Shown here: positions 1-64,000 of the stretch, in pieces
Numbering within the stretch: position 1 is the first letter of the stretch
Layout: each line of letters starts with the position of its first letter
DNA from: Heliocidaris erythrogramma
Lineage: Eukaryota; Echinodermata; Echinoidea; Camarodonta; Echinometridae
Assembly (NCBI GenBank): GCA_025617745.1
Contig: CM046869.1
Span: forward strand, 3,992,244-4,056,243
Reading direction: 5' to 3'
DNA: 64,000 nucleotides
The notes under the pieces: generated by a model
What the model was told of the DNA's origin: nothing
Databases searched by the model: none
What the model saw: the letters and a program-made list of their open reading frames with translations, nothing else
Translations under genes and position numbers: made by a program

Positions 1-3000
1 AATTCATTAACTGCTGCTCTTGCAGTAATTTCTGCAGTTTGTAAAGGAAGAGGGATACATTCTACCCATTTGGTAAATTGATCTACAATAACCAAAATGT
101 ATGAATTACCCTGTTTTGTCTTAGGTAGAGGTCCTAGAAAATCTAAATGTACCTTTTCCATTGGCACCCCTGCGTGATAGATTACCATAGGGTAACGCCC
201 CTTCCGTCCTGGCTTTTTATTGAGGTTACATATTGCACACCTAGCAACATAAGCTCGGACATCTAAGGTCATACCATACCAATAATACTTCACTTTAAGT
301 TTGGCCAATGTCCGGTCCACCCCAGCATGACCAGCTAAAGGTACATCATGATTTAGATGAAAAATGGATTCTTGCAAATCCTGGGGCACCACTATTCTAT
401 CAGTTGGTTCTCCCTTCTTCCACAAAATTCCATCCTTCAAATAAAAGTTATCCCTACCTATCCATAGGGCCTTTTCACTTGGACCCCATAACATAATTGT
501 CCCTTCATCGGGTATGGTTTGGTCCATTAACCATTGCCTTAAATGAAGTAAACGAGGATCACTGGTCTGTGCCTCCAAGAACTTAGAATACAAGTCAATA
601 TCAGAAGAATTTACAGAGATTTGATTAACTTGATTTTCCCTCTCTACAAAAAATTGTGGGTCACTTTCCCTTTCAACCAGAATCTGTGGTTCATTTTCTC
701 CTAACAAAACATCCATGTGAGTGACACACATGTCAGAGGATTTGTCCTCACTAACAGGGTTTTGTTTGCTTAAAGGAACTATATTATCAATCATATGTGC
801 AAAAACAGACCAATTCTTGTTGGCACGTTCACAGTAATTGCAGCCTCCACATGGAAGGTCTGATGGAACAACACCCAACATATAATTTTCACAAAAAGCA
901 TCTTTATGATCCGGTCTACGAGAAAGTGCATCTGCATTGACATGTTTCCTACCTGGTCTATGTTCAATGATTAAGTCATATTGACTAAGCACTTCGAGCC
1001 AGCGCGCTAATTGACCATGTGGTTCCCGGAAATTCAGCAACCACCTTAAACTATCATGGTCAGTTCTAACCTTGAAAGGTTTCCCCAAAAGAAAATGACG
1101 ATATTGCTGTACGAATTTTACTACAGCTAATAATTCTTTGCGTGTTACGCAATACCTTCGTTGCTCAGGAGATAAACTTAGGCTACCATAAGCAACAACA
1201 CGTTCGAAACCACCTTGGACCTGAACAAGTTCAGCTCCAATAGCGGAATGAGAGGCATCTGTATCTAGAATAAAAGAATCATAAGTATTTGGTAAAGCTA
1301 AAACGGGAGCTGTAGTCAAAGCTTGCTTGATTCGTTCAAACGCTAACTCATGCTGCTGCTCCCAAACAAAAGAACGCTTTTTGCTTGTAAGTGTGTATAA
1401 TGGATCAGCTAATTCAGCGCAATTCTTCAAGAAGAGCCTATGATAATTAACTAACCCAAGGAACTGTTGTACCTCCTGGGTACTAGTGGGTGTTGGCCAA
1501 TCTAATATTGCACTAATATGTTGTGGTTTTAAGTGTAAGCCTTCGGAGTCAACTTCGCGACCTAGAAATTCAACGCGTTGTTGAAATAAACTACATTTCT
1601 TTGCCTTGAGTTTGAGGCCATACTTCTGAAACCGACTCAAGACTAACTTAAGATTATCTAAATGATTCTCAAAAGAACGGCCCAATACAATTACATCATC
1701 TAAAAAAGCTAAAGATATGTCCCAATTTAAACCGCTCAATATCAAATTCATAACCCTAGAGAAAGTAGCAGGGGCATTACAAAGTCCAAAACCCATTCTA
1801 ACGAATTGAAATAAACCATACTTTGTGATAAAAGCAGTTTTTTCCCTGTCTTTTGCACTAACATGGACTTGCCAATAGGCGGCATTGGCGTCAAGTTTAG
1901 AAAACCACTGATTACCTCCTAAGGTATCTAGACATTCCTCTATGCTGGGTAGAGGATAGACATCCTTCTTGGTTACATCATTAAGTTTTCTATAATCTAT
2001 GCACCATCTTACACCGCCATCGCGTTTTCTAACTAAAACAGGAGGTGCAGCCCACTCCGAAGCGGATGGTTCGATGACTCCCGCATCTAACATCTTTTGC
2101 AAGTGCTTTTTCTCTTCTTCTGCAAAATTCATTGGGGTGCGCCGCATCTTAAGTTTAATTGGGGTGGCGTCCGCTGTGTCAATGCGGTGTTCCAACAAAT
2201 TAAAATTACCCAAATCAAATTCATGTTGAGCAAAAACTTCACTAAATTCGCACAACAAATTTAATAATTTTTGCTGTTGGGACTTGTCTAAATGAATGCA
2301 AGATTCTTCCCATAGATCTTGTAAATGAGGGGGAACTGCTAATTCATCCATTGTCACGGCCCTCACATCTTTCTCGTTATGTTCTCCCAGTTCAGAAACT
2401 AAATAAGCTTCTCCTACATTCATATTCCCTTTTAAAGAAACTAGGGTGTCAGTGGGATTCAAAACAAATATATCAAAACTAGATTTCCCAGAATGTAGAG
2501 TACGGGGAACCAAAACAGGAAAACTAGGGTCCGGTTCAATTAATGTTAGCCCCTCAATCTCCGCGTTCAGAATGCATCGCACTCGAGCAGCTGACCAAGG
2601 AGGCACTAAAGTGGTCCCATACAGCTGTACAGGATAGCGCCGATGATCACGCTCGTGTCCGAGATTCATCTGGATACGATCCCCGAAAACAACTATTTCA
2701 GCATCCGGAATATCGATAAGGAACCCATACTTATGCATAATGTCCATACCTATAAATAACATATCGTGAACGATAGGGGCAACAATGACTGTGTCATGGA
2801 AAACATGTGGTCCAATATGTAATTCTACAGGGCCTACAACATTCCCATCCATCTTCATATCCCTACCTGCAGCATTCAGAGTTATTGATCGAATGACAGG
2901 AGGTGGGGTGTTCAGCTTTGCTATAAACCTATCGGAAACTATTGTTACTTCCGCGGCTGTATCAACAGTTGCATGAATCGACTTGCCATTAACTAAAATT

Positions 3001-3272
3001 GGTACAGAGAAACTAGAGGAAGAAATAAGTTGACAAATTATCACTTCATCCGTCTTTTCTACCTTGGCCCCTAATTCCAATCCCTCTTCAATATTAGGGC
3101 TTGAACTAGTTGCTTCCGGGAAAATAGACTCGCCCTCTAATTCTCGTTTCACAACTTCTAGTTTTGGCTCTACATGTACTCCTGAAATTGAACTATCTAT
3201 TTCTATGGAGTTTCGGCCTCCTTCTGTTCGGGTTGAAGTTCGGCCATTGTCTCCAACCCTGTCAAGTTTGGG
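1..3272 (-). CDS. pol: gypsy pol polyprotein, partial (protease, RT, RNase H, integrase N-terminal half)
   Basis: One frame stays open on the minus strand from 3272, just after an in-frame stop at 3273-3275, to the window edge. In order it shows a retropepsin (DTAAEVTIV near 2960), an RT with the metal-binding motif FLDDVIV near 1700, RNase H (LDTDASHSAIGAE near 1260), an integrase zinc finger with HDVPLAGH and CAIC (about 225-345), and the first catalytic Asp in HLDFLGPL near 140. The second Asp and the Glu lie beyond the edge. This frame is reached from the gag frame by a -1 shift, and the two overlap over 3203-3272, the usual gypsy arrangement. I saw no textbook slippery heptamer in that overlap. 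Long intact coding suggests a fairly recent copy, in contrast to its gag. Confidence 0.88.
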
Positions 3273-4772
3273 TCACAACTAACAAATGAAACATTCTTGG
3301 GAGAATTCATTGGACAATTTGCTCTGAAATGCCCCCCTGACCACATCTATAACACTTATCTGATTTCAGTGCTGAACGGGATGGAGATTTACTTCTTAGT
3401 TGAAGATTGGGAGAATTTGCCATAGATTTTTCAACCAACGCAGAAAGAGAATTCACTACACTAGTGAGTTTATTAATAGAGGTCTGCATACCCGATAAAT
3501 TTCCAAATTGCCTACCTTCTGTTCTAACCCCCCAAGTCGTTCCTCATGGGATTCAACATTGGATCTTTTAGCGGTTGAGACAGAATTGGGTCTACTATTG
3601 GAAACAGTTTGTTGTGGCCTAGAACCCTCTTAGTAAGTATTCTGAGATCCCTTGTGAGCCACCTGGCAAATATCCACCTCATCTTCAAAGGACTGGCTTA
3701 CTACAGGTTGCCTTCTCCCACTATGTCGTCCATGAACCAGACGGGCAGTGTGTTGGTTCCACTGAACCATGCTTAGAGCTTTCTCTAAAGTTGGTGGTCA
3801 CATATTCAGGGCCCACTGTCCCGCCTCTTTGTCCCTACACCCTTGGCAAAAACGGATAATACATTGTTGTTCTATGAATGATTCAGGTAATTCTGAAAAG
3901 CCCAGGGTTGCAAGATGTGCAACACGGTCCGCCCACTCTACAATGTCTTCATCATAAGCTTGTTTGGCATATTGGAACTCAATCTGAGAAGTCTCTGGCA
4001 ACTCCCGTACCCCAAACCTACGGTCTAACTTAGAAATTAAATCAAAATAATCTATGTAAGGGTCTCGTTTGGTTAATGCGGCATAAACCTCACTTGCCCT
4101 CCCTTGCAGACACCAACAAAGATTGTTTAGTCTCTGCTAAGTGGTCCAACGTACTCCGTCAGCATATTTATTAAATTTCTGGATGAAAGCCATCCAGCTA
4201 CCTTTACCGTCATACGAGATGGTCTTTGGGATATTAGTGGGTACCCTTCCTTCGGTATCCCATGCTGAGGAAAACTTGCTACTACTGCAGAATTTATTTC
4301 CTGCATTACTGGTCTTGACAGAAGCAGACTTAGTCCATCTCCAACACCGGCCCCAGTACGTGTTCTAACACTCCCATGACTTTTCTTGGGTGATGGAAAT
4401 TGGAATCTGATACTATTTCCACTATCTTCCTCAATCCTCATTATCACTAACCCCAACAGTTTCAATCTCCCCAGGAACCTTTACCGGACCTGTGGTAATA
4501 CGTTGAGGTGGAGGGGGGAACGCCTCATGAGGATATGGGGTGGGTACACCATTATCGGCGGATAATTGTCTCAAACGGTGAGCAGTAGTGAAGTCAAAAA
4601 CCTCATGTAAATTCAACCCACGAAGGGTCGGAATATTCCCCAATTTGCTTGGTGTTAATTTGCCATCATATTCTATCCTACGTTCAAGGATATAATTGGC
4701 GGTTCTCTCCCCAATCCCTGGCACTAAACGTAATTCCTCCTCAGAACAGATATTTATCTTGATTCTATCCAT
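3203..4772 (-). pseudogene. gag: gypsy gag with HhH N-terminal domain, broken
   Basis: The start at 4772 opens a 113-residue piece with a helix-hairpin-helix signature (LVPGIGERTANYILERR), rare in gag proteins. A frame change near 4440-4470 leads to a capsid-like stretch with typical gag spacing (SWMAFIQKFNKYADG; FGVRELPETSQIEFQ). In-frame stops are TAG at 4137-4139, TGA at 3798-3800 and TAA at 3630-3632. The C-terminus holds a CCHC knuckle starting CYRCGQGG near 3345, where a run of six G appears one base short, so the last Cys is out of frame. Gag ends with TAG at 3203-3205. I infer that these are inactivating mutations, though homopolymer sequencing error could explain some of them. Confidence 0.8.
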
Positions 4773-7171
4773 GTCGTACCCAATTTGAAAATTTACCAGG
4801 TATCATGTGATTTCCCATATAGATCTATAAGTCCTTATAAGAAAGCTAAATACTATCTTCTATCAACTAATTTATCTACACGAATAATTATAAAGAAGCA
4901 GTGCAATTTATTATCAACTTTATTAAAATTCACTACTGAAACAAATTGATAAAGCTGATAAATGTACATTAAATCCAAAATATCACTAACCTGAACGTAA
5001 TTTACCAGTAATTATCAATATTAAACTCACACCATGTGAAAATCATCGTTTGATAGTAACTATCAAAATCAATCCATTTGCACTCTATAATAAACAATTA
5101 TTCCTAAAATGTGAGATTTTATCACAAAAAAAATAATTCTCGTAGACTGAGTAGAATATTTTCCATTTGTCAACAAAATTGAGATCACTTCTGAACTGGT
5201 AAGTATCAGTGATAGGGTAGCACGTATCGTACCGTGTCCCCTGTCCCAAAATTCTGTCGATTTAGACCATTCAAAAGTTATTTAAATCGCAAATTCTAAA
5301 ATTCCACGCAAGAAATTCACTACCATTATATCAGTAGACTAATAGTAATACAGTGAAAATATTCACCTACAGTACTACAAGATTCAAATAATGACTACCC
5401 AAGTTGGGAAAATAGGAACCAGAAAAGTTCCTGAAAAAATAAAGTTACTACCCTGAGTCCTGACAATTATTTTAAATTTTAAGAACAGAAGGCAGAATCC
5501 ACTTTATTCCTAAAAAGAAAACATTCGCCACAAATATATTTGGTGTTAAAGCAAACAGGATATTTACTCTACGCACAAGAAATATCAATCTAGTAAAGTT
5601 GTATGTAACTAGTAGTAGTAATCACTCACTCACTGAAAAATAAAACTTTCAAACAAGCACAATGGAGTGAAAATTCAACCTCAAAATAATTAGCAACTTC
5701 AGTGCAAATGAGTTTTGAATTTGAAATACCAAATTGGAATATCAAAATGAAAATTCAATTCAAATCCCCAAAAGAAGAAATGCAACAATTTTGAAAATTT
5801 AATCCACTTTCAAAATTCGCGCTCTGCACAGGCACTAATACGCGATAGGTGCCCTTACGGGTGAGGATATCCAGTGATGGTTATCTCAATCCGGGCAACC
5901 CTAAACATGTACTGTGTCTATGGAAAATAAATCCATGCAAGATGGCGTCCAAAAATACACATGTGCGTTTGGCAATAACAATAGTTACGTAACACGTCAC
6001 CGCACGTTTTCACCGTCGGAAAATTTCCACTCTCCGGTCGTGCCACGCGTACAATAAACACGCCAACGACAATTTGAAACAGAAAAAATAAGTCATAAAT
6101 ATCACATACACCCAATATTCACAACACCTACCCCCTTCCGAAAACTAAAAGAGGAAAAGGAAGGAATAGTAACGATAATGTTACTCGGAAAAATGAATTG
6201 AAATCCACGGCAATCAGCAATGCCAAAATGGGATGCCAATTCGCGCACGGTAAGAATCGCAGCGCCAAATGTAATTTTTAGCTTACCACGCTCGCCAAAT
6301 GTGGTATATTTTGGCGTACCACGGTCACACACTCACACAACTCTCGTAAAATACTTACTCGCTGTAAACTTACTTGTATTGATACTTGTAAGAGTAACTC
6401 TGTCTCTGGCTTCGGAGCTAAGGTTTCAAGTTAAGATTGTAGGCAAAAGCTTTCATCCATCGGCTCCAAAACGTTGAGATTAGACTGGCGAGGTATTTCC
6501 TTTGCCAGCCCAGCATGACTCCCAGGCGACGTACGCGCCGCACGTCACCATTAAACCCTCATTATAGGGGCGCGCGCGCTAACGCTTACGCGATTGTTTC
6601 CCGTGGTCTACATATTCAGACCACAGTGATCTTTGAAGAGGGTTTCCTGAAATTTTGGGTACTTTTTGTTGATAACTCCTGTCGAGTCCCGTCAGAGCAT
6701 CCATTTTGTATTTTTCACGATTATGATGAAGGGAGCCCTCAGCGCTCGTAGTGGTACCGGCGCGATCGGTTCATCGATCTCCACCTTGTTGTTAACCTGT
6801 TGTTAAGACAGCTTGGGGGTTGTTAATGAGTTTAGTCTAGCGATAAGACTCGTCATGCATTCTCTACAATCTGCTGTATTCCTTCTGGTGCAAGGATATT
6901 AAGAAAAGTGCTTTAATGGCGAGGAGCAATAATTGAAAAAGTCTTTGGGAGAGAACGGCCACCCGTCGTAATAGCGACCTTGTCCGTATAGCTTGTGTAC
7001 GTAACATTCTGCGTACGTATCTATGGTGCGTAACCATGTAGAGCAGCCTCACTAGTGCGCAACATATTGAGAGCAGTCGTCATACGTATGGAGGTCTGTA
7101 TAACAACTACGAAAAACAAGGCTGTAAATGTAAGTTTTTATAACTTTCTACATTTTGTATCTTAACGAACT
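4773..7171. other. retrotransposon leader, presumed 5' LTR and flank; no genes seen
   Basis: This AT-rich stretch lies upstream of gag on the minus strand. It probably holds the leader, primer site and 5' LTR of the left gypsy element, followed by flank up to the next element. Short ORFs on both strands here have no recognisable domain. I could not find a convincing tRNA-complementary primer site or LTR ends. Confidence 0.5.
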
Positions 7172-7930
7172 TGTAGAGTAACTGAAAACTCCGTTAATGT
7201 AGTTACTACTACTTACCGCTGCTATGCTACGACGTGTAGATACTGTTCACGATGAGAATGTGGAAGTACAGACTGTGCTATGATGAACCGCGGAAGTCAC
7301 GGGGGAGTAACTGCTGAGCGGTCGCTGGTGTCCGCGGCGATACCGCGACTTGTAATAATAAACACGACGTAGAAAAAAGTAACCGCGAAGGTTGTCCAAA
7401 GTTATTGCACAAATCCCGAAATGTAAACGAAGAAAAAAACATGCATGAGTTTCCGCGATAATGATATCCAAAAATTAAAGTCCGCTATTCGCGTGAAGTA
7501 AATAAATCCAAAGTCATAAGTCCGATAACGAAAAAGGTTGCTTGCTGCCGACTTCTCCAAATACGTAGGATCTTGCCAGAACAAAATCACATGGTGAAGT
7601 GAAGAAGAAAATATCGATGCGTCTTCTTCCCGAAGACGATAAGAGAACCAATGATTTGATTGGATAACAAATCGGCCATCGGACTCGCCAAAACACTTGA
7701 TTGGCTAATTGGCGACACACTGATCGCTAGACATACTGGAATGCGTGAAATTTACTAATCGACGCAACCTGCTGGACGGCATCAAATACGGAATGTTATT
7801 TACAATGAGTAACCCATAAGGAAATGCGGCTGGCACGCGAGCGTTCGTGACAACAATGAATAAGTTTGTAAACATGGTAGAAAATAAACAATACCAATCA
7901 ATATGGTACGGAAAAGTTTATGTCACTACA
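7172..7930 (-). repeat. 3' LTR of the CsRn1-type element
   Basis: 759 bp, nearly identical to 12208-12964. It carries an extra AT near its end (7920-7921) compared with the partner. It is preceded on its left by the target duplication AACT. Confidence 0.95.
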
Positions 7931-7943
7931 TTAGTCCCCCTCC
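7931..7943 (-). promoter_or_regulatory. polypurine tract
   Basis: On the minus strand a purine run (GGAGGGGGACTAA) abuts the 3' LTR, the position where plus-strand DNA synthesis is primed in LTR retroelements. Confidence 0.8.
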
Positions 7944-8084
7944 AGATCGCTGGGAAAATGAGTTAGCTGCGATCGATGAAGAACGTTAACAAAGTTGAAT
8001 ATTGTTCACACGAAATGTATAATCACATTATTAAAGCGTCCTATGCACTTGAAAAGCTGGATCCAAAAATATGTATAAGTTTCT

Positions 8085-10721
8085 TCATCCATATTCATAA
8101 ACGTCCACGTATCGTGCAGGCCACCTAACATGACGCCCGGAGCGAGTCTTGCGAGGTTCTGGGTCGGTAACCACGGGAGTAGGCGTTGGTTGTGATGAAG
8201 AAAGCCCTGTGGGTGGAGGTGGAGATGAAACTACACGAACTGGCGTTTGATCCGTCACAGCTGTAGGGATTACACCATCACTTTCCATAAAAGCTGGTTT
8301 AAGACGATCCACACTAATATTTTCATGTTTACCATCAACATCAATGGAAAAGAACTTATCAGTGCGCTTAAGTACTGGAAAAGGTCCTTTGTACGGTGGC
8401 TGTAGTGGTTTCCTAACAGCGTCTTGCCGAATAAACACGTGACTCGTTGTATACAAATCAGAGTTCACATGGGAGGTAGATTGTTGTTTGCGAGTAGGGG
8501 TGGGGTGGACTTGCTGCATTAACCGCTTAAGTCTATGCACGTAGTTGGCTGGATCGATGTCGGTTTCAGGCTTCGCTGGTAAAACAAATTGTGCAGGTAA
8601 TTTCATGCTTGTTCCATAAACCAACTCAGCTGCCGTACATCCAATGTCCGTCTTAATTGCATTGCGTATTCCTAACAATACAAGAGGTAAGACTTCAGTC
8701 CAACGTGAATCATTGTGCGTCTTGATTGCGGCTTTCAATTGTCTATGCAGACGTTCTACGAGTCCGTTCGATGCGGGATGATACGATGTCGTCCGAATCC
8801 GTGTCGTTCCGAGTAAATCGGTGAGAGAACGAAAAAGATGAGATTCAAACTGACGTCCTCTGTCGGTCGTGATCGTTGACGGGGTTCCGAATCGAGCGAT
8901 CCAATGATTGATAAAAGTACGTGCCACTGTATTGGCTGATATATCGCTCATGGGGATTACTTCAGGCCACCGTGTAAAACGATCTATGCATGTGAGAAGA
9001 TAAGTGTATCCTTCTGATGAGGGGAGTGGACCGACAATATCAATATGCACATGATCAAACCTCGCATCGGGTGTAGAAAAAGTTCCAAGAGGTGCTTTGT
9101 TGTGACGATGAACTTTACAACGTTGGCATTGCAAACATGTTCGTGTCCATGATCGCACATCTCGATTTATGCCTTTCCAAACAAAACGCTCAGTGCACAG
9201 TTTTTGCGTAGCTCGAATTCCAGGGTGTGAAAGATTGTGAAGTGCATTGAAAATCGATTTGCGAAATGACACAGGAACGTATGGACGTGGAGTACCCGTT
9301 GACATATCACACAAAATTGTTCCGTCTGAAAATGGAATTGGTATTCGTTGTATGTCGAGTGAATTGTCATCGGTGAAGTTTGCGATCTCGTCATCGTCCT
9401 CTTGAGAACGAGCAATGGCGTCGAAATCGATGGAGGCGTTGTGTTCCAGACTGTCTATGTATACACGAGAGAGAGTGTCTGCAGGAATATTGTCCTTTCC
9501 GCTCACATGACGGATGTCAGACGTAAATTGTGAAACGAAATCTAAGTGTCGTATCTCTCGCGGTGAATGGCGGTCTTGTTTAGACTTCAAGGCGTACGTC
9601 AAGGGCTTGTGATCGGTGAAAATGGTAAAATGTCTACCTTCGAGAAGATGACGAAAATGTTTAACACCGAGGTAGGCAGCTAACAGTTCTCTACCAAAAG
9701 TGCTGTATTTCATTTCAGCAGGCTGAAGTCGCTTAGAGAAGAATGCGAGTGGTTGCCATGAGTCATTAACGAGTTGCTGGACTACTCCGCCGACACCGAC
9801 ATCAGAAGCGTCGACAAATAGACACAAAGGAGCGTCTGGTTGTTGGTGTGCCAAAATAGTTGCATGAGCCAGTTCTTCCTTAGCACGATTGAAAGCAGAA
9901 ATTTCCGTTTGATCCAGAGAAAGAGTCTGATTCTTCTTATTTCTGTCTTTCAGCATGTCTGTTAGTGGCTGGAGAACATCAGCGCAGTGAGGAATGAAGC
10001 GCCTATAAAAGTTCACTAGGCCGAGGAATTCCCTCAATTTGCGTAACGAAATCGGAGTGGGGAGTTCACGAATGTACTTCACTTTCTCGTCCAGGGGTTG
10101 AATTCCATGCTCATCCATGATGTGACCCAGGAAAGTGAGTGAAGTGGCTCCAAAAACACACTTGGCAGGATTGATGACGATTCCGTACTTGCGAAATCTC
10201 TCAAAGAGTAGACGGAGGTGTATTTCATGTTCGTCCTCGTTATCACTGGCGATGAGCACGTCATCAATGTATACGAACACAAAAGGAAGTCCTCTTACAA
10301 CATCGTCCATCAATCTCTGAAAAGTCTGTGCAGCATTGCGTAGTCCGAATGGCATGCGAACAAACTCGAATAATCCAAACGGAGTGGTGATTGCGGTCTT
10401 TGGAATGTCAACTGGTTCTACTGGAATCTGATGATATGCACGAATGAGATCCACCTTCGAGAAAACTTTCTTTCCATAAAGCGATGACGAGAAATCTTGA
10501 AGATGAGGAATTGGGTATCGATCAGGTACTGTTCGATCGTTTAGTGCACGATAATCACCACATGGTCTCCAGTCCCCAGGTGTTTTCTTTGGTACCATGT
10601 GTAATGGAGATGAACAATTACTGTCCGATTGCCGTATAATCCCGAGATCAAGCATGTGGTCGAATTCGGCCTTGGCTATCTTCAATTTGTCTTGCGATAG
10701 TCGGCGGGGTCGGGAATGCAC
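8085..10721 (-). CDS. pol: gypsy RT-RNase H-integrase polyprotein, 878 aa
   Basis: An intact ORF begins inside the RT N-terminus ([15 protein letters not shown]), so the listed Met is not the natural start; protease lies in another frame upstream. The RT catalytic Asp in [12 protein letters not shown] is near residue 91 and YIDD is near 151-154. RNase H follows at about 300-400 (LFVDASD, TDHKPL). The integrase has an HHCC finger ([17 protein letters not shown] near 495-535), a DDE core ([22 protein letters not shown], about 560-680) and a GPF module (YKGPFPVL, near 785). All catalytic residues expected for the family are present. The protein would copy the element's RNA into DNA and insert it. 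The stop is 155 bp before the 3' LTR. Confidence 0.95.
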
Positions 10722-11364
10722 GGGTGGTGATATGATGAGTCACTGTGTGTTTGACAGATTGATCAGTGTAGATAGGGCGTGTAATGTCTGAAAACTGGTT
10801 CACGACACGATAGTATCTGTTCGTTGAAGGTCGTGCGAACATCAGGCCGATACAGGGTGTCTCAGATGGAACAGAGAGTGTATTAACAGACAGATTGGTG
10901 ATAGTGTCATGTAGCTTGTTGTGTTTAATGTCCACTAGTAATCCAAAATGACGTAAAAAGTCTGCTCCAATGATCGGTGTGTGTAGATCGGCAATAATGA
11001 ATACCCATCTAAAAGTTCGTCTAAGTCCAATGTCCATGGTAACAGAACGTTCTCCATAGGTATGAATACGAGAACGGTTAACGGCCTGTAAAAATACATC
11101 TGTGTTAGTTCCACGACATTTATCTGCATATGTTGGAGGAATGACGCTAACTTCGGCACCTGTATCCACTAAAAATCGTTGCCCAGTATGTTTGTCCATG
11201 ATATAAAATAGGCGACTCGGTGAGTGTGTGCCGGCTATACCCGTCGCCGTTAGTTGCCGGCTTCGTGGTTTCCCGTGGTTTGCCGAGAATCCTGGGATGG
11301 TGTGTAAGTACACGGCTGTGTACATCTGTGGGCACGATCTCCGAATCGATGGTGATACCAGCAT
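10648..11364 (-). CDS. gypsy pol N-terminal part: protease, separated from RT by a frame break
   Basis: A 238-residue frame holds a retropepsin active site ([13 protein letters not shown]) and a typical second half ([16 protein letters not shown]). It overlaps the end of gag by about 115 bp in the -1 frame, as expected for gag-pol frameshifting. The frame runs into the RT region and ends at 10648, while RT continues in a different frame. The junction is at about 10720-10735, where the sequence passes from VTHHITT to HSRPRRLS. In related elements these two motifs lie in one frame a few residues apart. I infer a small deletion that uncouples protease from RT. Confidence 0.85.
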
Positions 11365-12170
11365 ACACCAGTGGTACGCTTAGGGCTGGGGCTTGACTGT
11401 CGCTTTCCATGGGTACGATCTCTCGATCGGGACCTTGAGCTCTCTTGACGTAGGGCAGTTGTAAGCGACTGCACCTGTGCAGTGAGTTGGGTGACTTGGG
11501 CGGTGAGTCTCTGCATATCGCCGGCTAAGTTCGGGCTAGGCGGTGGTGATGGTTCGGCCTTAGAAGGAGGCGGGACTGGTGACTTGGCTTGCATCCCGGA
11601 GATTGAAAGTGGGGTCGCAACCTCGATAATCTTATCCGCAAGTGCCGCTAATTCCTCAATGGTAGCAGTATCACTAGTTGAAGAAAGGATAAGTTGCACA
11701 TTCATGGGCAGTCTTTGTAAGAAGAGTTGTTTCAGAATGCTGCTCTCCAACTTCTTGTCACCAAGCAGTTGTTGCATCCTTCGAAGAAATCGGGACGGTG
11801 TACGGTCACCAAGCTCCTCTCCAACAAGCAGTTTGTTGAGTCGTTTTTGCTCGGAGGCAGAAGTTCTTTTGATGAGCGCTTCTTTAAGTGTGGTGTACGG
11901 GAGTTGCGTAGGAGGAGTGATTATGAGATCTCGAACTTCCGTGGCAATCTCGGGCTGTAACGAAGCGATGACGTGGGTGAACTTCGTTCCCTCTGTCGTT
12001 ATGGATTTCGTCCGAAACTGTGCCTCAACCTGGGCGAACCAAATGGCTGGGTCGCTTGCCCAAAAAGGTGGTATCTTAATTGCCAGTCCAGTGATGGCTT
12101 GGTTGGTGGCACTCTCCTCCGATTTGTCCTGAGACAGAGTTTGAGTATTGTCTCCATCTTCCTAACTCAT
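11250..12170 (-). pseudogene. gag: CsRn1-type gag, stop at codon 3
   Basis: The gag frame starts at the ATG 12168-12170, 37 bases from the LTR end, but the third codon is TAG (12162-12164). Downstream it is open to 11250. The capsid shows IKIPPFWASDPAIWFAQVEA and TEVRDLI, then RFLRRMQQLLGD, all typical of CsRn1-like gag. A coiled stretch rich in L, T and Q follows. The finger near the C-terminus is CWYH..(10)..CTQPC, a C-H-C-C pattern instead of CCHC. I see no other in-frame ATG between 12161 and 11777, so the early stop should silence gag. Read-through or a sequencing error remain possible. Confidence 0.88.
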
Positions 12171-12188
12171 GATGAAGGGTGAAAAATT

Positions 12189-12206
12189 ATCACGTCGGGG
12201 TCACCA
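12189..12206 (-). promoter_or_regulatory. primer binding site complementary to tRNA-Trp
   Basis: The minus strand reads TGGTGACCCCGACGTGAT, one base from the 5' LTR. Its complement matches the 3' end of eukaryotic tRNA-Trp including CCA. CsRn1-clade elements are known to prime with tRNA-Trp. Confidence 0.9.
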
Positions 12207-12207
12207 A

Positions 12208-12964
12208 TGTAGAGTAACTGAAAACTCCGTTAATGTAGTTACTACTACTTACCGCTGCTATGCTACGACGTGTAGATACTGTTCACGATGAGAATGCGGA
12301 AGTACAGACTGTGCTATGATGAACCGCGGAAGTCACGGGGGAGTAACTGCTGAGCGGTCGCTGGTGTCCGCGGCGATACCGCGACTTGTAATAATAAACA
12401 CGACGTAGAAAAAAGTAACTGCAAAGGTTTTCCAAAGTTATTGCACAAATCCCGAAATGTAAACGAAGAAAAAAACATGCGTGAGTTTCCGCGATAATGA
12501 TATCCAAAAATTAAAGTCCGCTATTCGCGTGAAGTAAATAAATCCAAAGTCATAAGTCCGATAACGAAAAAGGTTGCTTGCTGCCGACTTCTCCAAATAC
12601 GTAGGATCTTGCCAGAACAAAATCACATGGTGAAGTGAAGAAGAAAATATCGATGCGTCTTCTTCCCGAAGACGATAAGAGAACCAATGATTTGATTGGA
12701 TAACAAATCGGCCATCGGACTCGCCAAAACACTTGATTGGCTAATTGGCGACACACTGATCACTAGACATACTGGAATGCGTGAAATTTACTAATCGACG
12801 CAACCTGCTGGACGGCATCAAATACGGAATGTTATTTACAATGAGTAACCCATAAGGAAATGCGGCTGGCACGCGAGCGTTCGTGACAACAATGAATAAG
12901 TTTGTAAACATGGTAGAAAATAAACAATACCAATCAATATGGTACGGAAAAGTTTGTCACTACA
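12208..12964 (-). repeat. 5' LTR of the CsRn1-type element
   Basis: 757 bp, partner of 7172-7930. It is followed on its right by the target duplication AACT (12965-12968). Confidence 0.95.
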
Positions 12965-12968
12965 AACT

Positions 12969-13794
12969 TATAACGTAATATGTAAAGAGTGATACCTAAG
13001 TATCAGTTTGCCCACAAAAACCTCCATTTCAAACAAAATTACATCTGTATCCCCAATACCCAGTATACACACATGTATATGATCCTAATGGTCAATATGA
13101 CCATTGATTGCTGATGTGGACGGATGTGGGTATTTTTAATATTAATCTCATTTACATGTTGGGGGGTCAAGAAGCCATAAGAACATATTGTTCGTCTGTA
13201 CAATATTATAATACGGACATTAGTAATACTATCTGGTAAAGGAATGATAAAGGATAGTGCTTGGAGATCAGGAAATAAATGCTCTCACAATTTACATTTG
13301 TTATTTTTTCGCAGCCCATAGACTGACTAAAAGCTGGCTTGTGATGGCGTGCTATAAAGATATGACAGGTCTGGAGTACCGACAAGTCACTTGTCGGCGA
13401 AGTTGTCGTTGGTCTTGGCAAAGACGGCTTTGTGAAACACTTAGCGGACAAGTTGAGCGACAGTGTCGAGATGTCGCTGATCTTGTCGTTATGACGGTTT
13501 GATGAAACGACCCCCTGATGAAAAAGACAGGGAAGTAACACCATGAACACTAACAGACAAGTCATGCAAGTTCAGGGAAGTGTTTAACTGTTAAAGAGAG
13601 AGAAAGATAAGTGGGCGTGATGGCATGTCATTCATGATGTACATGGAAAGAGAAAAAAGAAATAGAAATAGAATTAAAAAAGTGAAAAAGAGACAGAGGA
13701 AGAGAAGGAGAAAAAAGTTGATCGGAGAATATATAAGAAAAGACGGAGGGAGAGGCATGAGAGGGGAAGAGGGAGACAGTACAGAACAGGGAGA
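12969..13794. other. spacer between mobile elements, no gene seen
   Basis: A T- and A-rich stretch, then a purine-rich tract (about 13620-13795). A loosely repeated ACTTGTCG-like motif occurs near 13380-13490. The short ORFs are low complexity and lack domain features. Confidence 0.6.
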
Positions 13795-14700
13795 ACTAGA
13801 AGTAGTGCTGTAGCTCGGAACGCAAAACTCGGTTCGGACCGGTCCGTTGAAGTATTTCTTTAATCTCGACCGGACCGTTTTGGTCCGGTAACCCGGAATT
13901 GAGTTACAGCTGATTTTATGAAAGAAAAAAGCTTACACCTCCCGAGTCAGTTAGTGACCTTGACCTTAGTAAGAACAGTGGACCGTTACATTCTTATCTC
14001 ACCGTCTGCGGTCCAGACATGCCACGTGCCACGACTTTAGAATCAGTTGTGAAAGTTATCGTCTCTGACCGACTGCCCACCTGTCAGTCACCCGATCATA
14101 ATTATTCGCGCCACTCCTGTAATGAGCTATATATTGAGCATAAATTTCAGTTCATACACTTGAGTGGGCGTGTCTCAATTTACCAAAGCTGAGTCCTAGC
14201 TCCTTGCAAGCCAATGGCAAACGAGATTTTGATGTTAGTTAACAGGACCGGTGCCTAGTTATAATACGATTGGTCCATTTGCCTGGCTAAAAAAAGTGTC
14301 ACACGTGACTCCATGGAGGAGGGAGTAATGCGGCCAACCGGCATAAATTTATTTGCATAACATCGTGGAATGTGCTTGTTGCTCAGGCCACGCACTCTGT
14401 GTAAAGAGACCGCGGTGTAACGTGACACCCAAGCTGGGCGCCAGCTGTCTGGCATGACTGGCAGCTGAAATCTTTACTCAAATAATTCCCATAAGCTTTG
14501 ATAAGGAATACTATTGTTTGGATTCTCCATTAAAACCAAAAGTCGGCAAGATAGCAAACAAGAATAAAGGAGAAAATATTGGAAGAGGAATGATAAGGAT
14601 AACGAGAGTATAAGAAAGAAGATAGTATCAAGTTTTTTTTAAACAATTAGTTACATTATGAACATGTTGTACAAGTTATGTAATGTATTTCCCCCTTTAT

Positions 14701-14850
14701 TCTTCTTCTTATATCCACTCCTTTTCCCTCTTCTTTTTCTTTCTTCTTTTTCTTTCTTCTTTTTCTTTCTTCTTTTTCTTTCTTCTTTGATTTCTTTTTT
14801 CCATCTTTATTCCCCTCTTTTCCCATCTTTATTCCCCTCTTTTCCCCTCT
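14701..14850. repeat. pyrimidine microsatellite, TTCTTTTTCTTTC-like
   Basis: Imperfect C/T-only tandem units, followed by several copies of CTTTATTCCCCTCTTTTCCC. Confidence 0.9.
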
Positions 14851-14963
14851 TTTATTATTATACGTTTATGCCAAATATTGCCATATGCACCTTGTTTAAA
14901 ATTTGATTGTATTTCTTCCATGCTCCCATGAGGGGCCGTTTAAGAAATAAAATATTGTCATTG

Positions 14964-14993
14964 TCATGGACCTACTAGAGTGTAGGTCCATGA
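14964..14993. repeat. perfect short hairpin
   Basis: TCATGGACCTAC at 14964-14975 and its exact inverse at 14982-14993, with a 6-nt loop. It lies just outside the repeat shared with 29.5-31.4 kb. Confidence 0.85.
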
Positions 14994-16273
14994 TGGAATA
15001 CACTCATCTCACATCGATAAACATATATGAATAATGATGAGTTCACCAGTGATGATACTCGCTTGGGCTAACGCCCTCGCCCATTGTCCGTACCGTCTCC
15101 ATAACGGGATTAGTTTACGTAACGCGATTAGTATAAATGTAGATCTACCTCCCAAGAAAGCCAGACGCATATCGTAGGCTAGCATGAAAAAAAATCACAG
15201 GTCATAAAATCATTAACTGAGTCAATGACATTGAGAGACTCTTGGGAGCCATTGCCTGGCAGCTTGTTTATATCACTGTGGTTATTTATAGATAGTATGC
15301 GCGCTCGCGAGCGGGTAGATCAAACAATCCTATGCAATTTGTAAAAAGTACAGAGAGAGAAAGAGAGAGAGGGGGGGGGTGGGGGGAGTAAGTGTGTGTT
15401 GTATCGACGGATTGATGGAGCGAGAAAAGGGGTAAAAATGAGCTAGGAAAGAGGGGATCATGCAAAAGCAACGAGAGGAATATCGTTAAAATGAGTTGAG
15501 TTAATTCATTTACTTTTGGGGGAATTCGTCGATGGCCGGTGCCTCTTGCAATTTTAAGGGTGCGTTCAAGCAATTCTTGAAGCTAGAATCACAATATGAA
15601 TCACGATACAAAACGCTATTTTAAACCTCTATCGTGTTTCCCTGTGTTTGTTTTTATCAAGAATAATCGTTTTCTTACGGCTGTTTTTAATCTGTCAGCT
15701 TTTCATTCACCTTTTCCGATGTTTCTCTTTTGAAATTGTCATTTCCTTCTTCTATCTATCACATTGACACCATTACATTTTTTTCTCTCTCCTCTCCTCG
15801 TTTCTATTCCGCTCACACAGTGTTTGCCCTCTTCTCTTAATGCTCTCTTTTTCCTCCTGTCTCAATCCTAATTGTGCCGCTCCTATTTCATATTCCGGAC
15901 TATGAACCACCTTTTTTTCCAAATTGAACCTTCAGAAAAGCCACAAGTAACCAGTCGCATATATACGACGAAAAATATCTTGGCAAAAAGAAATGATTAT
16001 CGTGACCATGGTGAATGCTAAAGAAATAAATCCTGTTGGTCACTTTTGATCCCTTTTCACTTTTTTCGTTATTTTATCTGGTGATCTCCTCTTTCACCTC
16101 ACGGTCGCCGCTCTATTCTGGCGCCCTTCGCTTACATTGTTTTATTATAAATAGACGGGTTGTCACCATAAATAAAATATACACATGAAAAAAAGTTATA
16201 TACATCGTCATGAATGGATATATAACTTCACTGATTCTCATCAGTGAAGTTGGGCAATAAAATAGGTTCGGTG

Positions 16274-16835
16274 TAAAAATGCCAGAGGTAAAAATGCCAG
16301 AGGTAAAAATGCCAGTGGTAAAAATGCCAGAGGTAAAAATGCCAGAGGTAAAAATGCCAGTGGTAAAAATGCCAGAGGTAAAAATGCCAGAGGTAAAAAT
16401 GCCAGAGGTAAAAATGCCAGTGGTAAAAATGCCAGAGGTAAAAATGCCAGTGGTAAAAATGCCAGAGGTAAAAATGCCAGTGGCAAAAATGCCAGAGGAA
16501 AAAATGCCAGAGGTAAAAATGCCAGTGGTAAAAATGCCAGAGGTAAAAATGCCAGTGGTAAAAATGCCAGAGGTAAAAATGCCAGTGGTAAAAATGCCAG
16601 AGGTAAAAATGCCAGAGGTAAAAATGCCAGTGGTAAAAATGCCAGAGGTAAAAATGCCAGTGGTAAAAATGCCAGAGGTAAAAATGCCAGTGGTAAAAAT
16701 GCCAGAGGAAAAAATGCCAGAGGTAAAAATGCCAGTGGTAAAAATGCCAGAGGTAAAAATGCCAGTGGTAAAAATGCCAGAGGAAAAAATGCCAGAGGTA
16801 AAAATGCCAGAGGTAAAAATGCTAGTGGTAAATGT
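16274..16835. repeat. 15-bp minisatellite, left foldback arm
   Basis: About 37 units of TAAAAATGCCAGAGG with a common AGAGG/AGTGG alternation. Because 15 is a multiple of three, both strands show long spurious frames (MPEVK repeats; LAFLP repeats). Confidence 0.95.
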
Positions 16836-17886
16836 AAAAGGAAAAAGTTGTCAGAAAAGAAAATCTGAGATGAAATTTGAGCTAAGATTGAGTAAATTGT
16901 GTGATTTTTTATTCTTGTACATAGGCTACATGGGTGGAAATCCTGACGGCGGGGGCGTGTCCTTTCTAAGCTTTGGGAAGCAAAATGTTAAATATGTTTG
17001 CCCCTCCTCGAAACTATTAATTGTGGAGGACGGGAGGCATAACCTAATATCGGCATAACGTAGAAAATGTTACTTTTTTTCTATTCACAGACCCGAAGCG
17101 TCCCCAAATTTGTTGACATTGTACCATCCCCAGCATTTTCAAATGGAGTTCCGTCCATGTCTCTTTGATTGTAAAGTGCAAATAAATGAACATTCCCTTT
17201 CACTTTATTTTCATCATGTGAAGATAACAAAGGGGTTCACATCTGAAAAGAAATAGTTCAATTTCTAAATTAATGTGAATACGAAAGTGCATTAAAGGAG
17301 ATGTCTCGTGTAGTTTTTCTTATTGATACTCTTTCTTAGTAGTTTAGTATTATTTCATAATGAATTCTTAGATTACGTCTCGTTATAATTGCAATCTGAA
17401 TGATTATCATAAACTGGATGCCTAACCTACGCAACTTCAATTCTATTTTTCTGTATAGGCCTATTTACTCGCTTTATTAGCTCCAGATGGAACTCAAGGA
17501 TCATGCAGTTTCAATAGATTCCCGCGATTGCATTCTCCTTGATGTGTCCCCAAATAATAACGATAGCGAGAAAACATTGAATAAAGAACTGGACACATTG
17601 TCTATTCATATTTACGCAGGTTGGCCTCAAATCACGTAGGTCTTCTTAAACAAAATGCAGTTATTTAGTTTCCTACTTTTTAATTTGAATATAGGTCTCT
17701 ATCTACGGTATATGATGTGGACAAAGGATACTTGTTTTTTTAAATTTTTTGATGAGTTTTCTGTCGTATCATGAGTGCACTTAATTTCAAATCCGTGAAT
17801 TTGTTATGAGAACCCCCCCCCCCCCCCGGCCCGGATATAGCATGCATGTATTGTTTGCCACTCGCTTTCAGTTCACGACCCTTTTT

Positions 17887-18357
17887 AGCTCACCTGAGCC
17901 TAAGGCTCGAGTGAGCTATTGCGATGGAAATTTGTCCGTCGTCCGTTAACTTTTTACATTTTCATCTTCTTCTCCAAAACCCATGATCGAAATTCAACCA
18001 AACTTGGTAGGAATCATCCTTAGGGGTAGGGGACCCAAAGTTGCTAAAATGGTACATGTGGCCCCCAGGGGGGCCAGGGGGAGGGCCCCCAATTGTAAAA
18101 GCTATGTAAATTTCAAACATCTTCTTCTCCAGAACCAGGCATAGCTCAGACTTGGTATTGTGTATGGAGATACCTCTATAGACGAAAAATGAAAGCTGTT
18201 CATGATTTTTTCTGGGTGGCCCTATAGGGGGTCTCATGTACATCCTCCTAGTTGTTTCAATTTCTAACATATCTCCTGGTGGTGCTGGAGAGAACATGCA
18301 CCAGATGTGAATTGATCCACCTCAGGTGAGCGTCGTGCCCCCTGGGGCTCTTGTTTG
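17887..18357. repeat. AGCTCACCTGAG repeat, short copy
   Basis: It begins AGCTCACCTGAGCCTAAGGC and ends with CACCTCAGGTGAGCG plus GCCCCCTGGGGCTCTTGTTT. The same ends bound 46755-48333. It lies inside the foldback core, after a poly-C run at 17812-17827. Confidence 0.85.
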
Positions 18358-18599
18358 TTAAACACTTCAATATAATTTTTTTTTCTTCACTTATAATTCA
18401 GTTTGAATATATCTGCATCTTGTTTATAACTTAACGTGACGAGGCTGTAATGCTCGATGTTTGTGTGACGGCCTGTACATTTGCTGAAGAAGGGAGAACT
18501 GAAAAGAAAAAAAAGTGCAGGTACAAGTACTAAAGCAAACTAGTCAAGATCATTTGGTACAAGTTATTTTACTACAGATACAGGTATTGTGTCCTTAAG

Positions 18600-18790
18600 T
18601 TATACAGTTAGTATCATGATGCGGGGGCATCTCGTTTTTCCGAAGGTTCGTAACATTAATTTTCCATGCCTGGGGGTTCAAAATTCCGAACATTTGTTGC
18701 ATTATTCCGAAGGTTCGTTATTCGGAAGGTTCCAAAGGTTCATAATTCCGAAAAGGTTCATATTTACCCACAAAAGGACTGTCCCAGTCC
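18600..18790. repeat. CCGAAGGTTCRT-rich degenerate repeat
   Basis: Several copies of TTCCGAAGGTTCGTA-like words. Similar words recur at 30525-30610 and, inverted, near 15895-15940. Confidence 0.6.
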
Positions 18791-19129
18791 CACATTAGGG
18801 TGATGTCATTTTTGCATATCTCCTTTCCCTTCTCTAAACCTAAAATTCAGTTGCAAACTTCCTTCTCGTTCCAAATTCTATTCGGGATAATGAAATCGCA
18901 CGTCGATTAAAAAAAGCCGGGTCTAGGATCTGGAGTCCAGAGTCCAACAGAAAAACGCGGTCAAACCAAATAGTTTAAAAAGTAAAATACAAGCAGATGT
19001 CAGGTCTGCTTTATATTCTTTATATTTCACCTCTTGATTTTTCACCTATTATTCTCCTAGTATGCAGCTGGCATATTTTGTCTCTTTACTTTTTGTTCCT
19101 GACATCACCCATCGCGTGTTTATCTCTGC

Positions 19130-19393
19130 CATTTTACCTCCGGCATTTTTATCTCTGGCATTTTTTGCTCTGGCATTTTTTGCTCTGGCATTTTTTCCTC
19201 TGGCATTTTTTCCTCTGGCATTTTTACCTCTGGCAATTTTACCTCTGGCATTTTTACCTCTGGCATTTTTTCCTCTGGCATTTTTTCCTCTGGCATTTTT
19301 TCCTCTGGCATTTTTACCTCTGGCAATTTTACCTCTGGCATTTTTTCCTCTGGCATTTTTACCTCTGGCATTTTTACCTCTGGCATTTTTACC
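19130..19393. repeat. 15-bp minisatellite, right foldback arm (inverted)
   Basis: About 17 units of CCTCTGGCATTTTTA, the inverse of the left array. The two arms differ roughly two-fold in unit number. Confidence 0.95.
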
Positions 19394-21252
19394 TGGCACC
19401 ATAAAATACATACATACATTAAACTTCCGCAATAATTCTTGCGATCCATACAGTTCCTTAAAAACAATAATTGCCGTCTTAATATCGGAAGAAATATAAA
19501 GCGCATTTGGTGCGCAAAACTGATTATCATTTGTTAATACTATCAATCATATCGTGCATTTTCCATGTATTGATCATTCTCATCAGCGAATTTATTTAAG
19601 GGCAACAAAAATATACATCGACCGTCATTTATTCATGTGTCTATACTGTAGTAATAATATTATTTCTTTGGGCGACCGTAAATCTGTATCATTAGCCAGT
19701 GCAATTTAATTTCATCTGACGATTATTACTTTATTTCATATGATGAGCTTCAATTTCTTTCACCATTAAACTTCTGCATAATTCTTGCGATCCATACATT
19801 TCATGAAAAAAAAAATCAGCTATTTTTTGCGTCTTTATATCGGAAGAAATAATGCGAATTTGCCGGGGGCAAAACTCAATAATCATCGGCAGTCCTTCGT
19901 TTAATCTGGCAATCGTATTCTTTTTTTCATCCAACGGTCGACGTTGTATTTTATCTGGCGACCGTCGCTTAATAATAATAATAATAATATTCAGTTCTTG
20001 TATAGCGCATAACACATTGAGAGAGGTTGGAATTGGGTCTAGGTCACAAGAAGTAGAGTTGGATTGTAAAATTACCCGACGTACTTCCTGAGCAGTAACT
20101 GGTCTAAAGCTTTGAAACAACGAGCCACATGTTTTTTCATCCGTACAAAAAATCATTGGCACCAGGGTCTGTTGATGCCAGTTGGCGTGTGATATTTTCT
20201 GTTTTTTCTTTGAAGTATTGAGCAAAGGATTCAGCTTACATTCATAAATAAAGCAAATTCACTATAGTATATGGCATCACCATGAATCTTCCAAAATAAT
20301 TCTTCCGATCCTTACAGTCAAAGAAAGGGAAATACTTCGAAACGAGATTATACATTTATCATGCCGGCATGATTGATATCGCAATAAATGAAGCACCTTC
20401 GATTGCGCTGCGAGTTTCTGACAAAACACACCCTTTGAACCATCAACATAATACAAACACGTTGCCTTTCTCTCTGGGCATTGTTGACAGTTTTACAGGT
20501 CAACAAACTTTATCAACTGAACTCCCTTTTCACCCTTTCCCAACCGCCCTGCTCCGATCATATATATCTCGACTGGGTGCGCACGCAAAATCATCGGCGT
20601 TGCTTTTTAATTGGACCAATGCAAGTGGACCAAGCTGCCAGCGGTCACCAAAGTTTGCCGAACTTTCATTTATGTTAATTTCAACATCTCACTCCTGATT
20701 GGTCACTAGGTTTCACAACTTGAGCTTGTTACAGGAGCTGTGTGCACGGCGTAGAACAGCAATCTTGACTGCGTTTGTGAATGCAGTGTGTGGATAATGC
20801 AAGCATATTTTGGACCCTGCCACATGCACATGCTATGCATAATGCAACGGTACGGCAGGTCAAAACAAGGAGTTATCACAGACCTGTGATAACTCTAGAT
20901 CCTTGGTCAAAATAGCTGTGGATTTAAGCAAGACACGTACGCGTATGCGCTCGTGGCGTTCGGACCGTAACTGTTTACGGTTTGCAATATTTATGATGAT
21001 AAAAGGCGCGATTAATGACCTTTCACAACCGGTCTCTGTAACCGAGTTGACCCAACTCTTGCCTCAGTCCGGATCGGAATGCTTTGTCCGCCGGACCAAA
21101 GACCAGAAAACGGTCCGAGCTACAGCACTAACTAGAAGAATGAAAGGTACAACTACAAGAGAAGCCTGCTTCCAGTGGCATGCGCAGCGATGGTGAAAAG
21201 CACCAAATATGATACCCATCTAGTACAATATGAAAGAATGGTATAGTATAGC

Positions 21253-21413
21253 ACTATGAACTTGACAAAATAAACAACCAATCTTTCTACTCTTTACAAT
21301 GGTTTTGGTGGACAAAAGAACATTACTTCACTGCTAACTGGCTACTGGAACTATTGTGAAGGGTACAGTGAGGGGTTGTTTACTTTGTACACTCGCTTTG
21401 TCATGTTCATAGT
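21253..21413. mobile_element. small MITE
   Basis: ACTATGAACTTGACAAAATA at the left and an inverse copy with ATGACAAAG at the right end, both followed inward by AAACAACC. About 160 bp, no coding. Confidence 0.6.
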
Positions 21414-21529
21414 TTAGTCATATTCACTGTTACTAAACAATGTATCGAAGTGTAAAATATCAAATATCAAAAGTCTCCTTAGGGGGATATGGTGAACAAC
21501 CTGTCAGTAGTGCGCGCCACTGTGAAAGT

Positions 21530-22090
21530 GATTTTCCAGGGGCTTTTTAAAAATTCTGTAATGTATTCAAATTTATGCACATACATGTATCTTCTCTGAG
21601 CACCTAGTGACGAGCTATTCCATTAACCTGCTTATTATAAATGAGCCTCGATGCTTGGAATCCAGTTTGCATATAGATTGCTTGTTGCTATGTCTGGCAA
21701 GTCTTGGGCAAGTTTTCAGTTTGTCAAGAACAACCTTTGAAAGGTACGTATAAACTTTGAATACACATTACCAAAGCAGTTTATTGTGTGATGCCTACTC
21801 TAAAGGAAGGTGCATTAAAATTCCAGATTTTATGGAGGGTAAGCAATTTTTTTTTAAAGGACCGCTTCGGTAATGAATGCAAATTTTATACATACCTTTC
21901 AAACAAAAGTTCTTGACAACCTGGAAGCTTGCCGGACATAGCAACAAGTAATGTATGCAAACTGGATTCCAAGCATTGAGGCTCATTTATAAAAAGCAGG
22001 TTAATGGAAAAGCTTATCACTAGGTGCTCGATAAGAAATACGCATAAATTTGAATACATTGCAGAACCGGTCTATTTCACACTCCAGAAA
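21530..22090. mobile_element. large imperfect palindrome (foldback/MITE)
   Basis: The arm at about 21530-21800 is mirrored by 21850-22090. Matching blocks include ATGTATTCAAATTTATGC, GAGCACCTAGTGA, TTGGAATCCAGTTTGCATA and TTGTTGCTATGTC. It could form a hairpin of more than 200 bp. It lies just upstream of the first visible PIGK exon. Confidence 0.8.
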
Positions 22091-22106
22091 GTCTTCCCGG
22101 CTAGAT

Positions 22107-22248
22107 CTGGGGAGCGTTTCATCAAGCACTTTGTCAGTGATATTTACTGACAAATTTGCTCTCAGCCAATCAGATGCAAGGATTTCAGTAGCTTATAACA
22201 GTTGTTGGTAAAAATCACTGACAAAATGCTTGATGAAACGCTCCCCAG
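22107..22248. mobile_element. CTGGGGAGCG MITE, copy 1
   Basis: 142 bp with inverted ends CTGGGGAGCGTTTCATCAAG, a further inner inverted motif around TTTGTCAGTGA, and a 4-bp duplication AGAT at 22103-22106 and 22249-22252. Other copies are near 28.2-28.7 kb and at 41945-42086. Confidence 0.85.
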
Positions 22249-22309
22249 AGATGTGTATTTACATGTAAGGTACCATATACATATATTTTCTTTTTCTTTG
22301 CAATTACAG

Positions 22310-22363
22310 AATGAAGCTAACAAGTTTTTCAGCAAAGGTCACACCAATAATTGGGCAGTCTTG
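22310..22363 (+). CDS. PIGK: PIGK exon: start of mature protein
   Basis: 54 bp between CAATTACAG and GTAAGTAC. It encodes [18 protein letters not shown] in phase 0. Confidence 0.93.
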
Positions 22364-25300
22364 GTAAGTACATTTGATAATATTTGTAACAACTGGAAAT
22401 GTGGAAAAAAAGTTTGTTATTAAAGCATTCAAGATATTTTAAACTTTGGAATTTAAAGGGAAATCCCACTTTAATGAAAATCTCCTCTGAAAGAAAGAGG
22501 AAAAATTAGAGAAGCAGACTGGCGAAAGTTTGAACAAAATCTGACAAGCAGTAAGAAAGTTAGGAATTTTTGAAAGTTGTAACCACTGTAGTGTACATAC
22601 ATGTATGGGGATTTCAAATTGGCCAAATAGATAAGGTCAATGTGATGTCGTGGCGGACAACTCCCTCATTTGCTCCAACACATTAAATGACCAAAATGTC
22701 ATTTTTTTTCAAAATGTATTACTCAGCAGGATCTTTTTCTTTCATGAGGACCTGTAACAATATGCTATATCCAATATATTTTGAGTACTACCCCGAGGGT
22801 AAAGGCGCTTCAGAGAAAGCTACAAATTGATGATATTTGTGTGCACAAGTACGTCACAACCAAATTGCCAAATTGCGAATAGATGTAGTGATTTCATATT
22901 TCAAACTTTCACCATCCTGTTTTTTTAATTTTTCTGCTATCTGTGTCCCATCTTATCATCAAGGTTGAATTGTCCTTTAAACAGTTTCAGTAGAAACTCA
23001 GCGCATTTACGCTTTCTGGAAGCTGCTTATATTCAATCGCAAGAACCTCTTCTGTGCAGACAAAAGGAGTTCGTCCAAGCTTTGCGATTGTTCTGAAATT
23101 ACGGCGTCTAGGTTGCGTTCGGGTTCACCGAGTATAATATAGTTGATTTCAAGTAATTTGTTATATACCTGCGTGATAACCTGATGAGTGCAGGTCGAAA
23201 AGCTTCGTTATCATGTCTCTTTTTCGTGCCATATTGAAATTTTGCAGTACCAAGAAATTATTTGTGTAGTTTCAGTAGAGTTCAAATTAGATTTGTATAT
23301 ATGTAGCATTTAGCTTTCTTCAAATTCTTGATACACTAATGAAAGTTTTTTCTTGTTTTCTTTGTTTGAAAAGGGTGGGGGGGGGGGCAGGGCAGAGAGG
23401 CTGTATGAAAACTAGGCATTGATTAAACTAATATTAAAATTATCGGACTAATTGCGTGGTCTGATTTTCACTTAAATTGTATTTGTCCCAGGCCTAATGG
23501 AAAACAATGATTTGAGAATTTATGCTTTGCGATTCAGTGATGATATTTAACGTATGAAGTATCTTAAGTTAACACTTAACAGCTTTATTAAATAACTCTA
23601 CCCTGATTAATTTTCTTATGCAAATTATTTTGAAGGTGGAGTTTCCTGATAGTACCGATTGCCGCATTAGTTCATTATTTTTAACATCTCACTGTATAAA
23701 ATATAATATGTGGTATCATTCTTCCACATCTTGTCTTTATTGTTTTACTAGGTGTGCACATCCCGTTTCTGGTTCAACTATCGCCATGTTGCGAACGCCC
23801 TATCTATCTATCACAGTGTAAAGCGTCTAGGGATCCCCGACAGTCAGATCATACTCATGATAGCTGATGACATGGCCTGTAATGCCCGTAACCCAAGACC
23901 AGGTAATTTGAATACTATAATTTGTAGCGGTTCATCACGGACGGACATTTCAAAATGTGAAAGTTTGAAGTTTTTTTAATTGTTTTATTAATTTCTTATA
24001 TATTTCTTTGTTTTTTTGACCGTTTGTTTTTGTTGTTTTTTTAGCGAAAATTGTCGCAAACATTTTTAGAAGCATAATTATGCTAAAATCAATTAATTTC
24101 AAGCATTGAAATTCAAAGTATGAATTTTTATATGAATTAATTGAAAAAACACAATTTGCATTGACTTTGTACACAAAATCACGTGTCTGAGCAATTTTTG
24201 GGTTGACAAACTTTTTTCAAAGGGACGTGGCTTAAAAACGGCACGCACAAGCGAGAAAGTAAAAAGTCATGGAGCGGCGCGGTGAAAGCTTTTCACATTC
24301 CGGAGTTATCGTGCGAAACGTCGAGGGGGGGGCCCCCCCCCCCCCCAGTCTTTTTAGGGTTAACCGATCAGGCTCAGCATTGGCTCATACATGTACGTAT
24401 ACATTAAAAAAAACCTAGAAAAAAAAATAAAGATGCCTGGTTAACATATTCCACCGATTTATAGAGCATTAAGGTAGCTTAGCGAAACGTTTGGCACGTA
24501 AAAAACTCGGGAAAGACACACATGGCAAAATTATTCAAAATCGACATTTTATTTTATAGAGGCAGGACCAAAATATTAATATGTAGAATTAGTATTGACC
24601 TCTTCGAACGCTTTTAAGCAAAATAATATGAACGGTTTTTTTCAGATATATGTCTAATTCTAATTTTAGAAGCAGAGAGAAAACTACCAATTTTCCTCTT
24701 TGCATCTTTATGCGCTATTGCATTTTGCTAAGCTACATGTACCTGTCTTTATTCTAGAACTTAATGCATAAAAAATTAATCTATGCAGTCATGAAATGAA
24801 AATGAGGAATTGTTTTCATAGTGACATGCTTTTTGTTTCTTCTTAAAATGACAGTATTATGGTAATTTTAAGGGGATGAAGAGGTCTGCCGATCTATTCA
24901 CTATAACGGCCACTACATTTTTGTCATGTACAGATGAAATAGAGACAGAGGCAGGTTTTTATCTCTGCATTATGGCAACAGTACAGTTGCTTATGATTGT
25001 GTTTTATCTTTATCAATTCTGTCAACAGCTGCAGTATTCAACAATGCTAACCAGCACATCAATGTGTATGGTGATGACATAGAAGTAGACTACAGAGGTT
25101 ATGAGGTATAGTATTTACTATTGACTATCAAAGCTGTGCATGATTCACCTTAAAATATTCTCGAATAATTCCCCCAAAGCACAGAAAATTATTTATGTTT
25201 CTGAATGTTCAAAAGAAAGATATGCTGATATAAGGTCTTTGCATTCCTATGATGTACATTCCACTCCTCATGCAATGGTGAAGGAGGTGTATGACTGGAA

Positions 25301-28300
25301 TGTAGGTCTAGCTGATACGTTTTTACCTTTTTAAGATGTAAACATTTTCCAATCAATCAGCCGAACATTTGTTGCACAGGGCCTGCTGGCAAGAGTGTCG
25401 ATGCTATCGCTAGATGGCTAGAGCACTTCCACGCTGTAGCCGTCCTGGTAGCGTGAGTAATGGCCTGCGTTACTAACACACACAATACTGTAAACGCTGT
25501 TATTTTCGCGTGATTAAATTTTCTCGCTGAGCTACCCCAAAACATATTCGCGGGTTCTTGATTTTGTGCTGCACAATTACTCACTCGCAAAAATGCGACT
25601 CCATTTATTGTTTCACACACACGCGGTCCATTCAAATGCATGCTACAGGCTACAGACACAACTACACACACGCACTCTAAAATGAATTGGATTCAAACCT
25701 GTATTATTCAGATGAAGCGCGCAATGCAGCTTATGCTTGTAAAAAAAGCATAAGAAATCGTGCTAATATTTTTGCGTCTTCTAGACTTTGCGCCCGCTGA
25801 AAATAGCGCGAAATCCGCAAAAATTAATGTAACGCGAATATTTCTGCAATTACAGTACTTGTCTTCTGTAAAAGTTCTGCTCTTTACAGGTAGATTTTGG
25901 CATTTTAACCCTTACATTTCACTTTGTATATAAATAGCTGATATCATCCGATGTTCCTCAATGTTCCTCGATGTTCCTCTTGCCTTGCCCCTCACTTGTC
26001 TTCAAAATAAAGACATATAAACAAAGAAACAAACCAGAAATGCCCAGAGATTCAGACTTTCCCCATAGACATTACACATACAAACGCACAGCACGCTGCG
26101 AAGCTTGCCTGAGTCTCGTTGTGCACGGCGCGTGCAGGGGATTTGCATCTGATTAGCATAACATTTAGCAAACATGCCTATTGTTCAAGTTTCTTTCAAA
26201 AATACTATCACACTGAGATTGCTTACTGAACAGCCTTACTAGGCATTTGCATGCTAGGCATTTGTGTTAACCTTCAAGTTTATATATTGCAACTTAGGTA
26301 ACGGTAGAGAATTTCATCCGGGTGCTGACCGGCCGCCTGCCTCCCAGCACCCCGCGGTCAAAGCGGCTCCTGACGGATGATCGCAGCAATGTGCTAGTGT
26401 ACATGACGGGACATGGCGGAGACGGCTTCCTCAAGTTTCAAGATGCGGAGGAGATCAGCAGCATCGAGCTGGCGGATGCCTTCCAACAGATGTGGAAGAA
26501 GAGGAGGTAAGTGTTGTCCAGCTTCTCGGCAGGGATTTGTTTACTGATGATTTGAAATGAGTGAAATAAGGCCTTGGAGCAGTAAAGGGAAGTGGTTTGG
26601 GAGGACTGAATCAATTTTGCATTTTGAAAGTATGCACTGACATTTTTATACCAGTTATATGTATTTATGACTGGGTCTTTAACTGAAGTAATTAACAATT
26701 ATTTGATTTTTTAAAATTTTGAATGAAGGGGAGGTAGGTAGGTTTGACAGAACAATCCATATATTTTTATAAAGCGTTTGGCCTCTGTTACCAAAAACTG
26801 TAGACTCTGCATGTGATTTGATTATTCTTTATTTTCCATTTTTTTTTTGGAATAGATACCATGAGCTCTTGTTCATTGTGGATACATGCCAAGCTGTTTC
26901 ACTCTACAAATATTTCTACTCTCCAAACATCATAGGGATTGGAAGTAGTCAAGTTGGAGAAGATTCCCTATCGGTGAGTACAAAGAGCAGTCAAATATAA
27001 TATCCATGTGCAGTGTTTCATGAGTAGCTGGATAGCTTTCCTTTTAATATTGAGAGTTTATGATTAAAAATATTTCTATCATGTGTTTGTAAATTGTATA
27101 TATTGGTAGGGACAATTACAAACATATTTCTAATAATGTTTCCAGTCCACAGGTACCAGAAAATACATATTTTTTTTTAGAAAACAGCGATTTGTTGAAT
27201 TTCTTGAACAAACCAAAAAGAGAGCTTCTGGCATATTGTAAATAGATCAAATATATGCAAATTTCAAGTAACATGACAGAGGGATGAAATTTCCCTTTAA
27301 TGTTTTGTATATGGATGAAAGTGTCCTCGCTGAGATTTAAACCTGGACAGTTCAATCCATAACAAGTGACTAATCCATGAGACTTCTAAATTTTACAGCC
27401 TTGTTCACGTGTGCCTCAGGAAATCTGGGTGAAATAAGCTTTTCGCATTTCTGTAGATCTTGTAACACTCAGATAAGCGAGTATGCGGAGTACCTTTGTT
27501 GCATGCAGCTACATATTTTGTTGCCATTTATTTGCACGTAAAAAGCGGTTTACCATGTCGTGTGTGAACGAGCCTTTAACTGTGGTAAACCAATATGCCA
27601 TATCATGAATTCATACATATCTTTCTTTGATTTCTTGTAGCATCACCATGACTCGGCTATAGGAGTGTATATCATTGATAGATACACATACTACGTTCTA
27701 GACTTCTTGGAGAGGATGACACCTTCAAGCCAGAAAACAATGGATGAATTTGTAAGAGTTCTCTTTTTTAACTGAATTCAAATAAAATGGAGTGCTAGAA
27801 ATCAAATCAATTTAAAAAAAAATTATATTTGTGATTTTTATGATTTGTCTTGATTTTTATCAATAAAAACTGGAAAAAAAAAATAAATTGTTCCTTTGAA
27901 AGCACCAAGTATCTCTGTATTTTTCTTCATGATGTAAAATCTTGTAATAGAGGCTCAACGATATGAATTAGATGCGACAAAAACACAAAAGGTCCAAGGG
28001 CAAATTAATTTTTTTAATTACAATCACCGTGAATAACTTTTTTTATCGAGGTGTAGCATTTGTGACAAGTTCGTTAAAATTGCTCACTAAAGCATCATCT
28101 TAATGATAATTGGAAACTTTGGAGAGAAGTCGTTCCACAAAGACTGATAGGACTGGTATGTTGCAATTTGTGGTTTCACTTGCTTTTGTCATGTTTATCT
28201 GGGGAGCGTTTCATCAAGCGTTTGTCAGTGATTTTTACTGACAAATTTGTGCTCAGCCAATCAGATGCAAGGATTTCAGTAGCTTATAACAGTTGTCAGA

Positions 28301-31300
28301 AACAATCACTGACAAAACGCTTGAAGAAACGCTCCCCTGGTTTTCTATGTCACAGTTTAAAGTGTGTCCACAACGAGTCTGTAAGTCCACTCCAGGGGTA
28401 AGAGCGTTTCATGAAGCGTTTGTCAGTGATTTTTACTGACAAATTTGTGCTCAGCCAATCAGATGCAAGGATTTCAGTAGCTTATAACAGTTGTCAGAAA
28501 CAATCACTGACAAAACGCTTGAAGAAACGCTCCCCTGGTTTTCTATGTCACAGTTTAAAGTGTGTCCACAACGAGTCTGTAAGTCCACTCCCTCGTTATC
28601 TGGGGAGCGTTTCATCAAGCGTTTGTCAGTGATTTTTACTGACAAATTTGTGCTCAGCCAATCAGATGCAAGGATTTCAGTAGCTTATAACAGTTGTCAG
28701 AAACAATCACTGACAAAACGCTTGAAGAAACGCTCCCCTGGTTTTCTATGTCACAGTTTAAAGTGTGTCCACAACGAGTCTGTAAGTCCACTCCAGGGGT
28801 GAGAGCTGACCTCTTCCAAAGGAACCCCAAGAAAACCCTCGTCACAGATTTCTTTGGCAGTGTGCGCAATGTGGAAATCTCATCTGCAGAGGTTGACTTC
28901 TCTAGTGATGGCACAGATGATGATGTTTCCTCCAGCAGTCTGGGTGATAGGGGAAAGGCCACTGGAGCAGTTTTGAATTATGTCTCTCAGTTCCCAGATG
29001 ATTCCTTATTAAAAGCATCAGAAAGAGTAAGCATTTAATGTTACTAATTTTATCAGAGTAAAACGCCAGAGCTTTGTGTCATTTGTAGGAAAAATGCTCA
29101 GGAAAGATATTCCATCATGAAATGATCAGCAAGCAGTGATACTGATATTTTCATGTTCATTTGTTCTATATTTTTGATATTGTAGATTGATCAATAAATT
29201 TCTTTTCATGTAAGGGAGACCATCCAAATTCATCGACCATTCCAGAATGTATCCGGAATGGGGTCATCAAGCATTCCAGAATGGGTCGGGAATATCCCCA
29301 TTCTAGTCGCATTCTCAAATTTCCGGCCGATCCGGCGCCTTTTGTTTTCCGAAAAAAGGGGCATTCTGAAAGCATTCTGGGAGCATTCTGAAATGTCCCT
29401 TTGTCGTCGACATGGCATGGGGTCATTCTGGAATGGTCCCAGAATGCGGTGATTAAAAATCATGAACGGGACAGCCAAGGATGCGCAGCGCGATCGAAGG
29501 TACTTCATTTATTGCGATATCGATCATGCCGGCATGATACATGTATAATCTCGTTTCAAAGTATTTCCCTTTCTTTGACTGTAAGGATCGGAAGAATTAT
29601 TTTTGAAGATTCATGTTGATGCCATATACTATAGTGAATTCGCTTTATTTATGAATATTGTAAGCGACGGTCACCAGATAAGATACAGCGTCGACCGTTA
29701 GATGAAAAAAAGAAAACGATTTCCAGATTGAACGAAGTGATGATCGCCGGGTGAAAAAATGCGCATTATTTCTTCCGATATTAGGACGCAACAAATAGCT
29801 GATTTTTGTTTTTAATGACATGTATGGATCGCAAGAATTATGCGGAAGTTTAATGGTGAAAGAAATTGAAGCTCATCATATGAAATAAAGTAATGATCGT
29901 CAGATGAAATTAAATTACACTCGCTAGATGATACAGATCTGCACGATTGCCCAAAGAAATAATATTACTACAGTATAAACAGATGCAATAAATGACGGCC
30001 GATGTATATTTTTGTTGCCCTTAAATAAATTCACTGATGAGAATGATCAGTACATGAAAAATGCACGATATGATTGATAATATTAACAAAATGATAATCA
30101 GTTTTGCGCACCAAATGCGCTTTATATTTCTTCCGATATTAAGACGGCAATGATTTTTTAAGGAACTGTATGGATCGCAAGAATTATTGCGGAAGTTTAA
30201 CGTATGTATATATTTTGTTGCCCTTAAATAGCTACAGTGATGAGAATCAGTGAAGTTATGTGTATATAACCTTTTTTCATGTTTATACTTTATTTATGGT
30301 GACAACCCGTCTATTTATAATAAAACAATGTAAGCGAAGGACGCCAGAATAGAGCGGCGACCGCGAGGTGAAAGAGGAGATCACCAGATAAAATAACGAA
30401 AAAAGTGAAAAGGATAAAAGTAACCAACAGGATTTATTCCTTTACAATTCACCATGGTCACGAAATTCATTTCTTTTTGCCAAGATATTTTTCGTCGTAT
30501 AGGCCTATGATATATGCAACTGGTTTTTCTGAAGGTTCATATTTGGAAAAAAAAGGTGGTTCATAGTCCGAAATATGAAATAGAGTTAATTCTTCCGAAG
30601 GTTCATACTTTTTCTGAATCTTTTATATTTTTAGCACACCACTTGAGCGGTACAAAAAAAACAGAGCATAAGATAAGAGGGCAAACACTGTGAGAGCGGA
30701 ATAGAAACATGGAGAGGAGAGAAATAAAATGGAATCGTGTCAACGTGACAGATAGAAAGAGAAGAAAATGACAAATTAAAGAGAAACATCGGAAAAGTTG
30801 AATGAAAAGCTTACAGAATAAAAACAGCCATAAGAAAAAGGTGATTATTCTTGATAAAAACAAAGAATAACACAAGGAAACACGATAGAGTTTTTAGCAC
30901 CCTTAAAATTGCAAGAGGCATCGGCTATCGACAAATTCCAAAAAAGTAAATGAATTAACTCAACTCATTTTAACGATATTTCTCTCCTTGCTTTTGCATG
31001 ATCCCCTCTTTCTTAGCTCATTTTACCCTTTTTCTAGCTCCATCAATCCGTCAATACAACACAGACTTTATGTAACTCCCCCCCCCCCCCCCCTCTGTAC
31101 TTTTTACAAATTATTTCGGGGAAAGGCTTGTTTGATCTACCCCCGCGCGCGCATACTATTTATAAATAACCGCAGTGATATCAACAACCTGCCAGACAAT
31201 GGCTCCCAAGAGTCTCTCAATGTCATTGACCCAGTTAATGATTTATGACCTGCTGTGATTTTTTTTTTTATGCTAGCCTATGCGATATGCACCGGGCTTT

Positions 31301-33622
31301 CTGGCAAGTATACTAATTGTGTTACGTAAACTATGGAGACAATACGGACAATGGGCGAGGGCGTTAGCCCAAGCGAGTATCATCGCTGGTGAACTCATCA
31401 TTATTCATATATGTTTTAAATATCGAATGTGAGAGGAGGGTATGCCATGCATGATTCATAAACTAGCCTTATTTGGTGATCGACCTCCTTTTATTCAACC
31501 AATCAAATATCTTCAAGTTCCAATTTTTTTCCGTCTAGCACAAAATTCATAATACGCTACAACGCCCTATTTTGTTGGAGTGGCTTAATATAGTCTGTAT
31601 GCAAGTCTGTAATGATTTACTCCACTGTTGCGGTATCGAAGTGTGTATCCAGTATCACATCTTATTTTTAACTAATCATAATAACGCATTATTCTAGACT
31701 ACGGTACATTCTTTCCAACTGGGTGTTGTGGTGTATATCTCTTCCTACCCTCAGTGGGTGTAGGTTGGCTAATAAAAATATACTTTATTTTGTGACATAT
31801 TGCCTGTACATATGTTCATTATTCCCAGTATGTATTCTTTGTACTTTTCTTATGCCAAATAAAATCATTGTCAATGTCATTGTAGCGCGTGCGTGCGCCT
31901 GTAATCCAGCTATTGTGGAAGTTATAAAACTCAGCCTTCGTGGCAGCGTCCTGAGTGAAACCACTACTATTCCGTGCGTCTCACAATTTAAATGGGCAAA
32001 TGACAATGTATATTTGTATCGTAGGGACTATTTTTTCAATCAAAGTATCATATATGTCATGCCACTTACCTAAACAGTCCTTCCGCAGATCAGCTCTTCC
32101 TCAGAAATGTATAGAATCAATAAAATGTCACCTTTTTTCACTCAATTGTAATCCTCCCTCTCGTCTCTCTCGAGCGAGAATTCGAACGTATGTAAAAAAA
32201 AATATACTGACGCGCATGCATATTGCAAACTATACATCGGCATCCGAAAATTTTTAGTACAGGATCCGGGAAATTAATAGGCTTTTTTATATCATCCTCA
32301 TCGAAAAGAAAGACGACAGTTATCCGGACAGTATTGTAATTACCTAAAGCATCTTCAAATGAAGTTATGTCATATTTCATGGTATAATTTTGACATACGA
32401 GCTTGGATTTATGAGGCATCCAACCTTTCCAATGACTGCTGATCGCAGCCCGAACGCATAGCGTTCGGGCTGCCGCAGTAAAGCGGACCCAGGTTTGGGC
32501 TACTGCCGGCCTTCGCCGATTGCCCGTCTCCATAACGCGATTAGTATACTTCATTACTTGCCAGAAAGCCTGACGCATATCGGACAGACTATTTTCATGC
32601 TACTGTAGAAAGAAATTCAGCAGCATATCTCCCCTCCCATCCTCCCACCCCCTTCAAAAAAAGATAAATCCGAAGACGATCTCTGTAGCCTCGTCACTGA
32701 GTTGCGGGGCACTTGCATCCTTTTTTTTTGGGGGGGGGGTCCTCAGAAAATTTAATGCGAATGTAAGAAGTCACAGAAAGGGGTGGGTGTTTGATTTTTG
32801 TTTTGACTTTCCCTTCACTTTCCCTCTTTCCCGGTCGCTAGAGCTATAATATAAAGATGATAATGAGTGAAATTTTATGATAATTATGATATAAAATGAA
32901 TCATACAAAAAATGAATCATGAAAAAATATTCTGCTTGACATTTGTGTTAATAACTTATTAATATGGCCATTGAATTTCGGCGAAATAATATCACAATAT
33001 CAAATTCCATTGAAAGAGAAAGGAACCAAACAAATACGTAATCACCACTCTCAAGAATTGACAAGCTTATTTCACAGACGTATTTTTATGTTTCCATAAT
33101 TTCATCATTTTCTCTGCATCACTGGAATCACGCGGCAGCAGCCCGAATGCGTATAGTGTTCCAATTCCGGGGCCACCTGTCATGACTGTAACCATTTTCA
33201 AACATGCGTGCGCTGATTGGTTATACGGTTCCCATTAGGCGAGTTGAGTAGTTGATTTCAAGTAATTTGTTATATACCTGCGTGATAACCTGATGAGTGC
33301 AGGTCGAAAAGCTTTGTCATGTCTCTTTTTCGTGCCATATTGAAATTTTGTAGTACCAAGAAATTATTAATGCATTATTTGTTCACATGCAACAAGTGAT
33401 GATAATTCCATTCCAGTTTTCACCGACATATTTAGCAATTTTTACCCCTTTGACTAATATCTCTCGTTCTCCAGATCTTTTTCTACAATTTTCCTAACAA
33501 TATTTTTGTTTCTACCCCTGCAGGACCATAGAGGTGTCAAGTTCTCGGTACCCTTTGTCATTGCAAGTAGCGTGTTCTTTGGTGTTGCAGGATTGGCTCT
33601 TTTTACAAGGACATTGTCTTGA
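22310..33622 (+). CDS. PIGK: PIGK, catalytic subunit of GPI-anchor transamidase (8 exons, 5' end missing)
   Basis: The exons encode about 362 residues of the C13 cysteine peptidase that cleaves the C-terminal signal of precursor proteins and attaches the GPI anchor in the ER membrane, within the PIGK-PIGT-GPAA1-PIGS-PIGU complex. Exons: 22310-22363, 23752-23902, 25029-25105, 26298-26506, 26856-26973, 27641-27751, 28757-29026, 33524-33622. All introns have GT/AG ends and the phases agree. Landmarks are [27 protein letters not shown] with the catalytic His, VDTCQA with the catalytic Cys, [30 protein letters not shown] and a C-terminal membrane helix. The human protein has 395 residues, so only the short signal-peptide exon is missing. 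I did not find it between 13 and 22.3 kb. Introns carry many repeats. Confidence 0.97.
23141..23262 (+). repeat. short interspersed repeat, copy 1
   Basis: About 120 bp (AGTTGATTTCAAGTAATTTG ... GTACCAAGAAATTA), nearly identical to 33250-33368 in the last PIGK intron. Confidence 0.85.
23752..23902 (+). CDS. PIGK: PIGK exon: SRFWFNYRH region
   Basis: 151 bp between TTACTAG and GTAATTTG. It encodes [18 protein letters not shown] through [13 protein letters not shown], very close to the vertebrate sequence, and ends in phase 1. Confidence 0.97.
24325..24346. repeat. G8-C14 homopolymer junction
   Basis: Eight G followed directly by fourteen C in a PIGK intron, a self-complementary tract. Confidence 0.9.
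25029..25105 (+). CDS. PIGK: PIGK exon: [15 protein letters not shown]
   Basis: 77 bp. The acceptor is GTCAACAG and the donor is GTATAG. It restores phase 0 at its end. Confidence 0.95.
26298..26506 (+). CDS. PIGK: PIGK exon with catalytic histidine
   Basis: 209 bp from [20 protein letters not shown] to [11 protein letters not shown], including [15 protein letters not shown]. It is clearly more GC-rich than the surrounding introns. Donor GTAAGT. Confidence 0.97.
26856..26973 (+). CDS. PIGK: PIGK exon with catalytic cysteine
   Basis: 118 bp encoding [19 protein letters not shown] to [10 protein letters not shown]. Donor GTGAGT. Confidence 0.97.
27641..27751 (+). CDS. PIGK: PIGK exon: [19 protein letters not shown]
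   Basis: 111 bp, phase 0 to 0, between TTCTTGTAG and GTAAGAG. Confidence 0.95.
28199..28756. repeat. tandem triplication of MITE plus start of PIGK exon 7
   Basis: Three near-identical units (MITE GAGCG at 28204, 28402 and 28605, spacing 198 and 203 bp) each contain the MITE, the TCTATGTCACAG acceptor and the first codons of exon 7. The partial exons are at 28356-28397 and 28554-28591; the third is the functional exon at 28757. Unit 2 joins the exon directly to the MITE with loss of its first bases. Confidence 0.93.
28757..29026 (+). CDS. PIGK: PIGK exon 7, starting FKVCPQRVC
   Basis: 270 bp, phase 0 to 0, between TATGTCACAG and GTAAGC. It begins [20 protein letters not shown] and includes [13 protein letters not shown]. 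The first part, with its acceptor, is duplicated twice upstream. A donor-like GTAAGT lies about 25 bases inside the exon. Confidence 0.95.
29220..29452. repeat. CATTCTGGAATG-rich degenerate inverted repeat
   Basis: CATTCCAGAATG words at the left and CATTCTGGAATGG words at the right, with several between. Possibly a decayed MITE; no coding. Confidence 0.5.
29484..31430 (-). repeat. repeat region A, copy B, with the empty foldback site
   Basis: Inverse of 15004-16256 plus 19409-20412. The site corresponding to the foldback insertion (about 30209-30230) is uninterrupted: GGGCAACAAAATATATACAT on the minus strand. It lies in the last PIGK intron. I found no TIRs or target duplication at its ends. 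Confidence 0.85.
32445..32473. repeat. perfect 13-bp-arm hairpin
   Basis: GCAGCCCGAACGC, loop ATA, GCGTTCGGGCTGC. A related GCAGCAGCCCGAATGCG lies at 33135-33151. Confidence 0.9.
32518..32600 (+). repeat. fragment of repeat A, third copy
   Basis: Shares CCGTCTCCATAACGCGATTAG and AGAAAGCC(T)GACGCATATCG with 15090-15180, in the same orientation. Confidence 0.7.
33250..33368 (+). repeat. short interspersed repeat, copy 2
   Basis: Direct copy of 23141-23262, with a few small differences including a short deletion after AAAAGCTT. Confidence 0.85.
33524..33622 (+). CDS. PIGK: PIGK last exon: transmembrane tail and stop
   Basis: 99 bp after CCCCTGCAG. It encodes [11 protein letters not shown] and a hydrophobic helix ([16 protein letters not shown]), then TRTLS and TGA. 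The intron before it is about 4.5 kb and holds repeat copy B. Confidence 0.92.
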   Translation, partial: DHRGVKFSVPFVIASSVFFGVAGLALFTRTLS

Positions 33623-33639
33623 CCCATGGCAGAAATCAA

Positions 33640-34530
33640 CTCTTATGGTATAGGTTAGATTGGTGATATACAACAGTTTTGTGTAATTTAATTTCCAAAT
33701 AGAAATTAGTGGAAGCACCAAACATTTTCTTCAATTCCATTTACTTTAACTCTATCGGACCCAATGTTGACACTTGTCACCGCGCATGGGCCAGCCTTCT
33801 AAGCCCAACGGCGACAAAAGTCGCCAAAGACTGGGGCCAACTTAAAGATTTGATAGCGGTTTCATTTTTTTTGGCGATCGTATCGTACTTGGTATTGTTC
33901 AAAAGTTCATTGCCCCCGCTTTCGAACGGTGTACAATACGTACAGGTGTCCTATTGAGAGTTACATCACAAATCGCACCAGAACATTTGATACTCCTCGA
34001 CAAAATAGTGTAAAATTCCACAAATCCCTGTTCCTAGCATGAATCAGGAAATTCAAGCGACCAGGAGTCAACTTCGGACTTTTTTGTTGATGATTCTAGC
34101 CAAGAATCTATCTCGACAGACTCAGAAAGTGACGACACTGAGCTGTTTGTGGGCGCTTCAACGTACAGTGAAAACGTGAGTGAAGTCGTGATTGCACGTG
34201 GGTCAATGGAAAGTGATTGTTTTGATGTGTTTTGAACGCGATTGCCAACTTTCAATGGATATATTTTGATAGTTGTGGATTTCTATACTAAATCTTACAG
34301 AAATAATAAATATTGAACAAGTTTTGTGTAAAAAGATTTTCATTTCCGTCTTTCATTCATTATGTAATGTTGACATAAATTTGACCATTCGGTGGTTGCA
34401 CAATTACAATTTTTTTTCCTCCAGACTTTCACAAGTGATAACCCCTTCACAAAGTTATCATGACTTGCTGATATGCCTTATACACATCATACAATACTAT
34501 TCATGCTGTGCCTTATTCCATTTTTAATTA
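33640..34530. other. region downstream of PIGK, no gene identified
   Basis: Presumed PIGK 3' UTR, with possible poly(A) signals near 34303 (AATAAATATT). An acidic Ser/Asp/Glu-rich plus-strand frame at about 34037-34234 (DDSSQESISTDSESDDTELF) ends in TGA. It has no start or recognisable domain and could be a decayed transposase N-terminus. Confidence 0.5.
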
Positions 34531-35357
34531 GGTGGTCTGTCGGTATCGTCAGATCACCTCTTAATTTCGTCAGAATTTTCATTCTTTCTTTATTATTATT
34601 ATTTTCCACCACTTTCTTGTGAGCGTGATTACTCAAATTCGGCTCCCTCAATTTTCATCAGTTATCAGGCCTATCAAGGTCAAGTGCCAGAAATTTTTTC
34701 AAGGTCATCAGGTCATCATGACGTCATCCAGGCGCCATTTTGTGAAATCACATTATCTATCATATCTTCATAACCAGTCATCAAAAATGAACCATATTTG
34801 ACACCATAAACTTCAGGTCAAGGGTCAACATCACATTATATCAAAATCAGCGCGCGCACGTAAAAATTTCAAAATGCTCAAAATCACTTTTTAATCAAAT
34901 CAGTACGTTTCAGGACATTTTAAGCATTTTGGCCGATCGCATATTCATTTGACAGTATTTCAGTAATAGGTTGTTGATTTTCTTCCAAATTTTGATATGT
35001 TGTAGCTGATACAATTCTCAACAAACCCAGTCATCACCATTTTTCAATTTGACAAAGGGATCACGGTGTATTTTTGCGATTAAAGGAGGCATGTCAATTT
35101 TTTACATTTTGCGTGTATTTTCTATGGAACATGACTTTGTCTCAAATCTTAATTACGCATTCCTGTCTTCTTTGAGCTGTATCCGTTATTTCTGCTCGCT
35201 TTCATATAAGTAGTATGTTAAAGCTGAGACTATAAGCTTTCACTAGTGTGCCCTCCAAATTTTGATCAGATGTCGGATCATGCCCATTTTTAAACTACAA
35301 AATGTCTTTTGAGAATCCCGGTTTTCGTTTACGTGTTATCTCAATTGGAAATATTTT

Positions 35358-35415
35358 GGTCTATTGGTAAAGCACTTGCCTTCCATTCCGGTGACCCAGG
35401 TTCGATCCCTGGTGG
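35358..35415 (+). repeat. tRNA-like segment (SINE head)
   Basis: GGTCTATTGGTAAAGCACTTG resembles an A box region, and GGTTCGATCCC is a near-perfect B box. Weaker relatives lie at 36528-36597 and 36760-36823. The segment lacks a full acceptor stem, so it is not called a tRNA gene. Confidence 0.65.
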
Positions 35416-35479
35416 GTTAATTTTTTTTTTCTTTCATACTTGAGTTTATACTAGTAGGCTGAGCCTTGGATCTACTTAC

Positions 35480-35833
35480 TTCTGATTTAGGAGCCAAACG
35501 AGCACTACCCGGGTACTTCATAGCATTTGTGATTATGACTCGGGTCTTCACTGGCAAGTCCAACATCTTCTGCCGAATCTTCTCGTCCGTCACATTATCT
35601 TTTACAAAGGGGAAAAACTTTCCACCTCTACTACCGACATCAGCAGCACTTGCGCTGCCACTGGTAGACCATTCATACCACTCACTCCATCTCCATCCCG
35701 TGACCCTATCGCTGTGCATGGCTCCATGACCATTCCTGATACATATTATCTCCTCACCTCTGGCCCTCACTCTCTTTCTAAACTTCTCTGCCACAACGAT
35801 CTTGATCATGCTTGATACATTTGAGGCAGCCAT
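35480..35833 (-). CDS. exon-like ORF, unrecognised protein
   Basis: An ATG at 35833 (MAASNVSSMIKIVVAEKF) opens 118 codons up to a strong donor (TCAGAA|GTAAGT, junction at 35480/35479). The open frame continues beyond the donor to 35417. Features are a basic RKRVRARGEE patch, an aromatic WRWSEWYEW cluster and a charged C-terminal part (FFPFVKDNVTDEKIRQKML). The composition looks like protein-coding sequence and the donor suggests a first exon. It sits inside the TIR element 34531-36902, so it may be a captured host exon or part of the element's own gene. No partner exon was found to the left. I do not recognise the family. Confidence 0.5.
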
Positions 35834-37471
35834 TGTTCACAAAATAAAATGCTCTGGCTATTGCGCAATATACTAAATATCTGGTTTCAAAGATATAGCC
35901 AATGAAAAGCATCAAAATGGATCATGTGACCGTGCTTATCATTTTTCAAAATTTACTTCCTGCACAGTACAGTACAATCTGCATGCTGTGCATTTTGGTG
36001 ATAACAGTGGCAGCCGAGATGAAGGTTGCGGGAAGACATGTTGCCTTGCATGCTAAGTAAAATTGTTGACCCATTTTATAAAACAAATAATACACAGGTT
36101 TTCGTTTGTGACGCTATGGCTATGCAGTGCTTCACAATGGCAGAGATGCCCATTTCACATAAGAAAATGTCCCTTTTACGTAAATATGCACTTTTATGTA
36201 TGACAGTGCCCCTTTATACATTGGCAAACATGCAATTTATGTACAAAGTGAATTAAGTGACCCTGTCGAATAAGAGAAAATTAATTTTTTCATTTTTAAG
36301 AAAGTGCCTCATTTATGTGAAATGTCCCTATTACATGGAAAATATCCCCTTTCTTTACATGAAATCAGCCTTTCCTTTGTATGGAAGTGCCCTTGTTCAT
36401 TATTTTACGTAGTGCTTCTTTTCATTTCTAATAACCATATGACAAATGTCAATCTTCCTTTCGATAACTCCCCTTATCACCTCTGTTAGCCAAAGTCGTT
36501 TTCAGCCTTGCCTGTAGTCAATGTGGATATTTTGGTGTATTGAACAAATGCCTACCTCCAATGCTCGAGGCTCCAGCTTCGATTCGTGGACTGTCCAACC
36601 CTTTCCATTCCCATTTCTTATTACCATTCATTTAACCATCTTCTTCAACAATTATAACATATATATATGCAAACACAAAAAATATAATAGCCAAATTTTC
36701 TGTGTTGACCGTGGATATAGCCGTTCTCAGATATATAAGTGGAGTCATAGAAAATATAAATGGTCTATTAGATAACGCACTTGCCTGTCGTGCTCAAGGT
36801 TGCAATTTTGATTCCTGGAGTGCCCATTTCTAATTTAATGGTTATCAACAAGTCAACAAGTCAAAAAGTCATTCACCATCATAAAAATCATGACAGACCA
36901 CCTTAATTTGTCTTCAGTGACAAATTAAATTTCTAGTTTGATCTTATGTTTACATAATAATACATGTATGAGATGTACTTGGATTTATTTGAAAATAATT
37001 TTAATGTCATTTGTATCACAATTCATGCACATTTAGGTCCTGTAGGAATGTGAGATGTGTTCCTCTTTTCTATAACTAACAATCTTGACCTTTTGTATCT
37101 AGGTTCAGTCTGGAGAGGAGCCACAATTTGACTTGATAATTCTAGCTTGAAAATTCTCGCCAGCACATGACTTTGCTGGTCAACAGAAAGAAACATGTCC
37201 TTTCTTGCTGAAAAATCAAATGCTTCTCGCTCTCTGATAAGATAAAATGCAAAGGATATTGGTGAAAGAAAACAGGAGGAAAAAATTTGACGATGAATGT
37301 ATGGTATTGACTGAAGACCAGAATTGTATCTGTCATTATGTTGTAGGAAATATATTCTGCTTTTAAAGAGGGCTACGTAATGTGGAGTTGTGGTAAGAAG
37401 TTGATAGAGAAATGCATACTTATTGCAATTTAGTGTACAATGTCGCCTCTTTAGGGCTGTAACAAAACTTA

Positions 37472-37647
37472 TGGGGTGTTGCAAGAAAATTGCGATTGAT
37501 TGCAAGTTGCAACTGATCGGTACTGACCAATCAAAATCCTTGTTGCAAGCACATCTTCTTGAATGGGCAGACCCTGAACCATTCAGAATGATTGTTCTAA
37601 TTTGCTTTACAATTTGCAATTGATTGCAACTTTCTTGCAACACCCCA
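37472..37647. mobile_element. 176-bp MITE with TTA duplication
   Basis: Ends TGGGGTGTTGCAAGAAA, inverted at the right, flanked by TTA at 37469-37471 and 37648-37650. The TWA-type duplication is PIF/Harbinger-like. The 240-codon minus-strand frame 37023-37745 runs through it and is considered spurious. Confidence 0.85.
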
Positions 37648-37904
37648 TTAGTCCTCTTATGGAGGCAGTTAACAGAACAGTTTGAAACCTTACTCTCAAG
37701 CTCACGTACATGACAATAGATCGTGTAGTAAATAAAAGGAAACACTTGTATAGAAAACGTAACATTTCGACTTGCATACTACGAATATATATAGGGAAAA
37801 CTCAACATAACGAGGTCAGCTGTATCGAGACATTTCACTTAATCATCATCAATCCAGTTTTGATCCGGGTATATTCTCTGTTGACGGGGGTGGCCGGATT
37901 TACC

Positions 37905-39300
37905 TCACTTTGTAGCAATCTTTCTCACACCCGCCCTCCATCTCGCACGATTCATGGCATCCTCCCTCCTCAAACTAACTCCACTGCACTCCTCCTCAAC
38001 CTGTTTTCTCCACGTTTTCCTCGGTCGTCCTCGCTTCCTCTGGCCCTTCACTTCAAACTCCAGAGCTTTTCTCAAAATGTGCCCGTTCTCCCTTCTCAGC
38101 ACATGCCCATACCATCTTACTCCATTTGCTTTTGCCATCTGAGCCACTGATTCTTTTTCTATCCATTAGTTTCACTCCACACATTGCTCTCACCATTGCT
38201 CTCTCAGTCCTCGTCAAGATCGCCAGCTCATTCCCACCTAAACACCATGTCTCACTCCCATATAACATCACTGGTCTTACACAGCTGCGATAGACCATTC
38301 CCTTCACCTTCAACAAGAACCTTTTTGAGTTCAACAGCTCTCCACATTCCCTGAACGTGATCCAACCAAATCTTGTTCTTGCTGTGACAGCTGCCTCGCA
38401 ACCACCACCTGCGTTCACTCTATCCCCCAGATAACAAAAGCTACTCACTGTTTCGACCTCATCACACAACTTCTCCATAGGTTCCACGCACCCTCCAGCA
38501 CACTTCCTACATTTACTACACATAAAATCTCTCCCTAGCCTTGGGGTCACCCTCCTTACTTTGGCACACCTTCCTTACTTTGGCACACCTTCCATGGATC
38601 CATTTCCGACATTTCACACACATCACAGAATTTGCCATTACCCTCTTCCCACATATGCCACATACATTTCGCCTTCTGCTTTAAACTAACTACCACCTTC
38701 GTCTTTCCCAGGTTCACCTTCAGCCCCTTGCTCTCAAATGCTTCCTTCCATTTCCAGAACTTCTCTCTCAATCCATCCATCGTCTCAACAGAACCAAGTC
38801 ATCCGCGTACAACATCTCGGTCATCAGACCTTCTCTCGCACTCTCCGTAACCACATCAACCACAATTACAAAGATCAGTGGTGATAGGCCGATCCTTGGT
38901 GTACACCAACTTTCACCTCAAACTCTTCAGACAGCCCTCACCCAACTTTAACTCTTGTCTTTGCTCCATCATACAAACTTATCACTGCTCTTACTATTAC
39001 CTCTGGTATGCCTCTCTTCCTCATTGCCCACTCCATTACCTTCCTCGGGACCCTGTCAAATGCCTTCTCCAGATCAACAAAGCACATACAACTTATTTGC
39101 CTTATCTCGGTACTCCTCCTGCAACCTCCTTAGAATGAACACTGCATCTATTGTTCCTTTACCTGGCATAAAGCCAAACTGCATCTCGTCCACTGTCACA
39201 TACTACGTATTATCTTCTCCATCACTCTTTCTACAATCTTCACTGCATGCTCTCTAATAACTTCTCTCCCCTATATGCCCCACAATTCATTGCATCCCCT
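37905..39300 (-). pseudogene. LINE reverse transcriptase fragment, frameshifted
   Basis: The minus strand reads, in several frames, [90 protein letters not shown] and WYGHVLRRENGHILRKALEF. This is the order of palm motifs and the C-terminal part of a non-LTR retrotransposon RT, including the YADD active site. At least four frame changes and stops make it a dead copy. There is no endonuclease domain in the window, so it is 5'-truncated. A GATGATGATT-like tail lies at about 37840-37855. The clade is not determined. Confidence 0.85.
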
Positions 39301-39625
39301 TTTCCCTTAAATCTTTTTTACTCTAAATACCACGAGCTGTGCACGCATGGAATTTGACTATTTTGTTTTGATACTTTTGAGCGAGTGCCACGAGTGCCTG
39401 ATTTGGCCAATACCGGTACTGGAGAAGACTTCCATTATTATTATTAAACAGCCACTTGTTGAAGGAAATCTATACTTTTGAAAAGTACAAATAATGATTA
39501 ACCATGATATACTTGTTATGAGTGTGTTGGGATGCTCCATCTAAAAGAAAATCAAATGCGTGTGAGTGCTGTCCCATTCAGCATACTGAATCTTCTCAAT
39601 AGCAAGGCATAGTCCAAGTCCTCCA

Positions 39626-39930
39626 TTACTTTTGGAGTTGAGCATATTTTCCCTTCAACTCGTCCAAAACTGCACTGGGAAGCTTCTGTGCTTGGGATGT
39701 CAGGGCAAAATCCCACAATGAAACATGGCACTTTGTGGATGCTATTTTGCGTAGTTTTCTGCCTGCTCCTTCCGTCCAAGGTACCCATTTCTTAGTATAT
39801 CCGCCTCTGTACCATTCTACTTCTATCTCCTCTCCCATCCTTCCAATCACTTTTCCTATGTAAGGAGGTGGTGTTTCGTCATCTAGGTGCACTGCAACAA
39901 GCATTCCTTCTTTTATACCGTCAAATTACT
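39626..39930 (-). CDS. ORF with a chromo/Tudor-like module, unrecognised gene
   Basis: The frame reads FDGIKEGMLVAVHLDDETPP, then YIGKVIGRMGEEIEVEWYRG, KKWVPWTEGAGRKLRKI, SLWDFALTSQAQKLP and ends at KYAQLQ with a stop. An in-frame TAA precedes the Phe codon. The alternation of short strands with YIGKV and WY/W resembles small beta-barrel modules at the C-termini of multi-copy marine invertebrate proteins of unknown role. It may be the last exon of a decayed gene with 40062-40320, or part of a mobile element. Function unknown. Confidence 0.45.
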
Positions 39931-40061
39931 GCGAATAGTAATCACATGAGCTGTGGTGAATGGATGTTGTAAGTCTCTTATGCCCCAAATTACATGTATC
40001 TCTGGAAAGCAATAGCTTACGGTAGTGTGTTTAAAACATGAACTTGAATTATGGCACAGGT

Positions 40062-40320
40062 TCATTTGTGTGATTTGGAAGGGTATTTGATGCCTGCGCT
40101 GTCAAGTGATCTTTCCTTGTATTTCCAATGATCTAGCTTTGTTGATGGGGAGTTGGGTTGGTAAACTGCTATTGCCTGTGAGTTGTTATTTGACTGTTTT
40201 TCATTCAACTTCTGGGCTGCCTGTGCATAGGTTAATTTGTTTACAGATTTAGATCTTTTGTAATTGTTCGCTTTCTTTGTCACTCCGAAGCCTCTGAAGG
40301 CAGCATTCTCCCTGGGAAGT
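40062..40320 (-). CDS. exon-like ORF, basic, unrecognised
   Basis: After an acceptor-like AACTTCCCAG the frame reads ENAAFRGFGVTKKANNYKRS, then SVNKLTYAQAAQKLNEKQ, and ends in TGA at 40062. It is rich in Lys, Asn and Gln. It lies on the same strand just upstream of the chromo-like ORF and could belong to the same gene. No domain is recognised. Confidence 0.35.
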
Positions 40321-40734
40321 TTATAATGATAACATTGTCCATTTATATAGTGCAGCTACTATACAAAGGAGAGAATGACACTAAGTGTTAGTACACTTTC
40401 CAATGTTTTCATAACTGATTTTAAACTACATGTATGATTCTTGTTACATTCAATACCTTTTGACTTTTGAGTTCCATGTGCATTTCATTTCCAATCATTT
40501 CAGCACTTGGTACCCCTGATATTACCTCTTTTTAAGGTTCGCTTGGTTTTTACCTCAGCTGGTATGTTATCAGTTGCTTGGATTTCGGTAAGTCATTTAT
40601 GGTGTTTGGCGTATGTGCATTGAATTCCTGCTTGGGCAGATTCAATAAATTTAGGCAACGAGCATGTTCCAACAACAAGCTGTCTCAGCCCCTCCAGCAG
40701 TTTGGAAAACAGAGTGCGTTGGCAGCTTCTAGTC

Positions 40735-41235
40735 ATTTCTATGCTTTAGTGCCATATGCATTTCCAGATCAGTTGCTCGGTACTTCTTTATACACGGGTT
40801 ACATGAAAACATATTTTAGTCTAAGTCATACTGGTATCATAGGGTTGATACGATCTTGCACACGTTTAGTCACCTTAGTTGATCCTTTAAAGCTTCTAGT
40901 AATTTTGGTCTGATGCTCTAGTGCCATATGTATGTCCAGATCATTTGCTCGGTACTTCTCTACACAGGTTACATGGAAGCATATATTAGTCTAAGTGATA
41001 CTGATATCATCGGGTCGATATGACCTTGCACTTTTTTAGTCACCTTAGTTGATCCTTTAGAGCTTGTAGTCATTTCGGTCTGATGCTCTAGTGCCATATG
41101 TATGTCCAGATCATTTGCTCGGTACTTCTCTACACAGGTTACATGGAAGCATATATTAGTCTAAGTAATACTGATATCATCGGGGCGATATGATCTTGCA
41201 CTCATTGAGTCATCTTAGTTGATCCTTTAAATGGG
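40735..41235 (+). repeat. tandem repeat, about 170-bp unit, three copies
   Basis: GCCATATGTATGTCCAGATC-type starts at 40752, 40923 and 41093. Each unit ends with AGTCACCTTAGTTGATCCTTTA. The plus-strand frame 40578-40913 overlaps the first unit and is not considered a gene. Confidence 0.9.
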
Positions 41236-41944
41236 GGCCACCTGTAACTCATCTTAGATGGAAACATCCACGAGTCTGGTGCCACCTCTACTTCCTTGCT
41301 CTCACAAAACTCAATCCAGAACATGGCAGCCTTTTGAGTGTGCAAATTACCCCAAAGTATATATTTTTGTTAGGCATTACTTCTCATGTGTGATTCTCTT
41401 GTTTCTATCTTGCTTCCTGCTCTGTTAGCATTGGAATCAAGCACTGCTAACTTTGCTCGTGCTAACATTGTTCTATGAGAGAAGTGCTTCCATTTGGGCA
41501 GTACTTGAGATACAGGGAATGGTACACTTTGATGAATCCAGTGTGATGAGCCGTTGGTAACTTTTCATGTCATTGACAAGACAATGGTCAAAGAGAATTC
41601 CATGCTGAGCTTGGCGAGACTTCAACCCTTTCAAAACAGGAATTGTTCAAGGGCTAAATTGATCACATTTTGTTCTTGAAAATTGGCAACAATAATATAT
41701 TTCTTTTAGTCCTACATGGTTCTAATAAAATGTAATTTCTTTGAAAACGATATACTGTACATAGTTACAAATGTTGTTGAAAAGTTGAAAAAATTGCAGA
41801 TTTTGATCCTCTCGGTATGTTACCAATTTAATGATTTTGAAGCTTATTCTCCCTTTTAAAATTTGTGGCATCAAACGCAATATGGTCATGCAATGAAAAT
41901 GGACACGATGTGCACAGAAATTTTTGCTCTTTGTACTCATGTAT

Positions 41945-42086
41945 CCGGGGAGCGTTTCATCAAGTGTTTTGTCAGTGATTTTCATTGACAAATTTGCTCT
42001 CAGCCAATCAGAAGCAAGGATTTCAGTAGGTTATAACAGTTGTCTGTAATAATCACCGACAAAATGCTTGATGAAATGCTCCCCTG
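41945..42086. mobile_element. CTGGGGAGCG MITE, another copy
   Basis: Ends CCGGGGAGCGTTTCATCAAG and its inverse, with a 4-bp duplication GTAT at 41941-41944 and 42087-42090. Confidence 0.85.
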
Positions 42087-42195
42087 GTATTTTAGAGGTG
42101 TGAATCAAAAGTTATTAAGCCAAACCACAAAATTGTGGTCATTTGCCTTGAAAGGGTTAACCCAAGGATATTCCACTTTCTGCTTGCATCCTGTG

Positions 42196-42333
42196 CCTTG
42201 TTCAGCAGTTCCTGTTGGCACTAGTGAAACTTTTCTGCAGTGTTCCATGTGTGTATGTTACAGACAAGGGCTCTTGCTCTTGTCGGCACTAATGAAAGTT
42301 TTCTGCAGAGTTCCATGTGTGTATGTTACAGCA
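42196..42333 (+). repeat. 80-bp tandem duplication
   Basis: GGCACTA(G/A)TGAAA, TTTTCTGCAG, then TTCCATGTGTGTATGTTACAG occurs twice. Confidence 0.8.
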
Positions 42334-42988
42334 TCTTGGACAGAAAGTTCCAGGCTCGAGTCTTCACCCTATTCATGGCAGAGAATCCCTTCTACAATCA
42401 AACAATCATATAAACTAATAGACATACACCATAAGTAAATCAATAATGCACACTTACAGTGTTGTTTAAGTTGACAGAAACTTTAATCAAGAGATCACTT
42501 CAAACACGTCTTCACCCTATCGCAGCCAAACACGGTCTGACCTGACGAAAAACATTGAATATCATTAACATGCAGTATATGCGCACGTACATGTATGCGC
42601 AGCACAGTGCGGTGCGTCACAATGCATTAACACTAACTAGAATACATGTACTGCCCCCTTAAGTTCCAGAAGGCTAGGCAACCAATGCCAACTCAATTTT
42701 GTGACACTATCTGCATCATGACATCAAATATATATGTCCCGATGTGTCATAATCATCGTATTGATATTAAACTATCAATGAACAACACCATGGGGAAAAT
42801 TTAAGTAATGATAAGGAAGTCATTGGCCCAATTGAATCTATTATGCATTACATTGCAAAAACTAAAAACCTCATCCATGCCCCTTGATCAACGTCCAAAC
42901 AAAAAAGTGAAGATAAGATAAATAACTTAATAATGATATGGTTAGTCATTGACTAGATCATTTCTATTAGCATCACCTTGTCTTCTCT

Positions 42989-43336
42989 TAGTGCTGGGAC
43001 TAAAAACCGGGTACCCGGGTCCCGCCCGAGAGCATCGGGTCCCGTGTCAAAATATTACATGCCCGTTTCCCGAAAATAAGTATTTAATGATTACTCATGT
43101 ATGTAACACGACAAGGTGGTAGATAAAGTCGACCAGCCATTCAATATCTACATGTAAATATCCATGTAGCGCCCCACTGCAGTGATGCGCTTTCGAGTTT
43201 TTCCCAGTGTTAATAGCTTCTTAAGGGTAAATATAAGCTTGTAATTTGTGTTAATATGATTTTCGGGTAACCGGGAACCCGCCCGAAAAATCGTCGGGTT
43301 CCCGAATTGAAAAAATACCCGAAACTCCCACCCCTA
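42989..43336. mobile_element. hAT-type MITE, 348 bp, inside a pogo pseudogene
   Basis: The left end is TAGTGCTGGGACTAAAAACC and the right end (inverse) is TAGGGGTGGGAGTTTCGGGT. Flanking 8-mers are TCTTCTCT (42981-42988) and TCTGCTCT (43337-43344), 7 of 8 identical. The interior is full of CGGGT/ACCCG words. It interrupts the C-terminal part of the transposase reading leftward from 43877. Confidence 0.8.
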
Positions 43337-43877
43337 TCTGCTCTGCAATTTTGAGCAGAACACTGTATGAGTCTTTCTGTGTTGCCAAATGAGTCGGCTT
43401 CTTTTTGCGGAAGCACTTCTGGATTGTCTCGATGTTTGTGTCCATCCAAAATCTGGAGATCCAGTAGATGGCCTGGAAAACGTCTGTCCTTCTCATGAGA
43501 TCTGGTGCTGTGAGGCCTGATTCCTGTTCTATCTGATGGAGAATCCCCTTCAGCTGCCGGTTGCCTGGATGATGCCCTGGTCCATTGGCTGAATGATGGA
43601 GGTGGTGTACTGGGGGTAAAAGACCAGCTTGATGTGTGAAAGCAGCAGGCAGGGATGGCAGGCAGGGATGGCAAGGAGCAGTGTCCAGAAGCATGCAGTC
43701 CATCCCTCTGAAGTGTAGGGTTGAGTCACTGGAAGCCTTGAAGAACAGCCCTGTGTCGTCCATGTTGTAGATGTCACAAAAGGCATAACCGTTACACAGA
43801 TCGGGTAGCTTCTGCTTCCTGTCATCGACTATTGCCATCTCAATGCCCCCACTCTCTCTGTTCATATTTCCAAACAT
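43337..43877 (-). pseudogene. pogo/Tigger-type DDE transposase remnant 1
   Basis: The minus frame contains IYNMDDTGLFFKASSDSTL (first catalytic Asp region), then LLDTAPCHP (second Asp) after a deletion of several tens of residues expected between them. The third Asp motif, TTSIIQPMDQGII, is in another frame at about 43600. It continues LMRRTDVFQAIYWISRFWMD and ends where the hAT MITE is inserted. These are hallmark motifs of the DDE_1 (pogo/Jerky/Tigger) family. Two repeats of GGCAGGGATGG near 43655-43675 lie at the frame change. Clearly inactive. Confidence 0.88.
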
Positions 43878-43990
43878 GATATTGTGCCGTAGACTTGTGA
43901 GTAGTAGAAGCCTATCTTCCCATGTGATGGATGGCCTCCCAAGTGCATCCTGCCATTGCCGCCAAAGTGGCCGCTCCTATTCTAAAGGAG

Positions 43991-44637
43991 TGAGAGGCAA
44001 ATCGGGATGCTGGCATGTCCAGGAACGACAAACATCGGAATGCCGGAATTCCGGAATTCTGGTTTCTGGTTTTTTATATTTTTATCTACAACTTAGAAGA
44101 GCACCAGAAAAAAAACATAAATAGACTTCGATATGTGATACAAATTGTTTGTTAGAACTGCTGGTAAGAGTCTATATCTATACTTTGCGGACATGCGCTT
44201 TCATAATTTTGGAAGTACGTTTCTGGATCAGAAACTAGCGAGATAACACACGCTGCAATTTGCGATCCATGTACGTGTGCTTGCAGCTAGCTCAAGCGCA
44301 TGCATGCATACAAACGGGTCTTCACTGTGTGAGCTAGCTATATATGCTATGCGCTTGCGGCGGCGCATCTTCCTCGTTATATATTCAGATATGTTTCGCA
44401 CATTTCCAATATGATTTTATCTCTGATGAAAATCATGATCATATCTTTTTGATTTTAATGTAAAAACAATATGTCAAAAATGATTTTATTTTTTTCCCTC
44501 TGCCTTCAGGTTTGCATTTTGGTCATTAAAACCAACTTCACTTTAAACAGGGAATTAGTTCTATTTGAAACTACCAATGTCAGAAGAGTAAGAACATTCA
44601 TAAACACTCTAAATGTATTTTCTTAATGGTTAACCAT
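43991..44637. other. non-coding stretch
   Basis: Nothing beyond short AT-rich and GC-varied sequence. A GCATGCATGC-like palindrome lies near 44299-44310. Confidence 0.5.
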
Positions 44638-45690
44638 TTAAAGAGAGATTCCATATGTCTTCCCCTCCAGGAAAAGTGGAGGGATGGAACTAGACTTTCC
44701 TGACGCTGTCTCGCTACGAGGGGAGGGTGCGGCGTCAGCATAAGAGTGTCCACTCCGGTGAGTGCTCACCATCCGCCTGCGACTAGAACCAGCCGGCGAA
44801 ATTGATGGCTGCCTCTTGGGAGGGAGAGGCCTAGGTCTGGCATGGGTCCGCCGCTTGGCAGCATAAGGCTTGTGGCGGGGAGAGCACGAGTGAGCCGCCA
44901 GGGAGGAATTCGATTTCATACCATTCGGGTCTTCCCTGTCCGCAATCCAGTGCAGTGCCTGCCAACTATCTGCCGCCAATGCATTGCGCATAAGAGACAA
45001 GCATCTCCATTGCAGCAGCGCGGCGGGGTGGTTGATGGGGTTCACCTGAATATTCCCCTCCACGGGCCACTGCATTTGGTTGGCGAGGTTCTCATTTCTG
45101 CCCCGATGTACTTAGGCAGGCTCCAGCTGTAGTCCTCATCGGCCGCTCGGGCATTCATCCAGGCTTCCAGGTCGATAAGGTTCTCAGACCCAGTGAGTTC
45201 CCTCGCATAAAAGCGAAGGCACCTGGAAGGTGCCTGGTGAGTTGAACGGCTGCGAGTATATCCCCGTCTGCCATGGATAGGTTCATAGGCAGGGAGGCAT
45301 GTGGGCGTAGATGTCCCTCAGGCTCCCGGGGCACCTCCCACATTCAATGATGGGGCATACCCCCTGAACCCTATAGGCGCTTCTGCCCCTGGTACAGGTA
45401 TTGTCAGAGGGTGCCTGTGGCTCCTCCTCAGTGCCCTTCACTTCGCTAGGGTCCTCACCCATTGGGACGGCCTCATTCCCCTGCTCTGGCCGGGATTGGG
45501 CAAGCTCCTCACAGGCATTGCCTTTGAGAGGTTCATCCTCCATCTCCCCTGCTACCCTAGAAGAGAATAATTTCGGTTCAGGGGTTGGGGACCGCTTCTG
45601 GGTTAACAGGCTCCGGGTGAGTGGTGCTTCCATGATCGGTCCTGGGGTCTTTTCCATGTCCCCTGGGAGTGGAACAGGCAAAGGGTGTCT
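44638..45690 (-). pseudogene. decayed multi-frame ORF region, unrecognised
   Basis: Overlapping minus frames give MPVPLPGDMEKTPGPIMEAP, a Cys/His cluster (CPIIECGRCPGSLRDIYAHM), PMNLSMADGDILAAVQLTRH, then HPAALLQWRCLSLMRNALAA and an Arg/Pro/Ser-rich tail ending at 44638. GC content and frame lengths are above the local background. The frames change at least three times. The Cys/His cluster suggests a zinc-binding segment, perhaps of a retroelement ORF1. I cannot name the family. Confidence 0.45.
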
Positions 45691-45999
45691 GAAACACCCT
45701 CGATGCCCTGGCTGCGAATTTTTTTTCTCCCAAACAGGTTTACCTGTTACAGTAAAATCCTGCCTCCTGATCTGATTGGTACAAACGTATACGCATCATG
45801 AATATGCATGTGCTGAGCTACAAAGGCCTAGTACATGTATTACGGATGCGCTTGGACTTAGTTTCACTGGCCACTATACTGTTTAGGGTGTACAAAATGT
45901 GTGTAAGCTGGTGCTGTGGGTGTGTGCGTGTGTCGGGCTACCGTTATAGCGCATGTTAGCTCTTTCCAATTGACACATATTTTGACATTCAATGTCCAG

Positions 46000-46740
46000 C
46001 TCAGAAATATATGCATCCACAGTTTCTTCTTTGCAGTTATCACACTTAAATTCTCCAACTCTGCAACTTTCCAGTGGCCAGTACATGTCGTATGCCAGTA
46101 GCAAGTATGGGTTTGTTCATGCTCTTAATAGGCTGAGAAATTAGGCTCATTGGATATAATGACCGCTCATCACTCTTTGACGGTACAGGAACGGTCAATG
46201 ACTGTGGACCCTGTTTCCCTTGTAGCAGCTCTCCATGTGATGTACTTTGGTAACTATCTGTGTCACTCAATACATGTAGTTCTGTTTCGATGGCTGATTG
46301 TAGCAAATGCTCTGCACTTATGGCATTAGGGTTGAATGGGTACACTCCTGTAGCTTTAGACCCACTTATGAAATTGGCTATCGTGAGTTCTCTGCTGTAT
46401 ACTTCTCTGAAGTATACCTAGTGATGACCCTTCCAGGATTCTTACGCATGAACAACTGTCGGCGGCGAATGTAGCCTGCCTTCATGGACCTGAACACGGC
46501 CTTGTCCAGTGGCTGTGTTTGATTTGTTGTATGAGGCGGTAGGAAGAATATGTGTAATGAGTTTGCTCTAGCCAATCGCATGGTGTTCAGAGTAAGGTGC
46601 GAGCTAGGACCATCCAAAATAAGAAGCACTGGTCTTGCTGGGGATAAACTTTGCAGGAACTGCTTCTCAAACCAGGTTTCAAACAGTTCGGCATCCTCCA
46701 ATGCACATGTTGTAAATACTTCTTGCTAAAAAATAACTTT
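46000..46740 (-). pseudogene. pogo/Tigger-type DDE transposase remnant 2
   Basis: The minus frame begins FTTCALEDAELFETWFEKQF at about 46720, with LLILDGPSSH (second catalytic Asp), LPPHTTNQTQPLDKAVF (third Asp) and, across a stop and frame change near 46380, ANFISGSKATGVYPFNPNAI. These follow the order of Tigger/Jerky-like transposases, and the first Asp region is absent. Its upstream part is missing; the AGCTCACCTGAG repeat begins 15-50 bp to the right, so that repeat may have split it. It differs in sequence from remnant 1, so the two are separate elements. Confidence 0.85.
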
Positions 46741-46754
46741 ATACCCGACTTTTT

Positions 46755-48333
46755 AGCTCACCTGAGCCTAAGGCTCGAGTGAGCTATTGCGATGGAAATT
46801 TGTCCGTCGTGCGTCGTCCGTCCGTTAAACTTTTTACATTTTCATCTTCTTCTCCAAAACCCATGATCGGAATTCAACCAAACTTGGTAGGAATCATGCT
46901 TAGGGGTAGGGGACCCAAAGTTGCTAAAATGGTACATGTGGCCCCCAGGGGGAGGGCCCCGAAGTGTAAAAGCTATGTAAATTTCAAACATCTTCTTCTC
47001 CAGAACCAGGCATAGCTCAGACCTGGTATTGTGTATGGAGATACCTCTATAGACGAAAAATGAAAGTTCATGATTTTTTTTCTGGGTGGCCCTATCGGGG
47101 GTCTGTGGGGGCAACATACTGGAGGGGGGGGGGGTGGCGCAAGTTGTCCGCCATCCATAAACTTTTTACATTTTCAGCTTCTCCAAAACCCATGATTGGA
47201 ATTTAACCGAACTTGGTAGGAAGCTCAGACTTGGTATTGTGTATAGAGATACCTCTATAGATGAAGAATGAATGTTGTTCATGAAATTTCTCTGAGTGGC
47301 CCTATAGGGGCCCTGTGGGGGTAACATACTGGAGGGGGGGGGGGGCGCTGCCAGGCAAAATGTACATTCTGATCTTCTCCAAAACACATGATCGGAATTC
47401 AACCAAACTTGGTAGGAATCATCCTTAGGGGTAGGGGATCCAAAGTTGCTAAAATGGTACATGTTGCCCATCGGGGAGGGCCCCCAAGTGTAAAAGCTAT
47501 GTAAATTTCAAACATCTTCTTCTCCAGAACCAGGAATAGCTCACACCTGGTATTGTGTATGGAGATACCTCTATATACGAAAAATGAAAGTTGTTCATGA
47601 TTTTTTTCTGGGTGGCCCTATAGGGGGTCTGTGGGGGCAACATACTGGAGGGGGGGGGGGGGTGGGGCAAGTTGTCCGCCATCCATAAACTTTTTACATT
47701 TTCAGCTTCTTCTCCAAAACCCATGATTGGAATTTAACCGAACTTGGTAGGAAGCTCAGACTTGGTATTGTGTATAGAGATACCTCTATAGATGAAGAAT
47801 GAAAGTTGTTCATGAAATTTTTCTGGGTGGCCTTACTATAATGGTCCTATATGTGGGTAACATACTGGGGAGAGGTGCTGCCAGGAAAAGGAATGATCAG
47901 CCAGAAAAAAATTAAATTTCAAACATTCTTCTCCAGATCCAGAAGTTTATCTAGATATTTTGTGTGTTATATACATCTTGAAGATGAATAAAAAAAAGTT
48001 GTTCATGACCATCTTAGGGTGGCCCCATAGGGGTCCTGCGAGGGCGAGGTTAATATGCAGGAGGGGAAATGTACATTCTTTACATGATTTGTTGTATGAT
48101 TCAACCACACTTGGTGGGAATCATCCTTAGATGTAGGAGATTCAAATAATACATGACATTGTAGACCATGGGTGGGGGGGGGGGGGAATTATGTTAATTT
48201 CTAACATCATCTCATGTACATCCTCCTAGTTGTTTCAATTTCTAACATATGTCCTGGTGGTGCTAGAGAGAACATGCACCAAATGTGAATTGATCCACCT
48301 CAGGTGAGCGTCGTGCCCCCTGGGGCTCTTGTT
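46755..48333. repeat. AGCTCACCTGAG repeat, long copy with internal tandem units
   Basis: Same ends as 17887-18357, but 1.6 kb long. It is expanded by repeated blocks of CTTCTCCAAAACCCATGATC, CCAAACTTGGTAGGAATCAT and GAGATACCTCTATAGA (starts near 46845, 47170, 47375, 47705), with poly-G runs at 47125, 47335, 47650 and 48170. Long minus-strand frames here are by-products. Confidence 0.88.
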
Positions 48334-48949
48334 TATTTATCCACTTGATTATTGTGACAGATATACAGTACGGTGATTATTCATAAACACAGCTAGCGCC
48401 CGTGGATGTCCACGGGCTGCTTCTGCTAGTATTCTATAATATATTAACTGATAAAACTTAAACATGAGTTGTTGAGTGTCTCCATTTCACTCATATTTTT
48501 AGTATTATCTTACGTATATATTGCATTCAGTAATATAATATAGATAATAAAAGAGAAACAAATCTAAAATTTGAATCCATTTGAAAATAACTTCCTTGGA
48601 ACATTTATAAATTTAAGCAATTCAATGTACATAATCAACAGTCTTAAAATAGATAAGAGAAAAAATATGTCAGTTATTTAACAAGTAATGGGGAATATCT
48701 TAAAAAATAAAATGATAAAATCTCACCTGAGATTAAAAATAGAACAGATTTCCAATATATCTTTTAAAGTAGATATTCAAAGAAAATCACAAATATGGCA
48801 ATTAATGTATCACTAGAAACTGGGAAGCTTACAGATGGCAATCGTATAAGTTTTATGTCAACTGCGTATCTGATGATTATAAAAACAACACAAATAAAAG
48901 CTCTTCTCAGCATCTAGAATATCCGAGGATTCGCCAGAAATATAGCGAT

Positions 48950-49520
48950 GTTTTGATGTCGTCACACTAGGGATCGATCCTGCTTAAGCAGACGATGTCC
49001 TATAATGAATGAACGTAATTGCAATGCAATTATTTATCAAATTATAAAGAGTTTGGTGTATTTAAACATGACCTTATTTCACACCATTATAAAGGGAAAG
49101 TGAAACTGATTCTGATAGCTAAAACCGTTTGATTGTAAATACACAGGAGAAGGGTCAATGATCAATGAAATAAACCCCACTTTCAAATTGAAAAGCCCTC
49201 CGAATAATAGCAGGATGGTATTCGTTCCCTCTTGAAACGCCGAACATGCCCCGGTGCAAGCAGCTGAAAATACAATGGCGTCTTATTTTGTTTACAAGTG
49301 ACTGATTCCTTTATTTTTTTAACGCTGCATTTTTCATCAAAATAATACCATACACGAAGTTAAGAGTGAGGCAACAGACTAACATTAAGACTGACGCTAG
49401 TGAAGGAAGAGAAATAAGTGAAGAGGAGATGACAAAATAGGCTCTGAAAAATGTGTAAGATGTTATGGGACATCGTCTGCTTAGACAGGACTGGTCCATG
49501 GTGTGTCGTCACATATCTCA
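48950..49520. mobile_element. probable MITE with imperfect inverted arms
   Basis: TAAGCAGACGATGTCC(T/C)ATAA at 48985-49003 and, inverted, 49456-49475. Homology extends outward over about 45 bp at roughly 78 percent identity. Confidence 0.6.
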
Positions 49521-50324
49521 GCAGCGTTCGAGGAGCTCTTCAGCTGCTATATCGGGGGCTGTATTTTACCGTTTTATAATTGATAATAATCATTACTCCA
49601 AATGTTTCCAAGCGTTGAATTTGGATAACCTTGTTTAATTTATGCCATCTATGCAATAATAAGTATTAAGCCAATATTTAAAATCATTGAAGTTCTACTT
49701 TAAATGCAAAAATCCTTATATTTCTTTAAAAATCAATATTTGCTTAATAGATATTTATTTTTTGATACTGTGACTTACATGTATGGGCAAACCAAATTAA
49801 TTCCAATTTATGAATGCTTCTTTCCTGAGCATCTATAACACCAAACTATGTATTCAACTGCTTTCAGAAAATGGACTCTAATAGTCAAGTGCATTCTGTA
49901 TAGAACTTAATTTGTACTTTACGATTTCATAATAAAAAGCTGATTAATTGATACCATAAAAAATCTATAAACTGTTAAGTATCAATTAAAATTAAAAGCT
50001 AAGTCATTACATCATAACAAAGCTTTCACAGAATAACAAAATATTAACGTCCAAATAACTAAAAGTACAAAAAGTGAATCTATCATTTTATAACATTCAA
50101 GGTTTTTGTTAAGAATACCTTATGCAAATACTTCAATACATTAAAATTTATCATTTTAAGTTAACCATATTTATCGTACAGTCGATAAAATGTAAATAAA
50201 ATTATAAAAAGAAAAGAAATCACTTACTTAAATATATGTGGGGACTTGTACAAATAACTCAATATAAAGAGTTGCAATCAAAAATGCATATAAAGTTCAC
50301 ACACCATCAAAATGTCTCTTTTGC
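49521..50324. other. AT-rich non-coding stretch
   Basis: Strongly AT-rich with no domain-bearing frame or clear repeat. It probably includes intron or 3' sequence of the minus-strand gene to the right. Confidence 0.5.
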
Positions 50325-50745
50325 CTAATGGAATGCATTCCGACTTACTTGTCCACAAGAAACTAAGGTGTCCTGCATTGCAGCTGTAATGCAGGACGGT
50401 TGCTTTTTACTGTAAGCTCTTCTGTATTCTAACTCGCTTATCAAGCATTCCTCATTCCAGTCGATTTCTTCCAGGGACTTTTTCACAAAGACTGTGAATA
50501 CCTTCCTGTTACCTTCCATTCGGTGAGTTGAAAAACTGCCAAAGTTTTCAGCTCTTGTCAAGGCAGATGTGAATTCATTGCAGTTTACACTCCTTAGGGT
50601 CTTGGCACAGGTGATTTGAACAATCTAAATGTCACAACAGGGCCTGGTGCCTTTAGGATGCATGTAGTCACAGCTTTTTCTTTGGGCCGCCGAACTTCGG
50701 GACTTGCTGCTCCTTCAGTTATGTTCCTTAACTCCTATAACATAA
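50325..50745 (-). pseudogene. second exon region of the P-loop ATPase gene, with a frameshift
   Basis: Downstream of 51343-52430 on the same strand, after the acceptor TGTTATAG (exon from about 50737), the frame reads ELRNITEGAASPEVRRPKEK and TFRLFKSPVP. It hits TAA near 50620, but shifting one base gives TLRSVNCNEFTSALTRAENF, EGNRKVFTVFVKKSLEEIDW and ITAAMQDTLVSCGQ, followed by a good donor GTAAGT. It looks like one exon with a one-base indel. No known domain is recognised. A further exon to the left was not found. Confidence 0.55.
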
Positions 50746-51342
50746 AAAGAATAAAAATTGTATAAAGACTGTTAAAAGTCAAATATCTACTATATAACAA
50801 TTAATTTAAACTCATTTGTACCTATTTAAAAATGCAAAGAAATATATTCATTAAAAATTATTTTCAATATTAATTTTACCATACAAATTTCATCAATTTC
50901 CAATTCAATAATACTAATTAAATATTTGAAAAAAATATGGATTTCCCTTATTTTCGTTTAGAATACATTAATACCTGCAAAACGCTAATATTAATCCAAC
51001 AACAAAGCATTGTTCTTGATACTTTTAAAGAGAATTAAAATATTATGTATACATATACTTCAATAACAAAGCCACAGTTTTGTCTTTGCCTAATGATGTA
51101 ATAGGTATGTTTAAATTATTTTTGAGTAATAAAATAACACAAGTAGACTGATTATAATATGTTATTAAAGATCATTAAATGGATACAAAATTCGAGATCC
51201 CATTTTTGTTTGTATCAAACTGAATGCCATAAAATTAGATTACATAAAGTTTACCAAACTGATAAGTTAAGTGACCTCCCCCCTTTATACCACATACCAA
51301 AATATCATTTTATCATGTACATTACAGTAATTTTACACTTAC

Positions 51343-52430
51343 ACACACATGAAGGTGTCTTTCTGGTTCTCATTGCACCTGACAGGGCACTCATGGATAT
51401 TGTCCTTGGAGGAATGTTCACACTAACACCATCTACATGTAAGACTTGCATGATAACACATTCCAATACATGGATGACTGGTGCGAGGCGTAACACAAGA
51501 TCAAGTTTCTTGCTTTGAGGGGGAGGTAGCCCTTCTCTGACAGCAGAATTAATCTGCTCAATGTATTGTTCATTGATATTATCCAACTCTCTCTGGCTAT
51601 TGTCCGAGAAAAACGTACTCAACACCACCGACCTCATCGTGTAGCTGGGACACCCCTTTAAGAACATGGGATGCTCCTGAAGCTTTTCACGAGCCTCTCT
51701 TGTTTCTCTCGGGGATGGTCTGATGCAGTCTGGAAAATGCAATAGCAATCTCTCAAGAAACCCGTTCCCAACGTCTATTAGTGTTGCAAGTTGGGCAGCA
51801 GGACCAGGTTGTATTGCACCTAGAATGCAAAATGCAATGTCATTAGCGATGTCTCTCGTCTTCTGGGATGCATATGAGACAGAAACTCTTTCTCCTGAGA
51901 AGATCTGACTGAGCATTGAAATATGTCCATTAGCCGTGTCTCCATCAGTTTTTTACCATTTTGACCAACACCTCAAAGAACTCACTGGAGACAAGCATCT
52001 TGCCACCTTCACTCAGTTTCTGGATAAGTCCAGCAGACGTGGATTTACCCAAAATGACATTTTCTCCATCGCGTGCAGCTACGATAGCAGCTAGGGGTTC
52101 CACACACCCGGTTTCGATGGCCTGGCTCTTACCTGTTGATGGAGGGCCGACGAATATTGTGTAAATGTTCGTTTTACACGACATTCCGTTGTACAGTACC
52201 CTGCATTTTTCACCTAGGATGAAGCCTGACGTTGTAATAACACTATCCAGAAGATACCCTTCGCAACAGCTAATAGCCTTGGCTTGGTTTCTTATATATT
52301 CTCCAACCTTCTCTGAAAACAGAGAGTTGTATTGGAAAGGAGTGTTTCGCAAACGGGAATGCAAATTTCCCCAAGTAAGAGCATTCTGTTTCCTCACAGC
52401 ACTCAAACGCGACATAGCGTAAAGTAACAA
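51343..52430 (-). pseudogene. P-loop ATPase resembling DUF3987 proteins, with one frameshift
   Basis: From 52430 the frame reads MSRLSAVRKQNALTWGNLHS, then EKVGEYIRNQAKAISCCEGY and a Walker A site FVGPPSTGKSQAIE, then GGKMLVSSEFFEVLV, a possible Walker B-like strand. At a run of six T (about 51948-51957) one extra base causes a stop. With one fewer base the frame continues TDGDTANGHISMLSQIFSGE to LAPVIHVLECVIMQVLHVDG. The layout (helical N-terminus, P-loop, helical C-terminus) resembles the DUF3987 family, found in phage/plasmid and animal proteins of unclear role. A donor-like GTGTAAGT lies at about 51337-51342. A single homopolymer indel could be an assembly error, so the gene may be intact. 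Confidence 0.6.
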
Positions 52431-53679
52431 ATAAAATAAATAAAGTTCTTAAGTGAACAAAGAATCAGAAAAAATATATCAAAATCTCTCAATGCTGAAT
52501 ACTAATGAAGCTAACACTCTCTATGTCTCGATGAAATCAGGTGAATGAAAGAATAGCACAAGACCTCTGCTATTTATACTTGAAGAGGCACTGTCTTAAT
52601 CCCTTTCTCCGTGATTCTCTTAATCTTCCAAAACACCAGTCACTAATTGCCTTATCGTGGAATTTTAAGGTAAGATGCCCAACTTATACCCAACCGTGGG
52701 AAAGTGTACTTTGTCTTGTAAATTTGCTCTCCAAGTTGTCGTTTATATCAGACTATTCACATTTAATTAAAAACATTTTAAACATTTACATTCATTTAGA
52801 TATTTATGTAACCATGCGAAACCTAATAGAGACGCAACACAAATATAAGTATAAAATTAACATTAACAGTCAAAATTATACCTATGTACTAACAAAATTA
52901 TATATTTACAACTGTCTGTTTAGACTTTTCATAATCTTGACTATTACACAAAAAAGGCTACCTAGGGAGGAAGGTGCAGGGAGACAAATTCCACCCCTCC
53001 CGCTCAAATTACAAAAGCTTTGACGTTTTACTCGATCTTCAGGCAAAAAGACAGCTTAAATCATCCGTTTAGGCCCAAAGTTAGTTCTATGCCCTGACTG
53101 TAACCATTTATTTGGATGCAACACTCCAATTTAATCGACATCAATAATATAGCATTTTAATAGACTACAGTTATAAATATTTTAATACTAAAGCCTAAAT
53201 TTATGTTGCATATCATCAGAGAAATGCTGTAAAACATAGATTGGTGTTTCATCAACCAATAACTAAACAATTATAGACCTCTGGACAGACTCACGGTCTA
53301 TAGAAAGATGGACTTTTACAAATCGCATGAGTTCAGTTCAATGTGAAGTACATTTATCATAAAATTATATAGATATCCAGACTCACGGTCGTTAGTAAGA
53401 TGGTCTTTTCCAAATTGTATGTGTTCAGTTTCACAGAAAAAAACACATGTAAATTAACAACGCAATAATACATGTATCATAACTTTGCCTACTATGAGCA
53501 TTATATTATTTTGTTCATAAGTTATTCTTTATTTCATGAATAGAAAAAAAGGCCAACCAATTTATATTTCAATTAAAAAAGTGCCTTTATGGAAATTCTT
53601 TCCTATTGGATGAATTGTAAATACTTTATATTAAGAAATACGCAGCAATTCAATATGTTCCTGTTAACGTAGGCTATAA
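52431..53679. other. AT-rich non-coding stretch
   Basis: No convincing exon or repeat apart from a short duplicated ACTCACGGTC(T)ATAG motif near 53290 and 53383. The plus-strand frame 52541-53023 lacks domain features. Confidence 0.5.
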
Positions 53680-54405
53680 TATTACTTACACCCTGGTAAC
53701 GTAGGTCCGTAGGCTATGATTACTGACACCCTGGCAACGTAGGTCCGCAGGCTATAATATTACTTACACCCTGGCAACGTAGGTTCGTAGGTCCCTAAGT
53801 CCGTAGTCTATAATATTACTTACACCCTGGCAACGTAGGTGCGTAGGTCCATAGGCTTGAATTACTTCGTACGCCCTGTCAATGTAGGTCCGTAGGTCCG
53901 TAGGCTATAATATTACTTACACCCTGGCAACGTAGGTCCGTAGGCTTGGATATTATGGACACTCTATCAACGTAGTTCCGTAGGTCCTTAGGCTTTGATA
54001 TCAGTATTATTGACACCCTGGCAAAGTAGGTCCGTAGGTACGTAGGCTTTAATGTTACTTAAATCCTGGCAACGTAGGTCCGTAGGCTATAATATTACTT
54101 ACACCCTGCCAACGTAGGTCCGTAGGCTATGATTACCGACGCCTGCCAACGTAGGTCCGTAGGTCCGTAGGCTTTCATAATACTTACACCCTGGCAACGT
54201 AGGTCTGTAGGTCCGTAGGCTTTCATAATACTTACACCCTGGCAACGTAGGTGTGTAGGTCCGTAGGCTTGAATATTACTTATGCCCTGTCAACGTAGGT
54301 CCGTAGGCTATAATATTACTTACACCCTGCCAACGTAGGTCCGTAGGGCGTAGGTCCGTAGGCTGTTATATTACTTGGTATCAGCGTAGGTCCGTAGGTT
54401 GACCT
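53680..54405. repeat. complex minisatellite, CCTGGCAACGTAGGTCCGTAGG
   Basis: About 15 units of roughly 40-60 bp: TAATATTACTTACACCCTGG, CAACGTAGG, then one to three copies of TCCGTAGG. The octamer GTCCGTAG is itself tandemly variable, giving a two-level repeat. Confidence 0.95.
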
Positions 54406-54598
54406 AAGAACCTAAAGTCATCGTGGTAGGGTATTCTATAGTTGCTCCCACAAGACTTTAACAGCACCAGGATTTCACTTATTACGAAGCAGAGGTTTAA
54501 CACTTTATGTATTCTCTCAAAAGTTAGCCTGGGCTACAATACTAACTCAGTAGAAGAGCCGAGACTAATATTATTTTGAACCGAGCCAGGGTTACTAG

Positions 54599-55385
54599 CA
54601 GGGTAAAAAATACACAGGGGTGACGGGCGATTTCGCCCTCGGTGGAGCGCTAATCGCCCCCTAAAATCCTTAAAACCCAGTTCTTTGGGGCGACCATTTT
54701 ATTTAGAGTCGCCCCCTTGCCTCAGCTCCGAAATTGTATATAAATTTATGAATTGTGAAATTCGTGATCTAAGAGCAGGACTCCGAGCAGGACACGGCAA
54801 GCTTTCTTTTCAGAAGTCTAACTGCGGAAATCATGAACGAGATCGAACCGAGTTTATAACAGTCTTAGCGTAAATAAATGCGCAAGGCATAGTGGGAAAT
54901 GGAATAAAGGTAACAACTTTTTCTCGGGTGTTACGTATCAGTGCTGTTGTAATCCAATAATGAAAATCGCTTGCTTCAGTTTAAATTCATTTTGTAATTT
55001 TGTAAACTTTCACCCAGATCTCATTACAGCTGATAGTGTGATATTGTGAGTTTATTCCAATATGTAATTGCAATAACTAGTTAAATTATGTGCTACCTCT
55101 GCAACCTCACAATCACAAAATCAGATGCATCTTAAGATAAAAGGAGGGGGGGGGTACTGGATAGTGAAAAAGGGCTGATAATAAAACAACAACACACACA
55201 TTAATGCATGAAATTATGAATACATACTGATACTCGTTACGCAGTACTCGCAGGGAGAAAAATTGTGATATCAGCAATTCAAGATAGCACCCTTGGGCCT
55301 AGAAATAGCCCATGTAAAGTTGTCCACAGGGGCTACTTTTTTAGAAATAATAGCCCTCATGAAAAAAAAAGTATTTTTTACCCTG
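54599..55385. mobile_element. hAT-type non-autonomous element, 787 bp
   Basis: Terminal inverted repeat CAGGGTAAAAAATAC, with a perfect 8-bp duplication GTTACTAG at 54591-54598 and 55386-55393. The interior has inverted GGGCGATTTCGCCC-like words and no transposase. Confidence 0.92.
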
Positions 55386-55905
55386 GTTACTAGTAGCGTA
55401 GTGATGGTTTAGCAATGGCTTGGATATGCTCAATATGACTACTAAATCCAAACCTTAAAATAAAATGAGGCAAATGCCATTTAAAGGTTTGGTATTCATA
55501 GCAGACAACCATGGTCCACTTGACATTTATTTTTAAAAAGTTTTTAAATCAATTCAGGCTACAGAAGGGAAATACTCTGCAACTTCTTTTGGTTACCAAT
55601 CACTGCCATGGTGGATGGTTTATAACTATTGGCTAAAGCACATTTGTATTGAAATTGTACATTGAAATCATGTTTTTGGTCTGAGCTACAAGTATAAAAT
55701 TGTGTAACTTAGGAACCATATGCCTGGGTGTCATAAATTAGGTCTCAAAAGATGCATAACATTCAAAAGAAAAATGTCATGAAACGTTGCAGTTAGAGCT
55801 TTTCGTGATGCAGACCTATCAAGCAAAACTTTGGGAAAGCAAACTACTTGAATTAAAAATTACATGCCAGAATCTTGCGATCTCTTGGAGGGCAAGAATA
55901 CGTAC

Positions 55906-56036
55906 CCGTAGTTTTCTTGCATGTGAGATACAAGAACACTAACCAACTGCCTCCTGGTGGCATCCGTAAGGAATCCATTGCTCTCAGCTTCAAGCAATAT
56001 TGCGTCAGCACGAGTCTCCAGTATTTCCCGAATAAA
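55906..56036 (-). CDS. exon of an unrecognised multi-exon gene (helical repeat module)
   Basis: 131 bp between TACTTGCAG and GTACGT. It encodes FIREILETRADAILLEAES, NGFLTDATRRQLVSVLV and SHMQENYG. The pattern of an ILE helix, G-x-L-T-x-x-x-R and LV-x-x-LV resembles a module common in uncharacterised animal proteins where it sits near a SAM or nuclease-like domain. The phase matches the exon at 56980-57145. I do not recognise the gene. Confidence 0.55.
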
Positions 56037-56979
56037 CTGCAAGTAGAATTGTAAAGTAATATGGTTGAGAATTTCAAATCAGTTAATATGTCCCTGTTAA
56101 ATCTGTATGTGACCAGGCACCACAAAACCCATAAAAAGTCGCCAGAAATGAATTTTTAATAAAGATCCCTTCTGAAAGAGGGGATTATCAGCTTTAAAAT
56201 GATGTATAACTCATTACCATTGGTTGATCCTAACCCACTTTACAAAGAGAAGAATGTTTACTACCATAGAACGTTACTTTTGAGAAATAAGGGATTAAAG
56301 TGCACTCTCACTCTCCCACTATTTTGCAAAGGTGACAAAAAGAAAATTAGAACTCAATAGAATTTTCATGAAAGGAGTCATCCAATTACCCCCAAAGTTG
56401 GCATACTAACTACAAATGTCCATTGCCATGCAATGCGAATGTATCCCCCGGCACTGGCAGCGATTCGAAGGAGGGACAAAGAACCTCTCCCCCCCCCCCT
56501 CCCTCAAACAAAAGGATGGCGTAGAGATTGCCGCCAGTGGCCCAGAACATTGTTTTGGTGATGCTACTGCTAGTGTTGACAATGTGTGTAGATTAGAGTA
56601 TAATGCATCTCTATAGAAAATTCGAAAGAAATCTGTCAAGAAATGTGACCTCAGAGCGCAAACAAGATATCCACTAAAATATGACCTTTGACCCTATGAA
56701 AGACAGGACACTGGTGGCAGCATCACCAAAAACTATAGGTGTGTAGACTTTACCAAGATTACACTTCCATACAAAGTTTGAACGAAATCTGTCAAGCAAT
56801 GCAGAAGAGTGCAAGAAATTGACAAATGACCTTTGACCCCCCCTGTTAAATTAGGGTTAAATTTGCAATGTCCATGGAACAAGAACATGAGGACTATTAA
56901 AGAAAAGTTATTGAAAATTTGTTTTCTCTCCCCCTCTTTCCCTTGAGCTGACTCCCGAAGGCCTGATATAATTTCTCAC

Positions 56980-57145
56980 CTTGCTTGAAATGTCATCTTT
57001 GCATTCTTGGCCAGAAACACATGGAGTCCTGTGGAACCTGGGTTTTTGGGCATTGGTACCGTCATGGACATCCTCATCCGTGCCGCTGCTAGTACTTGGA
57101 CTAGATGTTGCCACTTTAACAGTGTCCAAGCTTATTCTTGGTAAC
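56980..57145 (-). CDS. upstream exon of the same unrecognised gene
   Basis: 166 bp between TTTGTGTAG and GTGAGA. It encodes LPRISLDTVKVATSSPSTSS, DEDVHDGTNAQKPRFHRTPC and ECKDDISSK. It is Ser/Thr-rich and likely disordered. It ends in phase 0, which joins cleanly to 55906-56036. Exons further upstream were not identified with certainty. Confidence 0.5.
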
Positions 57146-57249
57146 CTACACAAACAAGCTATGCTTTCCAGTAGGTTCCTTTTTCATTTCATGATTCTGT
57201 ACATTGTAATCATATTGTTTTGTATATGGAAAAATGAGATGAAATAAAA

Positions 57250-58650
57250 CCTGCATCAATCACCCTAACTTTCTTGGTTCTCGTCAGTGAAGGAAAGGGG
57301 ATACGAAAAAGTCTGACTCAGAAAATGTTAGAAAACCCATCCGAACCGACAAATTTCTTTAGTCTACGGTCACCCTAGCCTTCATTCAGTCAGGCGCACG
57401 TGCTAGTGAAGCCGGCTGGATAAAGCACAGCTACATGTGGCTGTGCCTAGCCTAGCCTTATTCAGTCAGGTGCCGCAGGAGTGTGGTGCAAAAGCGCACT
57501 AGCACCGACTAGTGCTCCCCCTATCATACTGTAAATCGATAAATGATCATGCCTCTGTCTCATCAGATCAGTTGACACTAATGTTGGTCTAGGTCTATTA
57601 AACATTTGACAACTTTTTTTGAGAGCTTCCTTGGTGTTTGAATTAATCATTGATCAGTTCTCAAATTGGCAATAACTTATTTTTTCTTCAAAACTGAAAA
57701 AAGTAAATAGGGAGAATGGGGTAAGTTGAGTCACCCCCTTATCTTCAAACAAAACAACTTTCTGAATTCATGCGTCCCTCACGTGTACATGTTTATTGTG
57801 TCAGCAGCAGCACCCTGTTAGGTTTCTCATTAAAAATCAAATTAAGACATAAAAATTAAATTTCTAAGTATTGGGTAAAAATTGAAAATTATCATTTTAT
57901 CATTATTTTTTATTAGGTATAAAGAAAATGTCTAAATTCATACCCTTTTCTAAATTGTCTTTCATACCCTTTTCTAAATATTACTTGGTTTGCATAGAGA
58001 AAAATCCAAATATAAAAAAAGAAAAAAATTTTCATGTGACCAGAAATTAGCATATTTTAAGTGTATAATTGTTTTTTATTAACTTTGAGAAGCAATTTAA
58101 AGGTCATTCTATTAAATAAACTTATCTAGTATATATTCTTTTAGTACCTATAACATACTACCACCACTGTTAATATCACTATGCTTGGGCTCTTTATCTT
58201 GAAGTAATTAACATTTGAAATACCATCTTTATAGCCAACATGTGTTAATTTTCATTGATTTTGATGTGTTTACAACCATTTGACAGTGTACATGTAGGCC
58301 ATTAAACGTTCTGGATGCAAAATTTCTTGGGTAACTCGTTAAAATTTGGTTAAATGCCTATCTATACACAAGAATTGGTGGTGTTCCCAGATTGGACTAA
58401 GGGTCATCCATGACCTTGAACTTGGCTTATTTTGAGAATATCCCAACTTTGAGGGTGCTCTTTAGCAAAACCGTTTGGACAAACGTGCTAATTTTGTTTT
58501 AGGTTTGTTCAATTACTAAAAGTGTTGAAATATACAAAATATTGGGTCCTAAGCTTATTTAATTTTGAAGCTATGAGCCTCCAAACATACACTTGGAATC
58601 ACAGATTTTACAGTTAACGCCATTTTCGGTGACCTTTTAACAAAAATTTT
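57250..58650. other. non-coding stretch
   Basis: AT-rich. Two copies of TTCATACCCTTTTCTAAAT near 57938-57978. Nothing else supported. Confidence 0.5.
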
Positions 58651-58651
58651 G

Positions 58652-59340
58652 TCAACACATCCAAGTTTCCAAAATTGTGTGCCGTGTTCCCTGCCACTTC
58701 ATCCATGGATTTGTTAGATATTTGTCAAATATGCCCAAAGCCTGAAATATGGGCATCAAAGTTGGTGATGTCACAGTATTCCTTACAGCATAGTGCATTT
58801 CATTCCTGGGTTTCACTACCTTTGCAAAAAATTCCTGTATACAGTTAACAACAAAATTATTCATACCCCTTGGAAAATTCTAGTTTTTTGCATTTTTCCT
58901 AAAAATGAATGGTTAAATGAAGTTACTTGCACATCACTTGAATACATTTAGTTATCATCTGCAAATGAATGCCGTTTCCGGTTTCACCTCATTTGCATAA
59001 CAATAGAAAAGGTGAGTTATCCAAACTGGGCGATGTTCAAAATTATTCATACCCTTGGTGATTTATTGACTTTGTCAATCAGTATGAATCCGATCCTTGT
59101 GATTAATGCTTGTAATTCACTTTATTTTAATACACCGTCACAAGGCTTCCGGAGGGGTCTCTGCTGGGATATCGGGCCAGTATCTGTTCTCCAATGGCTC
59201 AATCTCCTTGAGGATGTGTCTTCTCACCCCCAATGGAAAAACCCTGGCACAAATGCGCCGGAACTACACTGGGCAAAATGCGAAGACAGACGACCAAAAA
59301 ACCCCAGGAAAATGTCTCGAGCCGGGCTAATAGCTCAGCC
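58652..59340 (-). pseudogene. Tc1/mariner-like remnant
   Basis: AAAATTATTCATACCC(C)TTGG words at 58852 and 59038 resemble the inner ends of Tc1-like elements. The minus strand between carries a weak frame ending RKPCDGVLK before a stop near 59125, like the C-terminus of Tc1 transposases. Heavily decayed; low certainty. Confidence 0.35.
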
Positions 59341-59836
59341 TGACTGGTGACACAAAACGCACACAAATATATACAACTTTCAGAATAGGCGAGGCTGACT
59401 TACCAGCCCTGCCTTCGACAATAATCAAAATTTCAACCTACCGCGATTCAGATATCAATCACAGCGAGCAGCTTAGCCCAACGCACAGGGTGCGAAATTT
59501 TTTTTCCCACAAATTTTTTTTAACCTGGCGCATGCGCACATGGTCATATTCTCCAGACCACATTAATATTCATTAATATCTCCACTACTTATCATTACGT
59601 CATTAGGCAATTCATGAACGCGTGCGCGCTTCCTTCCTCTCTCTTCTGTCTTTGATGAGATTTTCGGAGAAGTTAAAATAAAGCTGAATAAGGTTTATCG
59701 CTAAATCCCCTCTGCTTATTCCTATCACTATTATTCAGCAATTTGGCTACCTTCCTGTGGCTCCTACTGACCTTACCTTTCATGAGGGATGTCAGTATCT
59801 GAAGGTGTCAATTTGGTTGGGCGACCTGTCCTTTAC

Positions 59837-60065
59837 CTATCGGTAAACTGTGTTGGTCCTTGTTGCCTTTCTCGCTTCCACCAAATGTTGACCCACTTCT
59901 TGGTACGTCCCAATAGCCTTGCAATCTCATTGGAACTTTTCCCCTCTCGTTTAAGCTTAACACTAAGCTTTCTTTCAGACTCGGTCGACTCTTTTTGTCC
60001 CTTTTTTTGACCACCGGCACCATCTTTAAATGTCCGTGAGCTCCAAGGACCTTTAAATTTCACTT
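59837..60065 (-). CDS. exon with a helix-turn-helix DNA-binding segment, unrecognised gene
   Basis: 229 bp between TTTTCCTTCAG and GTAAAG. It encodes VKFKGPWSSRTFKDGAGGQK, then ERKLSVKLKREGKSSNEIAR, LLGRTKKWVNIWWKRERQQG and PTQFTD. The KREGKSSNEIARLLGRTKKWVN segment has the spacing of a homeodomain-like HTH as in Tc1-like transposases and resolvase-type proteins. Splice signals on both sides argue for a real or recently real exon. Neighbouring exons are unknown. Confidence 0.5.
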
Positions 60066-60326
60066 CTGAAGGAAAACAGCGGTAAAATCAGGAAAATTCA
60101 ATCAAAATTGATGCTGTAAACGCTGAGATACGCTAATTCATGTAGGCTACCATCTTGGATTGTTTGTTGTACACAAACATCTTACCTCCACTAATGCATT
60201 TGCGCTGCAGTGCCAAGGGGGGTATTTACTTAGTGAACACCGTATATGTACACTTAGGCGATTTGAAATTTTTTATTTTTTTTTCTATTTCAAGCCAAAA
60301 TACCAAATTTAGGCCAATCACGTATA

Positions 60327-60662
60327 CCGTGTGGCTAAAAAAAAAGTTACACTTTTGAAACGGTTGCCAAATTATATTATATATTATATGAAAATTCATC
60401 ATGAATATCTCATATCACCCTTATTTTGTATTAAAGCTACAAATAACTAACCTGTCCAAAATTGTAAAGAAAAATCCTGCGCAGGCCAATTTTCATACCT
60501 CTAACTTAAGTGAGCACTGCTCATCGATGCATTAAATTTTTTCATATCATATGAAAGGTGGGTCCTTTAGCTTTCCATACACATCAACATTTTCCCATAA
60601 AAATATATATGCCTAATTTGGCAACCATTTCAAAAGTGTAATGCTTTTTTTTAGCCACACGG
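60327..60662. mobile_element. MITE, 336 bp, CCGTGTGGC ends
   Basis: CCGTGTGGCTAAAAAAAA at the left and the inverse at the right, with inverted homology extending about 50 bp (TTACACTTTTGAAA, GGTTGCCAAATTA). Flanked by TATA at 60323-60326 and 60663-60666, compatible with a TA or TATA target. Confidence 0.88.
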
Positions 60663-61540
60663 TATATTTTATAGGCCGATAGTCAATTTTGATGGCAAAA
60701 TTACACTTTTTCTGTTATTGTTTTGCAAAAATTTTCAGCTTGTTCGCTTCGCTCACTTGCATAACATGGATTATTCCGCTTTGACCATTCAAACAGATTT
60801 AGGGTGGTAAACTTTGGTGCACCGTTCCCCCCACTCATAACCTAAAATCGCCGCACCTATATGTACATGTACTTGGAAAAGTGGGCTGCAAGACACTATC
60901 TTTTCAACATCAACCTACTAACTGCAATACAATTGTTCACTTGTGCAGTATAAAAGTGATTTTATGGGGATTTGATTTTCTCATAAACTTTCTACATAAA
61001 GAATGTAACTGATAAAGTCTTTCAAAAAATTCCATTCCGTGGGCGGATGCATAACAAAATTTCTAACCGTGCAGTGTTGTGGATTGCTCAGAGAAGAATA
61101 CACATAGTTTGACAGTCAGTATATCCCACTTGGAACTGTATAAGAAAACAGTAGTCTTTTCTATTCAATCTAAAGAACAAATTGAACGGATCATAAATGC
61201 ATGTAGAGGTCAATTTTACTCGTTCATATCGGTATTAATAACATAAATATGCTTTGTTGTACATGTACCAAGAGCAAGAATGAAAACAATTTGTTGCATA
61301 TAAATCTACTAATTCTTTCACAGAAATCATGTTATTAAAAAGTTGGATTGCCCTTAATTAAGCACTTGGTATATCATAATATCATAAATCTGTTACATCA
61401 ATAACCAGACTCAAACAACAACTTTAATAGTCTGATACAAACTTCTAAGCTGCTTTATGAAACTCTTGAGTCTCCACTTATTTTTTCCTTATTCTATCAT
61501 CATTTCGAGAGATCTATAATCTAATATAAATCATAAAGAG

Positions 61541-61852
61541 AGCAGGGTCTGGTGAGGTAAGATTATTGAGGCAAGATAGTGTTTAAAACCAGACACAATG
61601 TCATATATAATAAAAAAAAGAGAGCGGTGTCTGGTGAGACAAGATAGTCTTTAAAACCGGTATACACATTCTAATATATATTAAATAGAGGGCAGTGTTG
61701 GGTGATGCAAGATAGTCTTTAAAAAGAGACATATTATAATATATATTAAATAGAGGGCAGTGTTGGGTGAGGTAAGATAGTGTTTAAAAACAGACACATT
61801 CTCATATAATAATAAAAAGACAGCAGTGTCTGGTGAGGCAAGTTAATCTTTA
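61541..61852. repeat. minisatellite, five units of about 60-75 bp
   Basis: Units contain AGAG(G)GCAGTGT(C/T)(T/G)GGTGA, GCAAGATAGT(C/G)TTTAAAA and AGACACATTCTAATATATA. Confidence 0.9.
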
Positions 61853-61853
61853 A

Positions 61854-62337
61854 TGGGGAAGTTCACCCGGATGTAAAGTTGATTTTAATAAATGCAGAGA
61901 AACAAGAAACATATTAGTGAAGGTTTGACGAAAATCAGTTAAAGAATAACAGAGTTATGGATTTTTTAAGTTTTGATTTTTTGTGACGTCACATGCGAGC
62001 AGCTCCCCCATATGTCATGTGATATAAATTCCATAAAATGCCATTTTATTAAATGGAAACGGTTTTACTTGTGCATTCCATATATCATCTTACACATCAT
62101 TTCATACCCGCTCCCTGAAAAAAAATATCTTCACTTCATCGTCAACCATTAAAAAATGGGAATTTATGGAAATTATATGACATGACATATGGGGCAGCTG
62201 CTCGCATATGACGTCACAAATTCAAACATTAAAATACCCATAATCTTGGATGGATTTTCGTCAAACCTTCACCAATATTTTTCTCTTATTTTTCTGCTTT
62301 TATTAAAACCAACTTATCTTAAGGGTGAACTTCCCCA
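61854..62337. mobile_element. foldback element, 484 bp
   Basis: TGGGGAAGTTCACCC at the left and its inverse at the right, flanked by TTAA (61850-61853 and 62338-62341). The arms are about 210 bp and share ATATGTCATGTGATATAAATT-like and GTGACGTCACATGCGAGCAG-like blocks. The symmetric TTTAATGGGG ends make the exact duplication ambiguous (TTAA or TAA). Confidence 0.88.
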
Positions 62338-62514
62338 TTAAAAACACACCAATAATTTGCTACCAGGGCAAGGGGGCAGGAGTCAAGAGAGGCGCGTTCA
62401 TGTATATATTGATATATGGCCATCAGACTGAAACGGAGCAGAATGACGAATTATTTTGCAGAATGAGTCTTGCCCAAAGCAACATTTTTCTCAACACATG
62501 TAGCAAGACTATGT

Positions 62515-62706
62515 GAAGCCTTTTTTCGTGGCATTATTTGAGAGGAAAAGGGGCTCTTCTGCAGGATGTGCCTTCACTTCTAGCACTTGATAATGGTCTG
62601 CCACTTCCAACACGGTGTTTGCCACCAGCCAAAATCTTTCTTCTCGCCAAAGCAGTAGGCTGAACACCAATTTTCCTGCAGCTAACAAGTTGATTGGTAA
62701 CACCCC
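62515..62706 (-). CDS. exon-like segment, basic GRP-rich, unrecognised
   Basis: After TATTTTTCAG the frame reads GVTNQLVSCRKIGVQPTALA, RRKILAGGKHRVGSGRPLSS and RRAPFPLK before a stop. The VQPTAxxRRK plus SGRP pattern resembles segments of multi-copy SWIM/recombinase-associated proteins in marine invertebrates. An alternative frame at the end (LFLSNNATKKGFT) suggests a one-base shift near 62570. Function unknown. Confidence 0.45.
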
Positions 62707-63109
62707 CTGAAAAATAAAAGGAGAATATCGAAGTGAACTTGTCATGTTTTGTAATTATATGCCTTATCTGATCAAGCAGCAAGGCTAGTGAATGAATCAT
62801 TTGACATGGCATTATGGAACCCTAAACATGTTTTAAAGTACTGCATGAATGATATTATCATTCCAACCTACATTTTTATTCTGGACACCCTATAGCAATA
62901 CCATAGCTATGATTCTGTGCACCATACCCTTTTTCACACATTTTATGAAGGAAGTGAAGTCACAATAACGGCTATATTAGCTAATATGCCCAGTAATCCT
63001 CAAATTGGCAAGAATACTACCTAGGGTATCAAAAAACAGAAGCAGATCGGATCCAGGTATAGAATTTCTATAGACCGGAGGTATAAAGCCTTAATGTGCA
63101 CCAAGCTCT

Positions 63110-63190
63110 GCCGTCAAGTGGTAAAGGTGTCTGGTCAGGGTATTTCCATTGTACACTGCACTGACTTCAAGGCCAATGATTCGAATCCTA
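63110..63190 (+). repeat. tRNA-like segment with B box
   Basis: AAGTGGTAAAGGTGTCTGGTC, then TTCAAGGCCAATGATTCGAATCC, which holds a GATTCGAATCC B-box match. No complete cloverleaf; probably a SINE head. Confidence 0.5.
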
Positions 63191-63872
63191 CTCTTTCCCG
63201 CTGATATTTTTTCAGTTATAATTTGAAAACAATAGTGTTTATTCCATTGTAAATAAACAGAATCTGAACAATAAAAGATAAGAAACGTGACTAATATTCA
63301 CTTGGTCAGGCGGATTTAATGGCCGCTGGGCATAATAACGAATTTGGTCCACAATAACCTCTATTAATCTTCAAGTTTTCAAACAACACTGTACAAAATT
63401 CACTGGAATTCACAAAAATCTGCAATTCAGTTCCAATTTGTGACAACTAAATTGCTGTAAAATACAATAAACTTCTCTCACCGATGTTAGAAAAAATACT
63501 TAAAACTAGATGGATTCTTGACTCCGCAGTCGAAAATGCATACATGAACTGAGTTTGAATAAAATCAATAAACAGTTCTTAGTTTATCATGAGAACAATT
63601 GCGCGAACAAAATTCTTTTATACAATGACCTCTGTAACCTTTGACCTCGATACCCCCAAAACAAATCAGATCGCCGTCACTCCTGTATGCATAAAAACAT
63701 AATGCATCCGGCAACCACCTGCGGGTGGCGGAGGTATTAAATGCCTTAACGTATACCGGTATATAACAGTAACCTCGCATAGGTGCACATGTTCCATTGC
63801 TATGTATTCTTAAAATATTTCCCTTTCTTTCATTTTGAAATTGAACTGTCAATTGCATTTCTGAATACCTAC

Positions 63873-64000
63873 CACCAAAAGTTGTTTATCAGGACATGGT
63901 TGTTGTACATAGTATCCACACACAGACAGAAAGTTGTCCTCCATAGCATCCTCCATAATCATGGCATGGCATGGGCCTGGCATTGGCAAGCCTACATTAA
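63873..64000 (-). CDS. exon entering from the right edge, unrecognised
   Basis: The minus frame is open from the edge: NVGLPMPGPCHAMIMEDAM, EDNFLSVCGYYVQQPCPDKQ, LLV, then a donor GTAGGT. The Cys-rich CGYYVQQPCPDK segment looks coding. It may be the upstream part of the exons at 62.5 kb and further left, all on the minus strand. Confidence 0.45.

Follow-up and report, generated by a model that had tools for sequence, protein, structure and literature searches.

A tandem triplication of a MITE together with the adjoining splice acceptor and exon start in the PIGK gene of Heliocidaris erythrogramma

The DNA analysed here, the window, is a stretch of 64,000 nucleotides from Heliocidaris erythrogramma (contig CM046869.1, positions 3,992,244 to 4,056,243). 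Seven exons of one gene were placed in it between 22310 and 29026, each with an AG on its 5' side and a GT on its 3' side. Joined, they yield 330 residues free of stops which match the human GPI-anchor transamidase 7w72_K with E=5.8e-153, and the name PIGK given to the gene in the earlier note is confirmed. PIGK is essential in animals. In the alignment to 7w72_K the catalytic His and Cys motifs, GHGG and DTCQ, are retained. A search for a 5' exon of PIGK and for a 3' exon encoding its membrane anchor found neither. Because the 5' exon is missing from the placed set, the exon which had been termed exon 7 is indeed the seventh placed, but probably the eighth of the gene. A search of the 1.06-Gb, 26-contig assembly placed all seven protein matches (E <=0.001) within one PIGK gene. 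Likewise, the exon discussed below and its acceptor match the PIGK locus only, with one full copy and two partial copies.

Further features of the window are of a different nature. Two arrays of a 15-bp repeat, at 16273-16832 (about 37 copies) and 19119-19394 (about 18), are in opposite orientation and about 2.3 kb apart; the former reads as an open MPEVK/MPVVK-like repeat. A 170-bp tandem repeat (40741-41231, 2.9 copies) is located about 0.7 kb from a MITE copy at 41948-42083. On the minus strand, 3-3152 and 8085-10721 contain long open frames whose translations by eye resemble retrotransposon polyproteins.

Ahead of the last placed exon, three units are arranged head-to-tail at 28195-28796 (TRF: period 198, score 1127). 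The features are listed below; a slash marks the exon end at a donor.

27641..27751, plus strand: PIGK exon upstream of the array, ending ...KTMDEF; donor TTT/GTAAGA at 27752
28199..28201, plus strand: CTG target-site duplication on the left side of the MITE; its counterpart on the right, also CTG, at 28337-28339
28202..28336, plus strand: MITE copy 1, NuwaI-like, 135 bp, TIR GGGAGCGTTTC
28354..28355, plus strand: putative decoy acceptor AG of unit 1
28356..28397, plus strand: partial exon copy 1, 42 nt, phase 0, 14 codons
28398..28403, plus strand: GTAAGA, donor-like site behind copy 1, matrix score 4.27
28398..28405, plus strand: junction 1, where exon meets MITE, with either a substitution and an overlap of GAGC or a filler of AA; a C>G change is nearby at 28413
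28402..28534, plus strand: MITE copy 2, lacking its initial GG at the junction
28552..28553, plus strand: putative decoy acceptor AG of unit 2
28554..28591, plus strand: partial exon copy 2, 38 nt, containing TCT/GTAAGT at 28579
28592..28595, plus strand: junction 2, where CTCG precedes the left flank TTATCTG of MITE copy 3
28603..28737, plus strand: MITE copy 3, same sequence as copy 1
28755..28756, plus strand: genuine acceptor AG, preceding the complete exon
28757..29026, plus strand: the whole PIGK exon (270 nt), with a donor-like GTGAGA inside it at 28799 and its own donor AGA/GTAAGC at 29027

The units are spaced by 198 and 203. In each, 17 nt separate a MITE of 133-135 bp from the acceptor AG, which leads into the opening 38-42 nt of the following PIGK exon. 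Units 1 and 3 are identical (196/196 bases), and units 1 and 2 agree at 189/190 over their common part. The acceptor TCTATGTCACAG, ending at 28355, 28553 and 28756, is the same in all three. The TRF score and the length and identity of the repeat run are not a matter of chance: the triplication is real at the DNA level in this assembly. As sequence features, the essentials of the earlier note are thus borne out, i.e., three near-identical units of about 200 bp, each with a MITE, an acceptor and an exon start, two decoy acceptors, and a potential in-frame exon of exactly 14 codons which runs into GTAAGA.

The two junctions differ. For junction 1 there are two readings: exon sequence which carries a single G>A and overlaps the MITE by the four bases GAGC, or exon ...GGGGT followed by two filler bases, AA, and the GAGC of the MITE. 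At junction 2 the exon ends with ...CACTCC; then come CTCG and TTATCTGGGG of the left flank. A GAGC microhomology, initially suggested for both junctions, can fit the first but does not fit the second. Such irregular and differing joints fit end joining or template switching. The MITE foldback as RNA has a predicted energy of -64.6 kcal/mol, and a foldback of this strength could stall replication.

All three PIGK copies of the MITE have seven differences from a 25-copy MITE consensus in common, one of them a missing base. Several of the seven recur in some other copies, hence not all are specific to PIGK. Besides the two bases affected at its start, at the junction, the unit 2 MITE departs from the others at a single position, 28413 (C>G). 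The small changes at 28400 and 28413, if read as substitutions, are both close to junction 1. The seven common differences and the single internal change in unit 2 indicate that the triplication would be younger than the MITE insertion, unless gene conversion has levelled the units. Judged by inter-unit identity alone, the triplication appears recent. Two independent MITE insertions, one into the intron and one into the exon, with subsequent unequal exchange, were considered and are rejected for PIGK because the last MITE precedes the whole acceptor and exon.

What is this MITE? In PIGK it is flanked by two CTGs. We inspected 23 other copies, which stem from the 20 places that score highest once those of the window are set aside and are not a random sample. 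A CWG is on both sides in 21 of them (identical trinucleotide in 16, CTG opposite CAG in 5), and two are without CWG on one side; L010 and L011 share flanks, as do L023 and L025, hence these are not independent. Mismatched CTG/CAG flanks were seen in L009, L010, L018, L023 and L025 and likewise in a window copy at 22110-22245. This copy has the same orientation as those in the array, and its end is 64 bp ahead of another PIGK acceptor, at 22309. The first two columns are G in all 25 aligned copies, and the consensus TIR is GGGAGCG. The family is abundant: an exact 26-base core of the MITE occurs 11,136 times, 5,497 forward and 5,639 reverse.

The NuwaI group of PHIS (PIF/Harbinger-related) DNA transposons is characterized by CWG target-site duplications, TIRs which start with GGG, and inverted arms of 12-61 bp (PMC4482050). 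The PIGK MITE shares the CWG duplications and the GGG starts, and its inverted arms of at least 23 nt are within the range stated there. Unlike the NuwaI transposons the family is known here from the short, non-coding MITE alone. No host, echinoderm or other, which could be linked to this genome was noted in PMC4482050. With these NuwaI-type signatures the element may be termed NuwaI-like. As a potential source of a branch site the MITE was not informative. The only match to the branch-site motif YNYTRAY in the last 70 nt is supplied by the MITE, 43 nt from the AG, and another AG intervenes between it and the acceptor. The joined empty site is without any match, and among six other placed PIGK acceptors a match is found at two and none at four.

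Does the MITE take flanking DNA along elsewhere? Pattern searches of the genome for paired MITE ends yielded 122 strand matches at a distance of 45-75 nt, 52 at 76-106 nt and 52 at 14-44 nt; such exact patterns miss diverged MITE ends. The pairs examined are those at loci fetched from the 45-75 and 76-106 nt searches, for the 122-match set from among the first matches listed. They comprise 69 full-length adjacent MITE pairs with distinct spacers of 40-110 nt, the window's two included; 24 are direct and 45 inverted. Most of them resemble independent insertions, and their reading as duplicates was rejected. Spacer copies of at least 0.88 identity were present at five fetched loci only, PIGK in the window and L092, L093, L109 and L115; the next value was 0.68. 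When the criteria were relaxed (93 pairs, of which 38 direct and 55 inverted), L116 was flagged as well; it was dropped since its 25-nt spacer is itself MITE-like. The four other arrays have the same MITE with a flank of 43-50 bp, and 3 to 6 MITEs each:

L092, G000:C18:31867400-31870200, 821-1827: 183 bp x 5.5
L093, C9:13304700-13307200, 692-1577: 180 bp x 4.9
L109, C11:43102650-43103600, 300-797: 3 MITEs
L115, C16:27044650-27045600, 334-827: 3 MITEs

By eye, the start of the L115 spacer resembles the right flank of that array and its end is much like the left flank, i.e., the layout of PIGK junction 2. The array at L109 begins and ends with a MITE, and here two insertions followed by unequal exchange are a possible origin. 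Compared unit to unit, identities are 165/179 at L115, 170/186 at L109, 172/183 at L092, and 177/180 and 179/180 at L093; with 196/196 between units 1 and 3 the PIGK array is the most uniform among the pairs compared. Among the 14-44 nt matches, known from their listing, the same spacer was also seen twice close by at G000:C11:4434708-4434893 and at G000:C16:40043881-40044172, which may be further arrays. MITE-plus-flank tandem duplication recurs in this genome, and the loci are few relative to the size of the family. Given that the same MITE forms arrays at four further fetched loci, a recurrent process seems to be at work, of which the PIGK triplication would be one product.

The reading frames follow directly from the DNA; which splice sites would be used is a matter of prediction. 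Donors were scored with a donor matrix. The seven placed PIGK donors score 4.23, 3.89, -0.49, 7.5, 5.17, -1.5 (27752) and 1.56 (29027). The unit 1 donor, GGG/GTAAGA, at 4.27 outscores five of these seven, both neighbours included. It had been attributed to the junction with the next MITE, which is not clearly the case: at the same place the real exon has GGG/GTGAGA (28799) with a score of 4.73. A strong donor is already part of the ordinary exon and is therefore not new to the array. In addition, every unit has a TCT/GTAAGT 25 nt into the exon (28381, 28579, 28782). This site is weak (0.59) and its use would generate a 25-nt, frame-shifting exon. Thus, unit 2 has an acceptor, as reported earlier, yet it is not devoid of a donor, albeit a weak one at 28579. 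Since the unit 1 donor is above five of the seven placed donors and the three acceptors are identical, use of the decoys may be substantial. Eight alternative paths were modelled. The frame is kept only by inclusion of 28356-28397; in each of the other seven a stop follows after another 9 to 96 residues. When the array is folded as RNA in silico, 100 base pairs are predicted between MITE 1 and MITE 2, and MITE 3 folds back on itself. The former pairing would loop out exon copy 1 and favour its skipping; as a single minimum-energy fold this is weak evidence.

The 14 residues encoded by the 42-nt copy align with human residues 272-285 and span Cys275 and the 278-loop. The human PIGK variant C275R is listed as pathogenic. 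Routine inclusion of the 42-nt exon would probably be harmful and disturb the enzyme. Because the repeated Cys275/278-loop segment is a probable disturbance, the main transcript is expected to skip both decoys.

Taken together, we consider it likely that a MITE insertion was later followed by tandem triplication and that the upstream copies are decoys. The order of events and the mode of joining are inferred. A NuwaI-like MITE would have inserted just upstream of the PIGK acceptor, with 17 nt now between the MITE end and the AG. A segment extending from the left edge of the MITE to about 40-50 nt inside the exon would then have been duplicated in tandem, resulting in three units whose illegitimate joints involve microhomology, a little filler, or both. 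At the 3' end of the array the acceptor and exon would have stayed complete, and with these intact PIGK most likely still splices from 27751 to 28757. The 42-nt exon may be included to a minor extent, or frame-breaking use of a decoy may occur and be followed by decay. Most likely, the present effect of the duplication is silent or minor.

Three alternatives were weighed. It is unlikely that the 42-nt copy serves as a cassette microexon, with two forms of PIGK, one of them containing the 14-residue segment twice, and a newly gained intron of the tandem-duplication type. An exon of 42 nt is short for exon definition, the insert would repeat the Cys275/278-loop region, and the predicted pairing of MITE 1 with MITE 2, as weak evidence, would loop it out. 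These points stand against 14 exact codons in phase 0, a good donor, an acceptor identical to the real one, and a precedent in potato with 106 RNA-seq reads (PMC4974935). That the MITE family recurrently seeds flank-carrying duplications and, at the same time, PIGK now makes a translated, in-frame Cys275/278-loop microexon is a combination which we regard as quite improbable. We are even more doubtful about the decoys acting as a brake, i.e., that use of decoy acceptors results in stop-containing, degraded mRNA and lowers PIGK output in carriers of the allele. The stops in seven of the eight modelled paths and the identical acceptors agree with it, yet PIGK is single-copy here and a strong loss would presumably be selected against. 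Finally, near-identical short tandem copies are a recognised failure mode of assembly, but that one true unit was repeated by mis-assembly or by joined haplotypes is hardly credible in view of two junctions which are unlike one another and unlike the single-copy sequence, a base change specific to unit 2, and an assembly of 1.06 Gb in 26 contigs.

The favoured reading, an insertion followed by triplication, can be set beside known systems. The PIGK event is a MITE-associated tandem duplication across a splice acceptor and as such a variant of a known route of intron gain. A literature search, in which subscription titles were poorly covered, brought up no triplication of a MITE plus acceptor that we recognised. 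The closest precedent is the potato RdRp gene. There, a tandem duplication across an intron-exon boundary made a new intron which inherited acceptor, branch site and tract and used a latent exonic GTAAG as donor (PMC4974935). The PIGK duplication equally crosses an intron-exon boundary, with inherited acceptor and branch region and a latent exonic GTRAG donor. Unlike in potato, the PIGK unit contains a MITE, there are three units instead of two, and the new intron is a putative one, read from the sequence layout. The PIGK copies are also closer to each other, with 0 or 1 internal differences compared to ten between the potato RdRp copies.

Tandem arrays and satellites seeded by MITEs have been reviewed, and microhomology-mediated end joining was proposed as a route of duplication (PMC9659126). 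The PIGK MITE similarly resides in head-to-tail units; in contrast to the arrays reviewed, these units also carry host flank, namely a splice acceptor and coding exon. Introners are DNA-transposon-related elements which create an intron by inserting (PMC9860276). Here, too, such an element is possibly involved in making an intron. Yet, unlike an introner, the PIGK MITE lay in an intron that was already there, and a new one could arise only through the subsequent duplication. What looks new is a MITE family with MITE-plus-flank arrays elsewhere in the genome, and one event, in PIGK, which caught a splice site. As the PIGK copies are nearly identical, the first steps of such a process, i.e., which acceptor wins and whether a latent donor suffices, are directly testable. 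The arrays at other loci suggest that an abundant MITE may repeatedly supply such duplications, through which new splice sites could arise more generally.
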